A stretch of 64,000 nucleotides of DNA from Myxococcota bacterium (lineage in GTDB: Bacteria > Myxococcota > B64-G9), in the NCBI GenBank assembly GCA_022710975.1, contig JAKLGA010000019.1, forward strand, positions 1 through 64,000. The letters run 5' to 3'. Below, piece by piece: positions 1 through 64,000 of this stretch (positions are counted from its first letter, which is position 1; every line of letters begins with the position of its first letter). The position numbers were made by a program, and so were the translations under genes. The notes below the pieces were generated by a model. It was not told the DNA's origin, did no database searches, and saw nothing but the letters and a program-made list of their open reading frames with translations.

Positions 1-194
1 TCGTCCTTCTGCTGCTGCTCGTCCTTCTGCTGCTGCTCGTCCTTCTGCTGCTGCTCGTCCTTCTGCTGCTGCTCGTCCTTCTGCTGCTGCTCGTCCTTCT
101 GCTGCTGTTCGTCCTTCTGCTGCTGTTCGTCCTTCTGCTGCTGTTCGTCCTTCTGCTGCTGTTCGTCCTTCTGCTGCTGCTCGTCCTTCTGCTG
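1..194. repeat. 18-bp tandem repeat encoding QQQKDE
   Basis: Ten consecutive 18-bp units (plus-strand unit tcgtccttctgctgctgc) fill bases 1-180, followed by a partial unit. They lie in frame inside the BatC-like gene and encode QQQKDE on the minus strand. The only visible variation is a synonymous c/t change that alternates GAG and GAA in adjacent copies (units around 115-170). The array may extend beyond the left edge. Confidence 0.95.
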
Positions 195-674
195 GTCCTT
201 GGACTTGTCGCCCGGCTGCTGCTTCTGCTGCTGGATGGCCCGCAGGGCCACCTCGAGGTTGTAGCGGGCGTCGTCGAAGGCCGGATCCAGCTCCAGCGCC
301 CGGCGGTAGTAGGAGATGGCGTCCTGGTAGCCCTTCTCCGCCAGGAAGGCGTTCCCGAGGTTGAAGAAGTTGCGCTTCTTGAGCTCGCGGTCCTCGCTCC
401 CCAGCGCCCGCAGGTAGGCCTCGCGCGCCTCCTTGAAGCGCCCGAGCTTGAAGAGCGCCGCCCCGCGGTTGAAGTGCACGGACGGCTCCCGCTCGACCTG
501 CGCCTCGGCGGCCTCGTAGCGCTCGAGGGCCTGCTCGTAGTGCTGCTCGCCATAGAGCTGGTTGCCCTGCTCGACGATCTCCAGCAGGCGGGAGAACGGA
601 TCGACCGCCCGGGCCGGCCCGGCGCCCAGGCAAGCGAGCAGGCCGAGCAGGACGGCCACGCGGCGGCAGCTCAT
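1..674 (-). CDS. batC: BatC-like TPR protein, 3' end outside the window
   Basis: Secreted or periplasmic TPR protein, last gene of the MoxR/Bat operon. The ATG at 674 overlaps the stop of the BatB gene in an ATGA. The product starts MSCRRVAVLLGLLACLG and has a signal peptide ending near ARA. TPR-like helices follow at about residues 30-150, with the typical pattern of NxGxAxxxxGxxxxAxxxYxxAL (for example HFNRGAALFKLGRFKEA and ARYNLEVALRA). After about residue 155 the protein becomes a Gln/Lys/Asp/Glu tract built from a QQQKDE hexapeptide that continues past base 1, so the C-terminus is unknown. BatC proteins typically combine TPRs with a charged C-terminal region. The operon position (BatA-BatB-TPR) supports the name. 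The biochemical role of Bat proteins is poorly defined; they are linked to envelope stress and aerotolerance in some bacteria. Confidence 0.8.
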   Translation of the reverse strand, partial: MSCRRVAVLLGLLACLGAGPARAVDPFSRLLEIVEQGNQLYGEQHYEQALERYEAAEAQVEREPSVHFNRGAALFKLGRFKEAREAYLRALGSEDRELKKRNFFNLGNAFLAEKGYQDAISYYRRALELDPAFDDARYNLEVALRAIQQQKQQPGDKSKDQQKDEQQQKDEQQQKDEQQQKDEQQQKDEQQQKDEQQQKDEQQQKDEQQQKDEQQQKDEQQQKD

Positions 675-1696
675 GACGACAGCCCCCCTTCGCCGCGCAC
701 CACCCGCCGCGCCGGCACCAGGGTCGCGGCCAGCAGGCACAGCAGTCCGATGAAGGCGAAGAGCTGGAACTTCTCCTCGTACACCGTCTCGATGCGGGCC
801 TCGTAGTCCGACTTCTGCATGCGGCTGAGCTCCTCGAGCACGGCCTCGAAGCCCAGGTCGCCCGCCGCGGAGTGCACGTACACGCCGCCGGTGGCGTCCG
901 CCAGGGCCCGCAGCGTCCCCTCGGCCAGCCGCGTCATGACCGTCTTGCCCTCGAAGCGCATGTAGCGGCCGTCCTCCTCGGGGATCAGCTCGCCGATCTG
1001 GGTGCCGATGCCCACCGCGTGGATCACCACGCCCAGCTTCTGCAGCGCGTCGACCTCCTGCTCGTAGCCGCCCGCGTGGTCCTCGCCGTCCGAGATGAGC
1101 ACCAGCACGCGCGAGCGCGAACCGCCCTTCGAGCCCTCGAACATCTGCCGGGCGGCCTGGAGCGCCTCCGCGATGTTCGTGCCGCCGAGCGGGATGGCAC
1201 CCGGCTCCATGGCGCGCAGGAACAGCTTGGCGGCGGCGTAGTCCGAGGTCAGCGGGCACTGCACGAAGGCCGCCCCGGAGAAGGCCACCAGCCCGATGCG
1301 ATCGCCCTGGAGCTTGTCGATCAGCCCGCTCACCTCCATCCTGGCGCGTTTCAGCCGGTTGATGCCGCGGGTGGTGGTCACGTCGCGGGCCAGCATGCTC
1401 TTGGAGGTGTCCAGCGCCACCACGACGTCCACGCCCCGGCGCTTGACCAGGGTCGAGTGGGTCCCGAACTGGGGACGGGCCAGCGCCACGATGATCATGG
1501 TCAAGCTGAGGACGAGCAGGGTGAACCGCAGGATCTCCCGCTCCAGCGAGCGCTCGGGCACCAGCCGGCCGATCGTCTCCGGGGAGATGGCCGCCCGCCC
1601 CGCGCGCCAGCGCCGGCGCAGCGCGACCACGCCGCCGGCCACCACCAGGGGCAGCACCCAGAGCCAGTAGAAGTACTCGGCGGCGGCGAACCTCAT
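671..1696 (-). CDS. batB: BatB-type von Willebrand factor A membrane protein
   Basis: A 341-residue inner-membrane protein with an external VWA domain. Two N-terminal hydrophobic segments (about 8-28 and 56-75) precede the characteristic LARPQFG motif. The VWA domain begins at VVVALDTSKSM, which contains the DxSxS MIDAS metal site, and continues through the GRIGLVAFSG-like strand and the VLVLISDGEDH motif. A C-terminal membrane segment (about 308-328, FQLFAFIGLLCLLAATLV) follows. ATG at 1696 is chosen because MRFAAAEYFYWLW is the usual BatA/B start and lies 8 bp after the upstream BatA stop. The stop overlaps the TPR gene by 4 bp. It probably acts with the neighbouring BatA as a paired metal-dependent scaffold; partners are inferred from operon context only. 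Confidence 0.88.
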   Translation of the reverse strand: MRFAAAEYFYWLWVLPLVVAGGVVALRRRWRAGRAAISPETIGRLVPERSLEREILRFTLLVLSLTMIIVALARPQFGTHSTLVKRRGVDVVVALDTSKSMLARDVTTTRGINRLKRARMEVSGLIDKLQGDRIGLVAFSGAAFVQCPLTSDYAAAKLFLRAMEPGAIPLGGTNIAEALQAARQMFEGSKGGSRSRVLVLISDGEDHAGGYEQEVDALQKLGVVIHAVGIGTQIGELIPEEDGRYMRFEGKTVMTRLAEGTLRALADATGGVYVHSAAGDLGFEAVLEELSRMQKSDYEARIETVYEEKFQLFAFIGLLCLLAATLVPARRVVRGEGGLSS

Positions 1697-1704
1697 CGCA
1701 CCCC

Positions 1705-2973
1705 TCACGGAAAACGCCGGTAGAGCGTCCAGCCCAGGGCCAGCTCGAGCAGCAGGGCCAGCAGCGCCGGCAACAACAGGAGCTGGAACACCTCGGTGTG
1801 CCGGGTGAACCGGCCCGGATCCATCAGCCGCGTCTTCTCCATCTGATCGAGGATGTCCTGGAAGTCCTCCTCCAGGGCCTTCTGGTCCACCGAGCGGTAG
1901 AACTTGCCCTTGGCGAGCCGGGCGATGTTCTGCAGCAGCTCCGGGTTGGTGCGGATCTCCACGTTGCGGTACTGCATGCGGCCGAACAGGTTCGGCCCCA
2001 CCGGGAAGGGCACCAGGCCGCCCTTGCCCACCAGGATGGGGAAGATGCGGATGTCCTGCTGGGCGGCGATCTCGGCGGCCTGCAGCGGCGCGATCTTGCT
2101 GGCGTTGTCGTCCCCGTCGGTCAACAGGATGACCACCTTGCTCTTGGCCTCGGACTCCCGCAGCCGGTTGACCGAGACCATGATCGCGTTGCCGATGGCG
2201 GTGCCGTCCTCGACCACGCCGGTCTTCACCGAGGAGAGCACCGACTGCAGGATCGAGTAGTCCAGGGTGAGCGGGGTCTGGGTGTAGGCCTCGGAGGCGA
2301 ACACCACCAGCCCCAGGCGGTCGTCCTGGCGCTGCTCGATGAAGCGGGCGATGACGCTCTTGGCCCCGTCGATGCGCGCCAGCTTCTTGTCCGGGCTGTC
2401 CGGAGGGGCGAAGTCCACCGCGTTCATGCTGGTGGACACGTCCAGGGTGATGACGATGTCCATGCCCTCGGCGAACACGTCCGCCTCGGTGGTGGCCACC
2501 TGGGGGCGGGCCACCGCCACGATCAGCGCGGCCAGGGCCAGGAAGCGGAGCAGCGGCACGAGGTAGCGCAGCACGCCCGGCCGCCCCCAGGCGACCTGCC
2601 TGAGCGGCGCCACGCTGGACAGCAGCATGACCGGCTGCACGCGCCGCTGCAGCCACACCCCCAGCAGCGCCAGCACCGGCACGGCGCCCAGCAGGACCAG
2701 CCCGCCCAGGAAGAGCGGGTGCTCGAGGGGCGGGGTGTCGCTGCCGAGCAGGGCGAAGCCGCAGGCCCCGGCGCCGGCCAGGACCGCGGGCGCGCAGAGC
2801 ACCAGCAGCCCGGCCTGGACGCGGCGCACGAACTCGGGCGCGTGCCAGCCGCCCGCCGAGGGCAGGCTGCGCCGGCGCTCGGCCAGCACCAGCACCAGCA
2901 GGGCCAGCGGCAGGGCCACCAGCAGCGCCAGGCCCGCCTGGGCGGCGAAGGCGAACTCCAGCGAGGTGTTCAC
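1705..2973 (-). CDS. batA: BatA-type von Willebrand factor A membrane protein
   Basis: A 422-residue VWA membrane protein, longer than most BatA proteins because of about 90 extra N-terminal residues with additional hydrophobic segments. The typical core follows: LLRFLALAALIVAVARPQ membrane segment, then IVITLDVSTSM with an intact DxSxS MIDAS site, GLVVFASEAYTQTPLTLD, and the VVILLTDGDDN motif. A C-terminal hydrophobic helix (FQLLLLPALLALLLELAL) closes the protein. The start is GTG at 2973, overlapping the upstream stop as GTGA; translational coupling is therefore likely. The pairing of two VWA proteins after MoxR and DUF58 is the classic Bat layout. Confidence 0.86.
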   Translation of the reverse strand: MNTSLEFAFAAQAGLALLVALPLALLVLVLAERRRSLPSAGGWHAPEFVRRVQAGLLVLCAPAVLAGAGACGFALLGSDTPPLEHPLFLGGLVLLGAVPVLALLGVWLQRRVQPVMLLSSVAPLRQVAWGRPGVLRYLVPLLRFLALAALIVAVARPQVATTEADVFAEGMDIVITLDVSTSMNAVDFAPPDSPDKKLARIDGAKSVIARFIEQRQDDRLGLVVFASEAYTQTPLTLDYSILQSVLSSVKTGVVEDGTAIGNAIMVSVNRLRESEAKSKVVILLTDGDDNASKIAPLQAAEIAAQQDIRIFPILVGKGGLVPFPVGPNLFGRMQYRNVEIRTNPELLQNIARLAKGKFYRSVDQKALEEDFQDILDQMEKTRLMDPGRFTRHTEVFQLLLLPALLALLLELALGWTLYRRFP

Positions 2974-3971
2974 GCGGGCGCCCCCTCCGCGGCCGGCTCC
3001 GGGCGCACGCGGGTGGCCTCGATGAGCTGGAAGGCGGTGTTGATGGCGCTCGAGCACTCCGCGTCCCCGGGCTGCAGCCGGGCGAACTTGACCAGGTCCG
3101 CCTCCTCGAGCAGCCTGGACAGGCTGGCCAGATCGAGCCCCGGCGCGATCCGGTCGCGCAGCTCCTCGCTGAGCTCGCGCGTGGTCAGATCGAGGGCGAA
3201 GAAGCCGTAGCGGTTGCCGAGGTACTCGCGCACCGCCTCCGACACCCGCACGAAGAACTCGTGCTGCTTGCCCTGGCGCAGCAGATCGTCCGCCACCACG
3301 GCCTGCAGCTTCTGCAGCGCGATCTCGTGGGCCAGGCGCGGGGGCGGCAGCTCCTCCAGCAGCTCCTCGGCGCGCCCGTGAGGCCGGAGGCGCCACACCG
3401 CCAGGGCCAGGCCCGCGAACAGCAGCAGCAGGCCGGCCCAGACCAGCAGGCGGAAGTCCGGCACCCGGACCGGCACCGGGCCGGCGATGTCACGGGGGGT
3501 GGGCTGGTCGACGCCCTCCAGCACGCTCACCACCTTGATCGGCAGGGGCGGCAGCTCCAGGGGCTCGCCCGCGCCGCCGTCGGCGTCGCGCGGCACGAGC
3601 CGGAGCGCCGGCACCTGGAGCTGGCCGAGCTGCTCGAAGGCCGCCAGCTTGAGCTCGATCCACTGGACGGTGTGGCCGCCCACCCGCTCGCTGCGCTCCT
3701 CGCGGCCGAGCTCGACGAAGGCGCCGAGCTCCGGGTCGGGCTCGAGGTGGAGCGACTGGCCCTCGGCCCCGCGCACCTGGATGCGCACGGTGAAGGGCTC
3801 TCCCAGGCGCACCTCCTGGCGATCGGCCTGGACGGTGGCGCCCGCGGCGGGCGCCTCGGCGGCCGGCACGCCCGCGTCGGGCGGGGCCGGGGCGGCGGGC
3901 TGGCCGGAGGCGGCCCCCGCCGAGAGCACCGCGATCGCGGCCAGGGCCGCGCTGAGGGAGCGCCGGGTCAT
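2970..3971 (-). CDS. BatD-like secreted, membrane-anchored protein
   Basis: A 333-residue protein with a signal peptide (MTRRSLSAALAAIAVLSAG, cleavage near ASG-QP), a Pro/Ala-rich linker, and a beta-rich domain (about 45-150) that starts VQADRQEVRLGEPFTVRIQV, typical of BatD-type oxygen-tolerance proteins. One membrane helix lies at about 175-195 (LLVWAGLLLLFAGLALAVW). A cytoplasmic helical domain follows with a YLGNRYGFFALDLTTREL segment that resembles the C-terminal part of DUF4381/BatD relatives. Start and stop overlap both neighbours by 4 bp (ATGA upstream, GTGA downstream), so it is one operon with the DUF58 and VWA genes. The family assignment rests on fold pattern and context. Confidence 0.72.
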   Translation of the reverse strand: MTRRSLSAALAAIAVLSAGAASGQPAAPAPPDAGVPAAEAPAAGATVQADRQEVRLGEPFTVRIQVRGAEGQSLHLEPDPELGAFVELGREERSERVGGHTVQWIELKLAAFEQLGQLQVPALRLVPRDADGGAGEPLELPPLPIKVVSVLEGVDQPTPRDIAGPVPVRVPDFRLLVWAGLLLLFAGLALAVWRLRPHGRAEELLEELPPPRLAHEIALQKLQAVVADDLLRQGKQHEFFVRVSEAVREYLGNRYGFFALDLTTRELSEELRDRIAPGLDLASLSRLLEEADLVKFARLQPGDAECSSAINTAFQLIEATRVRPEPAAEGAPA

Positions 3972-4849
3972 CGCGCCATCCGGGCCGCCCGCCGCTTGAA
4001 GAACAGCAGCAGCGGGCGGACGTAGTCGCCCTGGGTGGACAGCTCCACCGCGTCGATCTTCAGACGTTTGAACTGCCTGCGCTGCTCTTGCCAGGTCCGC
4101 TCCACCTGCTCGGCGTACTCCCGGCGGGCGTGGGCGGAGCCGGTGTCGAACAGCATCAACTCGCCCGTCTCGGCGTCCTGGAAGGCCGCCAGGCCGAGGT
4201 CGGGCAGCGCGGCCTCCAGCGGATCGCGCAGCACCACTGGCACCAGATCGTGCCGCCGGTTGGCCACCTTGAGGGCCGCCTCGTAGCCCTCGGCCATGAA
4301 GTCGGACACCAGGAAGGCGACCGTCTTGCGCTTGGTCACCCGGGCCAGGAACTCGAGCACGCCCTGGATGTTCGTGCCGCGGTGCTCCGGCCGGAAGGCC
4401 AGCACCTCGCTGATCACCCGCAGCACGTGCTTGGCGCCCTTCTTGGGCGGCACGAACTTCTCCACGCGATCGGTGAACATGATCAGCCCGACGCGGTCGT
4501 TGTTCTTGATGGCGGAGAAGGCCAGCAGCGCGCTCAGCTCGGCCGCCAGCTCCGACTTGAGCCGCTCGCGGGTGCCGAAGGCCTGCGAGCCCGAGGCGTC
4601 CACCAGCAGCATCACGGTCAGCTCGCGCTCCTCGATGAACTGCTTGACGTACAGGTCGTTCATGCGCGCGGTCACGTTCCAGTCGACCACGCGGATGTCG
4701 TCGCCGGGCTGGTAGGGCCGCACCTCGTCGAACACCATGCCGCGGCCCTTGAACACGGAGTGGTACTGGCCGGCCAGGACGTCGTTGACCGTCCGGTTCG
4801 TGGTGATCTCGATCTTGCGGATCTTCTTGATCAGCTCACGGGTGAGCAT
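3968..4849 (-). CDS. DUF58 domain protein of the MoxR operon
   Basis: A 293-residue cytoplasmic protein. The DUF58 signature is clear: an N-terminal helix (LIKKIRKIEITTNR), GQYHSVFKGRGMVFDEVRPY, then YQPGDDIRVVDWNVTAR. A VWA-like fold follows with MLLVDASGSQAFG, which retains a DxSxS site, and DRVGLIMFTD. No membrane helix is visible. ATG at 4849 begins MLTRELIKK. The stop overlaps the BatD-like gene by 4 bp. DUF58 proteins are almost always encoded next to MoxR ATPases, which are proposed to act as chaperones inserting metal or assembling complexes; that role is family knowledge, not visible here. Confidence 0.88.
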   Translation of the reverse strand: MLTRELIKKIRKIEITTNRTVNDVLAGQYHSVFKGRGMVFDEVRPYQPGDDIRVVDWNVTARMNDLYVKQFIEERELTVMLLVDASGSQAFGTRERLKSELAAELSALLAFSAIKNNDRVGLIMFTDRVEKFVPPKKGAKHVLRVISEVLAFRPEHRGTNIQGVLEFLARVTKRKTVAFLVSDFMAEGYEAALKVANRRHDLVPVVLRDPLEAALPDLGLAAFQDAETGELMLFDTGSAHARREYAEQVERTWQEQRRQFKRLKIDAVELSTQGDYVRPLLLFFKRRAARMAR

Positions 4850-4865
4850 GGGACCGCCCGATTCG

Positions 4866-4924
4866 AGTGCCTGGTGCCAGGTGCCTGGTGTCTGGTTCCT
4901 TGTTCCTGGTTCCTGGTTCCTGGA
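4866..4924. repeat. degenerate CCTGGT/TTCCTGG repeat in an operon gap
   Basis: The gap between the MoxR and DUF58 genes holds short imperfect repeats: cctggtgccaggtgcctgg, then tggttcct units repeated three times with small variation. It is the only spacer of appreciable length in an otherwise tightly overlapped operon. The plus strand could fold into small CCTGG/CCAGG hairpins. Confidence 0.7.
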
Positions 4925-4932
4925 CGCTGGCC

Positions 4933-5922
<990 letters not shown>

Positions 5923-5944
5923 GGGGCCTCCCTTGATTCGCCCG

Positions 5945-5959
5945 TGGTACTACCACGCC
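5945..5959. promoter_or_regulatory. perfect palindrome between divergent operons
   Basis: CGTGGTA-C-TACCACG is a 15-bp perfect inverted repeat with a one-base centre, 23 bp upstream of the MoxR start and between two divergent operons. Reading the minus strand, a TTGTCA box lies just upstream with the palindrome at about the expected position of a -10 element, so it could be an operator overlapping the moxR promoter. No regulator can be named. Confidence 0.45.
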
Positions 5960-6015
5960 CGCAGGCGCGTTGACAACCATCCGCCCGTCCGGGGCCATTC
6001 CCTGCCCGGGCCGGA

Positions 6016-6044
6016 TTGACAAGGCCGCCCGGATGGCTTAGAAA
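6016..6044 (+). promoter_or_regulatory. candidate sigma-70 promoter for the DUF1844 operon
   Basis: TTGACA (6016-6021), a 17-bp spacer, and TAGAAA (6039-6044) form a good sigma-70-type promoter 45 bp upstream of the ATG at 6089, in the gap between divergent operons. Confidence 0.55.
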
Positions 6045-6088
6045 CCACCCTCGGCCGGCGTTCGCCGGCCTCCAGGAGGTTCGCGAGC

Positions 6089-6292
6089 ATGGCCAAGGAA
6101 GAACGGCTGTTCGACAAGCGGGTCGTGGAGCGCAACATCAAGGCCGGGGTCGTCACCCGCGAGGAGCACCAGAAGCACTTGAAGGCGCTGAAGGATCTGA
6201 CCGAGCAGTCGGCCAAGCTGGAGTCCGAGCTGAACGTGCTGGGCCGGGACCTGCCGACCCGCAACATCGGCAACGAGGAAGAGGAGCTTTGA
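6089..6292 (+). CDS. small conserved-looking charged protein
   Basis: A 67-residue, highly charged, largely helical protein (MAKEERLFDKRVVERNIKAG...). It has no signal peptide or Cys. A strong ribosome-binding site (aggagg, 6073-6078) precedes the ATG and a good promoter lies upstream, so it is a real gene. Its stop overlaps the TTG start of the DUF1844 gene (TTGA). The helical region VTREEHQKHLKALKDLTEQ and an acidic tail may mediate protein binding. Function unknown; coupling suggests it works with the DUF1844 protein. Confidence 0.75.
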   Translation: MAKEERLFDKRVVERNIKAGVVTREEHQKHLKALKDLTEQSAKLESELNVLGRDLPTRNIGNEEEEL

Positions 6293-6624
6293 GCCCGCCG
6301 GACGAGCAGGCCGGAGCGCCCCCTGCCGGGGCGCCTCCAGCCGGGACGCCCCCGCCGGCCGGGACGCCTCCCGAGGTGGACTTCACCGCCTTCCTGCTGT
6401 CGCTGTCCCAGACCGCGCTCCAGCAGCTCGGCTGCACGGGTGGCCCCGGCAAGGCCCTGGCGGAGCCCAACCTGGTGCTGGCCCAGCACACCATCGATCT
6501 GCTGGCCATGCTGCAGGTGAAGACCCAGGGCAACCTCACGACCATCGAAGAGAAGCTGCTCGCCAGCCTCCTGTACGACCTGCGCATGCGCTACGTCGAG
6601 TGCGCCCAGGCCTCGCACAAGTGA
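6289..6624 (+). CDS. DUF1844 domain protein
   Basis: A 111-residue protein with a short Pro/Ala/Gly-rich N-terminus and then the DUF1844 signature: FTAFLLSLSQTALQQLG, NLVLAQHTIDLLAMLQ, KTQGNLTTIEEKLL and LLYDLRMRYVE. TTG at 6289 is chosen because it overlaps the upstream TGA as TTGA, follows a GAAGAGGAG site, and removes a low-complexity extension in another gene. It overlaps the next gene by 4 bp (GTGA). DUF1844 is widespread in Myxococcota, Acidobacteria and Chlamydia-related groups; no biochemical function is established. Confidence 0.85.
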   Translation: MSPPDEQAGAPPAGAPPAGTPPPAGTPPEVDFTAFLLSLSQTALQQLGCTGGPGKALAEPNLVLAQHTIDLLAMLQVKTQGNLTTIEEKLLASLLYDLRMRYVECAQASHK

Positions 6625-7697
6625 ACCGCCCGCCCGCGGCGTCCGCGCTGGTTTGCATGGCGCTCGCGGCCCTGGCCCCGGCCGGATGCGAGCGGCCCGC
6701 CGTCGAGGCCTTCCCCGCGCCCGCCCCCGGCCCCGAGCCGGCGCCCAGGCCGGACGGGCTCCGGCTGCCGGCCTTCGAGGAGCTGTACCGCCAGACGAGC
6801 CCGGCCGTGGTCAACGTGCTGGCGCGGCAGGCCATGCCCTTCCTGGAGGCCGACCGGCCGGGCTACCCCGCGGTGCACGGCATGGGCTCCGGGTTCCTGC
6901 TCGACGGCCAGGGCCACCTGGTGACCAGCGCCAGCGTGGTCCAGGACGCCGAGGAGATCCTGGTGGTGCTGCCCACCGGCCGCGAGCTCCGGGCGCGGCT
7001 CGTCGCGCTGGACGCGGGCACCGACCTGGCCGTGCTGCGCGCCGACCTGCCGCCGGGCGCGCCGCCCTTGCCCGCGCCACCGCCGCTCGAGCGCGCCGGG
7101 AGCCCGCGCTCCGGGGACTGGGTGGTGGCCATCGGCTACCCCTACGGCCTGGGCCACACGCTCACCGCCGGGGTGGTCAGCGCCGTGCTGAGCCCGGCCG
7201 AGACCCAGGCCGGGCACGGGCTGGTGCTCACCGACGCCGCGGTGAACCCGGGCTGCAACGGCGGGCCGCTGATCGACGAGCGCGGGCGGGTGGTGGGGGT
7301 GCTGCACCTGCCCGGGCAGGAGGAGGACGGGCTGGGCCGGGCCATCCCGATGCGGGACGCCTGGCCCATCCTCGAGGAGCTGCGCGCGGGCCGCGTCCCC
7401 AGGCGCGCCTGGCTGGGCGTGCGCACGCAGTTCGTCAGCCACGAGCTGGCGCGCACCTTCGGCCTGCCCGCCGCCCAGGGCGCGCTGGTCAGCCAGGTGG
7501 AGCCCGGCTCACCCGCCGCGCGGGCAGGGCTGCGCAAGGGCGATGTGCTGGTGCGGCTCGGGCCCTGGCCGGTCGAGGACCCCGAGGCCCTGGTCGAGGC
7601 CCTGCGCCGCAGCCGGCCGGGGACGCCCGTGAAGGCCGAGCTCCTCCGGGAAGGCAAGCCGCTCTCGCTGACCGTCACCCCGCGGCCGGAGCCCTGA
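6621..7697 (+). CDS. HtrA/DegP-like lipoprotein lacking catalytic His and Ser
   Basis: A 358-residue trypsin-fold plus PDZ protein. The start is GTG at 6621 (GTGA overlap). The N-terminus has a lipoprotein-like signal ending LAPAGC (Cys23). The protease domain follows: GSGFLLDGQGHLVTSASVV, where HtrA proteins have VTNNHVV, so the catalytic His position is Ser105; Asp135 (TDLAVLR) is kept; NPGCNGGPLID replaces NPGNSGGPL, so the catalytic Ser position is Asn213. The PDZ domain (about 265-355) is intact, with RRAWLGVRTQ and GSPAARAGLRKGDVLVRL. It should bind peptides but not hydrolyse them, if the alignment is right. Third gene of an operon with the DUF1844 protein. It could be a chaperone or scaffold of periplasmic quality control. 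Confidence 0.88.
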   Translation: MNRPPAASALVCMALAALAPAGCERPAVEAFPAPAPGPEPAPRPDGLRLPAFEELYRQTSPAVVNVLARQAMPFLEADRPGYPAVHGMGSGFLLDGQGHLVTSASVVQDAEEILVVLPTGRELRARLVALDAGTDLAVLRADLPPGAPPLPAPPPLERAGSPRSGDWVVAIGYPYGLGHTLTAGVVSAVLSPAETQAGHGLVLTDAAVNPGCNGGPLIDERGRVVGVLHLPGQEEDGLGRAIPMRDAWPILEELRAGRVPRRAWLGVRTQFVSHELARTFGLPAAQGALVSQVEPGSPAARAGLRKGDVLVRLGPWPVEDPEALVEALRRSRPGTPVKAELLREGKPLSLTVTPRPEP

Positions 7698-8049
7698 AAA
7701 GAACCTTCTCTGAGGGTAGCGTCGAGCGACTGCGCAATAGGCCTCCGGCGTACGACCTTCCCCGATGTGACCGTCCGTCGACCTCAGGCTGGGCCTGGGA
7801 GCCGCACGCTCAACTCGAGTCACGAGCGCGATCCCGCGGCGGCTTCCCCTGTTTCCAGTCCAGGAGGCCGCCCGCGTGGCCGCCGCTGCGAGCAACCATG
7901 CTCAGCTGACGCGTGCGGCCAGGAGAGCAATCGAAGGACGAGGGACGGCCACATCAGACTCAACTGAAAGCCGGAGGCCCCATGGAGGGCCTCTCCACGC
8001 CACCCTCGAGGAAGGTTCTCCTGTCCTGTCGATCCGGATGGGCCGTGAG
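7698..8049. other. 352-bp convergent intergenic region
   Basis: No open frame with a plausible start and ribosome-binding site, no tRNA and no promoter were recognised. The region lies between two convergent genes. The only structured element seen is the hairpin at 7974-7993. Confidence 0.6.
7974..7993. terminator. weak hairpin between convergent genes
   Basis: GAGGCCC-CATGGA-GGGCCTC gives a 7-bp stem with a 6-nt loop. No clear U-run follows on either strand (minus-strand downstream is CGGCTTTCAG), so a terminator role is only suggested by the convergent position. Confidence 0.3.
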
Positions 8050-13470
<5,421 letters not shown>

Positions 13471-13488
13471 GGCAGGACCTCCCATAGA

Positions 13489-13508
13489 GTGCAGCCAGAG
13501 GACTGCAC
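13489..13508. promoter_or_regulatory. hairpin between the two giant paralogs
   Basis: GTGCAG-CCAGAGGA-CTGCAC is a 6-bp perfect stem in the 92-bp gap upstream of paralog 1. On the minus strand a GAATATGGTA stretch lies about 20 bp upstream and may be a -10 element. It may be a 5' UTR hairpin of paralog 1 or the weak terminator of paralog 2. Confidence 0.3.
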
Positions 13509-13562
13509 CCCGGAGGCTACCATATTCGGGGCAGGAGGCGGAACCACAGGCAGGTCGAGGTT

Positions 13563-16500
13563 TCAGGCCGCGCGCTGGGTGCGCCGGCGAGACACGGCCA
13601 GCGCGACCAGGCCCGCGAGGCCGAGCAGGGCCGAGCCCGCGTCGGCGCCGCCCGCGCCGCACACGCACCCGCCGCCGGACACGTCCGCGCCGTCCCAGAT
13701 CGTGCAGCGGTCCTGGTAATCCTGGGGGCAGGGATCGACCCCGTCGCAGGCGCCGTCCCCGTCCCCGTCCGGGCAGCCGATGCACCCGTCGTCCGCGTCG
13801 TGGGGGCAGGGGTCCACGCAGGTGGGCGCGCCGTCCCCGTCGGGATCGCCGGGATCCGGGCAGGCCGCGCAGGTGTTGGCCGCGTCGCCCGGGCAGGGAT
13901 CCCGGTCGTCGCACACCCCGTCGCTGTCCGCGTCCAGGCAGCCGCAGGCCGGGTCTGGATCGGTCGGGCACGGGTCCGCCACGTCGCACAGCCCGTCCTG
14001 GTCGCTGTCCACGCAGGTGCAGGTGTTGGCCGCGTCCTGGGCGCAGGGGTCGAGGGCGTCGCAGATGCCGTCGTCGTCCTGGTCCGGGCAGGCCTGGCAG
14101 CGATCCTCGGGATCCTGCGGGCACGCGTCCTGGGCGTCGCAGACGCCGTCCTGGTCCGCGTCCAGGAAGGTGTGGGTGCAGCCTAGCAGCGCGTCGCAGG
14201 CGTCCGCGGTGCAAGCGTCCCCGTCGTCGCAGGCGCCGGGGTCCGGGCTGAACACGCAGGCGTCCGCGGCCTCGTCGCACGAGTCCGCGGTGCAGGCCAG
14301 CCCGTCGTCGCACGAGAAGTCGGCCTGGGGCACGCAGCTCCCCTCCAGGCAGCGCTCCGCGCCGTTGCAGAACAGGCCGTCGTCGCAGGAGGCATCGTCC
14401 GTGCAGGCGACGCAGCCGTCGCCCGCCTCGTCGCACACCAGGCCGGCCGCCGCGCAGGGATCGCCGGCGGACACGCAGCCGCTCAGCGCGTCGCATCCCT
14501 CCGCGCCGGTGCAGAAGAGCCCGTCGTCGCACAATGCGTCGTCCGGGCTGAAGACGCAGCCGCCCGCCCCCTCGTCGCACGAGTCCGCGGTGCAGCCCAC
14601 CCCGTCATCGCACGCGACCGGCGTGCCCGGCTGGCAGCCCAGCACCGGGTCGCAGCTCTCCGCGCCAGTGCAGTGGAGCCCGTCGTCGCAGGCCGCGTCG
14701 CCCGGCAGGAAGGCGCAGCCGCCCGCGCCCTCGTCGCACTCGTCCACGGTGCAGGCCAGCCCGTCGTCGCAGGTGACCGGCGCCCCGGCCTGGCAGCCCA
14801 GCAGCGCGTCGCAGCTCTCCAGGCCGGTGCAGAAGAGCCCGTCGTCGCAGGCCGCGTCGTCCGGCAGGAAGGCGCAGCCGCCCGCGCCCTCGTCGCACGA
14901 GTCCGCCGTGCAGCTGAGCCCGTCCTCGCAGACCAGCGGCGCGCCCGGCTGGCAACCGTTCACCGGGTCGCAGCTCTCGGCCCCGTCGCACACCAGGCCG
15001 TCGTCGCAGGCCGCGTCGTCCGGGCAGGCCACGCAGGCGTCGCCCAGGCCGTCGCCGTCGCTGTCCTCCTGCCCGGGGTTTGCGACCAGCGGACAGTTGT
15101 CGTCCCCATCCAGCACGCCGTCGGCATCATCGTCGGAATCGCAGGCATCGCCCACCCCGTCCAGATCGGTGTCGAGTTGATTGGCGTTCGGCGTGAGCGG
15201 GCAGTTGTCTTCCGTGTCCTCGAGCCCGTCCTCGTCGTCGTCCGGGTCGCAGGCGTCGCCTTGCCCGTCCAGGTCCGTATCGAGCTGATCGGCGTTCGGG
15301 GTGAGCGGGCAGTTGTCGTCCACGTCCCCGATCCCGTCCCCGTCGTCGTCCTCGTCGCAGGCATCGCCCGCTCCGTCCAGATCCATGTCTAGCTGATCTG
15401 GATTCTCGACTAGCGTGCAGTTGTCGCAAGCGTCGCCCTTGCCATCCCAGTCCGAGTCCAGCTGATCAGGGTTCGCGTCGAGCGGGCAAATATCCGTGCT
15501 GTCCGGCCGTCCGTCCCCGTCCGAATCGGTGTCCACCAGAAAGCTCGTTTCCTCCTCCGCGATGCGCGCGACGCAAGCTGCGTCCCATTGCAGCAGGACC
15601 TGGTAGTCACCGACCTGCGGGTAGGCCACCGCGCCGAGTAGAAGGCTGAACGCGAAGCTCCCTCCCGCGGCTAGCGATTCCACCGGCAACGCGCGGGTGT
15701 ACTCGACGCCGGTGAAGGGCACGAAGCTGCCGTTCGCCAGCAGGATCTGGAGCCCGTCAGGGGTCAACACTTGAACTTGGGCCTGGCTGGCGCCGAAGCC
15801 CGCGATGAGGTTCTGGTTGAAGAGCTCAACCTCGATCACCAGGTCGTCCCCCGGAAGAATCGCGACCGGTTTAGCCTCAAACTCGTCCACGATCCCAGCC
15901 CGTACATGAGAGATCGAGATCTGCCCAAAACGGATACTGTCGAAACGATCCCAGGCCTCTATCGTCCAGACGCCAAGAGGATCGGAGGCGGCGAAGGTGT
16001 GCTCAGCGACGGCCTCCCCGATGGCTGTTGCCGGCACGGGGTAAGCCGCTGCGGTCGAGCCGTCCGGTCGCAGCACCACGATTTCATAGCGCCCGACCGC
16101 TCCGCCGACCAGACCACTGGCCATGAAGTAGGCCGTGGCGCAGGTGGCGAACTCGGACGCCTGGAGCTGGAAGAGCTCGTCGCGGAAGGACTGGAGGTTC
16201 TGCACGATCACCCCGGCCACGGCCGTGTCGAAGGCCGAGGGCGCGGTCTGGGAGGTGGCCGTCACGGTGAGCGTGTCGATGGTGTCGGGCGAGGCGTCGT
16301 CAGGCGTGAGCACCTCGAGTACGAAGGTGTACCCTCCCCCGAAAGCTGCTACCCCGGTGGTCTCGCCGATCAGCGCGCCGTCATCGATGCTGCCGTCGCC
16401 GTCGGGATCGGACCAGAAGCGCGCCGTCCAGCCCTGGGCCGAGACCGCCGAGAGCTGGAACGCGTCGACCGCCGTCCAGGCGTTCATCACCTGGAAGGGG

Positions 16501-18158
16501 AAGAACACGGACTGGCCGGGCGCGCCGTAGAGCTGCTGTGCCTCGGGGCTGAGCGTCACCCGCTCGGCCACCCGGGTGCGATCGATGGCCTGGCCGCGCC
16601 GGCCGGGCACGGCCGTGGAGAGCGCCCCGAGCACGCAGGAGTCCTCCAGGCCCACGGCCTCCCCCACCGGGATGCCCAGCTCGACCACCAGATCCGCGAA
16701 GCCGCCGCCGGGCGCCAGCGGGCCGGTGTCGGGCAGCCCATCCAGGTCCGAGTCGGCCGTCGGCCCGACGAGGTCCCAGGTGCCGTCACCGGTCGCGTCG
16801 CGGGCCAGGAGCACACCGTCCCCAGGGTCGCCGTTCCCGTCGGGATCGCTGAACACATTCGCTTCCCAGCCAAGGCTGGATGTCGCACGGAGTGCAGCCG
16901 TATCGGCAGTCTCCGAGAAGTTCACCACCCGGTGAGAGTATCGAATGAAGGTCTCGGGCGTGCCTGTGCCGGTGTGATCCGGGAAGATGACCAGCGAACC
17001 CAGATAAACCTGGTCCTTCACGTCCGCGTGAAGCCCAGGCGAGCCCAAGATCGCAGCGTGAAGCCGCACCTGCTCCTCAGTGGCCACCAGACCGGCCGGC
17101 ACCTCCAGCACCACCACGAACGCATAGGACCCACCTACAGCAAGCGGCAAGTCGAGCAGGCCGTCCGCGTCGGAGTCGAAGGCCACCTCGGGCGGGGAAT
17201 CGACGGGATCGCCGAACAATCCGTTGCCGTTTCCATCACGGGCCAGCAGCACGCCGTCCACCGGATCTCCGTCTCCGTCCGGATCGCTCCAGATGCCGAG
17301 CGGTGAACCGTGGAGAGCCATGCACACCAGGCTGGCTCGCACATCCCGGTTGCCTGCGTTGACCAGCAGGTGGGGCAGGCGCACGTCGGCCGGGGCCGCC
17401 GCGCTCAAGGTCCACTCGGGGGACAAGATCAGGCTATCGAAGCCGGTCGATCCCATTCCGCCATCGGGGCCTCCCAGGTTGTCCATCACCTCGGGGACAA
17501 CGTCGGGTGTGGCCGAGGAAACATGGAAGTTGAAAGGCACGCCCGAAGGGTAGGGCCAGGGTATCGCAACTTCAAAACCCTCCCCATCCAGCCCACCCCC
17601 GGTCTGATCGGGAAAGTTCCCATTAACTCCAAGGAACCGGACACCGGGCATGCTGTAGCCATCCGCATACCCCTCCGCGTCCACGAGGGGATCTCCGACT
17701 GGATCAATGGAATCGTAGGGGTTGAAGTTCCGCTTGACGATCCGACTCGAACCATTCCAACGAAGCGTGAACATCCACTCGATCCGATAGTCACCCCCGA
17801 CGAGCTCATCTCCAGACATGTCTGCAAAGAACAGGAGGTCGATCGTGTTGCCCACCGAGCCATAGCGCTCGACATACAGGTAGACGTTCCTGTGATCGTA
17901 GGTCCAAGCGAAGGTCATCAAGTCGTAGCCGACCCCGCCGCTCACCGGACAGTCTCGATCGAACGAACCCTCACAGCTTACGCCGTAGCTCGAGCCGTCG
18001 CCGTCGTGGGTCACCTGCAGTGGGTTCTGCAAAACATCCTGCCAGTCGGACAGGTCGCCGTCGATGGTGATGGTCTTGAGCGTCGGTTGACCTTTGGCAG
18101 CGTCCACCGGAACGAAGGCCAAGCTGAACGCGACCAGCACGATCGCGACCCGACCCAT
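13563..18158 (-). CDS. giant thrombospondin type 3 repeat protein with MYXO-CTERM-like tail (paralog 2)
   Basis: A 1531-residue paralog of the downstream gene with the same architecture: signal peptide ([18 protein letters not shown]), an N-terminal domain starting [14 protein letters not shown], a beta-rich middle, five thrombospondin type 3 repeats (12 in paralog 1), Cys-rich [13 protein letters not shown] modules, and a tail [15 protein letters not shown] plus hydrophobic helix plus [12 protein letters not shown] at 18158 is chosen because GGAGG sits 7 bp upstream; an ATG at 18164 is too close to it. The C-terminal third is nearly identical to paralog 1 at the DNA level, whereas most of the N-terminal part is diverged and visibly AT-richer. 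Probably a surface-anchored calcium-binding protein; role unknown. Confidence 0.87.
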
Positions 18159-18314
18159 GGGCATCCCTCCAGCGGACATCCGATGAAAGACACAACCTGA
18201 ATCTACCACACCCTGGCTCATCCGCGCGTTGCAGGTCCGATGAGAGAGGCAGGCCCCACCCCTACAGGCAACGGGGCGCTCAATATCTCTCGACGAATCT
18301 TCCCCGGGGGTCGC

Positions 18315-21104
18315 TCACACCCGCTCGAAGCGGGCGGTGAAGAAGCGCAGCTGCGGGGGCTCGTGGACCATCTTGAGGCCGCGCACCTTGTCGCGCCGCT
18401 GCCACAGGCGGATTACCGCCTCGGCGCACATGTTCATGTGCTCGCGGCTGTACACCCGGCGGGGGATGGTCAGGCGCACCAGCTCCAGCTTGGGGCACTT
18501 GTTCTTGCCGGTCTTCTTGTCGCGGCCGGCGGACACGTTGCCGCGCTCCATGGCCCGCACGCCGCTCTCGATGTACAGCTCCGCGGCCAGCGCCTGGGCC
18601 GGGTACTGCTCCTGGTCGAGGTGGGGCAGGAAGCGCTTGGCGTCCAGGAAGATGGCGTGGGTGCCGGGCGGCTCCACGATGGGGATGCCGGCGTCGAGCA
18701 GCAGCTTGCCCAGGTAGAGCGTCTGCTCCACCCGGGAGCGGATGTAGTCGTCGTCTACCATCTCGCGCACGCCCTGGGCCAGCGCGGCCAGGTCCCGGCC
18801 GGACATGCCCCCGGAGGCGAGCCCACCCTCGAACAGCGGCACCATCTCCCGGGCCCGCTGGTAGACGTCCTCGTGGTTGGTGGCCAGGAACGAGCCGATG
18901 TTGACCAGGCAGTCCTTCTTGCAGCTGATGGTGCAGCCGTCGCCGTACGACATGATCTCCTTGAGGATCTCGGCGATGGGCGTCTTGTGGTAGTGCGGGT
19001 CCTTCTTCTGGATCATGTAGGCGTTCTCGACGCAGCGGGTGGCGTCGAACATCACCTGGATGCCGTGCTTGTGGCACAGGGCCGAGATCTCGCGCGCGTT
19101 GTCCATGCTCACGGGTTGCCCACCCGCCATGTTCACGCTGGTCTCGTACTTCGCGTAGGGGATGTTCTTGGCGCCCACCTTGTCGATCAGCGCCTGGAGC
19201 TTCCGGGCATCGATGTTGCCCTTCCAGAGGAACTGGTTGGCGGCGTCGTGGGCCTCGTCCACGATCACGTCCACGAAGGTGCCCCCGGCGAGCTCCTGGT
19301 GCTCGCGGGTGGTGGTGAAGTACATGTTGCCGGGGATGAAGTCGCCCGGCTCGATCATCGACTGGGAGATGATGTGCTCGCCGGCCCGGCCCTGGTGCAC
19401 GGGCAGCACGTAGCGGAACCCGAGCACCTCCTGGACCGCCCGCTCCAGCGTGCGCCAGCCGCGCGAGCCCGCGGCCGCCTCGTCCCCGGCCATCATCGCG
19501 GCCCACTGCTGGCTGCTCTCGGCCGCGGTGCCCGAGTCGGTCAGGAAGTCGATCCACACGTCCTCGCTCTTGAGCAGGAAGGTGTTGAAGCCCGCCGCGG
19601 CCGCGGCCCGCTCGCGGAAGGCCGGGTCGGTGACCTTGATGGGCTCGACCGCGCGGATGCGGTAGGGCTCGAAGGCGCGCGGCCTGGCCAGCGGATCGGG
19701 GGGCGGATCGAGCAGGCAGCCGCCCGCCTCCAGTGGGGCGAAGCTGGCGGCCTGATCGCCGAGCACGGCCGGCGCCGAGACCGGCTTGAGGCCGCGGATG
19801 CTGTCCCGCCTGGCCCACACGCCGACGATGGCCTCGGCCACCGCCTCGAGCTGGTTGTTCATGTAGCCCCGGCGGGGCGGGCACACCCCGACCAGCTCCA
19901 GGCCGGCCTCGGCCCTGGCCGTCGTGCTGCCCTTCCGCGCCCGGGAGAGCTGGCCGCGCTCGGCCACCCGCACCCCGCCGCCCAGGTAGATGGCGCAGGC
20001 GGCCGCCAGGGCCGGGTACTCGGCCAGGCGCACCCTGGGCGCGAAACGCGTGGCGTCCAGGAACACGCCGCACGCGCCGTAGGGCTCCAGCACGGGCAGC
20101 CCGCCGGCCTTCAGCGCGTCGCCCAGGATCTTGATCTGGGCCGCGTGCCAGGCCAGCAGGTCCGGGTTCGCCATCTCGCGCAGGCCGACCGCCACGGCCT
20201 CCATGTCCCGGCCGGCCATGCCTCCGTAGGTGTGGAGCCCCTCGAACACCACCACCAGGGCCACGCAGCCGGTGTAGACCTCCTCGTGCCTGGTGGCGAT
20301 GATGCCGCCCGCGTGGCAGAAGGCCCCCTCCTTGGCGCTGAGGGTGATCACGTCGGCGAGATCGCCCAGCTCCCGCAGGATCTCGTCCAGGCGGCGGCTG
20401 GCCTGGCCGGCCTCGCGCTGCTGCACGCACCAGGCCCAGGCCGCGGCCCGCGAGGCGTCCACCACCACCGGCAGCCTGTGCTTGCGGGCGAGCCCGGCGG
20501 CCGCGCGCAGGTTGGCCAGGCTCATGGGCAGCGAACCCACCAGCTCGGGCACCAGGCTGAGACTGAGGAAGCCCAGCCTGGCGTGCTCCTTGGCCAGCGC
20601 GGCCTCCAGGCGCTTCAGGTCGATGTCGCCGCGGAACGGGTCCACCGCGCGCGGATCACCGGCCACCTCCACGCCGAGGTCGAGCACCTCGGCCCCGCGG
20701 CGCTCGAAGTGCGCCCGGGCGATGGGCGAGGTGTTGTTGGTGGGTACGAGCTTGCCGGACTCGGGCAGCAGGACCCGGGCCAGCAGGTGCACGGAGCCGC
20801 GCCCCATGTGGGTGGGCACCACCAGCGGCAGGCCGAACAGGTCGCGCACCGCCCGCTCGAGCTCGTAGAAGTTCCGGCTGCCGGCGTAGGCCTCGTCCCC
20901 GATCATCAGCCCGGCCCACTGCCGGTCGCTCATGGCCGAGGCGCCGTTGTCGGACAGCATGTCCAGCGGCACGTCCTTCGTCTCGAGCAGGACAGGGTTG
21001 AAACCGGCCTCCGCCAGCGCCACCCGCCGCCGCTCGATCCCCACCTTCGGGAGTGTCTCGATGATCTTGTTCTTGTAGGGTTCCGCCACCGGCCACGCGT
21101 TCAT
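18315..21104 (-). CDS. tandem fusion of two tyrosine phenol-lyase-like domains
   Basis: A 929-residue protein made of two beta-eliminating lyase domains of about 460 residues each. The C-terminal copy (about 465-929) is canonical: AVEPIKVT, LTDSGTAAESSQQWAAMM, GNMYFTTTREHQE, VNMAGGQPVSM, FDATRCVENAY, and SCKKDCLVNIG with the predicted Schiff-base Lys730. RAMERG keeps the Arg that is typical of tyrosine phenol-lyase rather than tryptophanase. The N-terminal copy keeps the fold markers (MLSDNGASAMSDRQWAGLM, VVVDASR) but has LSAKEGAF, so the Schiff-base Lys is replaced by Glu259. ATG at 21104 follows GAGGAG; a longer start at 21137 is less likely. The family cleaves tyrosine to phenol, pyruvate and ammonia using PLP. 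Only the second half is expected to be active. Confidence 0.87.
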   Translation of the reverse strand: MNAWPVAEPYKNKIIETLPKVGIERRRVALAEAGFNPVLLETKDVPLDMLSDNGASAMSDRQWAGLMIGDEAYAGSRNFYELERAVRDLFGLPLVVPTHMGRGSVHLLARVLLPESGKLVPTNNTSPIARAHFERRGAEVLDLGVEVAGDPRAVDPFRGDIDLKRLEAALAKEHARLGFLSLSLVPELVGSLPMSLANLRAAAGLARKHRLPVVVDASRAAAWAWCVQQREAGQASRRLDEILRELGDLADVITLSAKEGAFCHAGGIIATRHEEVYTGCVALVVVFEGLHTYGGMAGRDMEAVAVGLREMANPDLLAWHAAQIKILGDALKAGGLPVLEPYGACGVFLDATRFAPRVRLAEYPALAAACAIYLGGGVRVAERGQLSRARKGSTTARAEAGLELVGVCPPRRGYMNNQLEAVAEAIVGVWARRDSIRGLKPVSAPAVLGDQAASFAPLEAGGCLLDPPPDPLARPRAFEPYRIRAVEPIKVTDPAFRERAAAAAGFNTFLLKSEDVWIDFLTDSGTAAESSQQWAAMMAGDEAAAGSRGWRTLERAVQEVLGFRYVLPVHQGRAGEHIISQSMIEPGDFIPGNMYFTTTREHQELAGGTFVDVIVDEAHDAANQFLWKGNIDARKLQALIDKVGAKNIPYAKYETSVNMAGGQPVSMDNAREISALCHKHGIQVMFDATRCVENAYMIQKKDPHYHKTPIAEILKEIMSYGDGCTISCKKDCLVNIGSFLATNHEDVYQRAREMVPLFEGGLASGGMSGRDLAALAQGVREMVDDDYIRSRVEQTLYLGKLLLDAGIPIVEPPGTHAIFLDAKRFLPHLDQEQYPAQALAAELYIESGVRAMERGNVSAGRDKKTGKNKCPKLELVRLTIPRRVYSREHMNMCAEAVIRLWQRRDKVRGLKMVHEPPQLRFFTARFERV

Positions 21105-21230
21105 CGCAGCTCTCCTCGCGTTTGAGAAGGCCCCCACGAAGTTCCAGCCCCAACAAAGTACACGGCCCCTGGGATGTCAAGGCACATTCCAGTGCCAGCT
21201 GGCTGAACCTGGCGAGGGCTGGGAACACCT

Positions 21231-21258
21231 CGGCCTGGCAACGGCTGTTGCCAGGCCG
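21231..21258. promoter_or_regulatory. 12-bp perfect inverted repeat
   Basis: CGGCCTGGCAAC-GGCT-GTTGCCAGGCCG: a 12-bp perfect stem with a 4-nt loop, 127 bp upstream of the phenol-lyase-like start and 245 bp upstream of the PGRP start. No U-run follows on either strand and no convergent gene ends here, so an operator or RNA leader hairpin is more likely than a terminator. Confidence 0.55.
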
Positions 21259-21284
21259 CAAGCTCCGGCGGATCCCTCTCTCGA

Positions 21285-21305
21285 GATTGTTTCCGAAAGA
21301 CAATC
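21285..21305. promoter_or_regulatory. GATTGT/ACAATC inverted repeat
   Basis: GATTGT-TTCCGAAAG-ACAATC, a 6-bp dyad with a 9-bp centre in an AT-richer patch of the divergent region; possible operator for either flanking gene. Confidence 0.35.
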
Positions 21306-21502
21306 CCGAAAAACGCCGCCGCGATCCGGCTCACGGAGACGCGCCATTATGGCGCAGTTGGCCTCCGCCGCCCTTCGCACGGAGAGCCCGGAGATTCGGG
21401 TTTTCCCATGGTTGCTCAAAGACAACGCGCCTGACCCAGGAGGGCTGCGGCCGCGGCGGCACGATCGATGCTTTGCAGCGCGGGCCTACACAGGAGGTTC
21501 CG

Positions 21503-22504
21503 ATGAAACGCGCACTGGCGTGTGTGGGGGTGGTGTGCCTTGGGTTCCTGGCGGGCTGCGGAGCCGAGGGTCCGGTCGGTGCCCTCGAGGAGGGTGAGCT
21601 GTACAACTCGGCCGGCCTGGACGGCAGCCCGCTGTTCGACCTCCAGGGGCTGGCGCCGCCGGCCATCGCTCTGCGGCCCTTCGTGCGGGTGGGGCTGATG
21701 TGGGACGCGGAGCCGGGCACCGCGCTCGAGGGCCGCGTGCTGGGCCAGGACGACACCTGGGGACCCTGGGAGCCGATCGAGGCCTACTGGCAGGAGGGCG
21801 TGGCCCACAACGGACACCTCGACGCGCCCGACGGCCTCGGGCTGGGGTTCCAGCTCAGGCTGTCGAACGGGGAGGCGCCGCAGCACGTGGTGGCCGAGGG
21901 CATCGAGGTCCTCGGCGAGCCGGGCGCCGAGGAGCTGCCCCAGGAGCTCGCCGCGCCGCCGGCCGGCGACGGGCAGTACGGCGAGCTGGAGCAGGCGCTG
22001 TTCCCCTCCACGATCGTCCACCCCCGCTCCGACTGGGGCGCGCGCGCCCCGCGCTGCAGCCTGAGCTCCCACAGCCCGGTCAAGGTGACCGTGCACCACA
22101 CGGCCACGCCGCTGCCCGACTCGATGACGGTCCGGCAGCGCCTGCGTCAGATCCAGTCGTACCACATGTACACCAACGGCTGGTGCGACATCGGCTACCA
22201 CGTCCTGGTGGACTGGAACGGGGCCGCCTGGCAGGGCCGCAACGAGACCAAGGTCGGCGCCCACGTCCTCGACCACAACACCGGCAACGTCGGCGTGTCG
22301 TACCTCGGCACCTACACCACCCACTCGGTGAGCAGCACCCAGGTCAACAAGGGCGCCGCCATCCTGCGCTGGCTGCACAACCGCTACGGCATCCCGCGCT
22401 CCCGCACCTACATCAAGGGGCACCGGCAGTACGCCGCCACCGCCTGCCCGGGCGACAAGCTGTACGCCAAGCTCAACACCATGGTGGAGCTGTCGAAGCA
22501 GTAG
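21503..22504 (+). CDS. PGRP/Amidase_2 domain lipoprotein
   Basis: A 333-residue lipoprotein. AGGAGG at 21492-21497 precedes ATG at 21503. The signal peptide ends in a lipobox (LAGC, Cys19). A beta-rich region of about 130 residues precedes the peptidoglycan-recognition domain, which starts [13 protein letters not shown]. Zinc and catalytic markers are present: [30 protein letters not shown], the [13 protein letters not shown] end with His and Cys ligands. The domain matches N-acetylmuramoyl-L-alanine amidase type 2/PGRP. Because the zinc ligands are retained it should be able to cleave the lactyl amide bond of peptidoglycan, possibly on the cell's own wall or on prey. Convergent with the acyl-CoA synthetase gene. 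Confidence 0.88.
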
Positions 22505-22508
22505 GGCG

Positions 22509-23915
22509 TCAGCGGGCCCGCCGCGAGAGCGAGGCCAGGATGCAGGCCCGCTCCCACAGCCCGCGGGCGGCGCGCACCGCGCGCTCGATGCTCGGGTAGC
22601 CCACCACGCCGAGCTCGTGGAAGCGGCGCAGGCAGGCGTCGGTCTTCGGCCCGTACAGCGTGAAGTCCAGGACCGGCTTGGGGGCGGCCCGGAGCACCTC
22701 GGCCAGCGGCTCGACCAGCGCCTCGGTCATGCCCGGCGGGGCGAAGAAGGTGCTGACGATCACCATGTCGACGCCTGGATCGTCGACCAGCGCCCGGGTG
22801 GTCTCCAGGAACATGGCGTCGGTGGCAGAGGCGGTGAGGTCGACTGGGTTCTGGCAGGCGGCGAACGGCACGGCCACCCGGCGGATGCGCTCCACGGTCG
22901 CGGGCGAGAGCCGGGCCATCTCGAGCTGCACCCCGCGCACCTCGCTCTCCACGAAGTCGGCCCCCATCACCCCGTAGGCCCCGGCCAGCCCCAGCACCGC
23001 CACCCGGTTGCCGCGCGCGGGCGGGAGCCCGGCCAGCGCCTTCGACACGTCGCACAGCTGCTGGTCGTCCTGGGCGCGCTGGACGCCGTACTGGCGGAAG
23101 GCGAAGTCGACCACCCGATCCGAGCCGGCCAGGCGGCCGGTGTGCGAACCCACCGCCAGGGCCCCGCTGCGGGTGCGGCCGGCCTTCAGCACCACGATGG
23201 GCTTGTCGGGCGAGACGCGGCGCGCCTCCTCGAGGAAGGCGCGGCCCTCGTCCAGGCTCTCGATGTAGAAGGCCAGGCAGCGCGTGCCCGGATCGGCGGC
23301 GAAGTGCCGGAGCATGTCCAGCTCGTCGAGGTCGCACTTGTTGCCCAGGCCGACGAAGGCGCGCATGCCGAAGCCGCTGTTGGAGGCGACCCCCAGGGCC
23401 TCGGTGCCCACCGAGCCGCTCTGGGAGATGAGCGCCACCCCGCCGCCCCGGCCCAGGCTCTCGTCGCCGTGCTCCACGAACAGGGTGTCCAGGCGCTCGT
23501 GGGGCAGGAACATGCCGAGCGTGTTGGGCCCCAGCACGCGGCACCGTCCGGCGCGGGCCAGCGCGCCCAGGCGCTCCTCGAGCGCCAGGCCGGCCGGACC
23601 GGCCTCGCGGAAGCCGCCGGCCACCGGCAGCACGAAGGGCACGCCGCGCGCGGCGCACTCCTCGGCCGCGGTCACCGCGGGCGCGGCCGTGGTGGTGAGC
23701 ACCGCCAGATCGACGCCGTCCGGGAGCTCGGCCGGGCTGTGCAGCGCGGGCACGCCGAGGATGGTCTGACGCGAGGGGTTGACCGGATAGACCGGCCGGC
23801 CCGAGCGCAGCAGCTGTTCGAACACGATGCGGCCCACCCGGCCGGGCGCCTCGCTGGCGCCCACCACCGCCACCGCCCTGGGGGAGAACAGACGCTCCAG
23901 CTCGCGCTCGCCCAT
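22509..23915 (-). CDS. NDP-forming acyl-CoA synthetase, alpha-subunit only
   Basis: A 468-residue protein with a CoA-binding Rossmann domain ([20 protein letters not shown]) followed by two succinyl-CoA ligase-like flavodoxin domains ([30 protein letters not shown]). [12 protein letters not shown] carries the conserved His that is phosphorylated in ADP-forming acetyl-CoA synthetases. The ATP-grasp (beta) part, fused in many homologues, is missing and is not encoded in the window. ATG at 23915. These enzymes interconvert acyl-CoA and ADP with acid, CoA and ATP; activity here would need a beta subunit in trans. Confidence 0.85.
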
Positions 23916-23992
23916 GCCTGGGGCCTCCGCCGCCTGTCGTCGCCCCTCCGCCGGGGGGTTGTCAAGGGGAACCTGGGGAGCCGCGCGCGCGC

Positions 23993-24022
23993 CTTGACAG
24001 GCCCGGGATCGGGACCCACCTT
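23993..24022 (+). promoter_or_regulatory. candidate clpB promoter
   Basis: CTTGACA at 23993-23999 and CCCACCTTT at 24014-24022 resemble a heat-shock (sigma-32-like) arrangement. TTGACA with a poor -10 (ACCTTT) after 17 bp is an alternative housekeeping reading. It lies 59 bp upstream of the ClpB start. No CIRCE element was seen. Confidence 0.3.
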
Positions 24023-24080
24023 TCACCTGGCGCGCGGACGTCGAACCCAGCGTGCCCAAAGGCTTTTCGAGGTGAGTGCG

Positions 24081-26663
<2,583 letters not shown>

Positions 26664-26665
26664 GC

Positions 26666-27529
26666 TCAGGCGGCCCGGGGCGCGGCTTCGCGGGGCGGCG
26701 GCAGGGCCGGGCCGAAGTGGGCGTCCGGATCCTCGAAGCTCTCCTTGATCACCTTGACCATCTTGGCCAGCAGCGCCCCGTCGCAGAAGCGGTGGTCGAT
26801 GGTGGCGTTCAGCGTCACCACCTCGCGCACCTCGATCCGCCCGTCCACCACCACCGGCCGGGGCTTGGCCTGGCCCACCAGCAGCACGATGGGCGCCCGG
26901 GAGTAGGGCACCAGCGGGGCGTAGGCCACGTCCAGCCCGAACATGCCCACGTTGGTCAGGATGCAGGCGCCGAAGGGATCTCGGGGGATGCCGGGGCAGC
27001 GCAGGTTCAGGGTGTACCCGATGAAGGCGGTCAGCCACAGGAAGAAGCGCACCAGGAAGCCGGGCATCAGGCTGACCAGCTTGGAGGACTTCTGCAGCTC
27101 GGTGTCCTGCCGGGTGCGCAGCCGCTCCACCTTGGCGGCCATCTCGGCGGCGAGCTCGGTCACGCCCTTCTCGTCCACCCTGGCCACCTTGATGCTCGAG
27201 AGATCCTCGCGGCCCGAGGGGTGCTGCACGGCCACCAGGAAGGCCAGGTCCACGCTCTGGCGCAGGTAGATCTTGCGGAAGCGCACGAAGCCGTTCAGAT
27301 CCGGGTAGCGGGCCATGGCCAGCCCGATGGCCCGCCCCACCATCTGGGTCACCGTGACCCTGGGCGCCTCGGGCGGCAGCCGATCGCGCCAGGCGTAGGC
27401 CTTGGTCAGATCGATCTCCAGGGTGCCGTAGATCTGCGGGTCGCCCGGGTGGGCCCAGGTGCCCATGGCCACCTTGCGGAACGGCGGCGTCTTCCTCAGG
27501 GCCTTCACCTGCACGTTGCGGATACCCAT
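26666..27529 (-). CDS. E2-type acyltransferase catalytic-domain protein without lipoyl domain
   Basis: A 287-residue protein matching the catalytic domain of 2-oxoacid dehydrogenase acyltransferases (chloramphenicol acetyltransferase fold). The active-site pattern HxxxDG is present as DHRFCDGALL near the C-terminus, and LTNVGMFGLDVAYAPLVPYSRAPIVLLVG is the usual preceding segment. A lipoyl domain, a peripheral-subunit-binding domain, and E1/E3 genes are absent. A hydrophobic stretch (VRFFLWLTAFIGYTLNL) in the middle is unusual for the family. ATG at 27529 follows AGGAGGGG. Stand-alone proteins of this kind occur in myxobacteria; their acyl acceptor is unknown. Confidence 0.8.
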   Translation of the reverse strand: MGIRNVQVKALRKTPPFRKVAMGTWAHPGDPQIYGTLEIDLTKAYAWRDRLPPEAPRVTVTQMVGRAIGLAMARYPDLNGFVRFRKIYLRQSVDLAFLVAVQHPSGREDLSSIKVARVDEKGVTELAAEMAAKVERLRTRQDTELQKSSKLVSLMPGFLVRFFLWLTAFIGYTLNLRCPGIPRDPFGACILTNVGMFGLDVAYAPLVPYSRAPIVLLVGQAKPRPVVVDGRIEVREVVTLNATIDHRFCDGALLAKMVKVIKESFEDPDAHFGPALPPPREAAPRAA

Positions 27530-27661
27530 GTCCCCTCCTGTGGAACGGAACCAACCTCTGCAGAAGCAGTCGAGGAGTCTAGAAAGCAGGCCAGCGGGGT
27601 GTCAAGGTCGGGCCGTCGCGGCCCTTGCGCTCGGCCGGCCGATGAGGGGAGACTCGCGCGC

Positions 27662-28816
27662 ATGGACGAGCAGCGAAAGCCGGAGACCCGCGGACCGCTC
27701 CCGCGCGACACCCTGGCCCCGGCCCGGCGCCAGCAACGGGCGGCCTGGGCCCTGGCCGTGGCGCTGGTGGCGGTCCTGGGCGGGCTGTACCTGTGGAGCC
27801 AGCGCATGGCCCCGGCCGCGCCGCCCGACGCGGCCCCGGACGGCGGCCCCCTGCCCCTGCCCGGCTACGCGCCGGACGGGCCGACCGAGCCCGCGGGCCC
27901 GGAGCCGGTGGCCTTCCCCGGCGAGCGCTGCACGCCCTGGCACACCTCGGCCCGCCAGGCCCCGCCCTCGCCCGGCTACCGCCTGCTGGTGCTCTCGAGC
28001 CCGCTCAGCGATCCGGAGGGCTTCGCGCTGTCGGGCCTGGCGGCGGAGTGCGGCCCCAACCTGAGCGTGCGCCGGCTGGAGTCCCTGCAGCCTGGGGAGC
28101 TCGCGGCGCTCGCCTCCGGCGGGAGCTTCCGGGCCGTGGTGGCGCTCGGCTCCCCGGCCGCGAGCGCGGCCCGGGCCGAGGCCGGGGGGCTACCGCTCCT
28201 CCACGCGCTCGTGCCCAACCCCGTGGGGGCCGGCCTGGACGTCGAGGGCGCCGCCGGGGTGAGCCCCTGGGTGCCGATGGCGCCGCTGGCGCGCCACGTG
28301 GACACGCTGCTGCCGCGCAGCAAGCCCAGGCTGGCCGTGCTGTTCGCCGAGCCCCTGCGCGAGGCGGCCGGGCTGGCCGCCCGGGCGCTGGAGGCCCGCG
28401 GCCGCAAGGTCCAGCTCGTGCCGGTGGCGGACGCCGCGGGGCTCGACGGATTGCTCCCGGGTCTGCGGACCCAGGCCGACGCCTGGCTGGTGCTGCCCGA
28501 CAGGCAAGTGATCGACCAGGCGCTCTACACCCGCCTCCAGGTGGCGGCCGAGCAGGCGGCGCTGCCGCTGTGCACGAGCGACGAGGAGCACGTGCGCAGC
28601 GGGGCCTTCGTCGGCGCCGGCACCGATCTCCACCGCATCGGCGCGCAGCTCTGCCGCCTGGCGGGCGCGCTCGAGCGCGGCCAGCTCCCGCCCACGGCGC
28701 GGGTCTCCTGCCCGGAGTACAGCTTCGCCGCGGTGAACGAGATGGTGGTGCAGAAGCTGGGCTACCTCCTCGACCCCGGCCAGCTCGGCCAGGTCAAGCT
28801 GATCGCATGGCACTGA
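27662..28816 (+). CDS. membrane-anchored ABC substrate-binding-like protein
   Basis: A 384-residue protein with one N-terminal membrane helix (about 28-46, WALAVALVAVLGGLYLW), a Pro/Ala-rich linker, and a periplasmic-binding-protein fold (about 105-384) of the ABC_sub_bind (TrpX/DUF534) type: FRAVVALGSPAAS, LVPNPVGAGLDVEG, LAVLFAEPL, LPLCTSDEEHVRSGAFVGAGTD, and a terminal YSFAAVNEMVVQKLG. No ABC permease or ATPase is nearby, so it may be a sensor or orphan binding protein. It overlaps the HAD gene by 10 bp and heads a four-gene plus-strand cluster that suggests a link with nucleoside or sugar-phosphate metabolism. Confidence 0.7.
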   Translation: MDEQRKPETRGPLPRDTLAPARRQQRAAWALAVALVAVLGGLYLWSQRMAPAAPPDAAPDGGPLPLPGYAPDGPTEPAGPEPVAFPGERCTPWHTSARQAPPSPGYRLLVLSSPLSDPEGFALSGLAAECGPNLSVRRLESLQPGELAALASGGSFRAVVALGSPAASAARAEAGGLPLLHALVPNPVGAGLDVEGAAGVSPWVPMAPLARHVDTLLPRSKPRLAVLFAEPLREAAGLAARALEARGRKVQLVPVADAAGLDGLLPGLRTQADAWLVLPDRQVIDQALYTRLQVAAEQAALPLCTSDEEHVRSGAFVGAGTDLHRIGAQLCRLAGALERGQLPPTARVSCPEYSFAAVNEMVVQKLGYLLDPGQLGQVKLIAWH

Positions 28817-29496
28817 GCCCGAACGAACGCGTGCGCCTGGTGGCCTTCGATCTCGACGGCACGCTGGTCGAGCGCACGGTGTACGTGTGGCAGACGCTGC
28901 ACGAGCGCTTCGGCTCCGACCCGGCCCGCAGGCGGCGGGCCCAGGCGGACTACTTCGCCGGGCGCATCCCCTACGCCGCGTGGTTCCAGCACGATCTCGA
29001 CATGCTGGCCGAGCGCGGCGCCACCCGCGCGGCCATGCTGGCCTGCTTCGACGACATGCGACCGGCGACCGGGGCGCACGAGGCGCTGCGCGGGCTGCGC
29101 CAGCGGGGCTACCGCCTGGCGGTCATCTCGGGCAGCCTGGACCTCCTGCTCGAGCGCCACTTCCCCGGGCGACCCTTCGACCACGTGCTGATCAACCGCA
29201 TCCTGTTCCACGCGGACGGCCGCATCGCCGGGGGCCAGGCCACCCCCTACGACCTGGAGGGCAAGGCCGACGGGCTGCGCGAGCTCGCCCGGCGCGAGGG
29301 GCTGGCCCTCGAGGAGTGCGCCTTCGTGGGCGATCACACCAACGATCTGAGCGTGCTGCGCGCGGCCGGCTTCGCGGTGGCCGTCAACGTGAAGGACCCG
29401 GAGGTGGCCCGGGCCGCCCACCGGGTGCTGGACGCCCACGATCTGCGGGCGCTGCTGCCCCTGTTCCCCGGCCCGCCACCCTGTCCGCCGAGGTGA
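28807..29496 (+). CDS. HAD-superfamily phosphatase (SerB-like subclass IB)
   Basis: A 229-residue HAD hydrolase. Motif I is VAFDLDGTLVE, motif II VISGSLDLLLERHF, motif III contains the Lys of LEGKADGLRE, and motif IV is FVGDHTNDLSVLRAAG. The helical cap inserted after motif I and the ISGS motif resemble phosphoserine phosphatase-type (class IB) enzymes. ATG at 28807 lies inside the end of the upstream gene, and the stop is followed 5 bp later by the PfkB gene. The substrate is probably a small phosphorylated metabolite; the neighbouring kinase and nucleoside phosphorylase suggest a sugar or nucleotide phosphate. Confidence 0.83.
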   Translation: MALSPNERVRLVAFDLDGTLVERTVYVWQTLHERFGSDPARRRRAQADYFAGRIPYAAWFQHDLDMLAERGATRAAMLACFDDMRPATGAHEALRGLRQRGYRLAVISGSLDLLLERHFPGRPFDHVLINRILFHADGRIAGGQATPYDLEGKADGLRELARREGLALEECAFVGDHTNDLSVLRAAGFAVAVNVKDPEVARAAHRVLDAHDLRALLPLFPGPPPCPPR

Positions 29497-29501
29497 CGCG
29501 C

Positions 29502-30419
29502 ATGCTGGCCGCCAGCCTGAGCCCCGCCCTGCAGCGCATCCTGGTGCTCGCGCGCCTGGTCCCGGGCGAGGTGAACCGGCTCGGCGCCGCGCACGCCTGC
29601 GCCTCGGGCAAGGCGCTCAACGCCGCCCGGGCCTGGCGGGCCGTGGGCGAGCCCGGCCGGGTGCTCGTGCCGCTGGGCGGGCCCGCGGGGGAGGTGCTGC
29701 GGGCGGAGCTCGCGCGGCTGGGGATCGGCCTGGCGTGCGTGCCCGCCCGCGGGCCCACCCGCGTGTGCACCACGCTCGTGGAGGAGGAGGCGGGCCGGGT
29801 CACCGAGCTGGTGGAGGAGGCGGCGCCGCTCGGCGCCGAGGAGCTGGCCGCCTTCGCCGCGGCGTTCGCCGCCGAGGCCCAGGCCGGCGAGCCGGTCGTG
29901 CTCACGGGCTCGCTGCCCCGCGGCGCGCCCGCGGACTTCTACCTGGCGCGCTGCCGCGAGGCGCGCGGCCCGGTCGTGCTGGACGCCCGCGGGCCCGAGC
30001 TCCTGGCCGCGCTCCCGGCCCGGCCGCGGGTGGCGAAACCCAACCGCGCGGAGCTCGGCCGGACGGTGGGGCGGGCGCTGGCCGGGGAGGCGGAGCTGTG
30101 GCGGGCCATGCGGGAGCTCCGCGACGCCGGCGCCCAGGCGGTCCTGGTGAGCGACGGACCCGGGCCGGCCCTGCTGCTCGACGGCCCGCGCCGCCTGCGG
30201 CTCCACCCGCCCGCGCTCCGGCCCCTGAACCCCATCGGCAGCGGCGACTGCCTGGCGGCCGGGCTGGCGCTCGGGCTCGCGCGGGGGCTCGGGCTGCCCG
30301 AGTCCGCCCGCCTGGGCCTGGCCCTGGCCGCGGCCAACGCCGAGGTGCTGCTGCCGGCGGGCTTCTCGCCCGCGCGAGCCGCGGCGCTGGAGCCCATGAT
30401 CCGCCTCGAGGAGGTCTGA
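29502..30419 (+). CDS. PfkB-family sugar/phosphosugar kinase
   Basis: A 305-residue kinase of the 1-phosphofructokinase/tagatose-6-phosphate kinase branch. The N-terminal signature is ASGKALNAARAW (GGKxxNxA type); the C-terminal one is NPIGSGDCLAAGLALGL with the catalytic Asp of GxGD. VVLTGSLPRGAPADFY and VAKPNRAEL match the FruK/LacC branch. ATG at 29502 is preceded by GAGGTG; an in-frame GTG at 29493 overlaps the HAD stop and is an alternative start. The substrate is likely a phosphorylated hexose or pentose. It is followed after 4 bp by a nucleoside phosphorylase, so it may phosphorylate the released sugar phosphate. Confidence 0.82.
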   Translation: MLAASLSPALQRILVLARLVPGEVNRLGAAHACASGKALNAARAWRAVGEPGRVLVPLGGPAGEVLRAELARLGIGLACVPARGPTRVCTTLVEEEAGRVTELVEEAAPLGAEELAAFAAAFAAEAQAGEPVVLTGSLPRGAPADFYLARCREARGPVVLDARGPELLAALPARPRVAKPNRAELGRTVGRALAGEAELWRAMRELRDAGAQAVLVSDGPGPALLLDGPRRLRLHPPALRPLNPIGSGDCLAAGLALGLARGLGLPESARLGLALAAANAEVLLPAGFSPARAAALEPMIRLEEV

Positions 30420-30423
30420 GCCC

Positions 30424-31134
30424 ATGCCCACCCACATCCGGGCCGAGCCCGGCGCCGTGGCGCCGGGGGTGCTGCTCACGGGGGATCCGCAGCGGGCGGA
30501 GGAGCTGGCCGCGCGGCACCTCGAGGGCGTCCGCCGCTACAACAGCTACCGGGCGCTCACCGGGCTGACCGGCCGGTACCGGGGCCGGGAGCTCTCGATC
30601 CAGGCGACCGGCATGGGCGGCCCGAGCACGGCCATCGTGCTCGAGGAGCTCCACCGGCTGGGGGCGCGGGCCTGGGTGCGCCTGGGCACGTGCGGCGCGC
30701 TGGACCCGTCGTTGGCGCTCGGGGACGGGCTGATCGCCAGCTCGGCCTGCAACCTGACGGGCGCCGCCCGCGACCTGGCCGGGCTGGAGGGCCACGCGGC
30801 CGCGCCCGACCCGGCGCTGCTGTGCGCGCTCATGCAGCTCGCCCGCGAGCGGGGGGCCGGGGCGCGGGCCGGCCCGATCGCCTCCCTGGATCTCTTCTAC
30901 GATCCGCGGCCCGAGCTCCAGGCCCGGCTGGCCCGGCTGGGGGTGCTGGCCCTGGAGATGGAGGCCAGCACGGTGTTCACCCTCGGCGCCATCCACCGCT
31001 GCCCGAGCGCCTGCCTGCTGGTGGTCTCGGATCTCATCGCCCAGGGGGAGCGCGCCAGCCCGGAGGTGATCGCCGCCGGCCTCGACCGACTGGTCCCGCT
31101 GGCGCTCGAGGCCCTGGCCGGGCTGCCGGCCTGA
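30424..31134 (+). CDS. nucleoside phosphorylase (uridine/purine phosphorylase family)
   Basis: A 236-residue PNP_UDP_1 family enzyme. Visible motifs are LLTGDPQRAEELAARHL, the nucleoside-binding GMGGPSTAIVLEEL, RLGTCGALDPSL, the ribose-binding LEMEASTVF, and VVSDLIA with the catalytic Asp region. It splits a nucleoside with phosphate into base and (deoxy)ribose 1-phosphate. The length fits the hexameric uridine phosphorylase/PNP-I class. It ends the four-gene cluster with the HAD phosphatase and PfkB kinase, which together could handle the released sugar phosphate. The exact base specificity cannot be read by eye. Confidence 0.87.
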   Translation: MPTHIRAEPGAVAPGVLLTGDPQRAEELAARHLEGVRRYNSYRALTGLTGRYRGRELSIQATGMGGPSTAIVLEELHRLGARAWVRLGTCGALDPSLALGDGLIASSACNLTGAARDLAGLEGHAAAPDPALLCALMQLARERGAGARAGPIASLDLFYDPRPELQARLARLGVLALEMEASTVFTLGAIHRCPSACLLVVSDLIAQGERASPEVIAAGLDRLVPLALEALAGLPA

Positions 31135-31227
31135 TCAGAACTCGGCTTGACGGGGAGCCCTGGGCCGGGCCGCCAGGCCGCTTCCCAGGCCGCAGCGGCC
31201 CAGTCCCGCGCCAGGGTCACCCGCTGT

Positions 31228-31242
<15 letters not shown>
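31135..31242. repeat. 15-bp direct repeat including the 3' end of asnS
   Basis: tcagaactcggcttg occurs at 31135-31149 and again at 31228-31242, where it encodes the last residues (QAEF-stop) of asnS on the minus strand. The 78 bp between contain no gene. This looks like the trace of a small duplication at the gene end. Confidence 0.75.
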
Positions 31243-32628
<1,386 letters not shown>

Positions 32629-32730
32629 GGGCCACCTCCAGGGCCGGCAGGATAACCAACGCCACGGCGGGCTGCAAGGGGTCGGCCAGCCGATCCGACC
32701 AAACCGCAGCCACCAGGCGAAGGAGGTCCC

Positions 32731-32937
32731 ATGGCCAAGACCACCGGGAATGGCGACGAAGGCCGCCCCGCGCTCGAGGAGGTCCACCCCCACCACGACG
32801 AGCACCTGTGCGAGCTGACCGCCCGGCGGAAGCTGGCCCAGGTGGCCAGGGCCTCCAGGGGAGCCCGCTTCCTGTGCCACGTGTGCGGGCGCGCGGCGGC
32901 CGAGCAGCGCTCCCTGTGCGAGCCGGTCGAGATCTGA
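32731..32937 (+). CDS. small CxxC protein
   Basis: A 68-residue protein with a very good ribosome-binding site (aaggagg, 7 bp before the ATG). The N-terminus is acidic and His-rich ([21 protein letters not shown]), and the C-terminus has [19 protein letters not shown], a CxxC pair followed by a third Cys. The Cys and His residues could bind a metal such as zinc. No signal peptide. The gene is divergent from asnS and isolated. Function unknown. Confidence 0.7.
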
Positions 32938-33028
32938 GGCGCGCCCGGACCCGGCCGCGGCGGCCCTTGATCCCTCCGTCCATTCGGCGCAAGCATGAGG
33001 TGCGCAGGTGGGGGGCGAGGAGGCTGCC

Positions 33029-35299
33029 GTGGGATCACTCGCCACGCGGATCGCCGGTTGGATCGCGCTCGTCGCCCTGGGGCTCGGCTGCCCGGCCTGC
33101 CTGGACCCCGGGGACGAGGCAGCCGGGCTCGGACCCTCCCCCGCGGAGCTCCTCACCAGGGCCCCCGACGCGCTGCCCCGCTCCACGTACCTGAGGCTCG
33201 AGGTCCCGGGCCGGGCCGCCCAGGACTCCCTCGGCCGCCAGCTCGACCTCGATCGCGTGGCCGGGGACACCGTCTGGGCCTACGCCTCCCCGGACCAGCT
33301 GGCCTGGCTGGACGCCAAGGGGCTGGCCTACGAGCGCCTGCCCCACCCGGGCTTCAACCCCGGCGCGCGCATGGGCCTGCTCGATCGGGCCGGGCGCGCG
33401 CACTGGGACCACTTCCCCACCTACGCCGAGTACGTGCAGGTCATGCAGCAGCTCGCCAGCACCTACCCGAGCCTGTGCCGGCTGGTGGACCTCGGGCCCT
33501 CGACCAACCTGAGCCGTCCGCACGCCCAGTGGGCGCTGAAGATCTCCAAGGACCCGGACCTCCACGAGGACGAGCCCGAGGTGCTGCTCTCCTCCACCAT
33601 GCACGGGGACGAGACCACCGGCTACATCCTGCTGCTCAAGCTGGCCGAGGAGCTGGTGAGCCTGTACGCCAGCGACGCCGAGATCCGCGGGCTGGTGGAC
33701 AACCTCGAGATCTGGCTGAACCCGCTGGCCAACCCCGACGGGACCTACTACGCGAGCGACACCAGCGTCGACGGCGCCATCCGCGAGTACACCGACGCGA
33801 GCGGCGACGCCGCCTGGATGGACCCCAACCGCAACTTCCCCGATCCGCTGATCGGCGACCACCCCGACGGCGAGGTGTGGTGGCGCGAGACCCAGAACAT
33901 GATGGCGCTGGCCAGCCAGCACTCCTTCGTGCTGTCGGGCAACTTCCACGGCGGGGCCGAGGTGGTCAACTACCCCTGGGACCACAAGCCGGAGCTGCAC
34001 CCGGACGACGCCTGGCTGATCCTGCTCTCGCGCGGCTACGCGGACCTGTGCCAGGCCGACGGCTGGGCGGGCTACATGACCGAGCTCGACGACGGCATCA
34101 CCAACGGCTACGCCTGGTACCAGACCCAGGGCAGCCGCCAGGACTACATGACCTTCTTCCAGGGCGGCCGCGAGGTGACCCTCGAGGTGTCCGGGACGAA
34201 GAACCCGGACGCCGCCGATCTGCCCGCCTACTGGACGGCCAACCGGCGCGCGCTGCTGACCTACCTGGGCCAGGCGCTCAAGGGCGTGCGCGGCACGGTG
34301 ACGAACGTCCTGGGCGAGCCCCTGGCGGCCGAGGTGACGGTGCTCGACCACGACACGCTGGCCGACGCCTCGGCGGTGGCCACGGACCCGGCGGTGGGCG
34401 ACTACCACCGCCTGCTGGCGCCGGGCACCTACCGCCTGCGCTTCACGGCCGACGGCTACCTGCCGCGGGACTTCGCCGGGGTGGCGGTCGGCGCGGGCGC
34501 GGCCACCCGGCTGGACGTGGTGCTGTCGCAGGCGGCCCGGGCCGACTTCATCGGCCGGGTGCTGGACGAGCGCGACATGCCCGTGGTGGCCGCGCGGGTG
34601 GAGCTCGTCGCCACGGCCCAGCCCGCCCAGCTCACCCGGCGCAGCGGGGACTTCCGCTTCCGCGACCTGCCCGAGGGCAACTACACCGTGCGCGTGAGCC
34701 TCCCGGGCTACGAGACGCTGGAGCAGGAGTGCCTGCTGCAGGCCAACGCGCGCGGCTTCGTCCTGCACCTCTTCCGCCAGGTGGTGGTCTACGCGACGAG
34801 CCTGGAGGCCGACGACGGCGGTCTGCGCCCGAGCGGCGGCCCGGCGCCGGGCTGGCAGTGGGGCGCGGCGGACGGGCTGGGCTCCCACTCGGCCACGCGG
34901 GTCTGGAGCACCGCGCTGAACGCGGACTACGTCGACGACGCGACCTACCGGCTCGAGCTAGGCAAGCTGCGCCTGCCGCTCGGCAACCCGCGGTTGACCT
35001 TCTGGCACGCCTACGCCACCGAGTCCGGCTACGACGGCGGGCGGCTGGAGCTGAGCGCGGACGGCGGCGCCAGCTTCCAGCCCGTCACGCCCGCGGGCGG
35101 CTACCCCCAGGCGAGCGTGTCCGCGCTGGACGGGCCCGGCTGGGCCGGGACCAGCGGCTGGACCCAGGCCAGCGTCGATCTGTCGGCCTGGGCGGGCCAG
35201 AACGTGATCTTCCGCTGGGTGTTCGCCTCCGACGGATCGCAGACCGACGCGGGCTGGAGCCTGGACGACATCCAGGTGACCGGCCGCAAGCTGCCCTGA
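33029..35299 (+). CDS. M14 zinc carboxypeptidase lipoprotein
   Basis: A 756-residue secreted lipoprotein. GTG at 33029 is chosen because GAGGAGG (33017-33023) sits 5 bp upstream; a GTG at 33008 is weaker. The signal peptide ends LGLGC. The M14 domain (about 105-400) carries [10 protein letters not shown] (HxxE zinc site), the third ligand in GNFHGG, and the catalytic Glu in REVTLEVSG. Two carboxypeptidase regulatory-like (transthyretin-fold) domains follow at about 410-580 ([35 protein letters not shown]). The last about 170 residues form a beta-sandwich with [18 protein letters not shown] and [10 protein letters not shown], like immune-inhibitor/MAM-type modules. Likely digests peptides outside the cell. 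Confidence 0.9.
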
Positions 35300-35379
35300 G
35301 CCACCCCGCGAGGTCGCGGACCAGACCCCACCACCACCAGCCCCAGCCAGCTCCAACGGGCACCGGCCCTGCCTGCGAC

Positions 35380-35396
35380 CCGCCCAAGGTGGGCGG
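35380..35396 (+). terminator. short GC hairpin downstream of the M14 gene
   Basis: CCGCCCA-AGG-TGGGCGG, a 7-bp stem with a 3-nt loop 81 bp after the M14 stop, followed by CACTTGAT rather than a U-run. Possible weak terminator. Confidence 0.35.
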
Positions 35397-35586
35397 CACT
35401 TGATCACTCCTTGGGCATCGGGGAATTCTCCACCTTCGAACGTCGCCTCAGAGCATGCCCGGGGTGAATGCACACGGAAGATCCGCAAACGCCCGTCCTG
35501 CCCTCCTGGTGGCGAGCCTTGTCGGCGGCAACTGGTGCTGCTACGCTCGGGGTGGCAGACAGCGTTCACACACGGAGGCTGGGACC

Positions 35587-37503
35587 TTGAAGGGACCGGG
35601 GATCCTCGCGCTGGTCGCGCTGGCGGCCTGGGCCTCGGGCTGCTCCGATGACGAGCACTACACGGGTTGGTGCGATGAGCAGGCGGATTGTCCGGAGTGC
35701 CTGTCCTGCGTCTACAACATCTGCATCGCGGACCTCGAGCGCTGCGAGGACCGGTTCGACAACGACTGCGACGGACAGACGGACGAGGGCTGCCCCGATC
35801 CTTGCGCCGGGATCGTGTGCGACCACCCGCCCGCGCGGGTCTGCCTGGACGCGGACCAGCTGCGCTACCACGCGCTCCCGGGCAGCTGCACCTTCGGCGA
35901 GTGCGCCTACATGCCGCTCGTCGTGGACTGCCCCGCGGGCTGCCGGGGCGGCGCCTGCATCGGCGACGCCTGCCTCGGCCTCACCTGCGTGGAGGACGGC
36001 AACCCGTGCACGGACGACGGCTGCGACCCCCTCAGCGGCTGCACCCACACCCCGAACACCGCCCCCTGCGAGGACGGCGACCTGTGCACCGGCCAGGACG
36101 TGTGCCGCGGGGGGGTGTGCGCGGTGGGCGGGGGGCGCGGCTGCGACGACGGGCTCGCCTGCACCTCGGAGCGGTGCGATCCGGCGCTCGGCTGCGTGAT
36201 CACCCCCGACGACCTGGCCTGCGAGGACCTGGATCCCTGCACCGACGACCGCTGCGACGCGAGCGCGGGCTGCGTGTTCCCGCTCAACGCCGCGGCCTGC
36301 GACGACGGCGACCCGTGCACCATGGAGGACACCTGCGCCCTGGGTGCCTGCGTGGGTGTGCCGAGCGACCTCGACCACGATGGCTTCATCGCGGACGGCT
36401 GCGGGGGCGACGACTGCAACGACCACGAGGAGTGGCTCAACCCGGACGCCGAGGAGGTGTGCGACGGGTACGACAACGACTGCGACGGCCTGACCGACCT
36501 GCTGGGCGAGGACCTGTGCCACTACGAGGCCGTCTGCCATCGAGGGGTGATGACCGGCTGCCCAGCGGGCCCGGGTCCCACGGCCGTGCCCACGGTGCTC
36601 GAGGAGGACGCGCTCTGGTGCGCGTCCGGCTCGCCCTTCCTGCTCGAGGCCAACACGGTCGTCACGGATGGCACCCGGCTCACGGTGGGCCCCTGCCTCG
36701 AGGCGCGTATGGGCGACGGGATCACCCTGTACGTCCGGGGAGATCTCGTGGTGCACGCAGAGCGGACGAGTCCCGCAGTGTTCCTCTCGAGCTCACCGAA
36801 CCCAACCCGGAGCTCATGGCTTGGGCTTTCATTGGAGGCGAGTGGCGACTACTACCATGTCCTCCGAGGGCTGAAAGTGATGCACGCCGAGACTGGCCTC
36901 GGCCTTCACCTGGCGCGCGAAGGGACCATCGAGGTTAATCATTCGGTATTTGAGTCCAATCAACACGGTATGGATGGCGCTGCCGATTCCATCTATCGGA
37001 GCGAAGACCTGAGTTTCATCGACAACACCGTCGGTCTCGGCGTGCGACTCACCATTCTGTCTGGATTCGAATTCAGTGGGAATGACATCGGCATCGAGGA
37101 GTGCCAGGGAATCCAGGTCGAGAACGGGGTCTTTCGCGGCAACTCCATCGCGGTGCGAACGATTGGAGGCAAGGCAGAGAACTGCCTGTTTGAATACAAC
37201 GAACATGCGGTTTCAACGTTGAACTATTACCAGCTGACGATGGATCTCCAAGGATGCACGGTAGTCCATAACGGTGCAGGCATCACGGTAGGCACTCTAG
37301 GGGTGCACTACATCAAAGACGGGGTACTCTGCGACAATGGAGTCTACGACATTCAGAACGGTAGCATTAACGATATCGACGCCACCAACAACTGGTGGTG
37401 CACGACCGACCCCGGCGAGATCTCGACCCGGATCCACGACGTCTACGACGACGTGGCGCTCGGCCGGGTCATCTTCGAGCCCTTCCTGACCGAGGAGCCT
37501 TGA
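35587..37503 (+). CDS. Cys-rich MopE-motif and beta-helix lipoprotein
   Basis: A 638-residue lipoprotein. TTG at 35587 is chosen because GGAGG lies 8 bp upstream and the product then starts with a lipoprotein signal ending ASGC. Residues about 45-65 contain FDNDCDGQTDEGC, a MopE-type metal-binding motif. Tandem Cys-rich modules ([34 protein letters not shown]) follow, then a second YDNDCDGLTD motif near 300. From about residue 360 to the end the protein is a Gly/Asn/Val-rich right-handed beta-helix-like region (FESNQHGMDG; ENGVFRGNSIAV). DNA encoding this last part (about 36780-37400) is strikingly AT-richer than all its neighbours. Surface-exposed; ligand unknown. Confidence 0.8.
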   Translation: MKGPGILALVALAAWASGCSDDEHYTGWCDEQADCPECLSCVYNICIADLERCEDRFDNDCDGQTDEGCPDPCAGIVCDHPPARVCLDADQLRYHALPGSCTFGECAYMPLVVDCPAGCRGGACIGDACLGLTCVEDGNPCTDDGCDPLSGCTHTPNTAPCEDGDLCTGQDVCRGGVCAVGGGRGCDDGLACTSERCDPALGCVITPDDLACEDLDPCTDDRCDASAGCVFPLNAAACDDGDPCTMEDTCALGACVGVPSDLDHDGFIADGCGGDDCNDHEEWLNPDAEEVCDGYDNDCDGLTDLLGEDLCHYEAVCHRGVMTGCPAGPGPTAVPTVLEEDALWCASGSPFLLEANTVVTDGTRLTVGPCLEARMGDGITLYVRGDLVVHAERTSPAVFLSSSPNPTRSSWLGLSLEASGDYYHVLRGLKVMHAETGLGLHLAREGTIEVNHSVFESNQHGMDGAADSIYRSEDLSFIDNTVGLGVRLTILSGFEFSGNDIGIEECQGIQVENGVFRGNSIAVRTIGGKAENCLFEYNEHAVSTLNYYQLTMDLQGCTVVHNGAGITVGTLGVHYIKDGVLCDNGVYDIQNGSINDIDATNNWWCTTDPGEISTRIHDVYDDVALGRVIFEPFLTEEP

Positions 37504-37513
37504 GGGGAGGCGC

Positions 37514-38926
37514 TCACAGCCCCGCGTCGCGGAGCTGGCGGGCCAGGCCCAGGTAGAACTCCAGGTGGTCGAAGTCCGGTCCGTCGGGGTTCGGGCCGGT
37601 CATGCCCAGGAGCTGGCCCACCTCGTCGAAGTGGTCGGCGGGGATCTCGCCCTGGTACTCGCCCCACACCGCGCTGTCGACCGGCACGATGCCGTCGTTC
37701 GTATGGCCCATGGCCCACAGCAGATCGTAGGCGAGCTGGATCTCCACGTCGCACATGTCCCCGCAGGACAGCCCCAGCGAGCAGGTGTGGCCGGCCCAGG
37801 AGCGGTACAGCACGCGCGGGTCGTCCGGGTTCTCCGGGTTGAAGACCTCCTCGACCCGGGCCGTGGTCATGGCCTCGAAGGAGGCCATGGCGTCCGACTC
37901 CGCGCCCACCGCCGTGGCCCCCAGCCACTCCAGCAGGAAGGTCAGGATGTCCTGGGCCGGGCCGGGCAGGTAGCCCAGCGCCACGTCGCACAGGGGCGTG
38001 CCGTGGTGGGGGGTGGAGATGGTGAAGATGGCCGCCACCCGGTCCGCGTAGCCGAGCGCGGAGGCCACCCGCCGGGAGTCCAGCCCGCCCTGGCTGTGGG
38101 CCACCAGGCTCAGCCGGCGCGCGCGCCCCTCGGCCAGGAAGCCCTCCACCTGGGCGGCGAGCTGGGCCGAGCGCACCTCGACCGAGTTGTAGGGGTCCAG
38201 GCTGGCCACGAACACCGGGTAGCCGCGCCCGGTCAGCAGCTCCTCGACCCCGTAGAAGTAGGTGTACGGGCCGAGGTTGCTCCAGCCGGTCCAGCCGTGC
38301 ACCAGCACGAGGGGGAAGCGCGTGGTCTCGAGGTCGCAGCCGTCCAGGCAGATCAGGCCGAGGTCGTAGCTGCCCGGGCCGTGCCCGGGGAACGGCCGCA
38401 CCAGGAGCACGAGCTCCCCGGAGCGGGGGGGCGAGAGCCGCAGGCGCGCGGGCTGGCCGGGATCCAGGGCGGACACCTGGGCCAGGCCGGCGCTCCAGTC
38501 CGGATCGTCGGGGTAGGTCACCACCAGCCGCGCGCGGCCGAGCGCCGCGTCCGGGGCGAGCGCGAGCTCCAGGGTCTGCCCGCGGGCCGCCACCAGGGTG
38601 TAGCGGTGCTCCGCGCACGCGGCCAGCGGCACGCCCGCGCGAGCCTCGCCCTGCGCGAGCTCCCCGAGCTCCTCGAGCGCGGGCGCGCCCGGGTCGCACG
38701 CGGGCGGCCCGTCGGCCTCCTGGCCCTCTTCGCCCGGGGCGCCGTCGTCGGCGCCATCGTCCTGCAGGTCCGGCTCGTCAGTCGCGTCGGCCGCGTCGGG
38801 GCCACCGTCCCAGGGCTGCAGGCCCACGTCCTCGCAGCCGGCCAGGGCGAGCGCGCCGAGCACCAGGCCTGGGACCAGCCAGGCCGCGAGAATCCGCGCC
38901 CTCAGGGTCGCACCTCCGCCCCCCAC
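37514..38926 (-). CDS. secreted lipase-like alpha/beta hydrolase lipoprotein
   Basis: About 470 residues, N-terminal lipoprotein signal (LVPGLVLGALALAGC) and an acidic Asp/Glu-rich linker. A beta domain (about 90-190) precedes an alpha/beta-hydrolase of the Pseudomonas lipase type: FPLVLVHGWTGW, YFYGVEELLTGRGYPVFVASL, the nucleophile elbow VAHSQGGLDSRRV, ISTPHHGTPL, and a catalytic His in PADHFDEVG. The start is uncertain: GTG at 38926 is used; CTG at 38905 has a better GGAGGTG site. It lies 20 bp after the upstream lipoprotein gene and is probably in its operon. Likely an extracellular or outer-membrane lipase/esterase. Confidence 0.85.
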   Translation of the reverse strand: MGGGGATLRARILAAWLVPGLVLGALALAGCEDVGLQPWDGGPDAADATDEPDLQDDGADDGAPGEEGQEADGPPACDPGAPALEELGELAQGEARAGVPLAACAEHRYTLVAARGQTLELALAPDAALGRARLVVTYPDDPDWSAGLAQVSALDPGQPARLRLSPPRSGELVLLVRPFPGHGPGSYDLGLICLDGCDLETTRFPLVLVHGWTGWSNLGPYTYFYGVEELLTGRGYPVFVASLDPYNSVEVRSAQLAAQVEGFLAEGRARRLSLVAHSQGGLDSRRVASALGYADRVAAIFTISTPHHGTPLCDVALGYLPGPAQDILTFLLEWLGATAVGAESDAMASFEAMTTARVEEVFNPENPDDPRVLYRSWAGHTCSLGLSCGDMCDVEIQLAYDLLWAMGHTNDGIVPVDSAVWGEYQGEIPADHFDEVGQLLGMTGPNPDGPDFDHLEFYLGLARQLRDAGL

Positions 38927-38946
38927 CTGGCCCGATGCTACACCCG

Positions 38947-40512
38947 TCAATCGATCTCGACCACCCCGGTGGGCACGGCCGCGAGCTCGAAGAAGGCCCG
39001 CGCCACGAGCTTCATGGCCTCGGGATCCTTGGCCGCCATGACGAACAGGAAGCCGCGCGACTCCCGCGGCACCCCCAGGATGACCCCGCGCTTCTTGGCC
39101 AGCACCTCGAGGGCCCGGCCCAGGGCGGCCTGCACCTTGGCCTGGCCGGCGAAGCGCGCCGGCAACTCCTTGAGGTCGCGCGGCGTGAGGATCAGCAGCA
39201 TGCTGCGACCCGGGTTCTCGTCCAGCATGCGCGGGTAGTTGTACTTCTTGTCGGGCGGGTACTTCCACACCACCCAGCGGGTGACCTGGGCCTTGAAGGG
39301 CTCGAGCGCGGTCTCCTGGGCGACCACCATGGCCCCGTCCACGAAGTCCGACGGGCGCGCGGGCTGGACGGCCAGCGCGAGCTTGGCCGCCTCCAGGGGG
39401 AAGACGCCGTCCAGGGCGGCGCCCTTGGCCAGCCAGCCCCGCAGCCAGGGGGTCAGCGCCTCGGCCAGCTTCTGGCGCTCGGGCTCGCCCGGCCAGGGCG
39501 GCACCTCGGCCGGGCTGGCGGCCACGAGCGGCGCGGCCAGCCCGTAGCCCGCCGCGTCGATCAGCCCCGCGAGCAGCGGGAAGTCGCCGCCCCGGGCGCC
39601 GGCCGCCTCGACGAAGCGGCCGGTCACCAGCACCTGGGTGGCGGGCGCCACGCGCGCCAGCATGCGGTAGAAGACCGCCCCCACCACCATGGCCACCTGG
39701 GCCGGCCCGATCGGGCTGCCCGCGGGCAGCTCGAGCACCAGGTCGTCGCCGTGGGCCCAGGCCTCGGCCGGCGCGTCGGCCGGCACACCCACCAGGAACA
39801 CCTGGAAGGCGAGGGAGGCCGGCTCCAGCCCGCACAGCCGGGCCAGCGCCTCGAGCAGCTTCACCACGGGCTCGCGGGCCAGCAACCCGCGCAGCGCGTC
39901 CAGCTCGGGCTGCATCAAGGCCCGCTCGTTCGCCAGCTCTCCGGCGCGCGGGCCGAGCGCGGTCAGCAGGCTCACCACGGCCTCGGCGTCCGCGGGCTCC
40001 ACCACGCCCGTCAGCGCGCGGCGCAGCTCGGCCGGCTCGCGCGCCCGCACGGCCGCCTGCCAGTAGCGATCGGGCAGCCCGAGCTCGGGCGAGGGGAACA
40101 GCCCCGAGGGGCCGAAGGGCTTCTCGAAGGACAGCGCCGGCGACTTCTGGCGCTCCCGGTTCACCAGGCCGGCGCGCATGAAGGCGTAGTTCTTGACCGC
40201 CTTGCGCAGCGGCTCGTCGAGGCCGAAGCGCCTGTCGAAGTCGCGGTAGACGTCCTTGGGCATGCCGCGGCGCCACAGGCTCACCCCGTCGGCCAGGTGG
40301 ACGGTCTCGGCCATGAGCGAGTAGACCAGCTCGAGCCTGGGCCCGGCCGCCGGGGCGGCGGGCGGCGGCCCGGCGGGCTTGCCCGCCTCCGCGCCCGGCC
40401 CCTCGTCCGGCTTGCCCTCGGCCCCGGGACCGCTGCACCCGGCCAGCACGCCCAGCCCCAGCCACGCGCACGCGCACCCGAGCCACCCCGCGCGTCTGGC
40501 GAACCGCTTCAC
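38947..40512 (-). CDS. large lipoprotein of unknown function
   Basis: A 521-residue lipoprotein; GTG at 40512 overlaps the upstream stop (GTGA). The signal peptide ends LAGC, followed by a Gly/Pro/Ala linker. The rest is a mixed alpha/beta protein without a motif I recognise; it has a domain with VWKYPPDKKYNYP and a C-terminal ferredoxin-like pattern (RGFLFVMAAKDPEAMKLVARAFFEL). It sits between a small lipoprotein and a lipase and may form an envelope complex with them. No enzymatic site is visible. Confidence 0.75.
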   Translation of the reverse strand: MKRFARRAGWLGCACAWLGLGVLAGCSGPGAEGKPDEGPGAEAGKPAGPPPAAPAAGPRLELVYSLMAETVHLADGVSLWRRGMPKDVYRDFDRRFGLDEPLRKAVKNYAFMRAGLVNRERQKSPALSFEKPFGPSGLFPSPELGLPDRYWQAAVRAREPAELRRALTGVVEPADAEAVVSLLTALGPRAGELANERALMQPELDALRGLLAREPVVKLLEALARLCGLEPASLAFQVFLVGVPADAPAEAWAHGDDLVLELPAGSPIGPAQVAMVVGAVFYRMLARVAPATQVLVTGRFVEAAGARGGDFPLLAGLIDAAGYGLAAPLVAASPAEVPPWPGEPERQKLAEALTPWLRGWLAKGAALDGVFPLEAAKLALAVQPARPSDFVDGAMVVAQETALEPFKAQVTRWVVWKYPPDKKYNYPRMLDENPGRSMLLILTPRDLKELPARFAGQAKVQAALGRALEVLAKKRGVILGVPRESRGFLFVMAAKDPEAMKLVARAFFELAAVPTGVVEID

Positions 40513-41000
40513 GGCTTCACCTCCTGCTTGCCCGCCGCCTGGGGCCGCAGACCCGCCGGCAGCTCGGGCTGGATCCACCAACGTCCCTGGCGGGACACCA
40601 TCCGCACCTCGCGCTGCAGGCAATCGGGGCCCGGCGGGCCCACCTCGGCGCACTCGCCAGCCCGCACCCGCAGCACGGCCGCGCCGCTCTCCTGGCGCAC
40701 CACCACGGGCTGGCGCAGCGGGGCAGCCACCACGGGCTGCACCCCGCGCAGGAAGAAGTCCAGCGGCTCGGCCTGGCTGCCCACCGACTCGGCCAGCTCC
40801 CGCCCCAGGGCGCGGAAGGCCGCCACCGTGTCGGGGTCGAGCAGCTGCGCGGCGCGCTCCCAGTCCGCGCTGGAGACCGCCCCGTAGAAGGCCAGGTACG
40901 TCTCCACCGGCCCCGTCTGCTCCGGAGACAGGCCGGGGGTGCAGCCCACCAGCCCCGCCAGCAAGAGCCCCGCCACCAGCAGCCCAGCCTTCGTCCGCAT
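40509..41000 (-). CDS. small lipoprotein with NTF2-like pattern
   Basis: A 163-residue lipoprotein (MRTKAGLLVAGLLLAGLVGC). The mature part starts with a helix TYLAFYGAVSSADWERAAQLL followed by beta strands ending GRWWIQPEL, a pattern like NTF2/SnoaL-type lipoprotein domains. Two Cys residues (GECAEVG and PDCLQ) could form a disulphide. First gene of a three-gene minus-strand set with the 521-residue lipoprotein and the lipase; overlaps the next gene by 4 bp. Function unknown. Confidence 0.7.
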   Translation of the reverse strand: MRTKAGLLVAGLLLAGLVGCTPGLSPEQTGPVETYLAFYGAVSSADWERAAQLLDPDTVAAFRALGRELAESVGSQAEPLDFFLRGVQPVVAAPLRQPVVVRQESGAAVLRVRAGECAEVGPPGPDCLQREVRMVSRQGRWWIQPELPAGLRPQAAGKQEVKP

Positions 41001-41139
41001 GCTCCACGCTCCCGCGAGGCGATCGAGCCGCGATGGTCGCACGACCGCGGCCCCTTGGCAACCTCCTGCCCGGGCCCGGCGATCCCGGACGCGCCGCGTC
41101 AAGCTTGGCAACCAGGTCCGGCTGGGACACAATCCAGGC

Positions 41140-41991
41140 ATGGGCACCCTCGAGCTGCGCGCGCCGGCGAAGTTGAACCTGTGGCTGCGGGTGATCGGGC
41201 GCAGGCCCGACGGTTACCACGAGCTCGACTCGCTCATGGTGCCCATCGGTCTGTGGGACGACGTCTGGCTGGAGACCGGGCGGAACGGGATCACCTGTCG
41301 TTGCCCCGGCCGGCCCGAGCTGGACGGCGAGCACAACCTGGCCGCCCGGGCGGCCCGGTCGTGGCTCCGGGCGAGCGGCCGGGAGATCGGCCTCAACATC
41401 ACGATTCGGAAGCGGATTCCGGTGGAGGCCGGGCTGGGTGGTGGCAGCTCCGACGCGGCCGCCGTCCTGCGCGGGTTGCAGCGGCTGGCCCGCCCTGGGC
41501 TGAGCGCCGCGCGTCTCGCCGCCCTGGCCCTCGAGCTGGGCGCCGACGTGCCCTTCTTCCTCCGGGAAGGGCCTTGCCTGGCGGCCGGAGTCGGTGAACG
41601 GCTGGAGCCCGTCGACATCCCCCCCTTCTGGGTGATATTGGCCCGGCCGCCGTTCGGCCTCTCGACCCGGCGCGTCTTCGAACACCTGAAAATCCCTTTG
41701 ACATCAGCCTGGGATGGTGTTAGTCGAAAGAGCCCTCTGGAGGGCTTCGCTCGGCTCGCCACGAGCCTGGTCAACGACCTGCAACCCACCGCCATCGCCC
41801 TGCAGGCGGGCATCGGTGAGGTGCTGGAGGACCTGCTCTGGGCGGGCGCGGCGGGGGCGTCGATGAGCGGCAGTGGCCCGACCGTGTTCGGGCTCTTCCG
41901 CACCCGGCGAGAGGCTCGCGCGGGCCTGCGCCGGCTGGAGAGACGGAGCGATTGGGGCTACTCCGTGGTCCCGGGGTTCGAAGCGCAGTGA
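41140..41991 (+). CDS. ispE: 4-diphosphocytidyl-2-C-methyl-D-erythritol kinase
   Basis: A 283-residue GHMP kinase of the MEP isoprenoid pathway. It phosphorylates the 2-hydroxyl of CDP-methylerythritol with ATP. Diagnostic motifs are LRAPAKLNLWLRV at the start, GYHELDSLM, the ATP-binding VEAGLGGGSSDAAAVL, DVPFFL, and GASMSGSGPTVFGLF. The length is normal. ATG at 41140; the start is well placed because APAKLNL begins near residue 8. It is 64 bp upstream of spoVG, the usual neighbour in this group of bacteria. Confidence 0.95.
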   Translation: MGTLELRAPAKLNLWLRVIGRRPDGYHELDSLMVPIGLWDDVWLETGRNGITCRCPGRPELDGEHNLAARAARSWLRASGREIGLNITIRKRIPVEAGLGGGSSDAAAVLRGLQRLARPGLSAARLAALALELGADVPFFLREGPCLAAGVGERLEPVDIPPFWVILARPPFGLSTRRVFEHLKIPLTSAWDGVSRKSPLEGFARLATSLVNDLQPTAIALQAGIGEVLEDLLWAGAAGASMSGSGPTVFGLFRTRREARAGLRRLERRSDWGYSVVPGFEAQ

Positions 41992-42055
41992 AGCACTGCA
42001 CCTGACACCTTGCGAGTCTCTCCCGGGGCCCGGGGGGACACATGGGAGGTACACC

Positions 42056-42406
42056 GTGGAAATCACCGAAGTACGCGTTTTTCCGGTGAACGAGGACAAG
42101 CTGAAGGCCTACGCGACGATCACCTTCGATGCATGCTTCGTGGTGCGCGACCTCAAGGTCATCCAGGGCAACAGCGGCCTCTTCGTCGCCATGCCCAGCA
42201 AGAAGCGCAAGGACGGGACGTTCAAGGACACGGCCCACCCCTTGAACACCGAGACCCGCGAGCTGATCGAGGCCAAGGTGCTGGCCGAGTACCGCAAGGA
42301 GCTCGAGCGGGCCGGCGCGCCGGCGCCCGAGGTGGGCGACCGCAAGCTGGCTCCGAAGTCCGAGGCGCCTGCCGGCGAGACTCCCGCCGAGGAAGACGGG
42401 GCGTAG
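42056..42406 (+). CDS. spoVG: SpoVG family RNA/DNA-binding regulator
   Basis: A 116-residue SpoVG: the GTG start at 42056 follows GGGAGGT. The core (1-85) is well conserved: EITEVRVFPVNEDKLKAYA, TFDACFVVRDLKVI, GLFVAMPSKKRKDGTFKD and AHPLNTETRELIE. A variable Glu/Ala/Pro tail follows. SpoVG binds nucleic acids and regulates several processes in Firmicutes and spirochaetes; its presence does not indicate sporulation here. The ispE-spoVG-prs order is typical of Myxococcota. Confidence 0.95.
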   Translation: MEITEVRVFPVNEDKLKAYATITFDACFVVRDLKVIQGNSGLFVAMPSKKRKDGTFKDTAHPLNTETRELIEAKVLAEYRKELERAGAPAPEVGDRKLAPKSEAPAGETPAEEDGA

Positions 42407-42421
42407 AAATCCGTAGCCCGG

Positions 42422-42452
42422 CTTCACCCAGGACTTGACGTCCGGGGTGAAG
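42422..42452 (+). promoter_or_regulatory. strong hairpin in the spoVG-prs spacer
   Basis: CTTCACCC-A-GGAC-TTGAC-GTCC-G-GGGTGAAG forms a 12-bp stem interrupted by one A/G mismatch with a 5-nt loop. It lies 53 bp before the prs start. It is followed by AGGCGGTAAAC, without a U-run, so it is not a standard terminator. It could be an RNA processing site or a leader element for prs. Confidence 0.5.
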
Positions 42453-42505
42453 AGGCGGTAAACAGCGGCCTCCCGGTTGGGCAGGCCCCTGGGATGAGGT
42501 GACTC

Positions 42506-43453
42506 GTGTTCAAGACCGACGCGCCCCTGCTGTTCAGCGGCAACGCCAACCGTCAGCTGGCGCAGGACATCGCCACCTACCTGAACACCCCGCTGGGGAA
42601 GGCGAACGTCGCGCACTTCTCCGACGGGGAGATCATGGTCGAGATCGGCGAGAGCGTGCGCGGGCGCGAGACCTACGTGCTCCAGCCCACCTGCTCCCCG
42701 GTGAACAACAACCTGATGGAGCTGCTGATCCTCATGGACGCGCTGCGCCGGGCCTCGGCCTCGCAGATCGTCGCGGTCGTCCCGTACTACGGCTACGCCC
42801 GGCAGGATCGCAAGGTGGCCCCGCGCACGCCCATCACCGCCAAGCTGGTGGCGGACATGATCGTCGCCGCCGGCGCCAACCGGGTGGTGGCCATCGATCT
42901 CCACGCCGGCCAGATCCAGGCCTTCTTCAACCTGCCCGTCGATCACCTGTACGCCGCGCCGGTCGTGCTCGAGCACATGCGGCGGACCTTCGAGACCCCG
43001 CCGGTGATCGTGTCCCCGGACGCGGGCGGCACCGAGCGCGCGCGGGCGTACTCGAAGCGGCTGAAGACCAACCTGGCCATCATCGACAAGCGGCGCCCCG
43101 GTCCCAACCAGGTCGAGGTGATGAACGTCATCGGCTCGGTCGAGGGCAAGGACGCGCTGCTGGTGGATGACATGATCGACACGGCCGGGACCATCACGGC
43201 CGCGGCCAAGGTCCTCAAGGAGCAGGGAGCCAAGCGCGTGTTCGCCTACGCCGTCCACGCCGTGCTCTCGGGCCCCGCCATCGAGCGCATCGAACAGTCG
43301 CCCCTGGAGCAGGTGGTCGTCACCGACACCATCCCCCTCCAGGAGCGCGCTCGGGCGAGCGGCAAGTTCAAGGTGCTCTCAGTCGCGCCTCTGCTGGGGG
43401 AGGCCATTCGCCGCATCCACATGCAGGATTCGGTGACCTCGCTCTTCGTGTAG
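42506..43453 (+). CDS. prs: ribose-phosphate pyrophosphokinase
   Basis: A 315-residue PRPP synthetase of normal length; makes PRPP from ribose 5-phosphate and ATP for nucleotide, His and Trp synthesis. Motifs: the [17 protein letters not shown]-terminal signature, [12 protein letters not shown] (ATP site), [11 protein letters not shown] (cation/ATP binding), and the PRPP loop [12 protein letters not shown]. The start is GTG at 42506 ([15 protein letters not shown]). It is followed after 15 bp by rplY. Confidence 0.97.
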
Positions 43454-43468
43454 CGGTTTGGAGGATCC

Positions 43469-44284
43469 ATGGACATCCCGGTGCTGAAGGTTGAGAGTCG
43501 TCCCGAGAACATGAGCGGCAAGGGCCCCTCCCGGCGCTATCGCATGCGCGGGCTGGTGCCGGCGAACTGCTACGGCCACAAGAAGCAGTCCCTGTCGCTG
43601 ACGGTCGATCCGGAGGCGCTCAGCCTCATCCTGCGCGGGCCGCTGGGGTTGAACACCCTGATCCGGCTCGACGGCGCCGAGGATCGGACCGTCTTCGTGC
43701 AGGAGATGCAGCGCGATCCGGTCAGCCGCGAGCTGCTGCACGTGGACTTCCTGAACGTGGATCCCACCAAGCCGATCCAGCGCGAGGTGCCCATCCAGTT
43801 CGAGGGCAAGCCCGAGGGCGTGCGCCTGGAGGGCGGCCTGGTGCAGATCGCGCGGCGCTCCATCCTGGTGGAGGCCAGGCCGGCCGAGCTGCCCCCGCAC
43901 ATCAGCGTGGACATCGACGCCATGAAGATCGGCGACGTCATGCACGTGGCCGACGTCAAGATGCCCGCGGGCGTCAAGGCGCTGTTCGAGACCAACTTCA
44001 CCATCATCGCCGTGCTCGCGCCCGCGATCGAAGAGGTGGCCGCTCCCGCCGAGGGCGAGGAGGGCGCCGAGGGCGTCGAGGGCGCCGAGGGCGCCGAGGG
44101 TGCCGAGGGCGCCGAGGGCGCCGAGGGCAAGCCCGGCGAGGCCAAGGCCGGCGAGGCCAAGGCGGGCGACGCCAAGGCGGGCGACGCCAAGGGCGGCGCG
44201 GCCAAGGGCGGCGCGGCCAAGGGTGCGGCCGCGGCCAAGGGCGCCCCGGCCAAGGGCGGCGACAAGAAGGGCGACAAGAAGTAG
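43469..44284 (+). CDS. rplY: 50S ribosomal protein L25 (CTC type) with long low-complexity tail
   Basis: A 271-residue bL25 of the two-domain CTC type. The 5S rRNA-binding beta-barrel (about 1-95, RYRMRGLVPANCYGH; QRDPVSRELLHVDFL) is followed by the C-terminal domain (about 100-190, REVPIQFEGKPEGVRLEGGLVQ). From about residue 192 to the end is an acidic GAEGAEG repeat then an Ala/Gly/Lys-rich tail ending GGDKKGDKK. CTC proteins often have tails, but this one is about 80 residues long. A GGAGG site precedes ATG 43469. Confidence 0.93.
   Translation: MDIPVLKVESRPENMSGKGPSRRYRMRGLVPANCYGHKKQSLSLTVDPEALSLILRGPLGLNTLIRLDGAEDRTVFVQEMQRDPVSRELLHVDFLNVDPTKPIQREVPIQFEGKPEGVRLEGGLVQIARRSILVEARPAELPPHISVDIDAMKIGDVMHVADVKMPAGVKALFETNFTIIAVLAPAIEEVAAPAEGEEGAEGVEGAEGAEGAEGAEGAEGKPGEAKAGEAKAGDAKAGDAKGGAAKGGAAKGAAAAKGAPAKGGDKKGDKK
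44063..44270 (+). repeat. GAEGAEG and GDAKAGEAK low-complexity repeats in rplY
   Basis: Short in-frame repeats: the 9-bp unit ggcgccgag, in seven near-identical copies with small variation around 44063-44127, then 15-bp gcc-aag-gcg-ggc-gac-like units encoding AKAGD/AKAGE and AKGGA. Confidence 0.8.
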
Positions 44285-44326
44285 GCGCGCCCCCGGACGG
44301 CCCGAGGTGCGGCCAGAGGAGCCGCC

Positions 44327-44947
44327 TTGCTCTTTCTCATCACAGGACTCGGCAATCCGGGCCGGGAGTACGCAGGCAGCCGTCACAACGTCGGCTTCCT
44401 GGCGCTCGACCGGCTGGCCGCCCGGGCAGGGCTGCGCTTCGCCGCGGACGCGGAGCTCGCGGCGCTCGCCTGCCACGGCGACCTGGCCACGCGCTCGGTG
44501 CTGCTGCTCGAACCGCAGACCTACATGAACCTGAGCGGCCGAGCGGTGGCGGCGGCCTGCCGGCGCCACGCGCTGGGCGCGGACCAGGTGCTGGTGATCC
44601 ACGACGACATGGATCTCGAGCTGGGCCGCATCCAGCTCCGGCGGGGCGGCGGCGACGGCGGGCACAAGGGCATCCGCTCGATCGGGGCGGAGCTGGGCCA
44701 CCTGGACTTCCACCGCATGCGCCTCGGCGTGGGCCGGCCCACGGGCGGCGACGCGGTGGAGCACGTGCTGGGCGGGTTCGGCCCCGACGAGCGACCCGCC
44801 CTCGAGGAGCTGCTCGACCGGGCCGCGGACGCGGCGGCGGTCTGGCTCCGCGAGGGCCTGGTGGCCGCCATGAACCGCTTCAACCGCTGGCGACCCCAGG
44901 GCCAGGCCACGGCACCGGATGGACCGAGCGAGGATTCTGACGCATGA
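44327..44947 (+). CDS. pth: peptidyl-tRNA hydrolase
   Basis: A 206-residue bacterial Pth; releases peptides from peptidyl-tRNA. Conserved: FLITGLGNPGREYAGSRHNVGF with the catalytic His, PQTYMNLSGRAV, VIHDDMDLELGRIQLRRGG with the catalytic Asp, and GGHKGIRSI. A TTG start at 44327, preceded by GAGGAG at suitable spacing, is needed because no ATG lies near the conserved first strand. It lies 42 bp after rplY, the usual neighbour. Confidence 0.95.
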   Translation: MLFLITGLGNPGREYAGSRHNVGFLALDRLAARAGLRFAADAELAALACHGDLATRSVLLLEPQTYMNLSGRAVAAACRRHALGADQVLVIHDDMDLELGRIQLRRGGGDGGHKGIRSIGAELGHLDFHRMRLGVGRPTGGDAVEHVLGGFGPDERPALEELLDRAADAAAVWLREGLVAAMNRFNRWRPQGQATAPDGPSEDSDA

Positions 44948-45055
44948 GACCCATGCGTCGCGTTGCGGCGACACCCGCCCCGCAGGTGCGCCGCGTTTCA
45001 CCCACTCCTTGCTCCTGGGCGTGACCCAGGGGCTACAACCCACAAGGAGGGTTCC

Positions 45056-45610
45056 ATGGCAGGCGTGCGGGAATACGAGACCCTGTACATCCTACGTCCC
45101 GACCTCACGGACGAAGCCGCGGTCCAGATCAACGACCGGCTGAAGGGCGTGCTCGAGCGCGACGGCGCCCGGCTGCTGAAGTGCAACCTGTGGGGCAAGC
45201 GCAAGACGGCCTTCGAGGTCAAGAAGCACCCCAAGGGCATCTACGTCCAGATGTGCTACCTCAGCCAGCCCGCCTTCGTGGGCGAGTTCGAGCGCAACCT
45301 GCGCATGATCGAGCCCGTGATCCGCTACCAGACCATCAAGCTGGCCGAGGACGTGGACATCGAGAAGCGCGTGGCCGAGCAGGAGGCCACGGACCGCGCC
45401 CAGGCGGAGGCCGAGGCCAAGGCCCGCGCCGAGGCCGAGGCGCGCAAGGCGGCCGGCCTGAGCGAGGAGCCCCCCGCGCCGCCGAGCCACGAGAACGACG
45501 ACGACGCCGACGATCGCGGCTACGGCGATCGCCGGGGCCGCGGCCGGCGCGACCGGGACGACGACGATCTGGGCGGCGAGCGCGACCTGCGCCACAAGGA
45601 CGAGGAGTGA
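45056..45610 (+). CDS. rpsF: 30S ribosomal protein S6 with charged C-terminal extension
   Basis: A 184-residue bS6, much longer than the usual 95-135 residues. The S6 fold covers about 1-98 (REYETLYILRPDLTDEA; LWGKRKTAFEVKKHPKGIYVQM; IEPVIRYQTIKL). An Ala/Glu helix and then a Asp/Arg-rich tail (DDDADDRGYGDRRGRGRRDRDDDD) follow. An AAGGAGGG site precedes the ATG. S6 binds S18, encoded 3 bp downstream. The 108-bp leader may contain an autoregulatory site, but no S6:S18 motif could be placed with confidence. Confidence 0.96.
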   Translation: MAGVREYETLYILRPDLTDEAAVQINDRLKGVLERDGARLLKCNLWGKRKTAFEVKKHPKGIYVQMCYLSQPAFVGEFERNLRMIEPVIRYQTIKLAEDVDIEKRVAEQEATDRAQAEAEAKARAEAEARKAAGLSEEPPAPPSHENDDDADDRGYGDRRGRGRRDRDDDDLGGERDLRHKDEE

Positions 45611-45613
45611 GTC

Positions 45614-45874
45614 ATGGCGATGAGAGAAGACACGCATGCGAAGAAGCGTCGGCGGCCCTTCCCCCGCCGCAAGGTGTGCCGGTTCTGCGCGGACAAGAAC
45701 CTGAAGGTGGACTACCGGGACGCCAACACGCTCAAGCTGTTCACCACCGAGCGCGGCAAGATCGTCCCCCGCCGCATCTCCGGCAACTGCGCCCGCCACC
45801 AGCGGCAGATCTCCGTGGCCGTGAAGCGCGCCCGGCAGATCGCCCTCATGCCGTACACGGCGACCACCATCTGA
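45614..45874 (+). CDS. rpsR: 30S ribosomal protein S18
   Basis: An 86-residue bS18. The core sequence [10 protein letters not shown], with [32 protein letters not shown], contains the Cys-Cys-Cys-His set of zinc-binding (C+) paralogs of S18. The Arg-rich N-terminus is typical. It follows rpsF by 3 bp and precedes rplI, the standard order. Confidence 0.97.
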
Positions 45875-45893
45875 GGACGCGGGAGCGAACGCC

Positions 45894-46337
45894 ATGAAGG
45901 TGATTCTGCGAGAGGACGTCCCGGGCGTGGGGGGCATGGGCGAGCTGGTCAACGTGGCCGACGGCTTCGCCCGGAACTACCTGCTGCCCAAGAACATGGC
46001 CCTGCAGGCCAGCATCAAGAACCAGCGGCTGCTCGAGCACCAGCAGCGCCTGGCCGAGAAGCACAAGGCCAAGGTGAAGGTCACCGCCGCCGAGCTGGCC
46101 AAGAAGCTCGAGTCGCTCTCCTGCACCATCCCGGTGCTGGTCGGCGAGCAGGACAAGCTGTACGGCTCGGTGACGGCCAAGGACATCGAGGACGCGCTGG
46201 CCCAGGAGGGCGTGCGCATCCCGAAGCGCCAGATCCTGCTGGGCGAGCCGATCAAGGCCCTGGGCGTGTACACGGTGGACGTGCGCCTGCACGCCGACGT
46301 GACCGGCAAGCTCAAGGTGTGGGTGGTGGCCAAGTAA
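45894..46337 (+). CDS. rplI: 50S ribosomal protein L9
   Basis: A 147-residue bL9 with its two-domain shape. The N-terminal signature MKVILREDVPGVGGMGELVNVADGFARNYLLPK is the L9 signature; a long central helix (about 42-75) connects to the C-terminal domain ending GVYTVDVRLHADVTGKLKVWVV. Length normal. Nineteen base pairs after rpsR; dnaB follows 55 bp later. Confidence 0.97.
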   Translation: MKVILREDVPGVGGMGELVNVADGFARNYLLPKNMALQASIKNQRLLEHQQRLAEKHKAKVKVTAAELAKKLESLSCTIPVLVGEQDKLYGSVTAKDIEDALAQEGVRIPKRQILLGEPIKALGVYTVDVRLHADVTGKLKVWVVAK

Positions 46338-46392
46338 CCGCCGTCCGACCGCCCGGGGGATCGCTCCACCGCCGCGGCCCGAGGGACGCGAG

Positions 46393-47754
46393 ATGAACGC
46401 CGAGTCTCCCGCGCGCGTGCCTCCCCAGAACCTGGAAGCTGAGCGCTCCGTGCTCGGCGGCATCCTGCTCGACAACAACGTGCTGGACCAGCTCCTCGAC
46501 CTGGTCCAGGAGGAGGACTTCTACCGGGAGGCCCACCGCAAGATCTTCGCCACCATGCTCGCCATGGCCGAGCGCAACGAGGCCATCGACTACCTGACCC
46601 TGGAGGACGAGCTGCGCGCGCGCAGCCAGCTCGAGGGGGTAGGCGGCGCGGGGTACATCGCCTCGCTGACCGACGCCGTGCCATCGCTGGCCCACCTCAA
46701 GACCCACGCGCGCATCGTGCGCGACAAGGCCGTCGCGCGCCGGCTCATCTCCGCCTCGACCGAGATCCTGCAGGCCTGCTTCGACGACTCCAAGGAGCTC
46801 GAGGAGACCCTCGACGCGGCCCAGCAGCTGATCTTCACCGTCTCCCAGCGCCGAGGCCAGGCCGGGCCGGTGGCGCTCAAGGTGCTGGTGAAGTCCAGCT
46901 TCGAGACCATCGAGAAGCTGTTCGAGCGCAAGGAGCAGTACACCGGCGTGCCCACCGGCTTCCGGGACCTCGACGATCTCACCTCGGGCCTGCAGCGGGG
47001 CGACCTCATCATCCTGGCCGCCCGGCCCTCGATGGGCAAGACCGCGCTGGCGCTGAACATGGCGCAGAACGCGGCCCTGCGCGCCAAGATCCCCACGCTG
47101 GTGTTCTCCCTGGAGATGAACAAGGAGTCGCTGGTCAACCGCCTGCTGTGCTCCGAGGCCCGGGTGGACTCCCACCGCCTGCGCTCCGGGCACCTGAGCG
47201 ACGCGGACTGGGCCAAGCTGGCCCGCGCCGCCGGCCAGCTCAGCGAGACCCCACTGTACATCGACGACACGCCCGGCATCCGGGTTATGGAGATGCGCGC
47301 CCGGGCCCGGCGGCTGCAGACCGAGCTCGAGCGCCAGGGCCTGCCGCCGCTCGGGCTCCTGGTCATGGACTACCTGCAGCTCGCCCAGGGGCCCAAGGGC
47401 ATGGAGAGCCGCGAGCGGGAGATCTCCGAGATCTCCCGGGCGCTCAAGGGGCTGGCCAAGGAGCTCCAGGTCCCGGTGCTGGCGCTCAGCCAGCTCAGCC
47501 GGCGGGTGGAGTCGCGCGAGAACAAGAAGCCGATCCTGTCGGATCTGCGCGAGTCGGGCGCCATCGAGCAGGACGCGGACGTGATCATGTTCATCCACCG
47601 CGACGACGTCTACAACCGGGAGAGCGAGGACAAGGGCATCGCGGACGTGATCATCGGCAAGCAGCGCAACGGGCCCACGGGCGACATCCGCCTGCGCTTC
47701 TTCGCCGAGCACACCCGCTTCGAGAACCTGGCGCAGGAGCGCGAAGGCTTCTAG
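46393..47754 (+). CDS. dnaB: replicative DNA helicase DnaB
   Basis: A 453-residue hexameric helicase. The N-terminal domain (about 10-110, PPQNLEAERSVLGGILLDN) is followed by a RecA-like motor. Walker A is AARPSMGKTALALNMAQ, Walker B LGLLVMDYLQLAQ, followed by SQLSRRVESRENKKPILSDLRESGAIEQDADV and the Arg finger region KQRNGPTGDIRLRF. No intein is present. It unwinds DNA at the replication fork. Its position after rplI is conserved in many bacteria. Confidence 0.97.
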   Translation: MNAESPARVPPQNLEAERSVLGGILLDNNVLDQLLDLVQEEDFYREAHRKIFATMLAMAERNEAIDYLTLEDELRARSQLEGVGGAGYIASLTDAVPSLAHLKTHARIVRDKAVARRLISASTEILQACFDDSKELEETLDAAQQLIFTVSQRRGQAGPVALKVLVKSSFETIEKLFERKEQYTGVPTGFRDLDDLTSGLQRGDLIILAARPSMGKTALALNMAQNAALRAKIPTLVFSLEMNKESLVNRLLCSEARVDSHRLRSGHLSDADWAKLARAAGQLSETPLYIDDTPGIRVMEMRARARRLQTELERQGLPPLGLLVMDYLQLAQGPKGMESREREISEISRALKGLAKELQVPVLALSQLSRRVESRENKKPILSDLRESGAIEQDADVIMFIHRDDVYNRESEDKGIADVIIGKQRNGPTGDIRLRFFAEHTRFENLAQEREGF

Positions 47755-47763
47755 GGGAGCGGC

Positions 47764-48621
47764 ATGGGCGCGGACACCAAGCGCATCCTGGTGGTGGACG
47801 ACGACGCCATCAACCTCAACCTGATGCGGGAGATCTGCGAGGCGGCCGGCTACCTGGTCAGCGAGGCCCACGACGGCTACCAGGCGCTCGAGAGCGCGCG
47901 CCAGTCCTGTCCGGACCTCGTCCTGCTGGACATCATGATGGGCAGCAAGGACGGCTTCCAGGTGTGCCGCGAGCTGCGGGCCGAGCCGTCCACGGCCCGG
48001 GTGCCGGTGATCCTGGTGACCGCGGTGGACGACTCCGAGTCGATGGTGCGCGGCATCGAGCTGGGCGCCGAGGACTACGTCACCAAGCCCTTCCGCGCCT
48101 TCGATCTCCAGGCCCGCATCCGCACGGCGCTGGCGGGGGACGCGCCGGACCCGGCCCCGCCCGAGGACTCGAGCGGACCGGCCCGCGTGGGCGGCTACCG
48201 GGCGCTCCGGCGCGAGCTGGAGCACGAGCTGGCGCGCTCCCAGCGCTACAAGCACCCCCTGGCGGTGGCCCTGCTGGTGATCGAGAGCCACAGCACGCTG
48301 GCGGCCGAGCAGCGCAGGCGCGAGGCGGCCGGGCAGGTGGCGGCCCTGGTGGACGTGCTGCACAGGAGCCTGCGCGTGGTGGATCGGATCTACCGCCTGG
48401 CGGCCGACACCTTCCTGCTGCTGCTGCCCGAGACCAGCGGCGAGGACGCCGACGTCCCCCTCCAGCGCATCCAGGATGCCCTGGCGGCCCACCCGGGCCA
48501 GCGCGAGTGCCCGATCGCCCTCTCCACCATCCTGGTCAGCTACCCGGACGAGCGATTCACCAGCGTTCACGCCATGCTGGCGCACCTGACCGACGAGATG
48601 CGCCGGGCCCGCCTGGGGTGA
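47764..48621 (+). CDS. response regulator with degenerate GGDEF domain
   Basis: A 285-residue two-domain protein. The receiver (about 6-122) is intact: ILVVDDDAIN acidic pocket, LVLLDIMMGSKDG with the phospho-acceptor Asp, VILVTAVDD, and DYVTKPF with the conserved Lys. The C-terminal domain (about 140-285) has the diguanylate cyclase pattern (ALRRELEHELARSQRYKHPLAVALLVIE; VVDRIYRLAADTFLLLLPET) but the GGDEF signature is replaced by LAADTF, so cyclase activity is unlikely. ATG at 47764, only 9 bp after dnaB. It may bind c-di-GMP or GTP or act through protein contacts. Confidence 0.85.
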   Translation: MGADTKRILVVDDDAINLNLMREICEAAGYLVSEAHDGYQALESARQSCPDLVLLDIMMGSKDGFQVCRELRAEPSTARVPVILVTAVDDSESMVRGIELGAEDYVTKPFRAFDLQARIRTALAGDAPDPAPPEDSSGPARVGGYRALRRELEHELARSQRYKHPLAVALLVIESHSTLAAEQRRREAAGQVAALVDVLHRSLRVVDRIYRLAADTFLLLLPETSGEDADVPLQRIQDALAAHPGQRECPIALSTILVSYPDERFTSVHAMLAHLTDEMRRARLG

Positions 48622-48751
48622 CACCCGAGCGCGGCTGCTGGCTTGAATCCCCCGGGCAGACGTGCGATTCCTTGAACGCGATCCAGATCACAGACGCCTG
48701 ATGGACAGGGACGTGGTCTCGGTCCAACGGGGCCAAGGCGACCGAAGGACG

Positions 48752-49336
48752 ATGACCGAGCCACACGAACGACCGAGCCCGGAGGAGGAGCAGGCCCTCC
48801 TCGCGGCCTGCCAGCGCGGCGAGGCCGCCGGCTGGGAGCGGCTCTACCGCGCCTACCGCCGCGACGCGTGGGCGGTCCTGTTCCGGGTGCTCGGTCCGGG
48901 AGAGGAGCTCGAGGATCTGGTCCAGCAGGTGTTCATCCGGGTGTTCCGCAACCTGGCCGGCTTCGAGGGCCGGTCGCGCTTCAGCACCTGGCTGTACCGG
49001 ATCTGCGTGCACGTGGCCATGGACCATCTGCGCGAGCGGCGGAGACGCCGGGAAGACGCGGACGGGGTCAGCGCCGAGGCGGCGCCCGACCCCAGGGCCG
49101 ATCCCGGCCGGGAGGCGATGCTCCGCCAGGCCCGGGCCAGGCTCAACCAGGCCCTCGAGCGCCTCAAGGAGGACAAGCGCAACGTGCTGGTGCTGCACGA
49201 TCTCATGGAGGTGTCCAGCGAGGAGATCGCCCGCGAGCTGGCCATCCCGCCGGCCACGGTGCGCACCCGGCTGTTCTACGCGCGCAAGGAGCTGGCCCGC
49301 GCGCTCGCCCGGCAGGCAGGAGACTTGACGCCATGA
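48752..49336 (+). CDS. ECF-type RNA polymerase sigma factor
   Basis: A 194-residue sigma factor. Region 2 is visible as LYRAYRRDAWAVLFRVLG, LEDLVQQVFIRVFRNLAGFEGRSRFSTWLYRICVHVAMDHLRER, and region 4 as LVLHDLMEVSSEEIARELAIPPATVRTRLFYARKELAR, a helix-turn-helix. The start is uncertain: ATG 48752 (MTEPHERPSPEEEQ) is used, ATG 48701 is possible. It overlaps the anti-sigma gene by 4 bp (ATGA), which implies translational coupling and a cognate pair. The target promoters cannot be inferred. Confidence 0.9.
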   Translation: MTEPHERPSPEEEQALLAACQRGEAAGWERLYRAYRRDAWAVLFRVLGPGEELEDLVQQVFIRVFRNLAGFEGRSRFSTWLYRICVHVAMDHLRERRRRREDADGVSAEAAPDPRADPGREAMLRQARARLNQALERLKEDKRNVLVLHDLMEVSSEEIARELAIPPATVRTRLFYARKELARALARQAGDLTP

Positions 49337-50727
49337 GCGCACCCGGGTGCCAGCGCAGCGCCGAGGAGCGGGTGGCCTTCGCCTACGGCGAGCTGCCGCC
49401 CGAGGCCGCGCGGGAGTTCGAGGCCCACCTGGCCGGCTGCCCCGCCTGCCAGGCCGAGGTCGCCGAGCTCCGCCAGGCGGCCGAGCTCGTGCGCCTGGTG
49501 CGCGAGGCCCCGCTCCCGGCGGAGCCCGCCTGGCGGCCGCTCGCGCTGCCCGGGCGATCGCCGATCCGGGGCCGCTGGGGCTGGGCCTGGGCCGCAGGCG
49601 CGCTGGCCGCGGCCGCGGCGGCGTTGATTTTGTATGCCCTGGGACCGGGCAGCGCCGGGCCCGGCGCGCCGCCGCCGGTCCCGCCGCCCGCGCCTCCACC
49701 CTCCGCGCCCGTGGAGCGCCCCGTGCTGGCGCTGCAGGTGCTGGCCCGCGAGGGCGCGTTGATGCGCGCCTTCCCGGACGGCCAGCCCACCCGCCCCTTG
49801 CCACCGGGCGTGGCGCTGCGGGCCGGAGACGAGCTGTGGACCGGACCGAGCTCCAGCGCCCTGCTCGAGCTCGGCGATCGCAGCCGGGTGGGGCTCGCCC
49901 GCTCCAGCCGGCTGCGGCTGGACGGGACCGACGAGGCCAGGGCGCGCTTCACCCTCCAGTCCGGGACGCTGACCTGCCGGGTGAGCCCGCGCCCGCCCGA
50001 CCAGCTCTTCCGCGTGGAGACCGAGCTGGCCTCGGTGGTGGTCAAGGGCACCCGGTTCGCGGTGCGCATCGAGGGCCCCGGCGGGGTGTGGGTGGGCGTG
50101 GCCGAGGGCGCGGTCGAGATCACCCCGCGCAGCCCGGGGGCCCGCCCGCTCCTCGTCCAGGCTGGCCAGGCCGCCCGCCTGGACCGCCAGGGGCTCGCGC
50201 TGGGCCCGCTGGCGGAGCGGAGGGCGGAGCTCGATCGGCTGCTCGCCTCCCTGGAGCAGGCCCAGCCCGGGGCGCCGGCCGCGCCTCGCGCCCCGCGGGG
50301 CCCGAAGCCTCCTGCCCCGCCCCGGCGGCCGCTCGGCGAGCTCGATGCCCCGCCGCCTCCGCCGCCCATCCCCGGGGAGCCCGGGGCGGCCGCGCCCGCG
50401 CCCCCGCCCCCGCCCGCGGGCGACGGGCTGCAGGCGCTGGTCGAGTCGCTCTACCAGGACACGGCCTGGATCTTCGACGAGCTGCGGGACGACATGGCCC
50501 GCGGCCGCTTCGACCGGGTCCTGGCCAGGATCGAGAACTACCTGGCCGACCCGGACAGCCCCAACCGCGCCGAGGCGCTGTTCCTCAAGGCGGTCTGCCT
50601 GGAGAAGCTGGGCCGCACGCGCGAGGCGCGCGCCCTCTACCAGGACTACCTGATCCGCTGGCCCGACGGGCGCCGGGCCGGGGACGCCGAGCGGGGTTAC
50701 CTGCGCGCGACCCGGGCCGGGCGCTGA
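49333..50727 (+). CDS. membrane anti-sigma factor with FecR and TPR-like domains
   Basis: A 464-residue protein. The N-terminal zinc-finger anti-sigma module (about 10-50) has the FEAHLAGCPACQ pattern (HxxxCxxC). One membrane helix (about 82-102, WAWAAGALAAAAAALILYAL) follows, then a FecR-like beta domain (about 130-275: GDELWTGPSSSALLELGDRSRVGL; TELASVVVKGTRFAV). Next is a Pro-rich linker, and finally a TPR-like helical segment (about 380-464, RFDRVLARIENYLADPDSPNRAEALFLKA). Cytoplasmic sigma binding and periplasmic sensing are the likely arrangement. The combination of all three parts in one chain is unusual. The stop overlaps the convergent Fis-like gene. Confidence 0.85.
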   Translation: MSAPGCQRSAEERVAFAYGELPPEAAREFEAHLAGCPACQAEVAELRQAAELVRLVREAPLPAEPAWRPLALPGRSPIRGRWGWAWAAGALAAAAAALILYALGPGSAGPGAPPPVPPPAPPPSAPVERPVLALQVLAREGALMRAFPDGQPTRPLPPGVALRAGDELWTGPSSSALLELGDRSRVGLARSSRLRLDGTDEARARFTLQSGTLTCRVSPRPPDQLFRVETELASVVVKGTRFAVRIEGPGGVWVGVAEGAVEITPRSPGARPLLVQAGQAARLDRQGLALGPLAERRAELDRLLASLEQAQPGAPAAPRAPRGPKPPAPPRRPLGELDAPPPPPPIPGEPGAAAPAPPPPPAGDGLQALVESLYQDTAWIFDELRDDMARGRFDRVLARIENYLADPDSPNRAEALFLKAVCLEKLGRTREARALYQDYLIRWPDGRRAGDAERGYLRATRAGR

Positions 50728-50990
50728 GCCCCGAGCCCCAGCCTCCTCAGCTTGAGCCGGAGCCCGTTGCGGTGCAGCCCGAGGATCTCGGCCGCCTCGC
50801 CCTGGATCCCGCCGGCCGCCCGCAGGGCCTCCTGCAGCAGGGCGCGCTCGGCCTCGGCCAGGATGCGCGCGTGCAGCCGGGGCAGGCGATGCGGCCCGAG
50901 GGTGGTCAGCAGGCGGCGCACGTGGGCCCGCACCAGCTCGGCCAGCGGCAGCCGGGCGGCCCGCTCCGCGAGATCGCTGTCCTGGCTCAC
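50697..50990 (-). CDS. Fis-family small DNA-binding protein
   Basis: A 97-residue protein with the C-terminal Fis helix-turn-helix (about 55-90: AERALLQEALRAAGGIQGEAAEILGLHRNGLRLKLRRLGL), as at the end of NtrC-type activators or in free Fis. GTG at 50990 overlaps the glycosyltransferase stop (GTGA), so the two are coupled. The gene end overlaps the 3' end of the anti-sigma gene by 31 bp on the opposite strand. Probably a nucleoid or local regulator. Confidence 0.82.
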   Translation of the reverse strand: MSQDSDLAERAARLPLAELVRAHVRRLLTTLGPHRLPRLHARILAEAERALLQEALRAAGGIQGEAAEILGLHRNGLRLKLRRLGLGAQRPARVARR

Positions 50991-52180
50991 GGGCTCTCCT
51001 CCTCCCGGGACTCGCCGTCCAGCACCCGGCGCCCCTTCCACACCACGCCCTGCCCACGGCGGTGGTGCCAGGCCGACGCCAGCAGGATGTACACCAGGAC
51101 GGCGTTGCCCAGCGGCGCCAGGGGCGCGTAGGCCGGGTACCAGCCATTCAGGCCCCGCAGCGCCACCTGGAAGCCGAGCACCATCAGGTAGACCGCGACC
51201 AGCGCCCAGGCGCCCCAGGCCGGGCCGGCCCAGGCCCCGGCCAGCAGCAGGCCGGCGGCGGCCAGCCCGAGCAGCGCCGGACCGAGGCTCAGCGTCAGCG
51301 CCAGCAGCGCCGCCCCCAGCGCCCGGCTGAGCCTGGAGCGCACCAGCAGGTACAGGTTCTTCTTCCAGCCCTGGACCAGGGCGCCCAACCCCGTGTACAT
51401 GCGGGTGGAGAACACCTCGGGGCCGCGGGCCAGGCGGATGCGCGCCCCCCGGCGCTTGAGCACCCCGGCCAGCTCCACGTCCTCGAGCACCTTGCCGGCC
51501 ACCGCGCCGTGTCCGCCGGCGGCCGCGTGGGTCGCGCTGCGCACCAGGATGTACTGGCCGTTGGCGAAGGCCTCCGCGCGCCCGGGGGCGTTGATCCGGG
51601 ACGGGCGGTGGAAGAGCGCGATGAGCGCGGCCACCGCCGGCTGCAGCAGGCGCTCCCAGAACCCGGGCGCCTCGAGGGTCGGCACCAGCGACAGCATGTC
51701 CGCGCCGCTCCTGGCCGCCTCGGCCAGGGCGGCGGCGGCCCCGTCCGGGTGGTGCCAGGTGTCCGCGTCGGTGAACAGCAGCCACTCCCCGCGCGGGCGC
51801 CCCTGGCGCACGGCCCAGTCGAGGGCGTGGCACTTGCCCATCCAGCCCGGGGGCAGCTCCCCCACGGTGACCAGGCGCAGGCGCGGGTCCGCGGCGGCCA
51901 GGGCGGCGACCAGCTCGGCGGTGCGGTCGGTCGAGTGATCGTCGGCGACCAGCACCTCGAGCTCCAGCCCGCGCGAGGCGAGCAGCGAGCGCAGGCAGCG
52001 CTCGATGTTCAGCTCCTCGTTGCGCGCGGGCACGATCACGCTCAGGCGAGGCGCGGGCCCCCCGGGCGGCGGCGCCACGGGCCGGACCAGCGGGGTGCGC
52101 CCGAGCTCCACCAGGTTGGAGACGAACACAAACAGCCACAGCGCGCCCAGGCCGAGACCGGTCCACACGAGGCAGTCCAT
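50987..52180 (-). CDS. family 2 glycosyltransferase, hopene-associated (HpnB/CrtQ-like)
   Basis: A 397-residue membrane GT2. An N-terminal helix (about 5-25, WTGLGLGALWLFVFV) is followed by the GT-A core: LSVIVPARNEELNIERCLRSLL, VADDHSTDRTAEL, WLLFTDADTWHHPDG (DxD region), and VLEDVELAGVLKRRG. The processivity-type motif QGWKKNLY precedes three C-terminal membrane helices. Resembles hopene-associated HpnB or carotenoid glycosyltransferases. Donor and acceptor cannot be assigned. ATG at 52180; no clear upstream signal for regulation. Confidence 0.83.
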   Translation of the reverse strand: MDCLVWTGLGLGALWLFVFVSNLVELGRTPLVRPVAPPPGGPAPRLSVIVPARNEELNIERCLRSLLASRGLELEVLVADDHSTDRTAELVAALAAADPRLRLVTVGELPPGWMGKCHALDWAVRQGRPRGEWLLFTDADTWHHPDGAAAALAEAARSGADMLSLVPTLEAPGFWERLLQPAVAALIALFHRPSRINAPGRAEAFANGQYILVRSATHAAAGGHGAVAGKVLEDVELAGVLKRRGARIRLARGPEVFSTRMYTGLGALVQGWKKNLYLLVRSRLSRALGAALLALTLSLGPALLGLAAAGLLLAGAWAGPAWGAWALVAVYLMVLGFQVALRGLNGWYPAYAPLAPLGNAVLVYILLASAWHHRRGQGVVWKGRRVLDGESREEESP

Positions 52181-52270
52181 GCTGGCACTGTCCCCGCGCG
52201 CCCGGGCGGCTGTCAAGGTGGCGCACCCGCCTTGCGCCCGCCGCGCCCTGGGTGCTAGCGTGCGGCTCCC

Positions 52271-52918
52271 ATGGCGCCGCGCTTCGACTTCGTGCTCTTC
52301 GACCTCGACGGCACGCTGGTGGACTCCTCCGGCGACCTGACCACGGCGGTCAACGCCGCCCTGGCGGAGCTCGACCTGCCCCCGCTCACGCGCGCGGACA
52401 TCGTGTCCTTCGTGGGCGACGGGGCGCGGAAGCTCCTCGAGCGCACGCTGGCGCGCTTCGGCCGCACGGAGGTGGACGAGGCCGTGCGCCTGTTCAAGGC
52501 GGCCTACCGCCTGCGCTGCCTGGACGAGACCCGACCCTACCCGGGCGTGCCCGCGCTGCTCGAGGCCTTGTGCAGCCTGCCGCTCGGGGTGGTGTCCAAC
52601 AAGCCGGCCGAGTTCGCCCGGCAGGTGCTCGACGGCCTGGGGCTGAGCGGGCGCTTCGGCGCCGTCGTGGGAGGAGACGAGGCGGCGCTGAAGCCCAACC
52701 CCGCGCCGCTCCACCTGGCCATGGCCCGGCTCGGGGTGGCGGGCCGGCGCGGGTTGATGGTCGGCGATCACACCAACGATCTCGGCGCCGGCCGGGCCGC
52801 GGGGCTGGCGACCTGCGGGGTCACCTGGGGGCTGGACGGCGGGCGCGCGGTGCGCGCGGACCGCGCGGACTTCCTGTGCAGCGTCCCGGCCGAGGTCGAA
52901 AGGCTCGTCCTGGCCTGA
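52271..52918 (+). CDS. gph: phosphoglycolate phosphatase (HAD family)
   Basis: A 215-residue HAD phosphatase of the Gph type. Motif I: VLFDLDGTLVDSSGDL; cap domain with SFVGDGARKLLERTL; motif II: VVSNKPAEF; Lys of motif III: LKPNPAPLHLAM; motif IV: MVGDHTNDLGAGRAAGL. It dephosphorylates 2-phosphoglycolate or a similar small phosphate ester. Single gene, divergent from the glycosyltransferase. Close relatives include beta-phosphoglucomutase and pyrophosphatase, so substrate is inferred from motif similarity. Confidence 0.85.
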   Translation: MAPRFDFVLFDLDGTLVDSSGDLTTAVNAALAELDLPPLTRADIVSFVGDGARKLLERTLARFGRTEVDEAVRLFKAAYRLRCLDETRPYPGVPALLEALCSLPLGVVSNKPAEFARQVLDGLGLSGRFGAVVGGDEAALKPNPAPLHLAMARLGVAGRRGLMVGDHTNDLGAGRAAGLATCGVTWGLDGGRAVRADRADFLCSVPAEVERLVLA

Positions 52919-53016
52919 GGTTGAACCGCCCCCCGATTCCCATGAACGCTGCGCGCTGCCCTGGCGTCTGATGGGGCGAAAGACAAACAGCCCCTCGGAA
53001 GCGAAAGGAGCGCGTC

Positions 53017-54156
53017 ATGAAGCGTGCGTGTCTCTTGGGCCTGGCGTGTGCCCTGATCCTGGCCGGCGGCCTGCTGGGCGCGGGTTGCGGCTGGTGCTGG
53101 GACGAGAGCTGCGAGTGCGGCTCCGAATGCGTGTGCGACTCGTTCGGCTGCTACGGCGACTGTTTCGACTGCAACGGCGACTGCTACGGCTGCGACGGGG
53201 GCTGCGAGCCCCCGCAGTGCTGGAGCGACCTCGACTGCGCCATCGGCGAGATCTGCTTGGACGGCCTCTGCCAGTACTCCGGGCAGGACGACTGCCGCAC
53301 CCACGCCGACTGCCCGGCCGGCCAGCTCTGCCTGGACGGCCAGTGCCAGGCCCCGTGCTTCGAGGACGCGGACTGCGCCGCCGGAGAGCAGTGCCTCGAC
53401 AACCGCTGCCAGCCCGCGGGTTGCCAGTACGCCTGCTGCGCGGACGCGGACTGCCCGGGCGGCCAGATCTGCGAGGAGTCCAGCTGCCGCCCGGGCTGCC
53501 GCGCGGACGCGGACTGCGCCGTCGGGGAGCTGTGCGTGGAGGGCGCGTGCGTGCTCGCCTGTCCGACCGAGTGCTGCGCCGACGCGGATTGTTCCGAGGG
53601 CAACCGCTGCCTGCAGGGCGCGTGCTTCCCGGCCTGTGACCAGGCCTGCTGCCTGGATCTGGACTGCGCTGCGGGCGAGCGCTGCGTCGGGGGCGCCTGC
53701 CAGCCGCTGTGCCAGGAGGAGTGCTGCCTGGACGTCGACTGCCCGACCGGCGAGCGCTGCATCGGCTCCCGCTGCGTGGCCTACGAGGGCTGCCTGACCA
53801 ACGCCGACTGCGCGGAGGGCGAGCTGTGCCTCAGCGGCGAGTGCACCGCCCTGTGCAGCCAGGACGGGGAGTGCCCGGAGGGCCAGGTGTGCAACGGGGT
53901 GTTCTGCGAGCCGGGCTGCGCCTTCGAGTGCTGCGCGGACGCCGATTGCGCCACGGCAGGGGACGTGTGCGTCGAGAACGCCTGCCAGACTCCCTGCACC
54001 CACCGCTGCGAGTGCCAGGCGGGCGAGGTGTGCCAGGACGGCTTCTGCGTCATCCCGGACGTGCCGCCCGACCCGGAGTGCGCCACCGACTGCGACTGCG
54101 ACTACGCGGCCGGCTGGCGCTGCGTCGAGGGCATCTGCCAGCCCCCGGCTCCGTGA
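53017..54156 (+). CDS. Cys-rich repeat lipoprotein
   Basis: A 379-residue lipoprotein; AAAGGAG precedes the ATG, and the signal ends GAGC. The mature protein is built of about a dozen tandem modules of roughly 20-25 residues with the pattern C-x-x-DADC-x-x-GE-x-C-x-x-G-x-C (for example CADADCPGGQICEESSC; CFEDADCAAGEQCLDNRC). The first 45 mature residues are an even denser Cys stretch (CYGDCFDCNGDCYGCDGGC). About 20% of the residues are Cys, so folding must depend on disulphides. Resembles Cys-rich surface proteins common in Myxococcota; ligand unknown. Confidence 0.82.
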   Translation: MKRACLLGLACALILAGGLLGAGCGWCWDESCECGSECVCDSFGCYGDCFDCNGDCYGCDGGCEPPQCWSDLDCAIGEICLDGLCQYSGQDDCRTHADCPAGQLCLDGQCQAPCFEDADCAAGEQCLDNRCQPAGCQYACCADADCPGGQICEESSCRPGCRADADCAVGELCVEGACVLACPTECCADADCSEGNRCLQGACFPACDQACCLDLDCAAGERCVGGACQPLCQEECCLDVDCPTGERCIGSRCVAYEGCLTNADCAEGELCLSGECTALCSQDGECPEGQVCNGVFCEPGCAFECCADADCATAGDVCVENACQTPCTHRCECQAGEVCQDGFCVIPDVPPDPECATDCDCDYAAGWRCVEGICQPPAP

Positions 54157-54171
54157 GGGGCCTGAAGCCGC

Positions 54172-54651
54172 CTACCTGGCCTTGGCCTTCCTGACCTCGA
54201 CCCGCATGGGCAGGCGGGCCACCTGCTGCCCGTCCACCTCCACCTCGAGGAAGTAGGCGCCCGCCTCGGGCAGCTCGAGCCCCTCCCAGGCCACGGTCTG
54301 CACCCCCCGGCCGGCCGTGCCCAGATCCAGCGCGCCCTCGACCTCCTGCAGTATGCCCGCAGGGCCGACGATGCGCAGGCCGACCAGCACGTCCCCCCGG
54401 ACCTCCGGGGAGGAGATGACCGTGCAGCTCTCGAAGCGGCCCAGGCCGGCCGGGAAGCCGGCCACGTACCAGACCTTGATCTCCTGGCCCTTGGGCGCCT
54501 GGCAGCGGCCGCGGGCATCGGCCAGGGTGCGAGCGCCGAACAGGTGGTGGTCGACGCGGAACGTCGGGGCCTTGTCCGGCGGGGCCTCTTCCCCCAGGGC
54601 CGGGGTAGCCGCCCCGACGAACGCCAAGCACAGGATCCAGTGCCAGCGCAT
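54172..54651 (-). CDS. secreted protein of unknown function
   Basis: A 159-residue protein with a signal peptide (MRWHWILCLAFVGAATPALG) and a beta-sandwich-like body (FESCTVISSPEVRGDVLVGLRIVGPAG; GAYFLEVEVDGQQVARLPMRV), like a small Ig-type or DUF6941-like domain. Two Cys residues could form a disulphide. ATG at 54651 is preceded by GGAGGG; the longer frame from 54684 adds an unlikely N-terminus. It lies 29 bp downstream of the Yip1-thioredoxin gene and is likely in its operon. Confidence 0.65.
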   Translation of the reverse strand: MRWHWILCLAFVGAATPALGEEAPPDKAPTFRVDHHLFGARTLADARGRCQAPKGQEIKVWYVAGFPAGLGRFESCTVISSPEVRGDVLVGLRIVGPAGILQEVEGALDLGTAGRGVQTVAWEGLELPEAGAYFLEVEVDGQQVARLPMRVEVRKAKAR

Positions 54652-54680
54652 CGCGAGCCCTCCCTCTCCAGGCCGGACCA

Positions 54681-55775
54681 TCATCGGGGAGGCGGAGTCC
54701 CGAGGTCAAGCAGCCCATCCAGCCAGCCCGCGGGCGGAGCGCCCACGTGCACCGCCCGGATGATCCCGTCCGGCCCCACGGCGAAGAAGACCGGCAGGGT
54801 GTCGGCCCGGTAGGTCGTGGAGACGCGCTCGTCGGTGTCCGCCAGGAAGATCGGCCCGGCCCAGCCCTGGGCGAGCACCACGGCCTGCACCGCGATGGGC
54901 TGCTCGCCGCGGTGGATGGCCAGGACGCGCACCTCGGGGTGGGCGACGGCCCAACGCGCCACCTCGGGCATGTGCGCCATGCAGATGGAGCACCAGTCCG
55001 CCCAGAACTCCAGCAGCACCGGCTGGCCGGCGAGCTCCGCCAGCGACACCCGCCCCTGGCCATCCGCGCGGGCCAGGCTGAACGCGACCGCCCGGTCGCC
55101 CGGGCCGGGCAGGGTCAGCCGCTCGCGGTGGTACCAGGCGAAGGCGGCGCCCGCCTGCACGCCCACGGCGAGCAGGCCCGCCAGGGCCCAGCCGGCCCAG
55201 GCCGGGGGCCGCGGCAGGGCCTGGGCGCCCCCGGCCGGCGGCCGGAGCGCCACCCGGACCAGGACCACGAACAGCCCCAGGCTCCAGCCGTAGGACAGCG
55301 CCACCCGCAGGAGGATCGAGCCCGGCGAGGGTCCGTCGGCCAGGAAGGCGGCCAGCGGCAGGTGGGGCAGCCAGGGGAGCGCCAGACCCGCCTCCTCGAG
55401 CAGGGCCCCGAGCATCCCCAGCAACCCCGTCGGGACCCACAGGAAGGCGGCCGCGGCCAGGATCCCATCCACCCGGACCTCGCCCCGGCCGCGCAGCCGC
55501 AGCGCCACGGCCAGCAGCAGCCCGGCCGCCAGGCTGGCGCCCAGCGGGGCCAGGGCGAAGTGCAGGTACAGGCTGACCAGCTTGTTCAGCGCGAGCAGGA
55601 ACGAGCGCTCGGCGCTCAGGCCGGCCGAGGCGGCCTCGAGCGGCGCGGTGACCAGCAGGATGGGCAGCAGGAGCCACAGCGCGTCGCCCAGCCCGCCCTC
55701 CCCGGCCCACACCACCCGCCCCAGGGTCCGTCCCGGGGCGACCAGCACCCCGGCCCCTCTGCGCAACCAGCCCAT
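54681..55775 (-). CDS. Yip1-type membrane protein fused to a thioredoxin-like domain
   Basis: A 364-residue fusion. Residues about 1-210 contain five to six membrane helices in the arrangement of the Yip1 family (AGEGGLGDALWLLLPILLVTAPLEAA; GRGEVRVDGILAAAAFLWVP). A linker leads to a TlpA/ResA-like thioredoxin domain (about 225-360): LAGQPVLLEFWADWCSICMAHMPEVARW with a CxxC redox pair, and ADTLPVFFAVGPDG with the cis-Pro. The C-terminal domain probably faces the periplasm and reduces or oxidises thiols. Upstream of a small secreted-protein gene. Confidence 0.82.
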   Translation of the reverse strand: MGWLRRGAGVLVAPGRTLGRVVWAGEGGLGDALWLLLPILLVTAPLEAASAGLSAERSFLLALNKLVSLYLHFALAPLGASLAAGLLLAVALRLRGRGEVRVDGILAAAAFLWVPTGLLGMLGALLEEAGLALPWLPHLPLAAFLADGPSPGSILLRVALSYGWSLGLFVVLVRVALRPPAGGAQALPRPPAWAGWALAGLLAVGVQAGAAFAWYHRERLTLPGPGDRAVAFSLARADGQGRVSLAELAGQPVLLEFWADWCSICMAHMPEVARWAVAHPEVRVLAIHRGEQPIAVQAVVLAQGWAGPIFLADTDERVSTTYRADTLPVFFAVGPDGIIRAVHVGAPPAGWLDGLLDLGTPPPR

Positions 55776-55883
55776 CCGCCCGCCTCCCGCCCTCCCGCGC
55801 GCTCGCCCGAGCGCGCTCCGCTTGCCGGCCCGGGGAGCCTCGTGTACGCTGAGGCCCGGACGAGCCGTGCGCGAGGAACAACT

Positions 55884-57479
55884 ATGGGTTCGTCATTCAA
55901 GGAACGCAAGCCTCCCACGGACGAAGAGATCCGGACGTACTTCCAGATCCTGCGCGAGGATCCGCGCTCGCGGGTGTTCGCCCCGCTGGCGGAGTCCCTG
56001 ATCCGCCGCGGGCGCCTGGACGAGGCCGAGAAGATCTGCCGGCTGGGGCTGGAGTCCAACCCCGACTTCTCCGACGGCCACCTGGCGCTGTCGCGCACCC
56101 TGTTCTACCGCTTCCGTCACGAGGAGGCCCTGGAGGAGGTCAAGCTGGCCCTGGGGCTGGACCGGCACAACCTCGAGGCCTACCTGATCGCGGCCGAGAT
56201 CTTCCTGGCGCGCTCGCAGGCCAAGGCCGCCATCGAGGCCTGCATGAAGGCCCTGGATCTCGACCCGCACAACCTGGAGGCCCAGCGGCTCATCCAGCGC
56301 CTGCAGGGCGGGGAGCTGCCCGCCTCCGCGGGGGCGGCCCCCTCGGACCCGGGCACCTTCCGCGCCCTGGCCCCCACCGGGCCCAGCCAGCGCCCGGCCA
56401 GCGTCAGCCGCCCGGCCAGCGATCCCTTCCAGGAGCTGATGGTGGACGTGGAGGCCGACGCGGCCAAGCTGCTGGAGGCCGACGCCCAGCCCTTCACCGC
56501 GCTGTCCTCGGGTTCCCAGCTCAACCGGCTCGAGGCCGGCGCCCTGCGCCCGGGTGGCGCTCCGCCGGCCGGGGCCGGCGAGCCCGAGCCCGAGAGCGAG
56601 CCCACGCTCAAGGCCGGACCGCCGCCGGCCGCGGTCCGGCCGCAGCGCCCGCCCACCCCCGCGTTGCCTCCCCACCCGGTGGGCGCCGCCCCGGCCCCGG
56701 TCCGCACCCCCACGCGACCCCGCGCCGCGGGGGCCGCGCGCAGCCCGACGCCGTTGCCGCCGCTGCCGGGCGAGCCCGGCCAGGTGCCCGCGCCCGTCGG
56801 CGCGCCGCTCGAGCCCGGGCTGGAGGCCGCGGCGCTCTTCGATCACCTCCCGGAGCACACGCCCATCCCGTCGCACCGCCCGCTGACCGAGCTGCCGCCG
56901 GGCCCGGCGGCCACCGCGGTCGGCCTGTCCAGGGTGGACTCGACCCAGGCGGTGATCGATCGCTTCGGCCCCGTGCCCGGTGCGGGTGACGAGCTGCTGG
57001 AGCTGCCGCTGCGCGTCCCGCGCTCGGGTCGCGCGTGGCTGCTGTTCATCCTGGTGCTCGGCCTGGGCGGCGCGGCCGCCCTGGTGTACGTGGCCGGCCT
57101 CTCGGCCAGGGGCACCGACGCGCCCGGGGCGGGTGCGTCCACCCCGGGCCCCGTCGAGGCCCTGCCCGGCGCCGGCCTCGCGCCACCCGCGCTCCCGCTG
57201 GCCGCGGCCGAGGAGGAGATCGCGGTCGACGCGGGCCCCGTGGACGAGCCCCCGGCGGACGGCGACCCAGCGGACGCCGGGAGCGCGGGTGGCGAGCCGG
57301 TGGACGCCGGGAGCGGGGTCGACGAGCTGGTGGACACCGGGTCCGCGGCCGACGCGGGTCCGGCCGACGCGGGGCAGGCGGCCAAGAAGCCGATCAAGAA
57401 ACCGGTCAAGAAGCCGATCAAGAAGCCGGTCAAGAAGCCCCCCAGGAAGCCGCTTCCCAAGAGAGGGGGTGCCCGGTGA
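55884..57479 (+). CDS. TPR and single-TM protein with Lys/Pro-rich C-terminal tail
   Basis: A 531-residue protein. The N-terminal about 150 residues hold TPR repeats (DEEIRTYFQILREDPRSRVFAPLAESLIRRGRLDEA; LEAYLIAAEIFLARSQAKAAIEACMKALDLDP). A Pro/Ala/Gly-rich disordered region precedes one membrane helix (about 380-400, AWLLFILVLGLGGAAALVYVAGL). The rest is acidic, then ends in a Lys-Pro repeat tail (KKPIKKPVKKPIKKPVKKPP), likely outside the membrane. The next gene overlaps by 4 bp (GTGA). No enzymatic motif; likely a scaffold linking cytoplasm and envelope, with the positively charged tail a candidate for binding anionic wall or lipid polymers. Confidence 0.75.
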   Translation: MGSSFKERKPPTDEEIRTYFQILREDPRSRVFAPLAESLIRRGRLDEAEKICRLGLESNPDFSDGHLALSRTLFYRFRHEEALEEVKLALGLDRHNLEAYLIAAEIFLARSQAKAAIEACMKALDLDPHNLEAQRLIQRLQGGELPASAGAAPSDPGTFRALAPTGPSQRPASVSRPASDPFQELMVDVEADAAKLLEADAQPFTALSSGSQLNRLEAGALRPGGAPPAGAGEPEPESEPTLKAGPPPAAVRPQRPPTPALPPHPVGAAPAPVRTPTRPRAAGAARSPTPLPPLPGEPGQVPAPVGAPLEPGLEAAALFDHLPEHTPIPSHRPLTELPPGPAATAVGLSRVDSTQAVIDRFGPVPGAGDELLELPLRVPRSGRAWLLFILVLGLGGAAALVYVAGLSARGTDAPGAGASTPGPVEALPGAGLAPPALPLAAAEEEIAVDAGPVDEPPADGDPADAGSAGGEPVDAGSGVDELVDTGSAADAGPADAGQAAKKPIKKPVKKPIKKPVKKPPRKPLPKRGGAR

Positions 57480-58447
57480 ACCGCCGGCGCGGACTGCTGG
57501 CCTTCGTGTGCACCCTGCTGGCCGTGGGCGCGGTGGCGCTGCACCTCCCGCTCCTGTCCGGGCTCGAGGAGATCGGGCGGCTGTTCGCCGGCTCCAGGCC
57601 AGGCGAGCTCACCCCGCTCGAGCGGGCCTTCACCCCGCCCTCCAGCCCGGAGCTGCTCACCGGTCCGGGCGGGCTGCCCGAGCTGGGACTGTTCCAGCTA
57701 CGCAAGGAGCGCCGCGCCGATCCCGAGCTGCGCAAGCTGGCGGAAGCCCAGGGCCTCGACTTCGCGCTGCTGAAGGCCTTCCTGGCCCAGGTGTCCCAGG
57801 GGGTGATCGACGAGCAAGGGCTGTACCAGGCGCGCCTGGCCGAGGGCGAGGCCGAGGTGGAGGACTCGGGCCCGGCGCGCACCCGGGCCGCGGCCGAGCT
57901 CCTGGGGGCCTACCGCCGGCAGACGGGCTCGGATATCGGGGCGCTGATCGCCTGGGAGGCCGGCGCCGAACGGGCCTCTCGGGTGGTGGCGGCGTCCAAG
58001 CGCGAGGGGCTGGAGGACACGCTCAAGACGCTTCGCCGGCGGCTGGTGGCGCCGCTGCGGGACGACGCCGAGGCGCGCCTGTGCAACGCGTGGGGGCTCG
58101 CGCAGGGGCTCGGCGCCCGCTGGCCGGTGGCCGCGCGCGAGGCGGGACAGCGCGCGGGCCTGGGCGTCCGCCTGGGCGCCGCGCCGGGCGAGTCGGTGGC
58201 CGCCCCGATGTCCGGCCGGGTGGGCTGGGCGGGCCCGGACGGCCCCCGGGGGAAGTGCGTGGAGCTGCTGCACGGCTGCAGCATGCGCACCGAGCTGTGC
58301 GGCCTGGGCGAGATCGGGGTGCGCCGCGGCGTCCGCGTGCAGGCCGGCCAGGCCGTGGGCCTGACGGGCCAGGAGCGGCCCGTCCTGAACCTGTGGCTCG
58401 GGCTGCGCTGCATGGACGCCAGCCTGCTGCTCGTCCCGGAGCCCTGA
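57476..58447 (+). CDS. M23-like protein with degenerate active site
   Basis: A 323-residue membrane-anchored or secreted protein (start GTG 57476, N-terminal hydrophobic segment RRGLLAFVCTLLAVGAVAL). Residues about 75-200 are helical and resemble a lytic-transglycosylase scaffold (AEAQGLDFALLKAFLAQVSQG). The C-terminal about 90 residues show the LytM/M23 fold pattern (SVAAPMSGRVGWAGPDGPRG, CVELLHGCSMRTELCGLGEIGVRRGVRVQAGQAVGLTGQERPVLNLWLGL). Only the HG of LLHG (His266) remains; the catalytic YAHL and HxH positions are CGLG and NLWL. Such proteins may activate amidases, as EnvC and NlpD do. Overlaps the TPR gene and is in its operon. Confidence 0.72.
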   Translation: MNRRRGLLAFVCTLLAVGAVALHLPLLSGLEEIGRLFAGSRPGELTPLERAFTPPSSPELLTGPGGLPELGLFQLRKERRADPELRKLAEAQGLDFALLKAFLAQVSQGVIDEQGLYQARLAEGEAEVEDSGPARTRAAAELLGAYRRQTGSDIGALIAWEAGAERASRVVAASKREGLEDTLKTLRRRLVAPLRDDAEARLCNAWGLAQGLGARWPVAAREAGQRAGLGVRLGAAPGESVAAPMSGRVGWAGPDGPRGKCVELLHGCSMRTELCGLGEIGVRRGVRVQAGQAVGLTGQERPVLNLWLGLRCMDASLLLVPEP

Positions 58448-58452
58448 CGCGC

Positions 58453-58953
58453 TCAGGGCTGTCCCGCGGCGTGGGTCTCGGCCGGCGGGTGGGTCCGCCC
58501 GGCGTGGATGGGCAGCGGCCGCACGCGGCCGTCCGGCCCGCAGCCCACGGGCACCTCCACCCGCAGCTCGCCGCTCGCCCGCGGGGACGCCAGGCGGATG
58601 TCGCCCACGGCCCGGCCGAGGCAGGCCAGGAGCCCGCTGGACAGCTCGCCGGAGCGCACCCGCAGCTCGCCCAGCGCGGCCACTCCGGCCTCGGAGCGCA
58701 GCCGGAAGGACAGCAGCGGCCGCCCCTGGCAGGCGGGCCCGGCCTCCGCCCTGGCGCAGGTCTCCAGCCGCTCGAACAGGAGCGGCAGGGCCTGGTCGGC
58801 CAGCTCGGAGGGCAACGGCTGCTCGTCCCCGGGCGCCGCGGGCCGGGCCGGTTGCCGCGCGGATCGCCCCCAGCCGGCCCACCAGCCGAGCCCGGCCAGC
58901 CCGAGCACCGCGCACCCGAGCCCCGCGGCGATCAGCGCGCCCCGGCGGCTCAA
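58453..58953 (-). CDS. small membrane-anchored protein of unknown function
   Basis: A 166-residue protein with one N-terminal membrane helix (LIAAGLGCAVLGLAGLGWWAG), a Pro/Arg linker, and a soluble domain with several Cys (LETCARAEAGPACQG; LLACLGRAV; VPVGCGPDG). The pattern LRSEAGVAALGELRVRSGELSSGLLACLGRA resembles periplasmic modules that end many myxobacterial envelope proteins (TonB-C/AgmX-like), but this is tentative. TTG at 58953 overlaps the upstream stop (TTGA). Convergent with the M23-like gene. Confidence 0.65.
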   Translation of the reverse strand: MSRRGALIAAGLGCAVLGLAGLGWWAGWGRSARQPARPAAPGDEQPLPSELADQALPLLFERLETCARAEAGPACQGRPLLSFRLRSEAGVAALGELRVRSGELSSGLLACLGRAVGDIRLASPRASGELRVEVPVGCGPDGRVRPLPIHAGRTHPPAETHAAGQP

Positions 58954-59705
58954 GGCGCGCTCCGGGCCGGAGGCTGGCCGGCGGCCGGCGCGCCCAGGGT
59001 GAGCAACATGGAGGCCTGGGCCTTGACCACCCAGCGGCCCTCGAGCGTCTTCAGCCCCTGGAGGGCGCGGTCGACGTCCTCGGCCACCCGGCGCGGGGGA
59101 TCGGCGGTCTTCAGCACCAACATGAGGTGGGTGTCGCTGGAGGACTGCACCTGCACGAGCTGCGCGGCCAGCGCCCGCCTGAGCTTGCCCAGCACCTCCT
59201 GCCGGGCCGCCTGGGCCGGCCCCTCCAGCGTCACCTGCAGCAGCACCCGCCGCCCGCGGCCCGACTCCTGGAGCGCGCCGAGCAGCGGCGCCTTGAGCTG
59301 CTCGGCCAGCCGCTCCCCGGCCTGCCCGGCGGCCTTCTGCTGGCCAGCCTCGTCGCCCGGCGCGGCGTCGCTCCTGGCCGAGCCCGAGGCCAGCACCCTG
59401 CCGCCGCGCGCGCCCAGCACCTGGCCGTCCACCTGGATCACCACCTGATCGCCCGCCTGCTTCTGCACCATCAGGTAGTAGTGCAGCACCAGCCTGGCCT
59501 TCTCCGGGGCCTCGCGGACCGGCTGGATGCCGTCCCCCTGGACCGCGGCCGAGAGCGCCGCCTCGAAGGGCACCACCAGCTTGCTCGCGCGGCAACTCGG
59601 ATCGGGCACCAGCCCGAAGGTCTGGGCCGGCCCGGCGGCCCGGCCGGGGACGCACCAGGCCCACACCAGCAAAGGCAACAGCCCACACAACGCCCGCGTA
59701 CGCAT
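58950..59705 (-). CDS. secreted protein of unknown function
   Basis: A 251-residue protein with a signal peptide (MRTRALCGLLPLLVWAWCVPGRA). The mature chain has a central strand-rich region (ARLVLHYYLMVQKQAGDQVVIQVDGQVLG) and two helical segments (GQQKAAGQAGERLAEQLKAPLLGALQE; ARQEVLGKLRRALAAQLVQVQSSSDTHLMLVLKT), similar to LptE/CsgG-type periplasmic or outer-membrane accessory domains only in general outline. ATG at 59705 follows GGAGG. It overlaps the downstream gene by 4 bp (TTGA), which suggests a shared function. No catalytic motif. Confidence 0.65.
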   Translation of the reverse strand: MRTRALCGLLPLLVWAWCVPGRAAGPAQTFGLVPDPSCRASKLVVPFEAALSAAVQGDGIQPVREAPEKARLVLHYYLMVQKQAGDQVVIQVDGQVLGARGGRVLASGSARSDAAPGDEAGQQKAAGQAGERLAEQLKAPLLGALQESGRGRRVLLQVTLEGPAQAARQEVLGKLRRALAAQLVQVQSSSDTHLMLVLKTADPPRRVAEDVDRALQGLKTLEGRWVVKAQASMLLTLGAPAAGQPPARSAP

Positions 59706-59790
59706 GGCAGCGCCTCCTGCACTGGCCGCGATTCTGCCGGGACTGTCGAGCAGAGGCAAGCCCCGCGGAGCGGGGGTCAGGTCGGATGGC

Positions 59791-60246
59791 TCAGGCGGAG
59801 ATCGCCGCCGCCAGCCACATCGGGGCGAGGATGAAGGAGAACACCAGCCACCAGACGGCCAGGATGATCGAGACGATGCCCAGCTTGGCCTGGAAGCCGA
59901 CCAGCTTGGCCCGCACCTGCTCACCCTTGGCGCGCGCCTCGGCGCTCAGGTAGGTGGTGATCATGCCATAGCCGAAGATGAAGCCCAGGAACAGGAGCAC
60001 CAGGCCGGTGGCCAGGTAGCTGGCCCAGAGGACCAGGAAGTAGAGACCGGCGCCCAGCCAGCCCAGGTTGAGCAGGGACTGGATGACGATCCACACGCCC
60101 CAGATGGCGGCCACGACGCCCACCCAGCCGCCGTACTTGGACAGCTTCTCGATCAGCTCCTTGGCATCCGGCTTCTTGGCCAGGATGATGCTCGACGCCC
60201 CCAGAACACCCAGCACCAGCAACGCCGCGATCGTGATCCATGCCAT
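59791..60246 (-). CDS. small polytopic membrane protein
   Basis: A 151-residue inner-membrane protein with four predicted helices: about 4-23 (TIAALLVLGVLGASSIILA), 40-60 (GWVGVVAAIWGVWIVIQSLL), 65-95 (GLYFLVLWASYLATGLVLLFLG), and 122-145 (LGIVSIILAVWWLVFSFIL). A short loop with KKPDAKELIEKLSKY separates the first two. No recognised family. It begins a minus-strand unit, divergent from the PilZ gene across a conserved-looking inverted repeat. Confidence 0.75.
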   Translation of the reverse strand: MAWITIAALLVLGVLGASSIILAKKPDAKELIEKLSKYGGWVGVVAAIWGVWIVIQSLLNLGWLGAGLYFLVLWASYLATGLVLLFLGFIFGYGMITTYLSAEARAKGEQVRAKLVGFQAKLGIVSIILAVWWLVFSFILAPMWLAAAISA

Positions 60247-60314
60247 GGGCTTCCTCCCGGTTTTTGGTCCAGCGATACAGACTGACGAACCCTCGTATCA
60301 GAAGCCACGGGGCA

Positions 60315-60365
60315 AGTCAAACCAGGACTCGGTTGTTTGACTCACCCGGTGGCAGGCATTACCAT
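60315..60365 (+). promoter_or_regulatory. inverted repeat and promoter of the PilZ gene
   Basis: AGTCAAAC (60315-60322), a 12-bp centre, and GTTTGACT (60335-60342) form an 8-bp perfect inverted repeat. Its right arm overlaps TTGACT (60337-60342), followed after 17 bp by TACCAT (60360-60365), a fair sigma-70-type promoter. The predicted start of transcription, about 7 bp after the -10, coincides with GTG 60372. The divergent gene at 60246 may share this element. Confidence 0.5.
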
Positions 60366-60371
60366 CGGCAT

Positions 60372-61832
60372 GTGGTTGAGGAGGCGAAGAAACCTGCTGT
60401 CCCCGCGCCCGCCGCGGGCGAGCCCGAGAGCCGGCGCCAGCACCCCCGGGTCGACTTCTTCCAGAAGGTGCGGGTGCTGGTGCCCGGCGAGGAGACCTCG
60501 GTGGATCTGTTCGCCGCCAACGTCTCCGAGGGCGGCATGTTCCTGCGCAGCAACCAGCCGCTGCCCAAGGGCAAGAGGGTCGAGCTGGAGTTCGATGTCC
60601 CCACGGGCAAGGTGCGCGTGGAGGACGGCGAGGTGGTCTGGAGCCGGCCCTTCGAGCCCATCAGCCTCGACGGCCAGCCGGCCGGCATGGGCATCGAGTT
60701 CAAGGAGATGTCGCCCACCGCCCGGCAGACCATCGAAGACTTCATCGAGGACGCGCTGGACGAGGCTCCCGCGCAAGGGCAATCCATGAAGCTACCCCTG
60801 CAGCCCCCCGAAGGACCGCCCCTCGATTCCCTGCCGCCCCGGGAGGACACGAGCCGCGCGGTGGTGACCAACCCCACCCCGGTCGGTCCTCCGCCGGGCT
60901 TCCAGTCCGCGCCGGTGCCGCTCGCGCCTCCCGAGGAGCCCGCTCCCGCGCCGGCCGCGGCCAGCGCCCCCCAGGCGGCGGAGCCGTCCTGGCCCGACTT
61001 CCAGCTCGACGCCGTGCCCCTGCAGCCGGTGGGGCCGGCCTCCGGGCCTGCCTCCATCTCGAAGCAGCCCACGGATCCGGGCTCCGGACCCGGTCGCGGA
61101 CCTGGTTCCGGAAGCGGAGCGGGCCGCGTCTCCGACCCGGATGCCGGCGCGCTGGATCTGTCCGCTCCACCGGCCCCGAGGACGCGGCTGCTGCTCTTCG
61201 TCGGGTTCGTCGTGGTGGTGGCGGTGACCACGTTCCTGACGCTGTTCCTGATCGAGCCGTTCGACGACGCCGACCAGCCCGGCAGCTCCGGGCCCATCGC
61301 CGTGGCGCCACCACCCGTGGGCCCGGAACCCCCCAAGCCCGAGGCGCCCAAGCCCGAGGCGTCCAAGCCCGAGGCCCCCAAGCCCGAGGCCCCCAAGCCC
61401 GAGGCCCCCAAGCCCGAGGCCCCCAAGCCCGAGGCCCCCAAGCCCGAGGCCCCCACGCCCGAGGCCCCCACGCCCGAGCCGCCCAGGCCCAATCCGGAGC
61501 CCGCCGCGCCAGCGGCCGGGCTGGCCACGGTGAGCCTGCCCGTGTTCACCCAGGCAGGAAGTGGCTGGCGGATGGAGATCGCGGCCACCGGGCCCGTCCA
61601 GTGGAAGACCTTCACCCTGAAGGATCCTGCCCGCCTGGCCATCGACGTGCAGGGCGCGGACTTCCAGGGCAAGCGTATGGCGCTCGACAACCCGGCCCCC
61701 GTGGTGGCCCGGGTGCGGGTCGGCAAGCAGCCCACCTTCCTGCGCTACGTGCTGGACTTCGGCGGAGCCCTCCCCAGGCACGAGATCCAGAAGGGCCCGC
61801 AGAAGCTGGTGATCGTGTTCCCCGCGCCCTGA
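60372..61832 (+). CDS. PilZ-TM-AMIN domain protein, probable leaderless start
   Basis: A 486-residue protein linking c-di-GMP binding to the cell wall. The N-terminal PilZ domain (about 20-130) has both binding motifs: RRQHPR (RxxxR, Arg22/Arg26) and NVSEGG (Asn50-Val-Ser52-x-x-Gly55). A Pro-rich linker precedes one membrane helix (about 272-293, LLLFVGFVVVVAVTTFLTLFLI), then a KPEAP repeat, and a C-terminal AMIN domain (about 385-486: WKTFTLKDPARLAIDVQGADFQ; VRVGKQPTFLRYVLDFG). AMIN domains target proteins to peptidoglycan in AmiC and PilQ. No ribosome-binding site precedes GTG 60372, and the promoter sits right upstream, so translation may be leaderless. Confidence 0.85.
   Translation: MVEEAKKPAVPAPAAGEPESRRQHPRVDFFQKVRVLVPGEETSVDLFAANVSEGGMFLRSNQPLPKGKRVELEFDVPTGKVRVEDGEVVWSRPFEPISLDGQPAGMGIEFKEMSPTARQTIEDFIEDALDEAPAQGQSMKLPLQPPEGPPLDSLPPREDTSRAVVTNPTPVGPPPGFQSAPVPLAPPEEPAPAPAAASAPQAAEPSWPDFQLDAVPLQPVGPASGPASISKQPTDPGSGPGRGPGSGSGAGRVSDPDAGALDLSAPPAPRTRLLLFVGFVVVVAVTTFLTLFLIEPFDDADQPGSSGPIAVAPPPVGPEPPKPEAPKPEASKPEAPKPEAPKPEAPKPEAPKPEAPKPEAPTPEAPTPEPPRPNPEPAAPAAGLATVSLPVFTQAGSGWRMEIAATGPVQWKTFTLKDPARLAIDVQGADFQGKRMALDNPAPVVARVRVGKQPTFLRYVLDFGGALPRHEIQKGPQKLVIVFPAP
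61330..61475 (+). repeat. KPEAP tandem repeat, 15-bp unit
   Basis: Ten consecutive five-residue units of the KPEAP/TPEAP type (unit aagcccgaggccccc) between the membrane helix and the AMIN domain of the PilZ protein. Six adjacent units are identical at the DNA level. Probably a rigid, wall-spanning spacer of variable length. Confidence 0.85.
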
Positions 61833-61839
61833 GCAGGGC

Positions 61840-62184
61840 TCAGGCCCGCACGGCCCGCGAGAGCTCCTCGAGCGTGAAGGGCTTGGCCAGCGAGCCGTCC
61901 ACCCCGGGTGGTCGCTCGCCGCCTGGATCGCCGCTCACCAGGATCACCCTCGCGGCCTGGCCGCCCGGCAAGCCGCGCAGCTGCCGGGCCACCTCGAGCC
62001 CGTCCAGATCGGGGAGCTGCCGGTCGAGCAGCACCAGCTCGCAGGCCTGCGCGCGGAAGGACCGCAGCGCCGAGCCCCCGTCCACGGCCAGCTCGCAGGT
62101 GTATCCGAGCCGGGCGAGCATCACCCGCAGCAGCTCGCGGCTGACCGGGTCGTCATCGACCACCAGGATCCGCAGGCCCGCCAT
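61840..62184 (-). CDS. single-domain response regulator receiver
   Basis: A 114-residue CheY-like receiver. The acidic pocket ILVVDDDPVSRE, the phospho-acceptor Asp in LVLLDRQLPDLDG, and the Lys in GSLAKPFTLEEL are present. There is no output domain. ATG at 62184 (MAGLRILVV) is used; GTG at 62193 is an alternative. It overlaps the end of the upstream VKOR-DsbA gene by 32 bp on the same strand in another frame, so expression is coupled. Cognate kinase not in the window. Confidence 0.85.
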   Translation of the reverse strand: MAGLRILVVDDDPVSRELLRVMLARLGYTCELAVDGGSALRSFRAQACELVLLDRQLPDLDGLEVARQLRGLPGGQAARVILVSGDPGGERPPGVDGSLAKPFTLEELSRAVRA

Positions 62185-63586
62185 CCTTCGCACCCTCCCC
62201 GGCCCGGTGTCTGCGCACAGCCTCCAGCCACCAGGCTCGATCCTTCTGCCCCAGCACCTTCTCGTCCCCCAGCAGGAACGCGGGGGTCCCGCGGAACTGC
62301 TGCGCCAGGCCCGCCTCGATGTCGCGCTGCACGAGTCCGGGAGCGTCCGCGCCGCGCATGCACTCGCGGAAGCGCTCCACGTCCAGGCCCAGCTCTCCGG
62401 CCAGCATGCTCAGGCCGCCTGCGTCCAGGCCGCCCCGGCGCGCGAACAGGGCGTCGTTCATCTTCCAGAAGGCATCCTGCCGGTCCGCGCACACCGCCGC
62501 CAGGGCGCTGTCGCAGGCGTGCAGGTGGAAGGGGCGCTTCAGCATGCGGTTGCACCTGCGGTCCAGGGGGAAGTGCAGGTGCACCAGCCTGACCCAATCG
62601 CGGTTCTCGCGCACCACCTGGCGCACGCTCTCGTGGGCCCGGCCGCAGAACGGGCACTCGTAGTCCGAGAACTCGACGATGGTCACCTCGGGCTCGGCCG
62701 CGCCGATCCAGGCGTGGCCCTCGGGCGTGCGGCCGGTGGCCATGCCCTCGAGCCCCCCGGCCAGCGCTGCCGGCCCGCGCGGGTACAGGCGCGGGACCAG
62801 CACCAGCACCGCGGCGACCGCGCCCGCGGCCAGCAGGCACAGGCCGAGCCCCAGCGCGCGACGCCGGAAGGGGAAGGCCAGATCGTGGGCCAGGCTGCCC
62901 GCCCAGGCCCGCGCGCCGGCCAGCGGAGCCCGGGCGAGGAACGCGAGCAGCAGGGCGAGCGCCGGCAGCCCCAGGCCGAGCATCCACGGCCAGGCGTCCA
63001 CCAGCGCCTCGGGCGCGTGCAGGCTGAAGGCGGCCAGGCCGGCCAGCAGGCCCAGCAGCGGCAGGCTGGCCGCCGCGCGACCCGGCACGCCGGTCTGCCG
63101 CAGGCCCAGCGCGCACGCCACGGCGCCGAGGGCGTTGACCAGGTAGAGCAGCGCGCAGAACAGGCACAGGGACTGGATGATGGCATGGCTGACGAGCCCC
63201 AGGAAGGCGGACACGCCCACCGAGGCCGCGTTGAGCGCCGACAGGATCCCCCAGGGCCAGGGCGGCCGCCTTGCCAGGAGCCCCCACCCGAGCAGGACGA
63301 GGAGCAGGCCGTAGAACAGGATGCCCCAGGTGGCCACCGGCACCCCGGCCACCCGGCTGTAGGAGCTCATGGCCGCCGTGTCGCAGTTCACGTGCTCGCT
63401 CAGCGCGCAGAAGGACACATGGCCCGGCTGGTTGTGCACCTGCCAGTGCAGCACCGCGAGGTACACGGCGGCCCCCAGGCCCACCAGGCACAGGGCCATC
63501 AGCACCAGGGACCAGCGCCGGGCAGGGCGCGCCGCCGGCGCGGCCGCGGACTTCGGTGCGGGGCTCGGGGGAGCGCGACGGGGCAT
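62153..63586 (-). CDS. VKOR-DsbA fusion thiol oxidoreductase
   Basis: A 477-residue membrane protein. The N-terminal vitamin K epoxide reductase domain (about 25-160) carries the Cys pair in CALSEHVNCD, the WGILFYG segment, and the CxxC in SLCLFCALLY. About three more membrane helices follow (180-275). The C-terminal DsbA-like thioredoxin domain (about 300-455) has FSDYECPFCGRAH with the CxxC site and FRGTPAFLLG with the cis-Pro. The protein forms disulphides in exported proteins: DsbA-like oxidation recharged by the VKOR part with quinone as the likely acceptor. This fits the many Cys-rich secreted proteins in the window. ATG at 63586. Confidence 0.9.
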   Translation of the reverse strand: MPRRAPPSPAPKSAAAPAARPARRWSLVLMALCLVGLGAAVYLAVLHWQVHNQPGHVSFCALSEHVNCDTAAMSSYSRVAGVPVATWGILFYGLLLVLLGWGLLARRPPWPWGILSALNAASVGVSAFLGLVSHAIIQSLCLFCALLYLVNALGAVACALGLRQTGVPGRAAASLPLLGLLAGLAAFSLHAPEALVDAWPWMLGLGLPALALLLAFLARAPLAGARAWAGSLAHDLAFPFRRRALGLGLCLLAAGAVAAVLVLVPRLYPRGPAALAGGLEGMATGRTPEGHAWIGAAEPEVTIVEFSDYECPFCGRAHESVRQVVRENRDWVRLVHLHFPLDRRCNRMLKRPFHLHACDSALAAVCADRQDAFWKMNDALFARRGGLDAGGLSMLAGELGLDVERFRECMRGADAPGLVQRDIEAGLAQQFRGTPAFLLGDEKVLGQKDRAWWLEAVRRHRAGEGAKDGGPADPGGR

Positions 63587-63608
63587 GCGGTTCTCCGCGC
63601 CGGGAACG

Positions 63609-64000
63609 TCAGGGCAGCTTCTGCAGCAGCTGCTTGATCGCCGGGGTGCGCCGGTCCTTCGGCTTGAGCTCGACGAACTTCTGCAGGGCCGCGCGGCCGC
63701 GCTCCTTGTCCTTGAGGTGCAGGTAGACGCCGCCCAGCTCGTAGTAGGCATCGGCGTAGGCGGGATCGAGCTCCGTCGCCCTCTCCAGCGCGAGCGCCGC
63801 GTCCTGGGGCTTCTTCAGGTAGAACAGCGTGCGGCCGTGCAGGTAGTGCAGCACGGGGTCCCTCGGGGCGCGCTTGACCCACGGCGCGAGGTGCGCCAGG
63901 GCCGGGGCGTACCTCTTCTTCTGCAGCAGCTTGAGGCCGTGCTCCTCGGCGGCCCGCGTGGCCGCGTCCGCCTTGAACCTGGGCGGCGGCGGCTGGTCGG
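63609..64000 (-). CDS. TPR protein, 5' end outside the window
   Basis: The gene enters from the right edge; its last about 130 residues are present. TPR repeats are clear: AAEEHGLKLLQKKRYAPALAHL, PVLHYLHGRTLFYLKKPQDAALALERATEL, and YADAYYELGGVYLHLKDKERGRAAL, ending KLP. The start and N-terminus are unknown. The stop is 22 bp before the VKOR-DsbA start, so the two may form an operon. Confidence 0.8.
   Translation of the reverse strand, partial: DQPPPPRFKADAATRAAEEHGLKLLQKKRYAPALAHLAPWVKRAPRDPVLHYLHGRTLFYLKKPQDAALALERATELDPAYADAYYELGGVYLHLKDKERGRAALQKFVELKPKDRRTPAIKQLLQKLP

Follow-up and report, generated by a model that had tools for sequence, protein, structure and literature searches.

The present study reveals that an HtrA-type gene of a Myxococcota bacterium encodes Ser and Asn in place of the catalytic His and Ser, and that both positions are replaced in every ortholog found in its family. 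The gene lies in a stretch of 64,000 nucleotides (the window), whose genome belongs to an uncultured family of Myxococcota, labeled f1 here. Because the cutting residues are replaced in all eight genomes in which the protein was found, its role is, judging from sequence, almost certainly a non-cutting one. We give about an even chance to the reading that the f1 protein is a fixed, family-wide pseudoprotease serving as a membrane-tethered, DegS-like adaptor or regulator of an active HtrA or, as the nearest variant, as a holdase. The relevant features of the window are as follows.

Positions 4933-5922, minus strand: MoxR AAA+ ATPase gene, divergent, with DUF58 behind it; a conserved neighbor in families f1 and f3.
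Positions 6089-6292, plus strand: small charged protein of 67 amino acids, first gene of the operon, read from the sequence.
Positions 6289-6624, plus strand: DUF1844 protein of 111 amino acids (PF08899, 1.6e-23).
Positions 6621-7697, plus strand: HtrA pseudoprotease gene, 358 amino acids, assigned by Pfam, alignment, and structure model.
Positions 6933-6935, plus strand: Ser105 codon, where the catalytic His would stand; from alignment A1 and from comparing intact HtrAs.
Positions 7257-7259, plus strand: Asn213 codon, where the catalytic Ser would stand; all eight f1 members have Asn here.
Residues of the HtrA protein: signal peptide with Cys23; trypsin-like domain, about 86-255; one PDZ domain, about 262-355.

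The HtrA gene starts with GTG, overlapping the TGA stop of the DUF1844 gene (6622-6624). Its product shows the HtrA/Do fold, that is, a trypsin-like domain, at least one PDZ domain, and export, with Trypsin_2 (6e-30) and a single PDZ_2 domain (2e-12) over the Pfam cut-offs; the PDZ domain noted in the preliminary description is thus retained. The lipobox reads L-A-P-A-G-C, with a non-canonical Pro at -3. Its Cys is aligned in all eight f1 members, most of which have a better lipobox than the window protein. The signal peptide and this conserved Cys were the only signs of a membrane anchor seen, and the protein is exported and probably membrane- or lipid-anchored. A structure model of the mature protein (pLDDT 89.4) matched DegQ and DegS best among PDB entries, and also MucD and AlgW; the fold is predicted to be intact.

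The triad positions were read by alignment with canonical HtrAs. Ser105 (VTSASVV) aligns to the His of LTNxHVV and Asn213 (NPGCNGGPL) to the Ser of NPGNSGGPL, while residue 135 is the retained catalytic Asp, confirming the earlier reading of this active site. Across the eight f1 members the His column holds Ser in seven and Thr in one, the Asp column is always Asp, and the Ser column is always Asn. In place of the His-Asp-Ser triad of an HtrA/Do serine endopeptidase, all eight proteins therefore carry Ser (or Thr)/Asp/Asn, from which we infer that proteolysis is absent in f1 HtrAs. Asn213, Gly211, and Asp135 are invariant, and the L1 loop (residues 204-217) is the best conserved of the regions measured, its top-residue frequency averaging 0.89, compared with 0.68 across the protease domain as a whole. 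The preliminary description had allowed for another Ser/His pair lying in place. As no His is invariant anywhere in the alignment of the eight f1 HtrAs, they have no shared substitute base, and an alternative His was rejected in this role. Cys212 was likewise rejected as a shared alternative nucleophile, since it is replaced by Tyr or Ser in two f1 members. A search for the motif NPGxNGGP over 195 genomes of the phylum returned HtrA matches in f1 only; six further matches failed the HtrA profile.

The comparison set consisted of eight other f1 genomes, one per genus, one of which is 70% complete. Seven orthologs, one per genus, were found at 40-51% identity to the window protein; the 70% complete genome has neither DUF1844 nor the pseudo-HtrA. 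Pairwise identity among the eight f1 HtrAs ranges from 39 to 62% (mean 46%), and the open frame, signal peptide, PDZ domain, and active-site loops are conserved across eight genera. The substitutions were expected to recur beside DUF1844 if they were selected, and relatives with an intact triad were to signal an assembly error or decay. All orthologs, the seven and the window protein alike, combine Ser or Thr with Asn beside DUF1844, and none of them keeps the triad. Since eight separate genomes agree on the same substitutions, sequencing or assembly error and recent decay are excluded. This agreement, together with the conservation of the L1 loop at a mean identity of 46%, indicates that the triad change is ancestral to f1 and that the site is still constrained. 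The claim that catalysis was lost twice independently in this one protein was not supported as worded: both changes were fixed in the family ancestor, and therefore their independence cannot be shown.

All eight f1 genomes also encode a canonical two-PDZ DegP whose triad is intact; these genes sit elsewhere and are linked to the pseudo-HtrA by co-occurrence only. The pseudoproteases evolve faster than these paralogs (mean identity 46% versus 57%), which suits a new function and also relaxed constraint. In the window genome eight other HtrA-related matches occur, and the triad is intact in all seven for which the match covers the active site. A scan of genome contigs gave mostly unrelated HtrAs, including 82 intact triads and none lost outside f1.

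DegS is an outer-membrane stress sensor protease that is anchored in the inner membrane and cleaves RseA upon peptide binding. The window protein resembles it in having a trypsin-like domain, probably membrane-anchored, with a single PDZ domain, and it is 30-33% identical to solved DegS structures. However, its catalytic His and Ser are replaced, it has a probable lipid anchor where DegS has a transmembrane helix, no RseA/RseB context was seen at the f1 loci, and the window protein scores 183 bits with the DegS model (TIGR02038), below the equivalog cut-off of 423. With DegP, DegQ, and MucD it shares the protease fold and PDZ1, and DegP-like structures are nearest by sequence. In contrast to these proteins, it lacks PDZ2 and the catalytic residues, and its score with the Do model (TIGR02037) is 219 bits against a family cut-off of 416.

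In magnetotactic bacteria the dead HtrA MamO promotes proteolysis by the active MamE, and pairs of dead and active HtrAs have three origins there (PMC4794232). Like MamO and the inactive MamE copies (PMC4794232), the f1 proteins are degenerate-triad HtrAs kept beside active ones, and repeated independent origin is a further, likely, common point; they share with MamO the loss of catalytic residues, a retained fold, and the presence of an active HtrA in their genomes. MamO differs, however, in that His and Asp remain and Thr serves as nucleophile, and in its TauE domain and di-histidine metal site. The MamO model gives the window protein only a weak 34 bits against 800, and f1 HtrAs, having no invariant His, lack the di-histidine motif.

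The preliminary description placed the gene in an operon, and in a possible functional unit, with DUF1844 and a small charged protein. Gene order (small protein, DUF1844, HtrA) is kept in all eight f1 loci. The short overlap between genes is not universal among relatives, since in one genome (G008) a few hundred bases separate DUF1844 from the HtrA start. The 67-amino-acid protein carries the motif [FL]DKRxxxRxxxxGxVxxxExxxxLxxLxD, matches no Pfam or NCBIfam model above its cut-off, and lies upstream of DUF1844 in all eight f1 members and in most Myxococcota families. The DUF1844 gene starts with TTG, overlapping the stop of the small gene, and its product scores 83 bits with PF08899 (gathering threshold 27). 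It is modeled as a three-helix bundle (pLDDT 85) with no significant match to PDB folds. No signal peptide is visible in it by inspection; it is probably cytosolic, and the small protein apparently so. The operon with DUF1844 is conserved, but a direct DUF1844-HtrA complex is doubtful because the HtrA is exported. As the operon joins cytosolic and exported proteins, a regulatory link or a common response to stress is more probable than direct complex formation.

In this phylum, 178 of 195 genomes carry DUF1844, and the surroundings of the gene were sampled at about one genome per genus with profiles of HtrA, the small protein, and DUF1844. An HtrA lies beside DUF1844 in 13 Myxococcota families: between the small protein and DUF1844 in f10, f13, f14, f15, f23, f27, f30, and f31; immediately before DUF1844 in f16 and f20; and after it in f1, f4, and f12. 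Ten of these families keep the triad and three have lost it, namely f1 in all eight genomes and f27 and f12 in one genome each:

L094, positions 4374-5789, minus strand: dead HtrA of f27 (G079), Arg for His and Ala for Ser, with two PDZ domains and a signal peptide that lacks a lipobox.
L126, positions 4276-5256, plus strand: dead HtrA of f12 (G020), Arg for His and Cys for Ser; lipoprotein-like N terminus, PDZ missing and none seen in other frames.

The f1 HtrAs form one clade in the trees (100/100), outside the type in which HtrA lies between the small protein and DUF1844. Neither descent from that type (AU p 0.20) nor joining the f4 protein, of the DUF1844-HtrA type (AU p 0.27), was rejected as their origin. 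A single clade of the f1 and f27 HtrAs, implying a common loss, was disfavored (AU p 0.026), a value to be read modestly given the long branches. Because of this value and the differing replacing residues, and tempered by those branches, two independent catalytic losses in Myxococcota families are likely and three are possible.

Elsewhere, 81 further DUF1844 loci were sampled, the majority from a second phylum, which is probably desulfobacterial. HtrA adjoins DUF1844 in 38 of the 81, nearly always directly downstream, and all 37 readable triads are intact. These DUF1844-linked active HtrAs resemble the f1 proteins in adjoining DUF1844 on the same strand, the DUF1844-then-HtrA order being usual in the second phylum, but differ in their intact triad and usually two PDZ domains. 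Since the pair is widespread and its HtrA usually active, it is normally proteolytic and its usual function includes proteolysis; that function thus needs no loss of catalysis. Side by side with an intact DegP-like HtrA, DUF1844 stands directly upstream in many second-phylum genomes (L270-L339), a link for which no report was found in the literature searched.

We infer the adaptor or holdase role and its regulation from conservation, layout, co-occurrence, and the MamO/MamE precedent. The f1 pseudo-HtrA would be the HtrA partner of the widespread DUF1844-HtrA gene pair. Its PDZ domain and dead groove might capture envelope proteins at the membrane by their exposed C termini or unfolded segments; the pseudo-HtrA could then present them to an active DegP-type HtrA or tune that protease allosterically; simply holding them would be the closest alternative mechanism. 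DUF1844 and the small protein may contribute stress-linked regulation without directly contacting the pseudo-HtrA. Alternatively, the protein could be a dead DegS-like receptor whose PDZ domain detects misfolded outer-membrane protein C termini and which signals by contacts rather than by cutting an anti-sigma factor. Its membrane anchor, single intact PDZ domain, and DegS-type proteins among the top structural matches are consistent with such a sensor, but the operon contains no sigma or anti-sigma gene, and an exported single-PDZ protein without a transmembrane signaling domain has no obvious signal route. We consider this unlikely.

Rather unlikely, too, is that the dead domain binds a new ligand, such as a metal or a cell-wall or surface component, unrelated to HtrA substrates. 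MamO binds a transition metal at a direct metal site (PMC4794232), the invariant Asn with Ser/Thr could shape a new site, and a gene for a surface repeat protein adjoins the pseudo-HtrA in three of the eight f1 loci; nevertheless, the substrate-binding loops are retained, and the absence of a conserved His pair or Cys cluster from the eight f1 HtrAs means that the MamO metal motif is missing. Residual or altered catalysis through Ser105, Asn213, or another residue is very improbable: the catalytic Asp, the oxyanion Gly, and the L1 loop are kept, but no conserved His could act as base, the nucleophile is Asn throughout, and Cys212 varies. Equally improbable is a gene on its way out after losing catalysis by drift. 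Such decay would fit the faster evolution relative to the DegP paralogs, and the shortened HtrA without PDZ in L126 shows that such a form exists in another family; yet the open frame and the same two changes persist in eight genera at 39-62% pairwise identity, with signal peptide, PDZ domain, and active-site loops conserved. The adaptor reading is the one we prefer.

HtrA pseudoproteases are already known, whereas a family-wide Ser/Asn form tied to DUF1844, as in f1, was not found in the literature searched, where DUF1844 itself received one passing mention. Dead HtrAs are little studied in bacteria, MamO being the only well-studied bacterial one in that literature. The f1 case is a natural separation, at the sequence level, of HtrA binding from HtrA cutting and gives DUF1844 a functional lead, envelope proteostasis. 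The set includes a probable Anaeromyxobacter genome with an active version of the operon, making the operon testable in culture. A broader statement, which we hold tentatively and regard as doubtful, is that DUF1844 and HtrA form a widespread, unstudied proteostasis module, that a non-proteolytic function of HtrA is important enough by itself to have been retained after loss of catalysis, independently, in at least two, perhaps three, Myxococcota families, and that f1 represents a new class of DUF1844-coupled pseudo-HtrA adaptor.

The neighbors of the module include ClpB after it in f8, f17, f23, f25, f29, and one f1 genome, Hsp20 before it in f4, and divergent MoxR/DUF58 in f1 and f3; these frequent ClpB, Hsp20, or MoxR neighbors provide a proteostasis context. 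MoxR is divergent in the window, in G002, G005, G006, and G007, and in four f3 loci, where the small protein and DUF1844 occur without HtrA, and it is possibly related in function to the module. In f8 (probably Myxococcaceae; L097-L117, L134) the operon lacks HtrA, and a conserved membrane protein lies between DUF1844 and ClpB. In f4 (L144, positions 1893-3206, minus strand) DUF1844 and a lipoprotein-like HtrA with intact triad follow a sigma-54-type AAA regulator and Hsp20. Downstream of the pseudo-HtrA in the window, positions 8050-14580 (minus strand) encode a very large protein. It carries many Ca-binding DxDGD (thrombospondin type 3-like) repeats together with Cys-rich stretches, and its C-terminal tail, hydrophobic plus Arg, is reminiscent of a MYXO-CTERM signal; in G004 (L137) and G008 (L138) a similar protein is convergent to the pseudo-HtrA.
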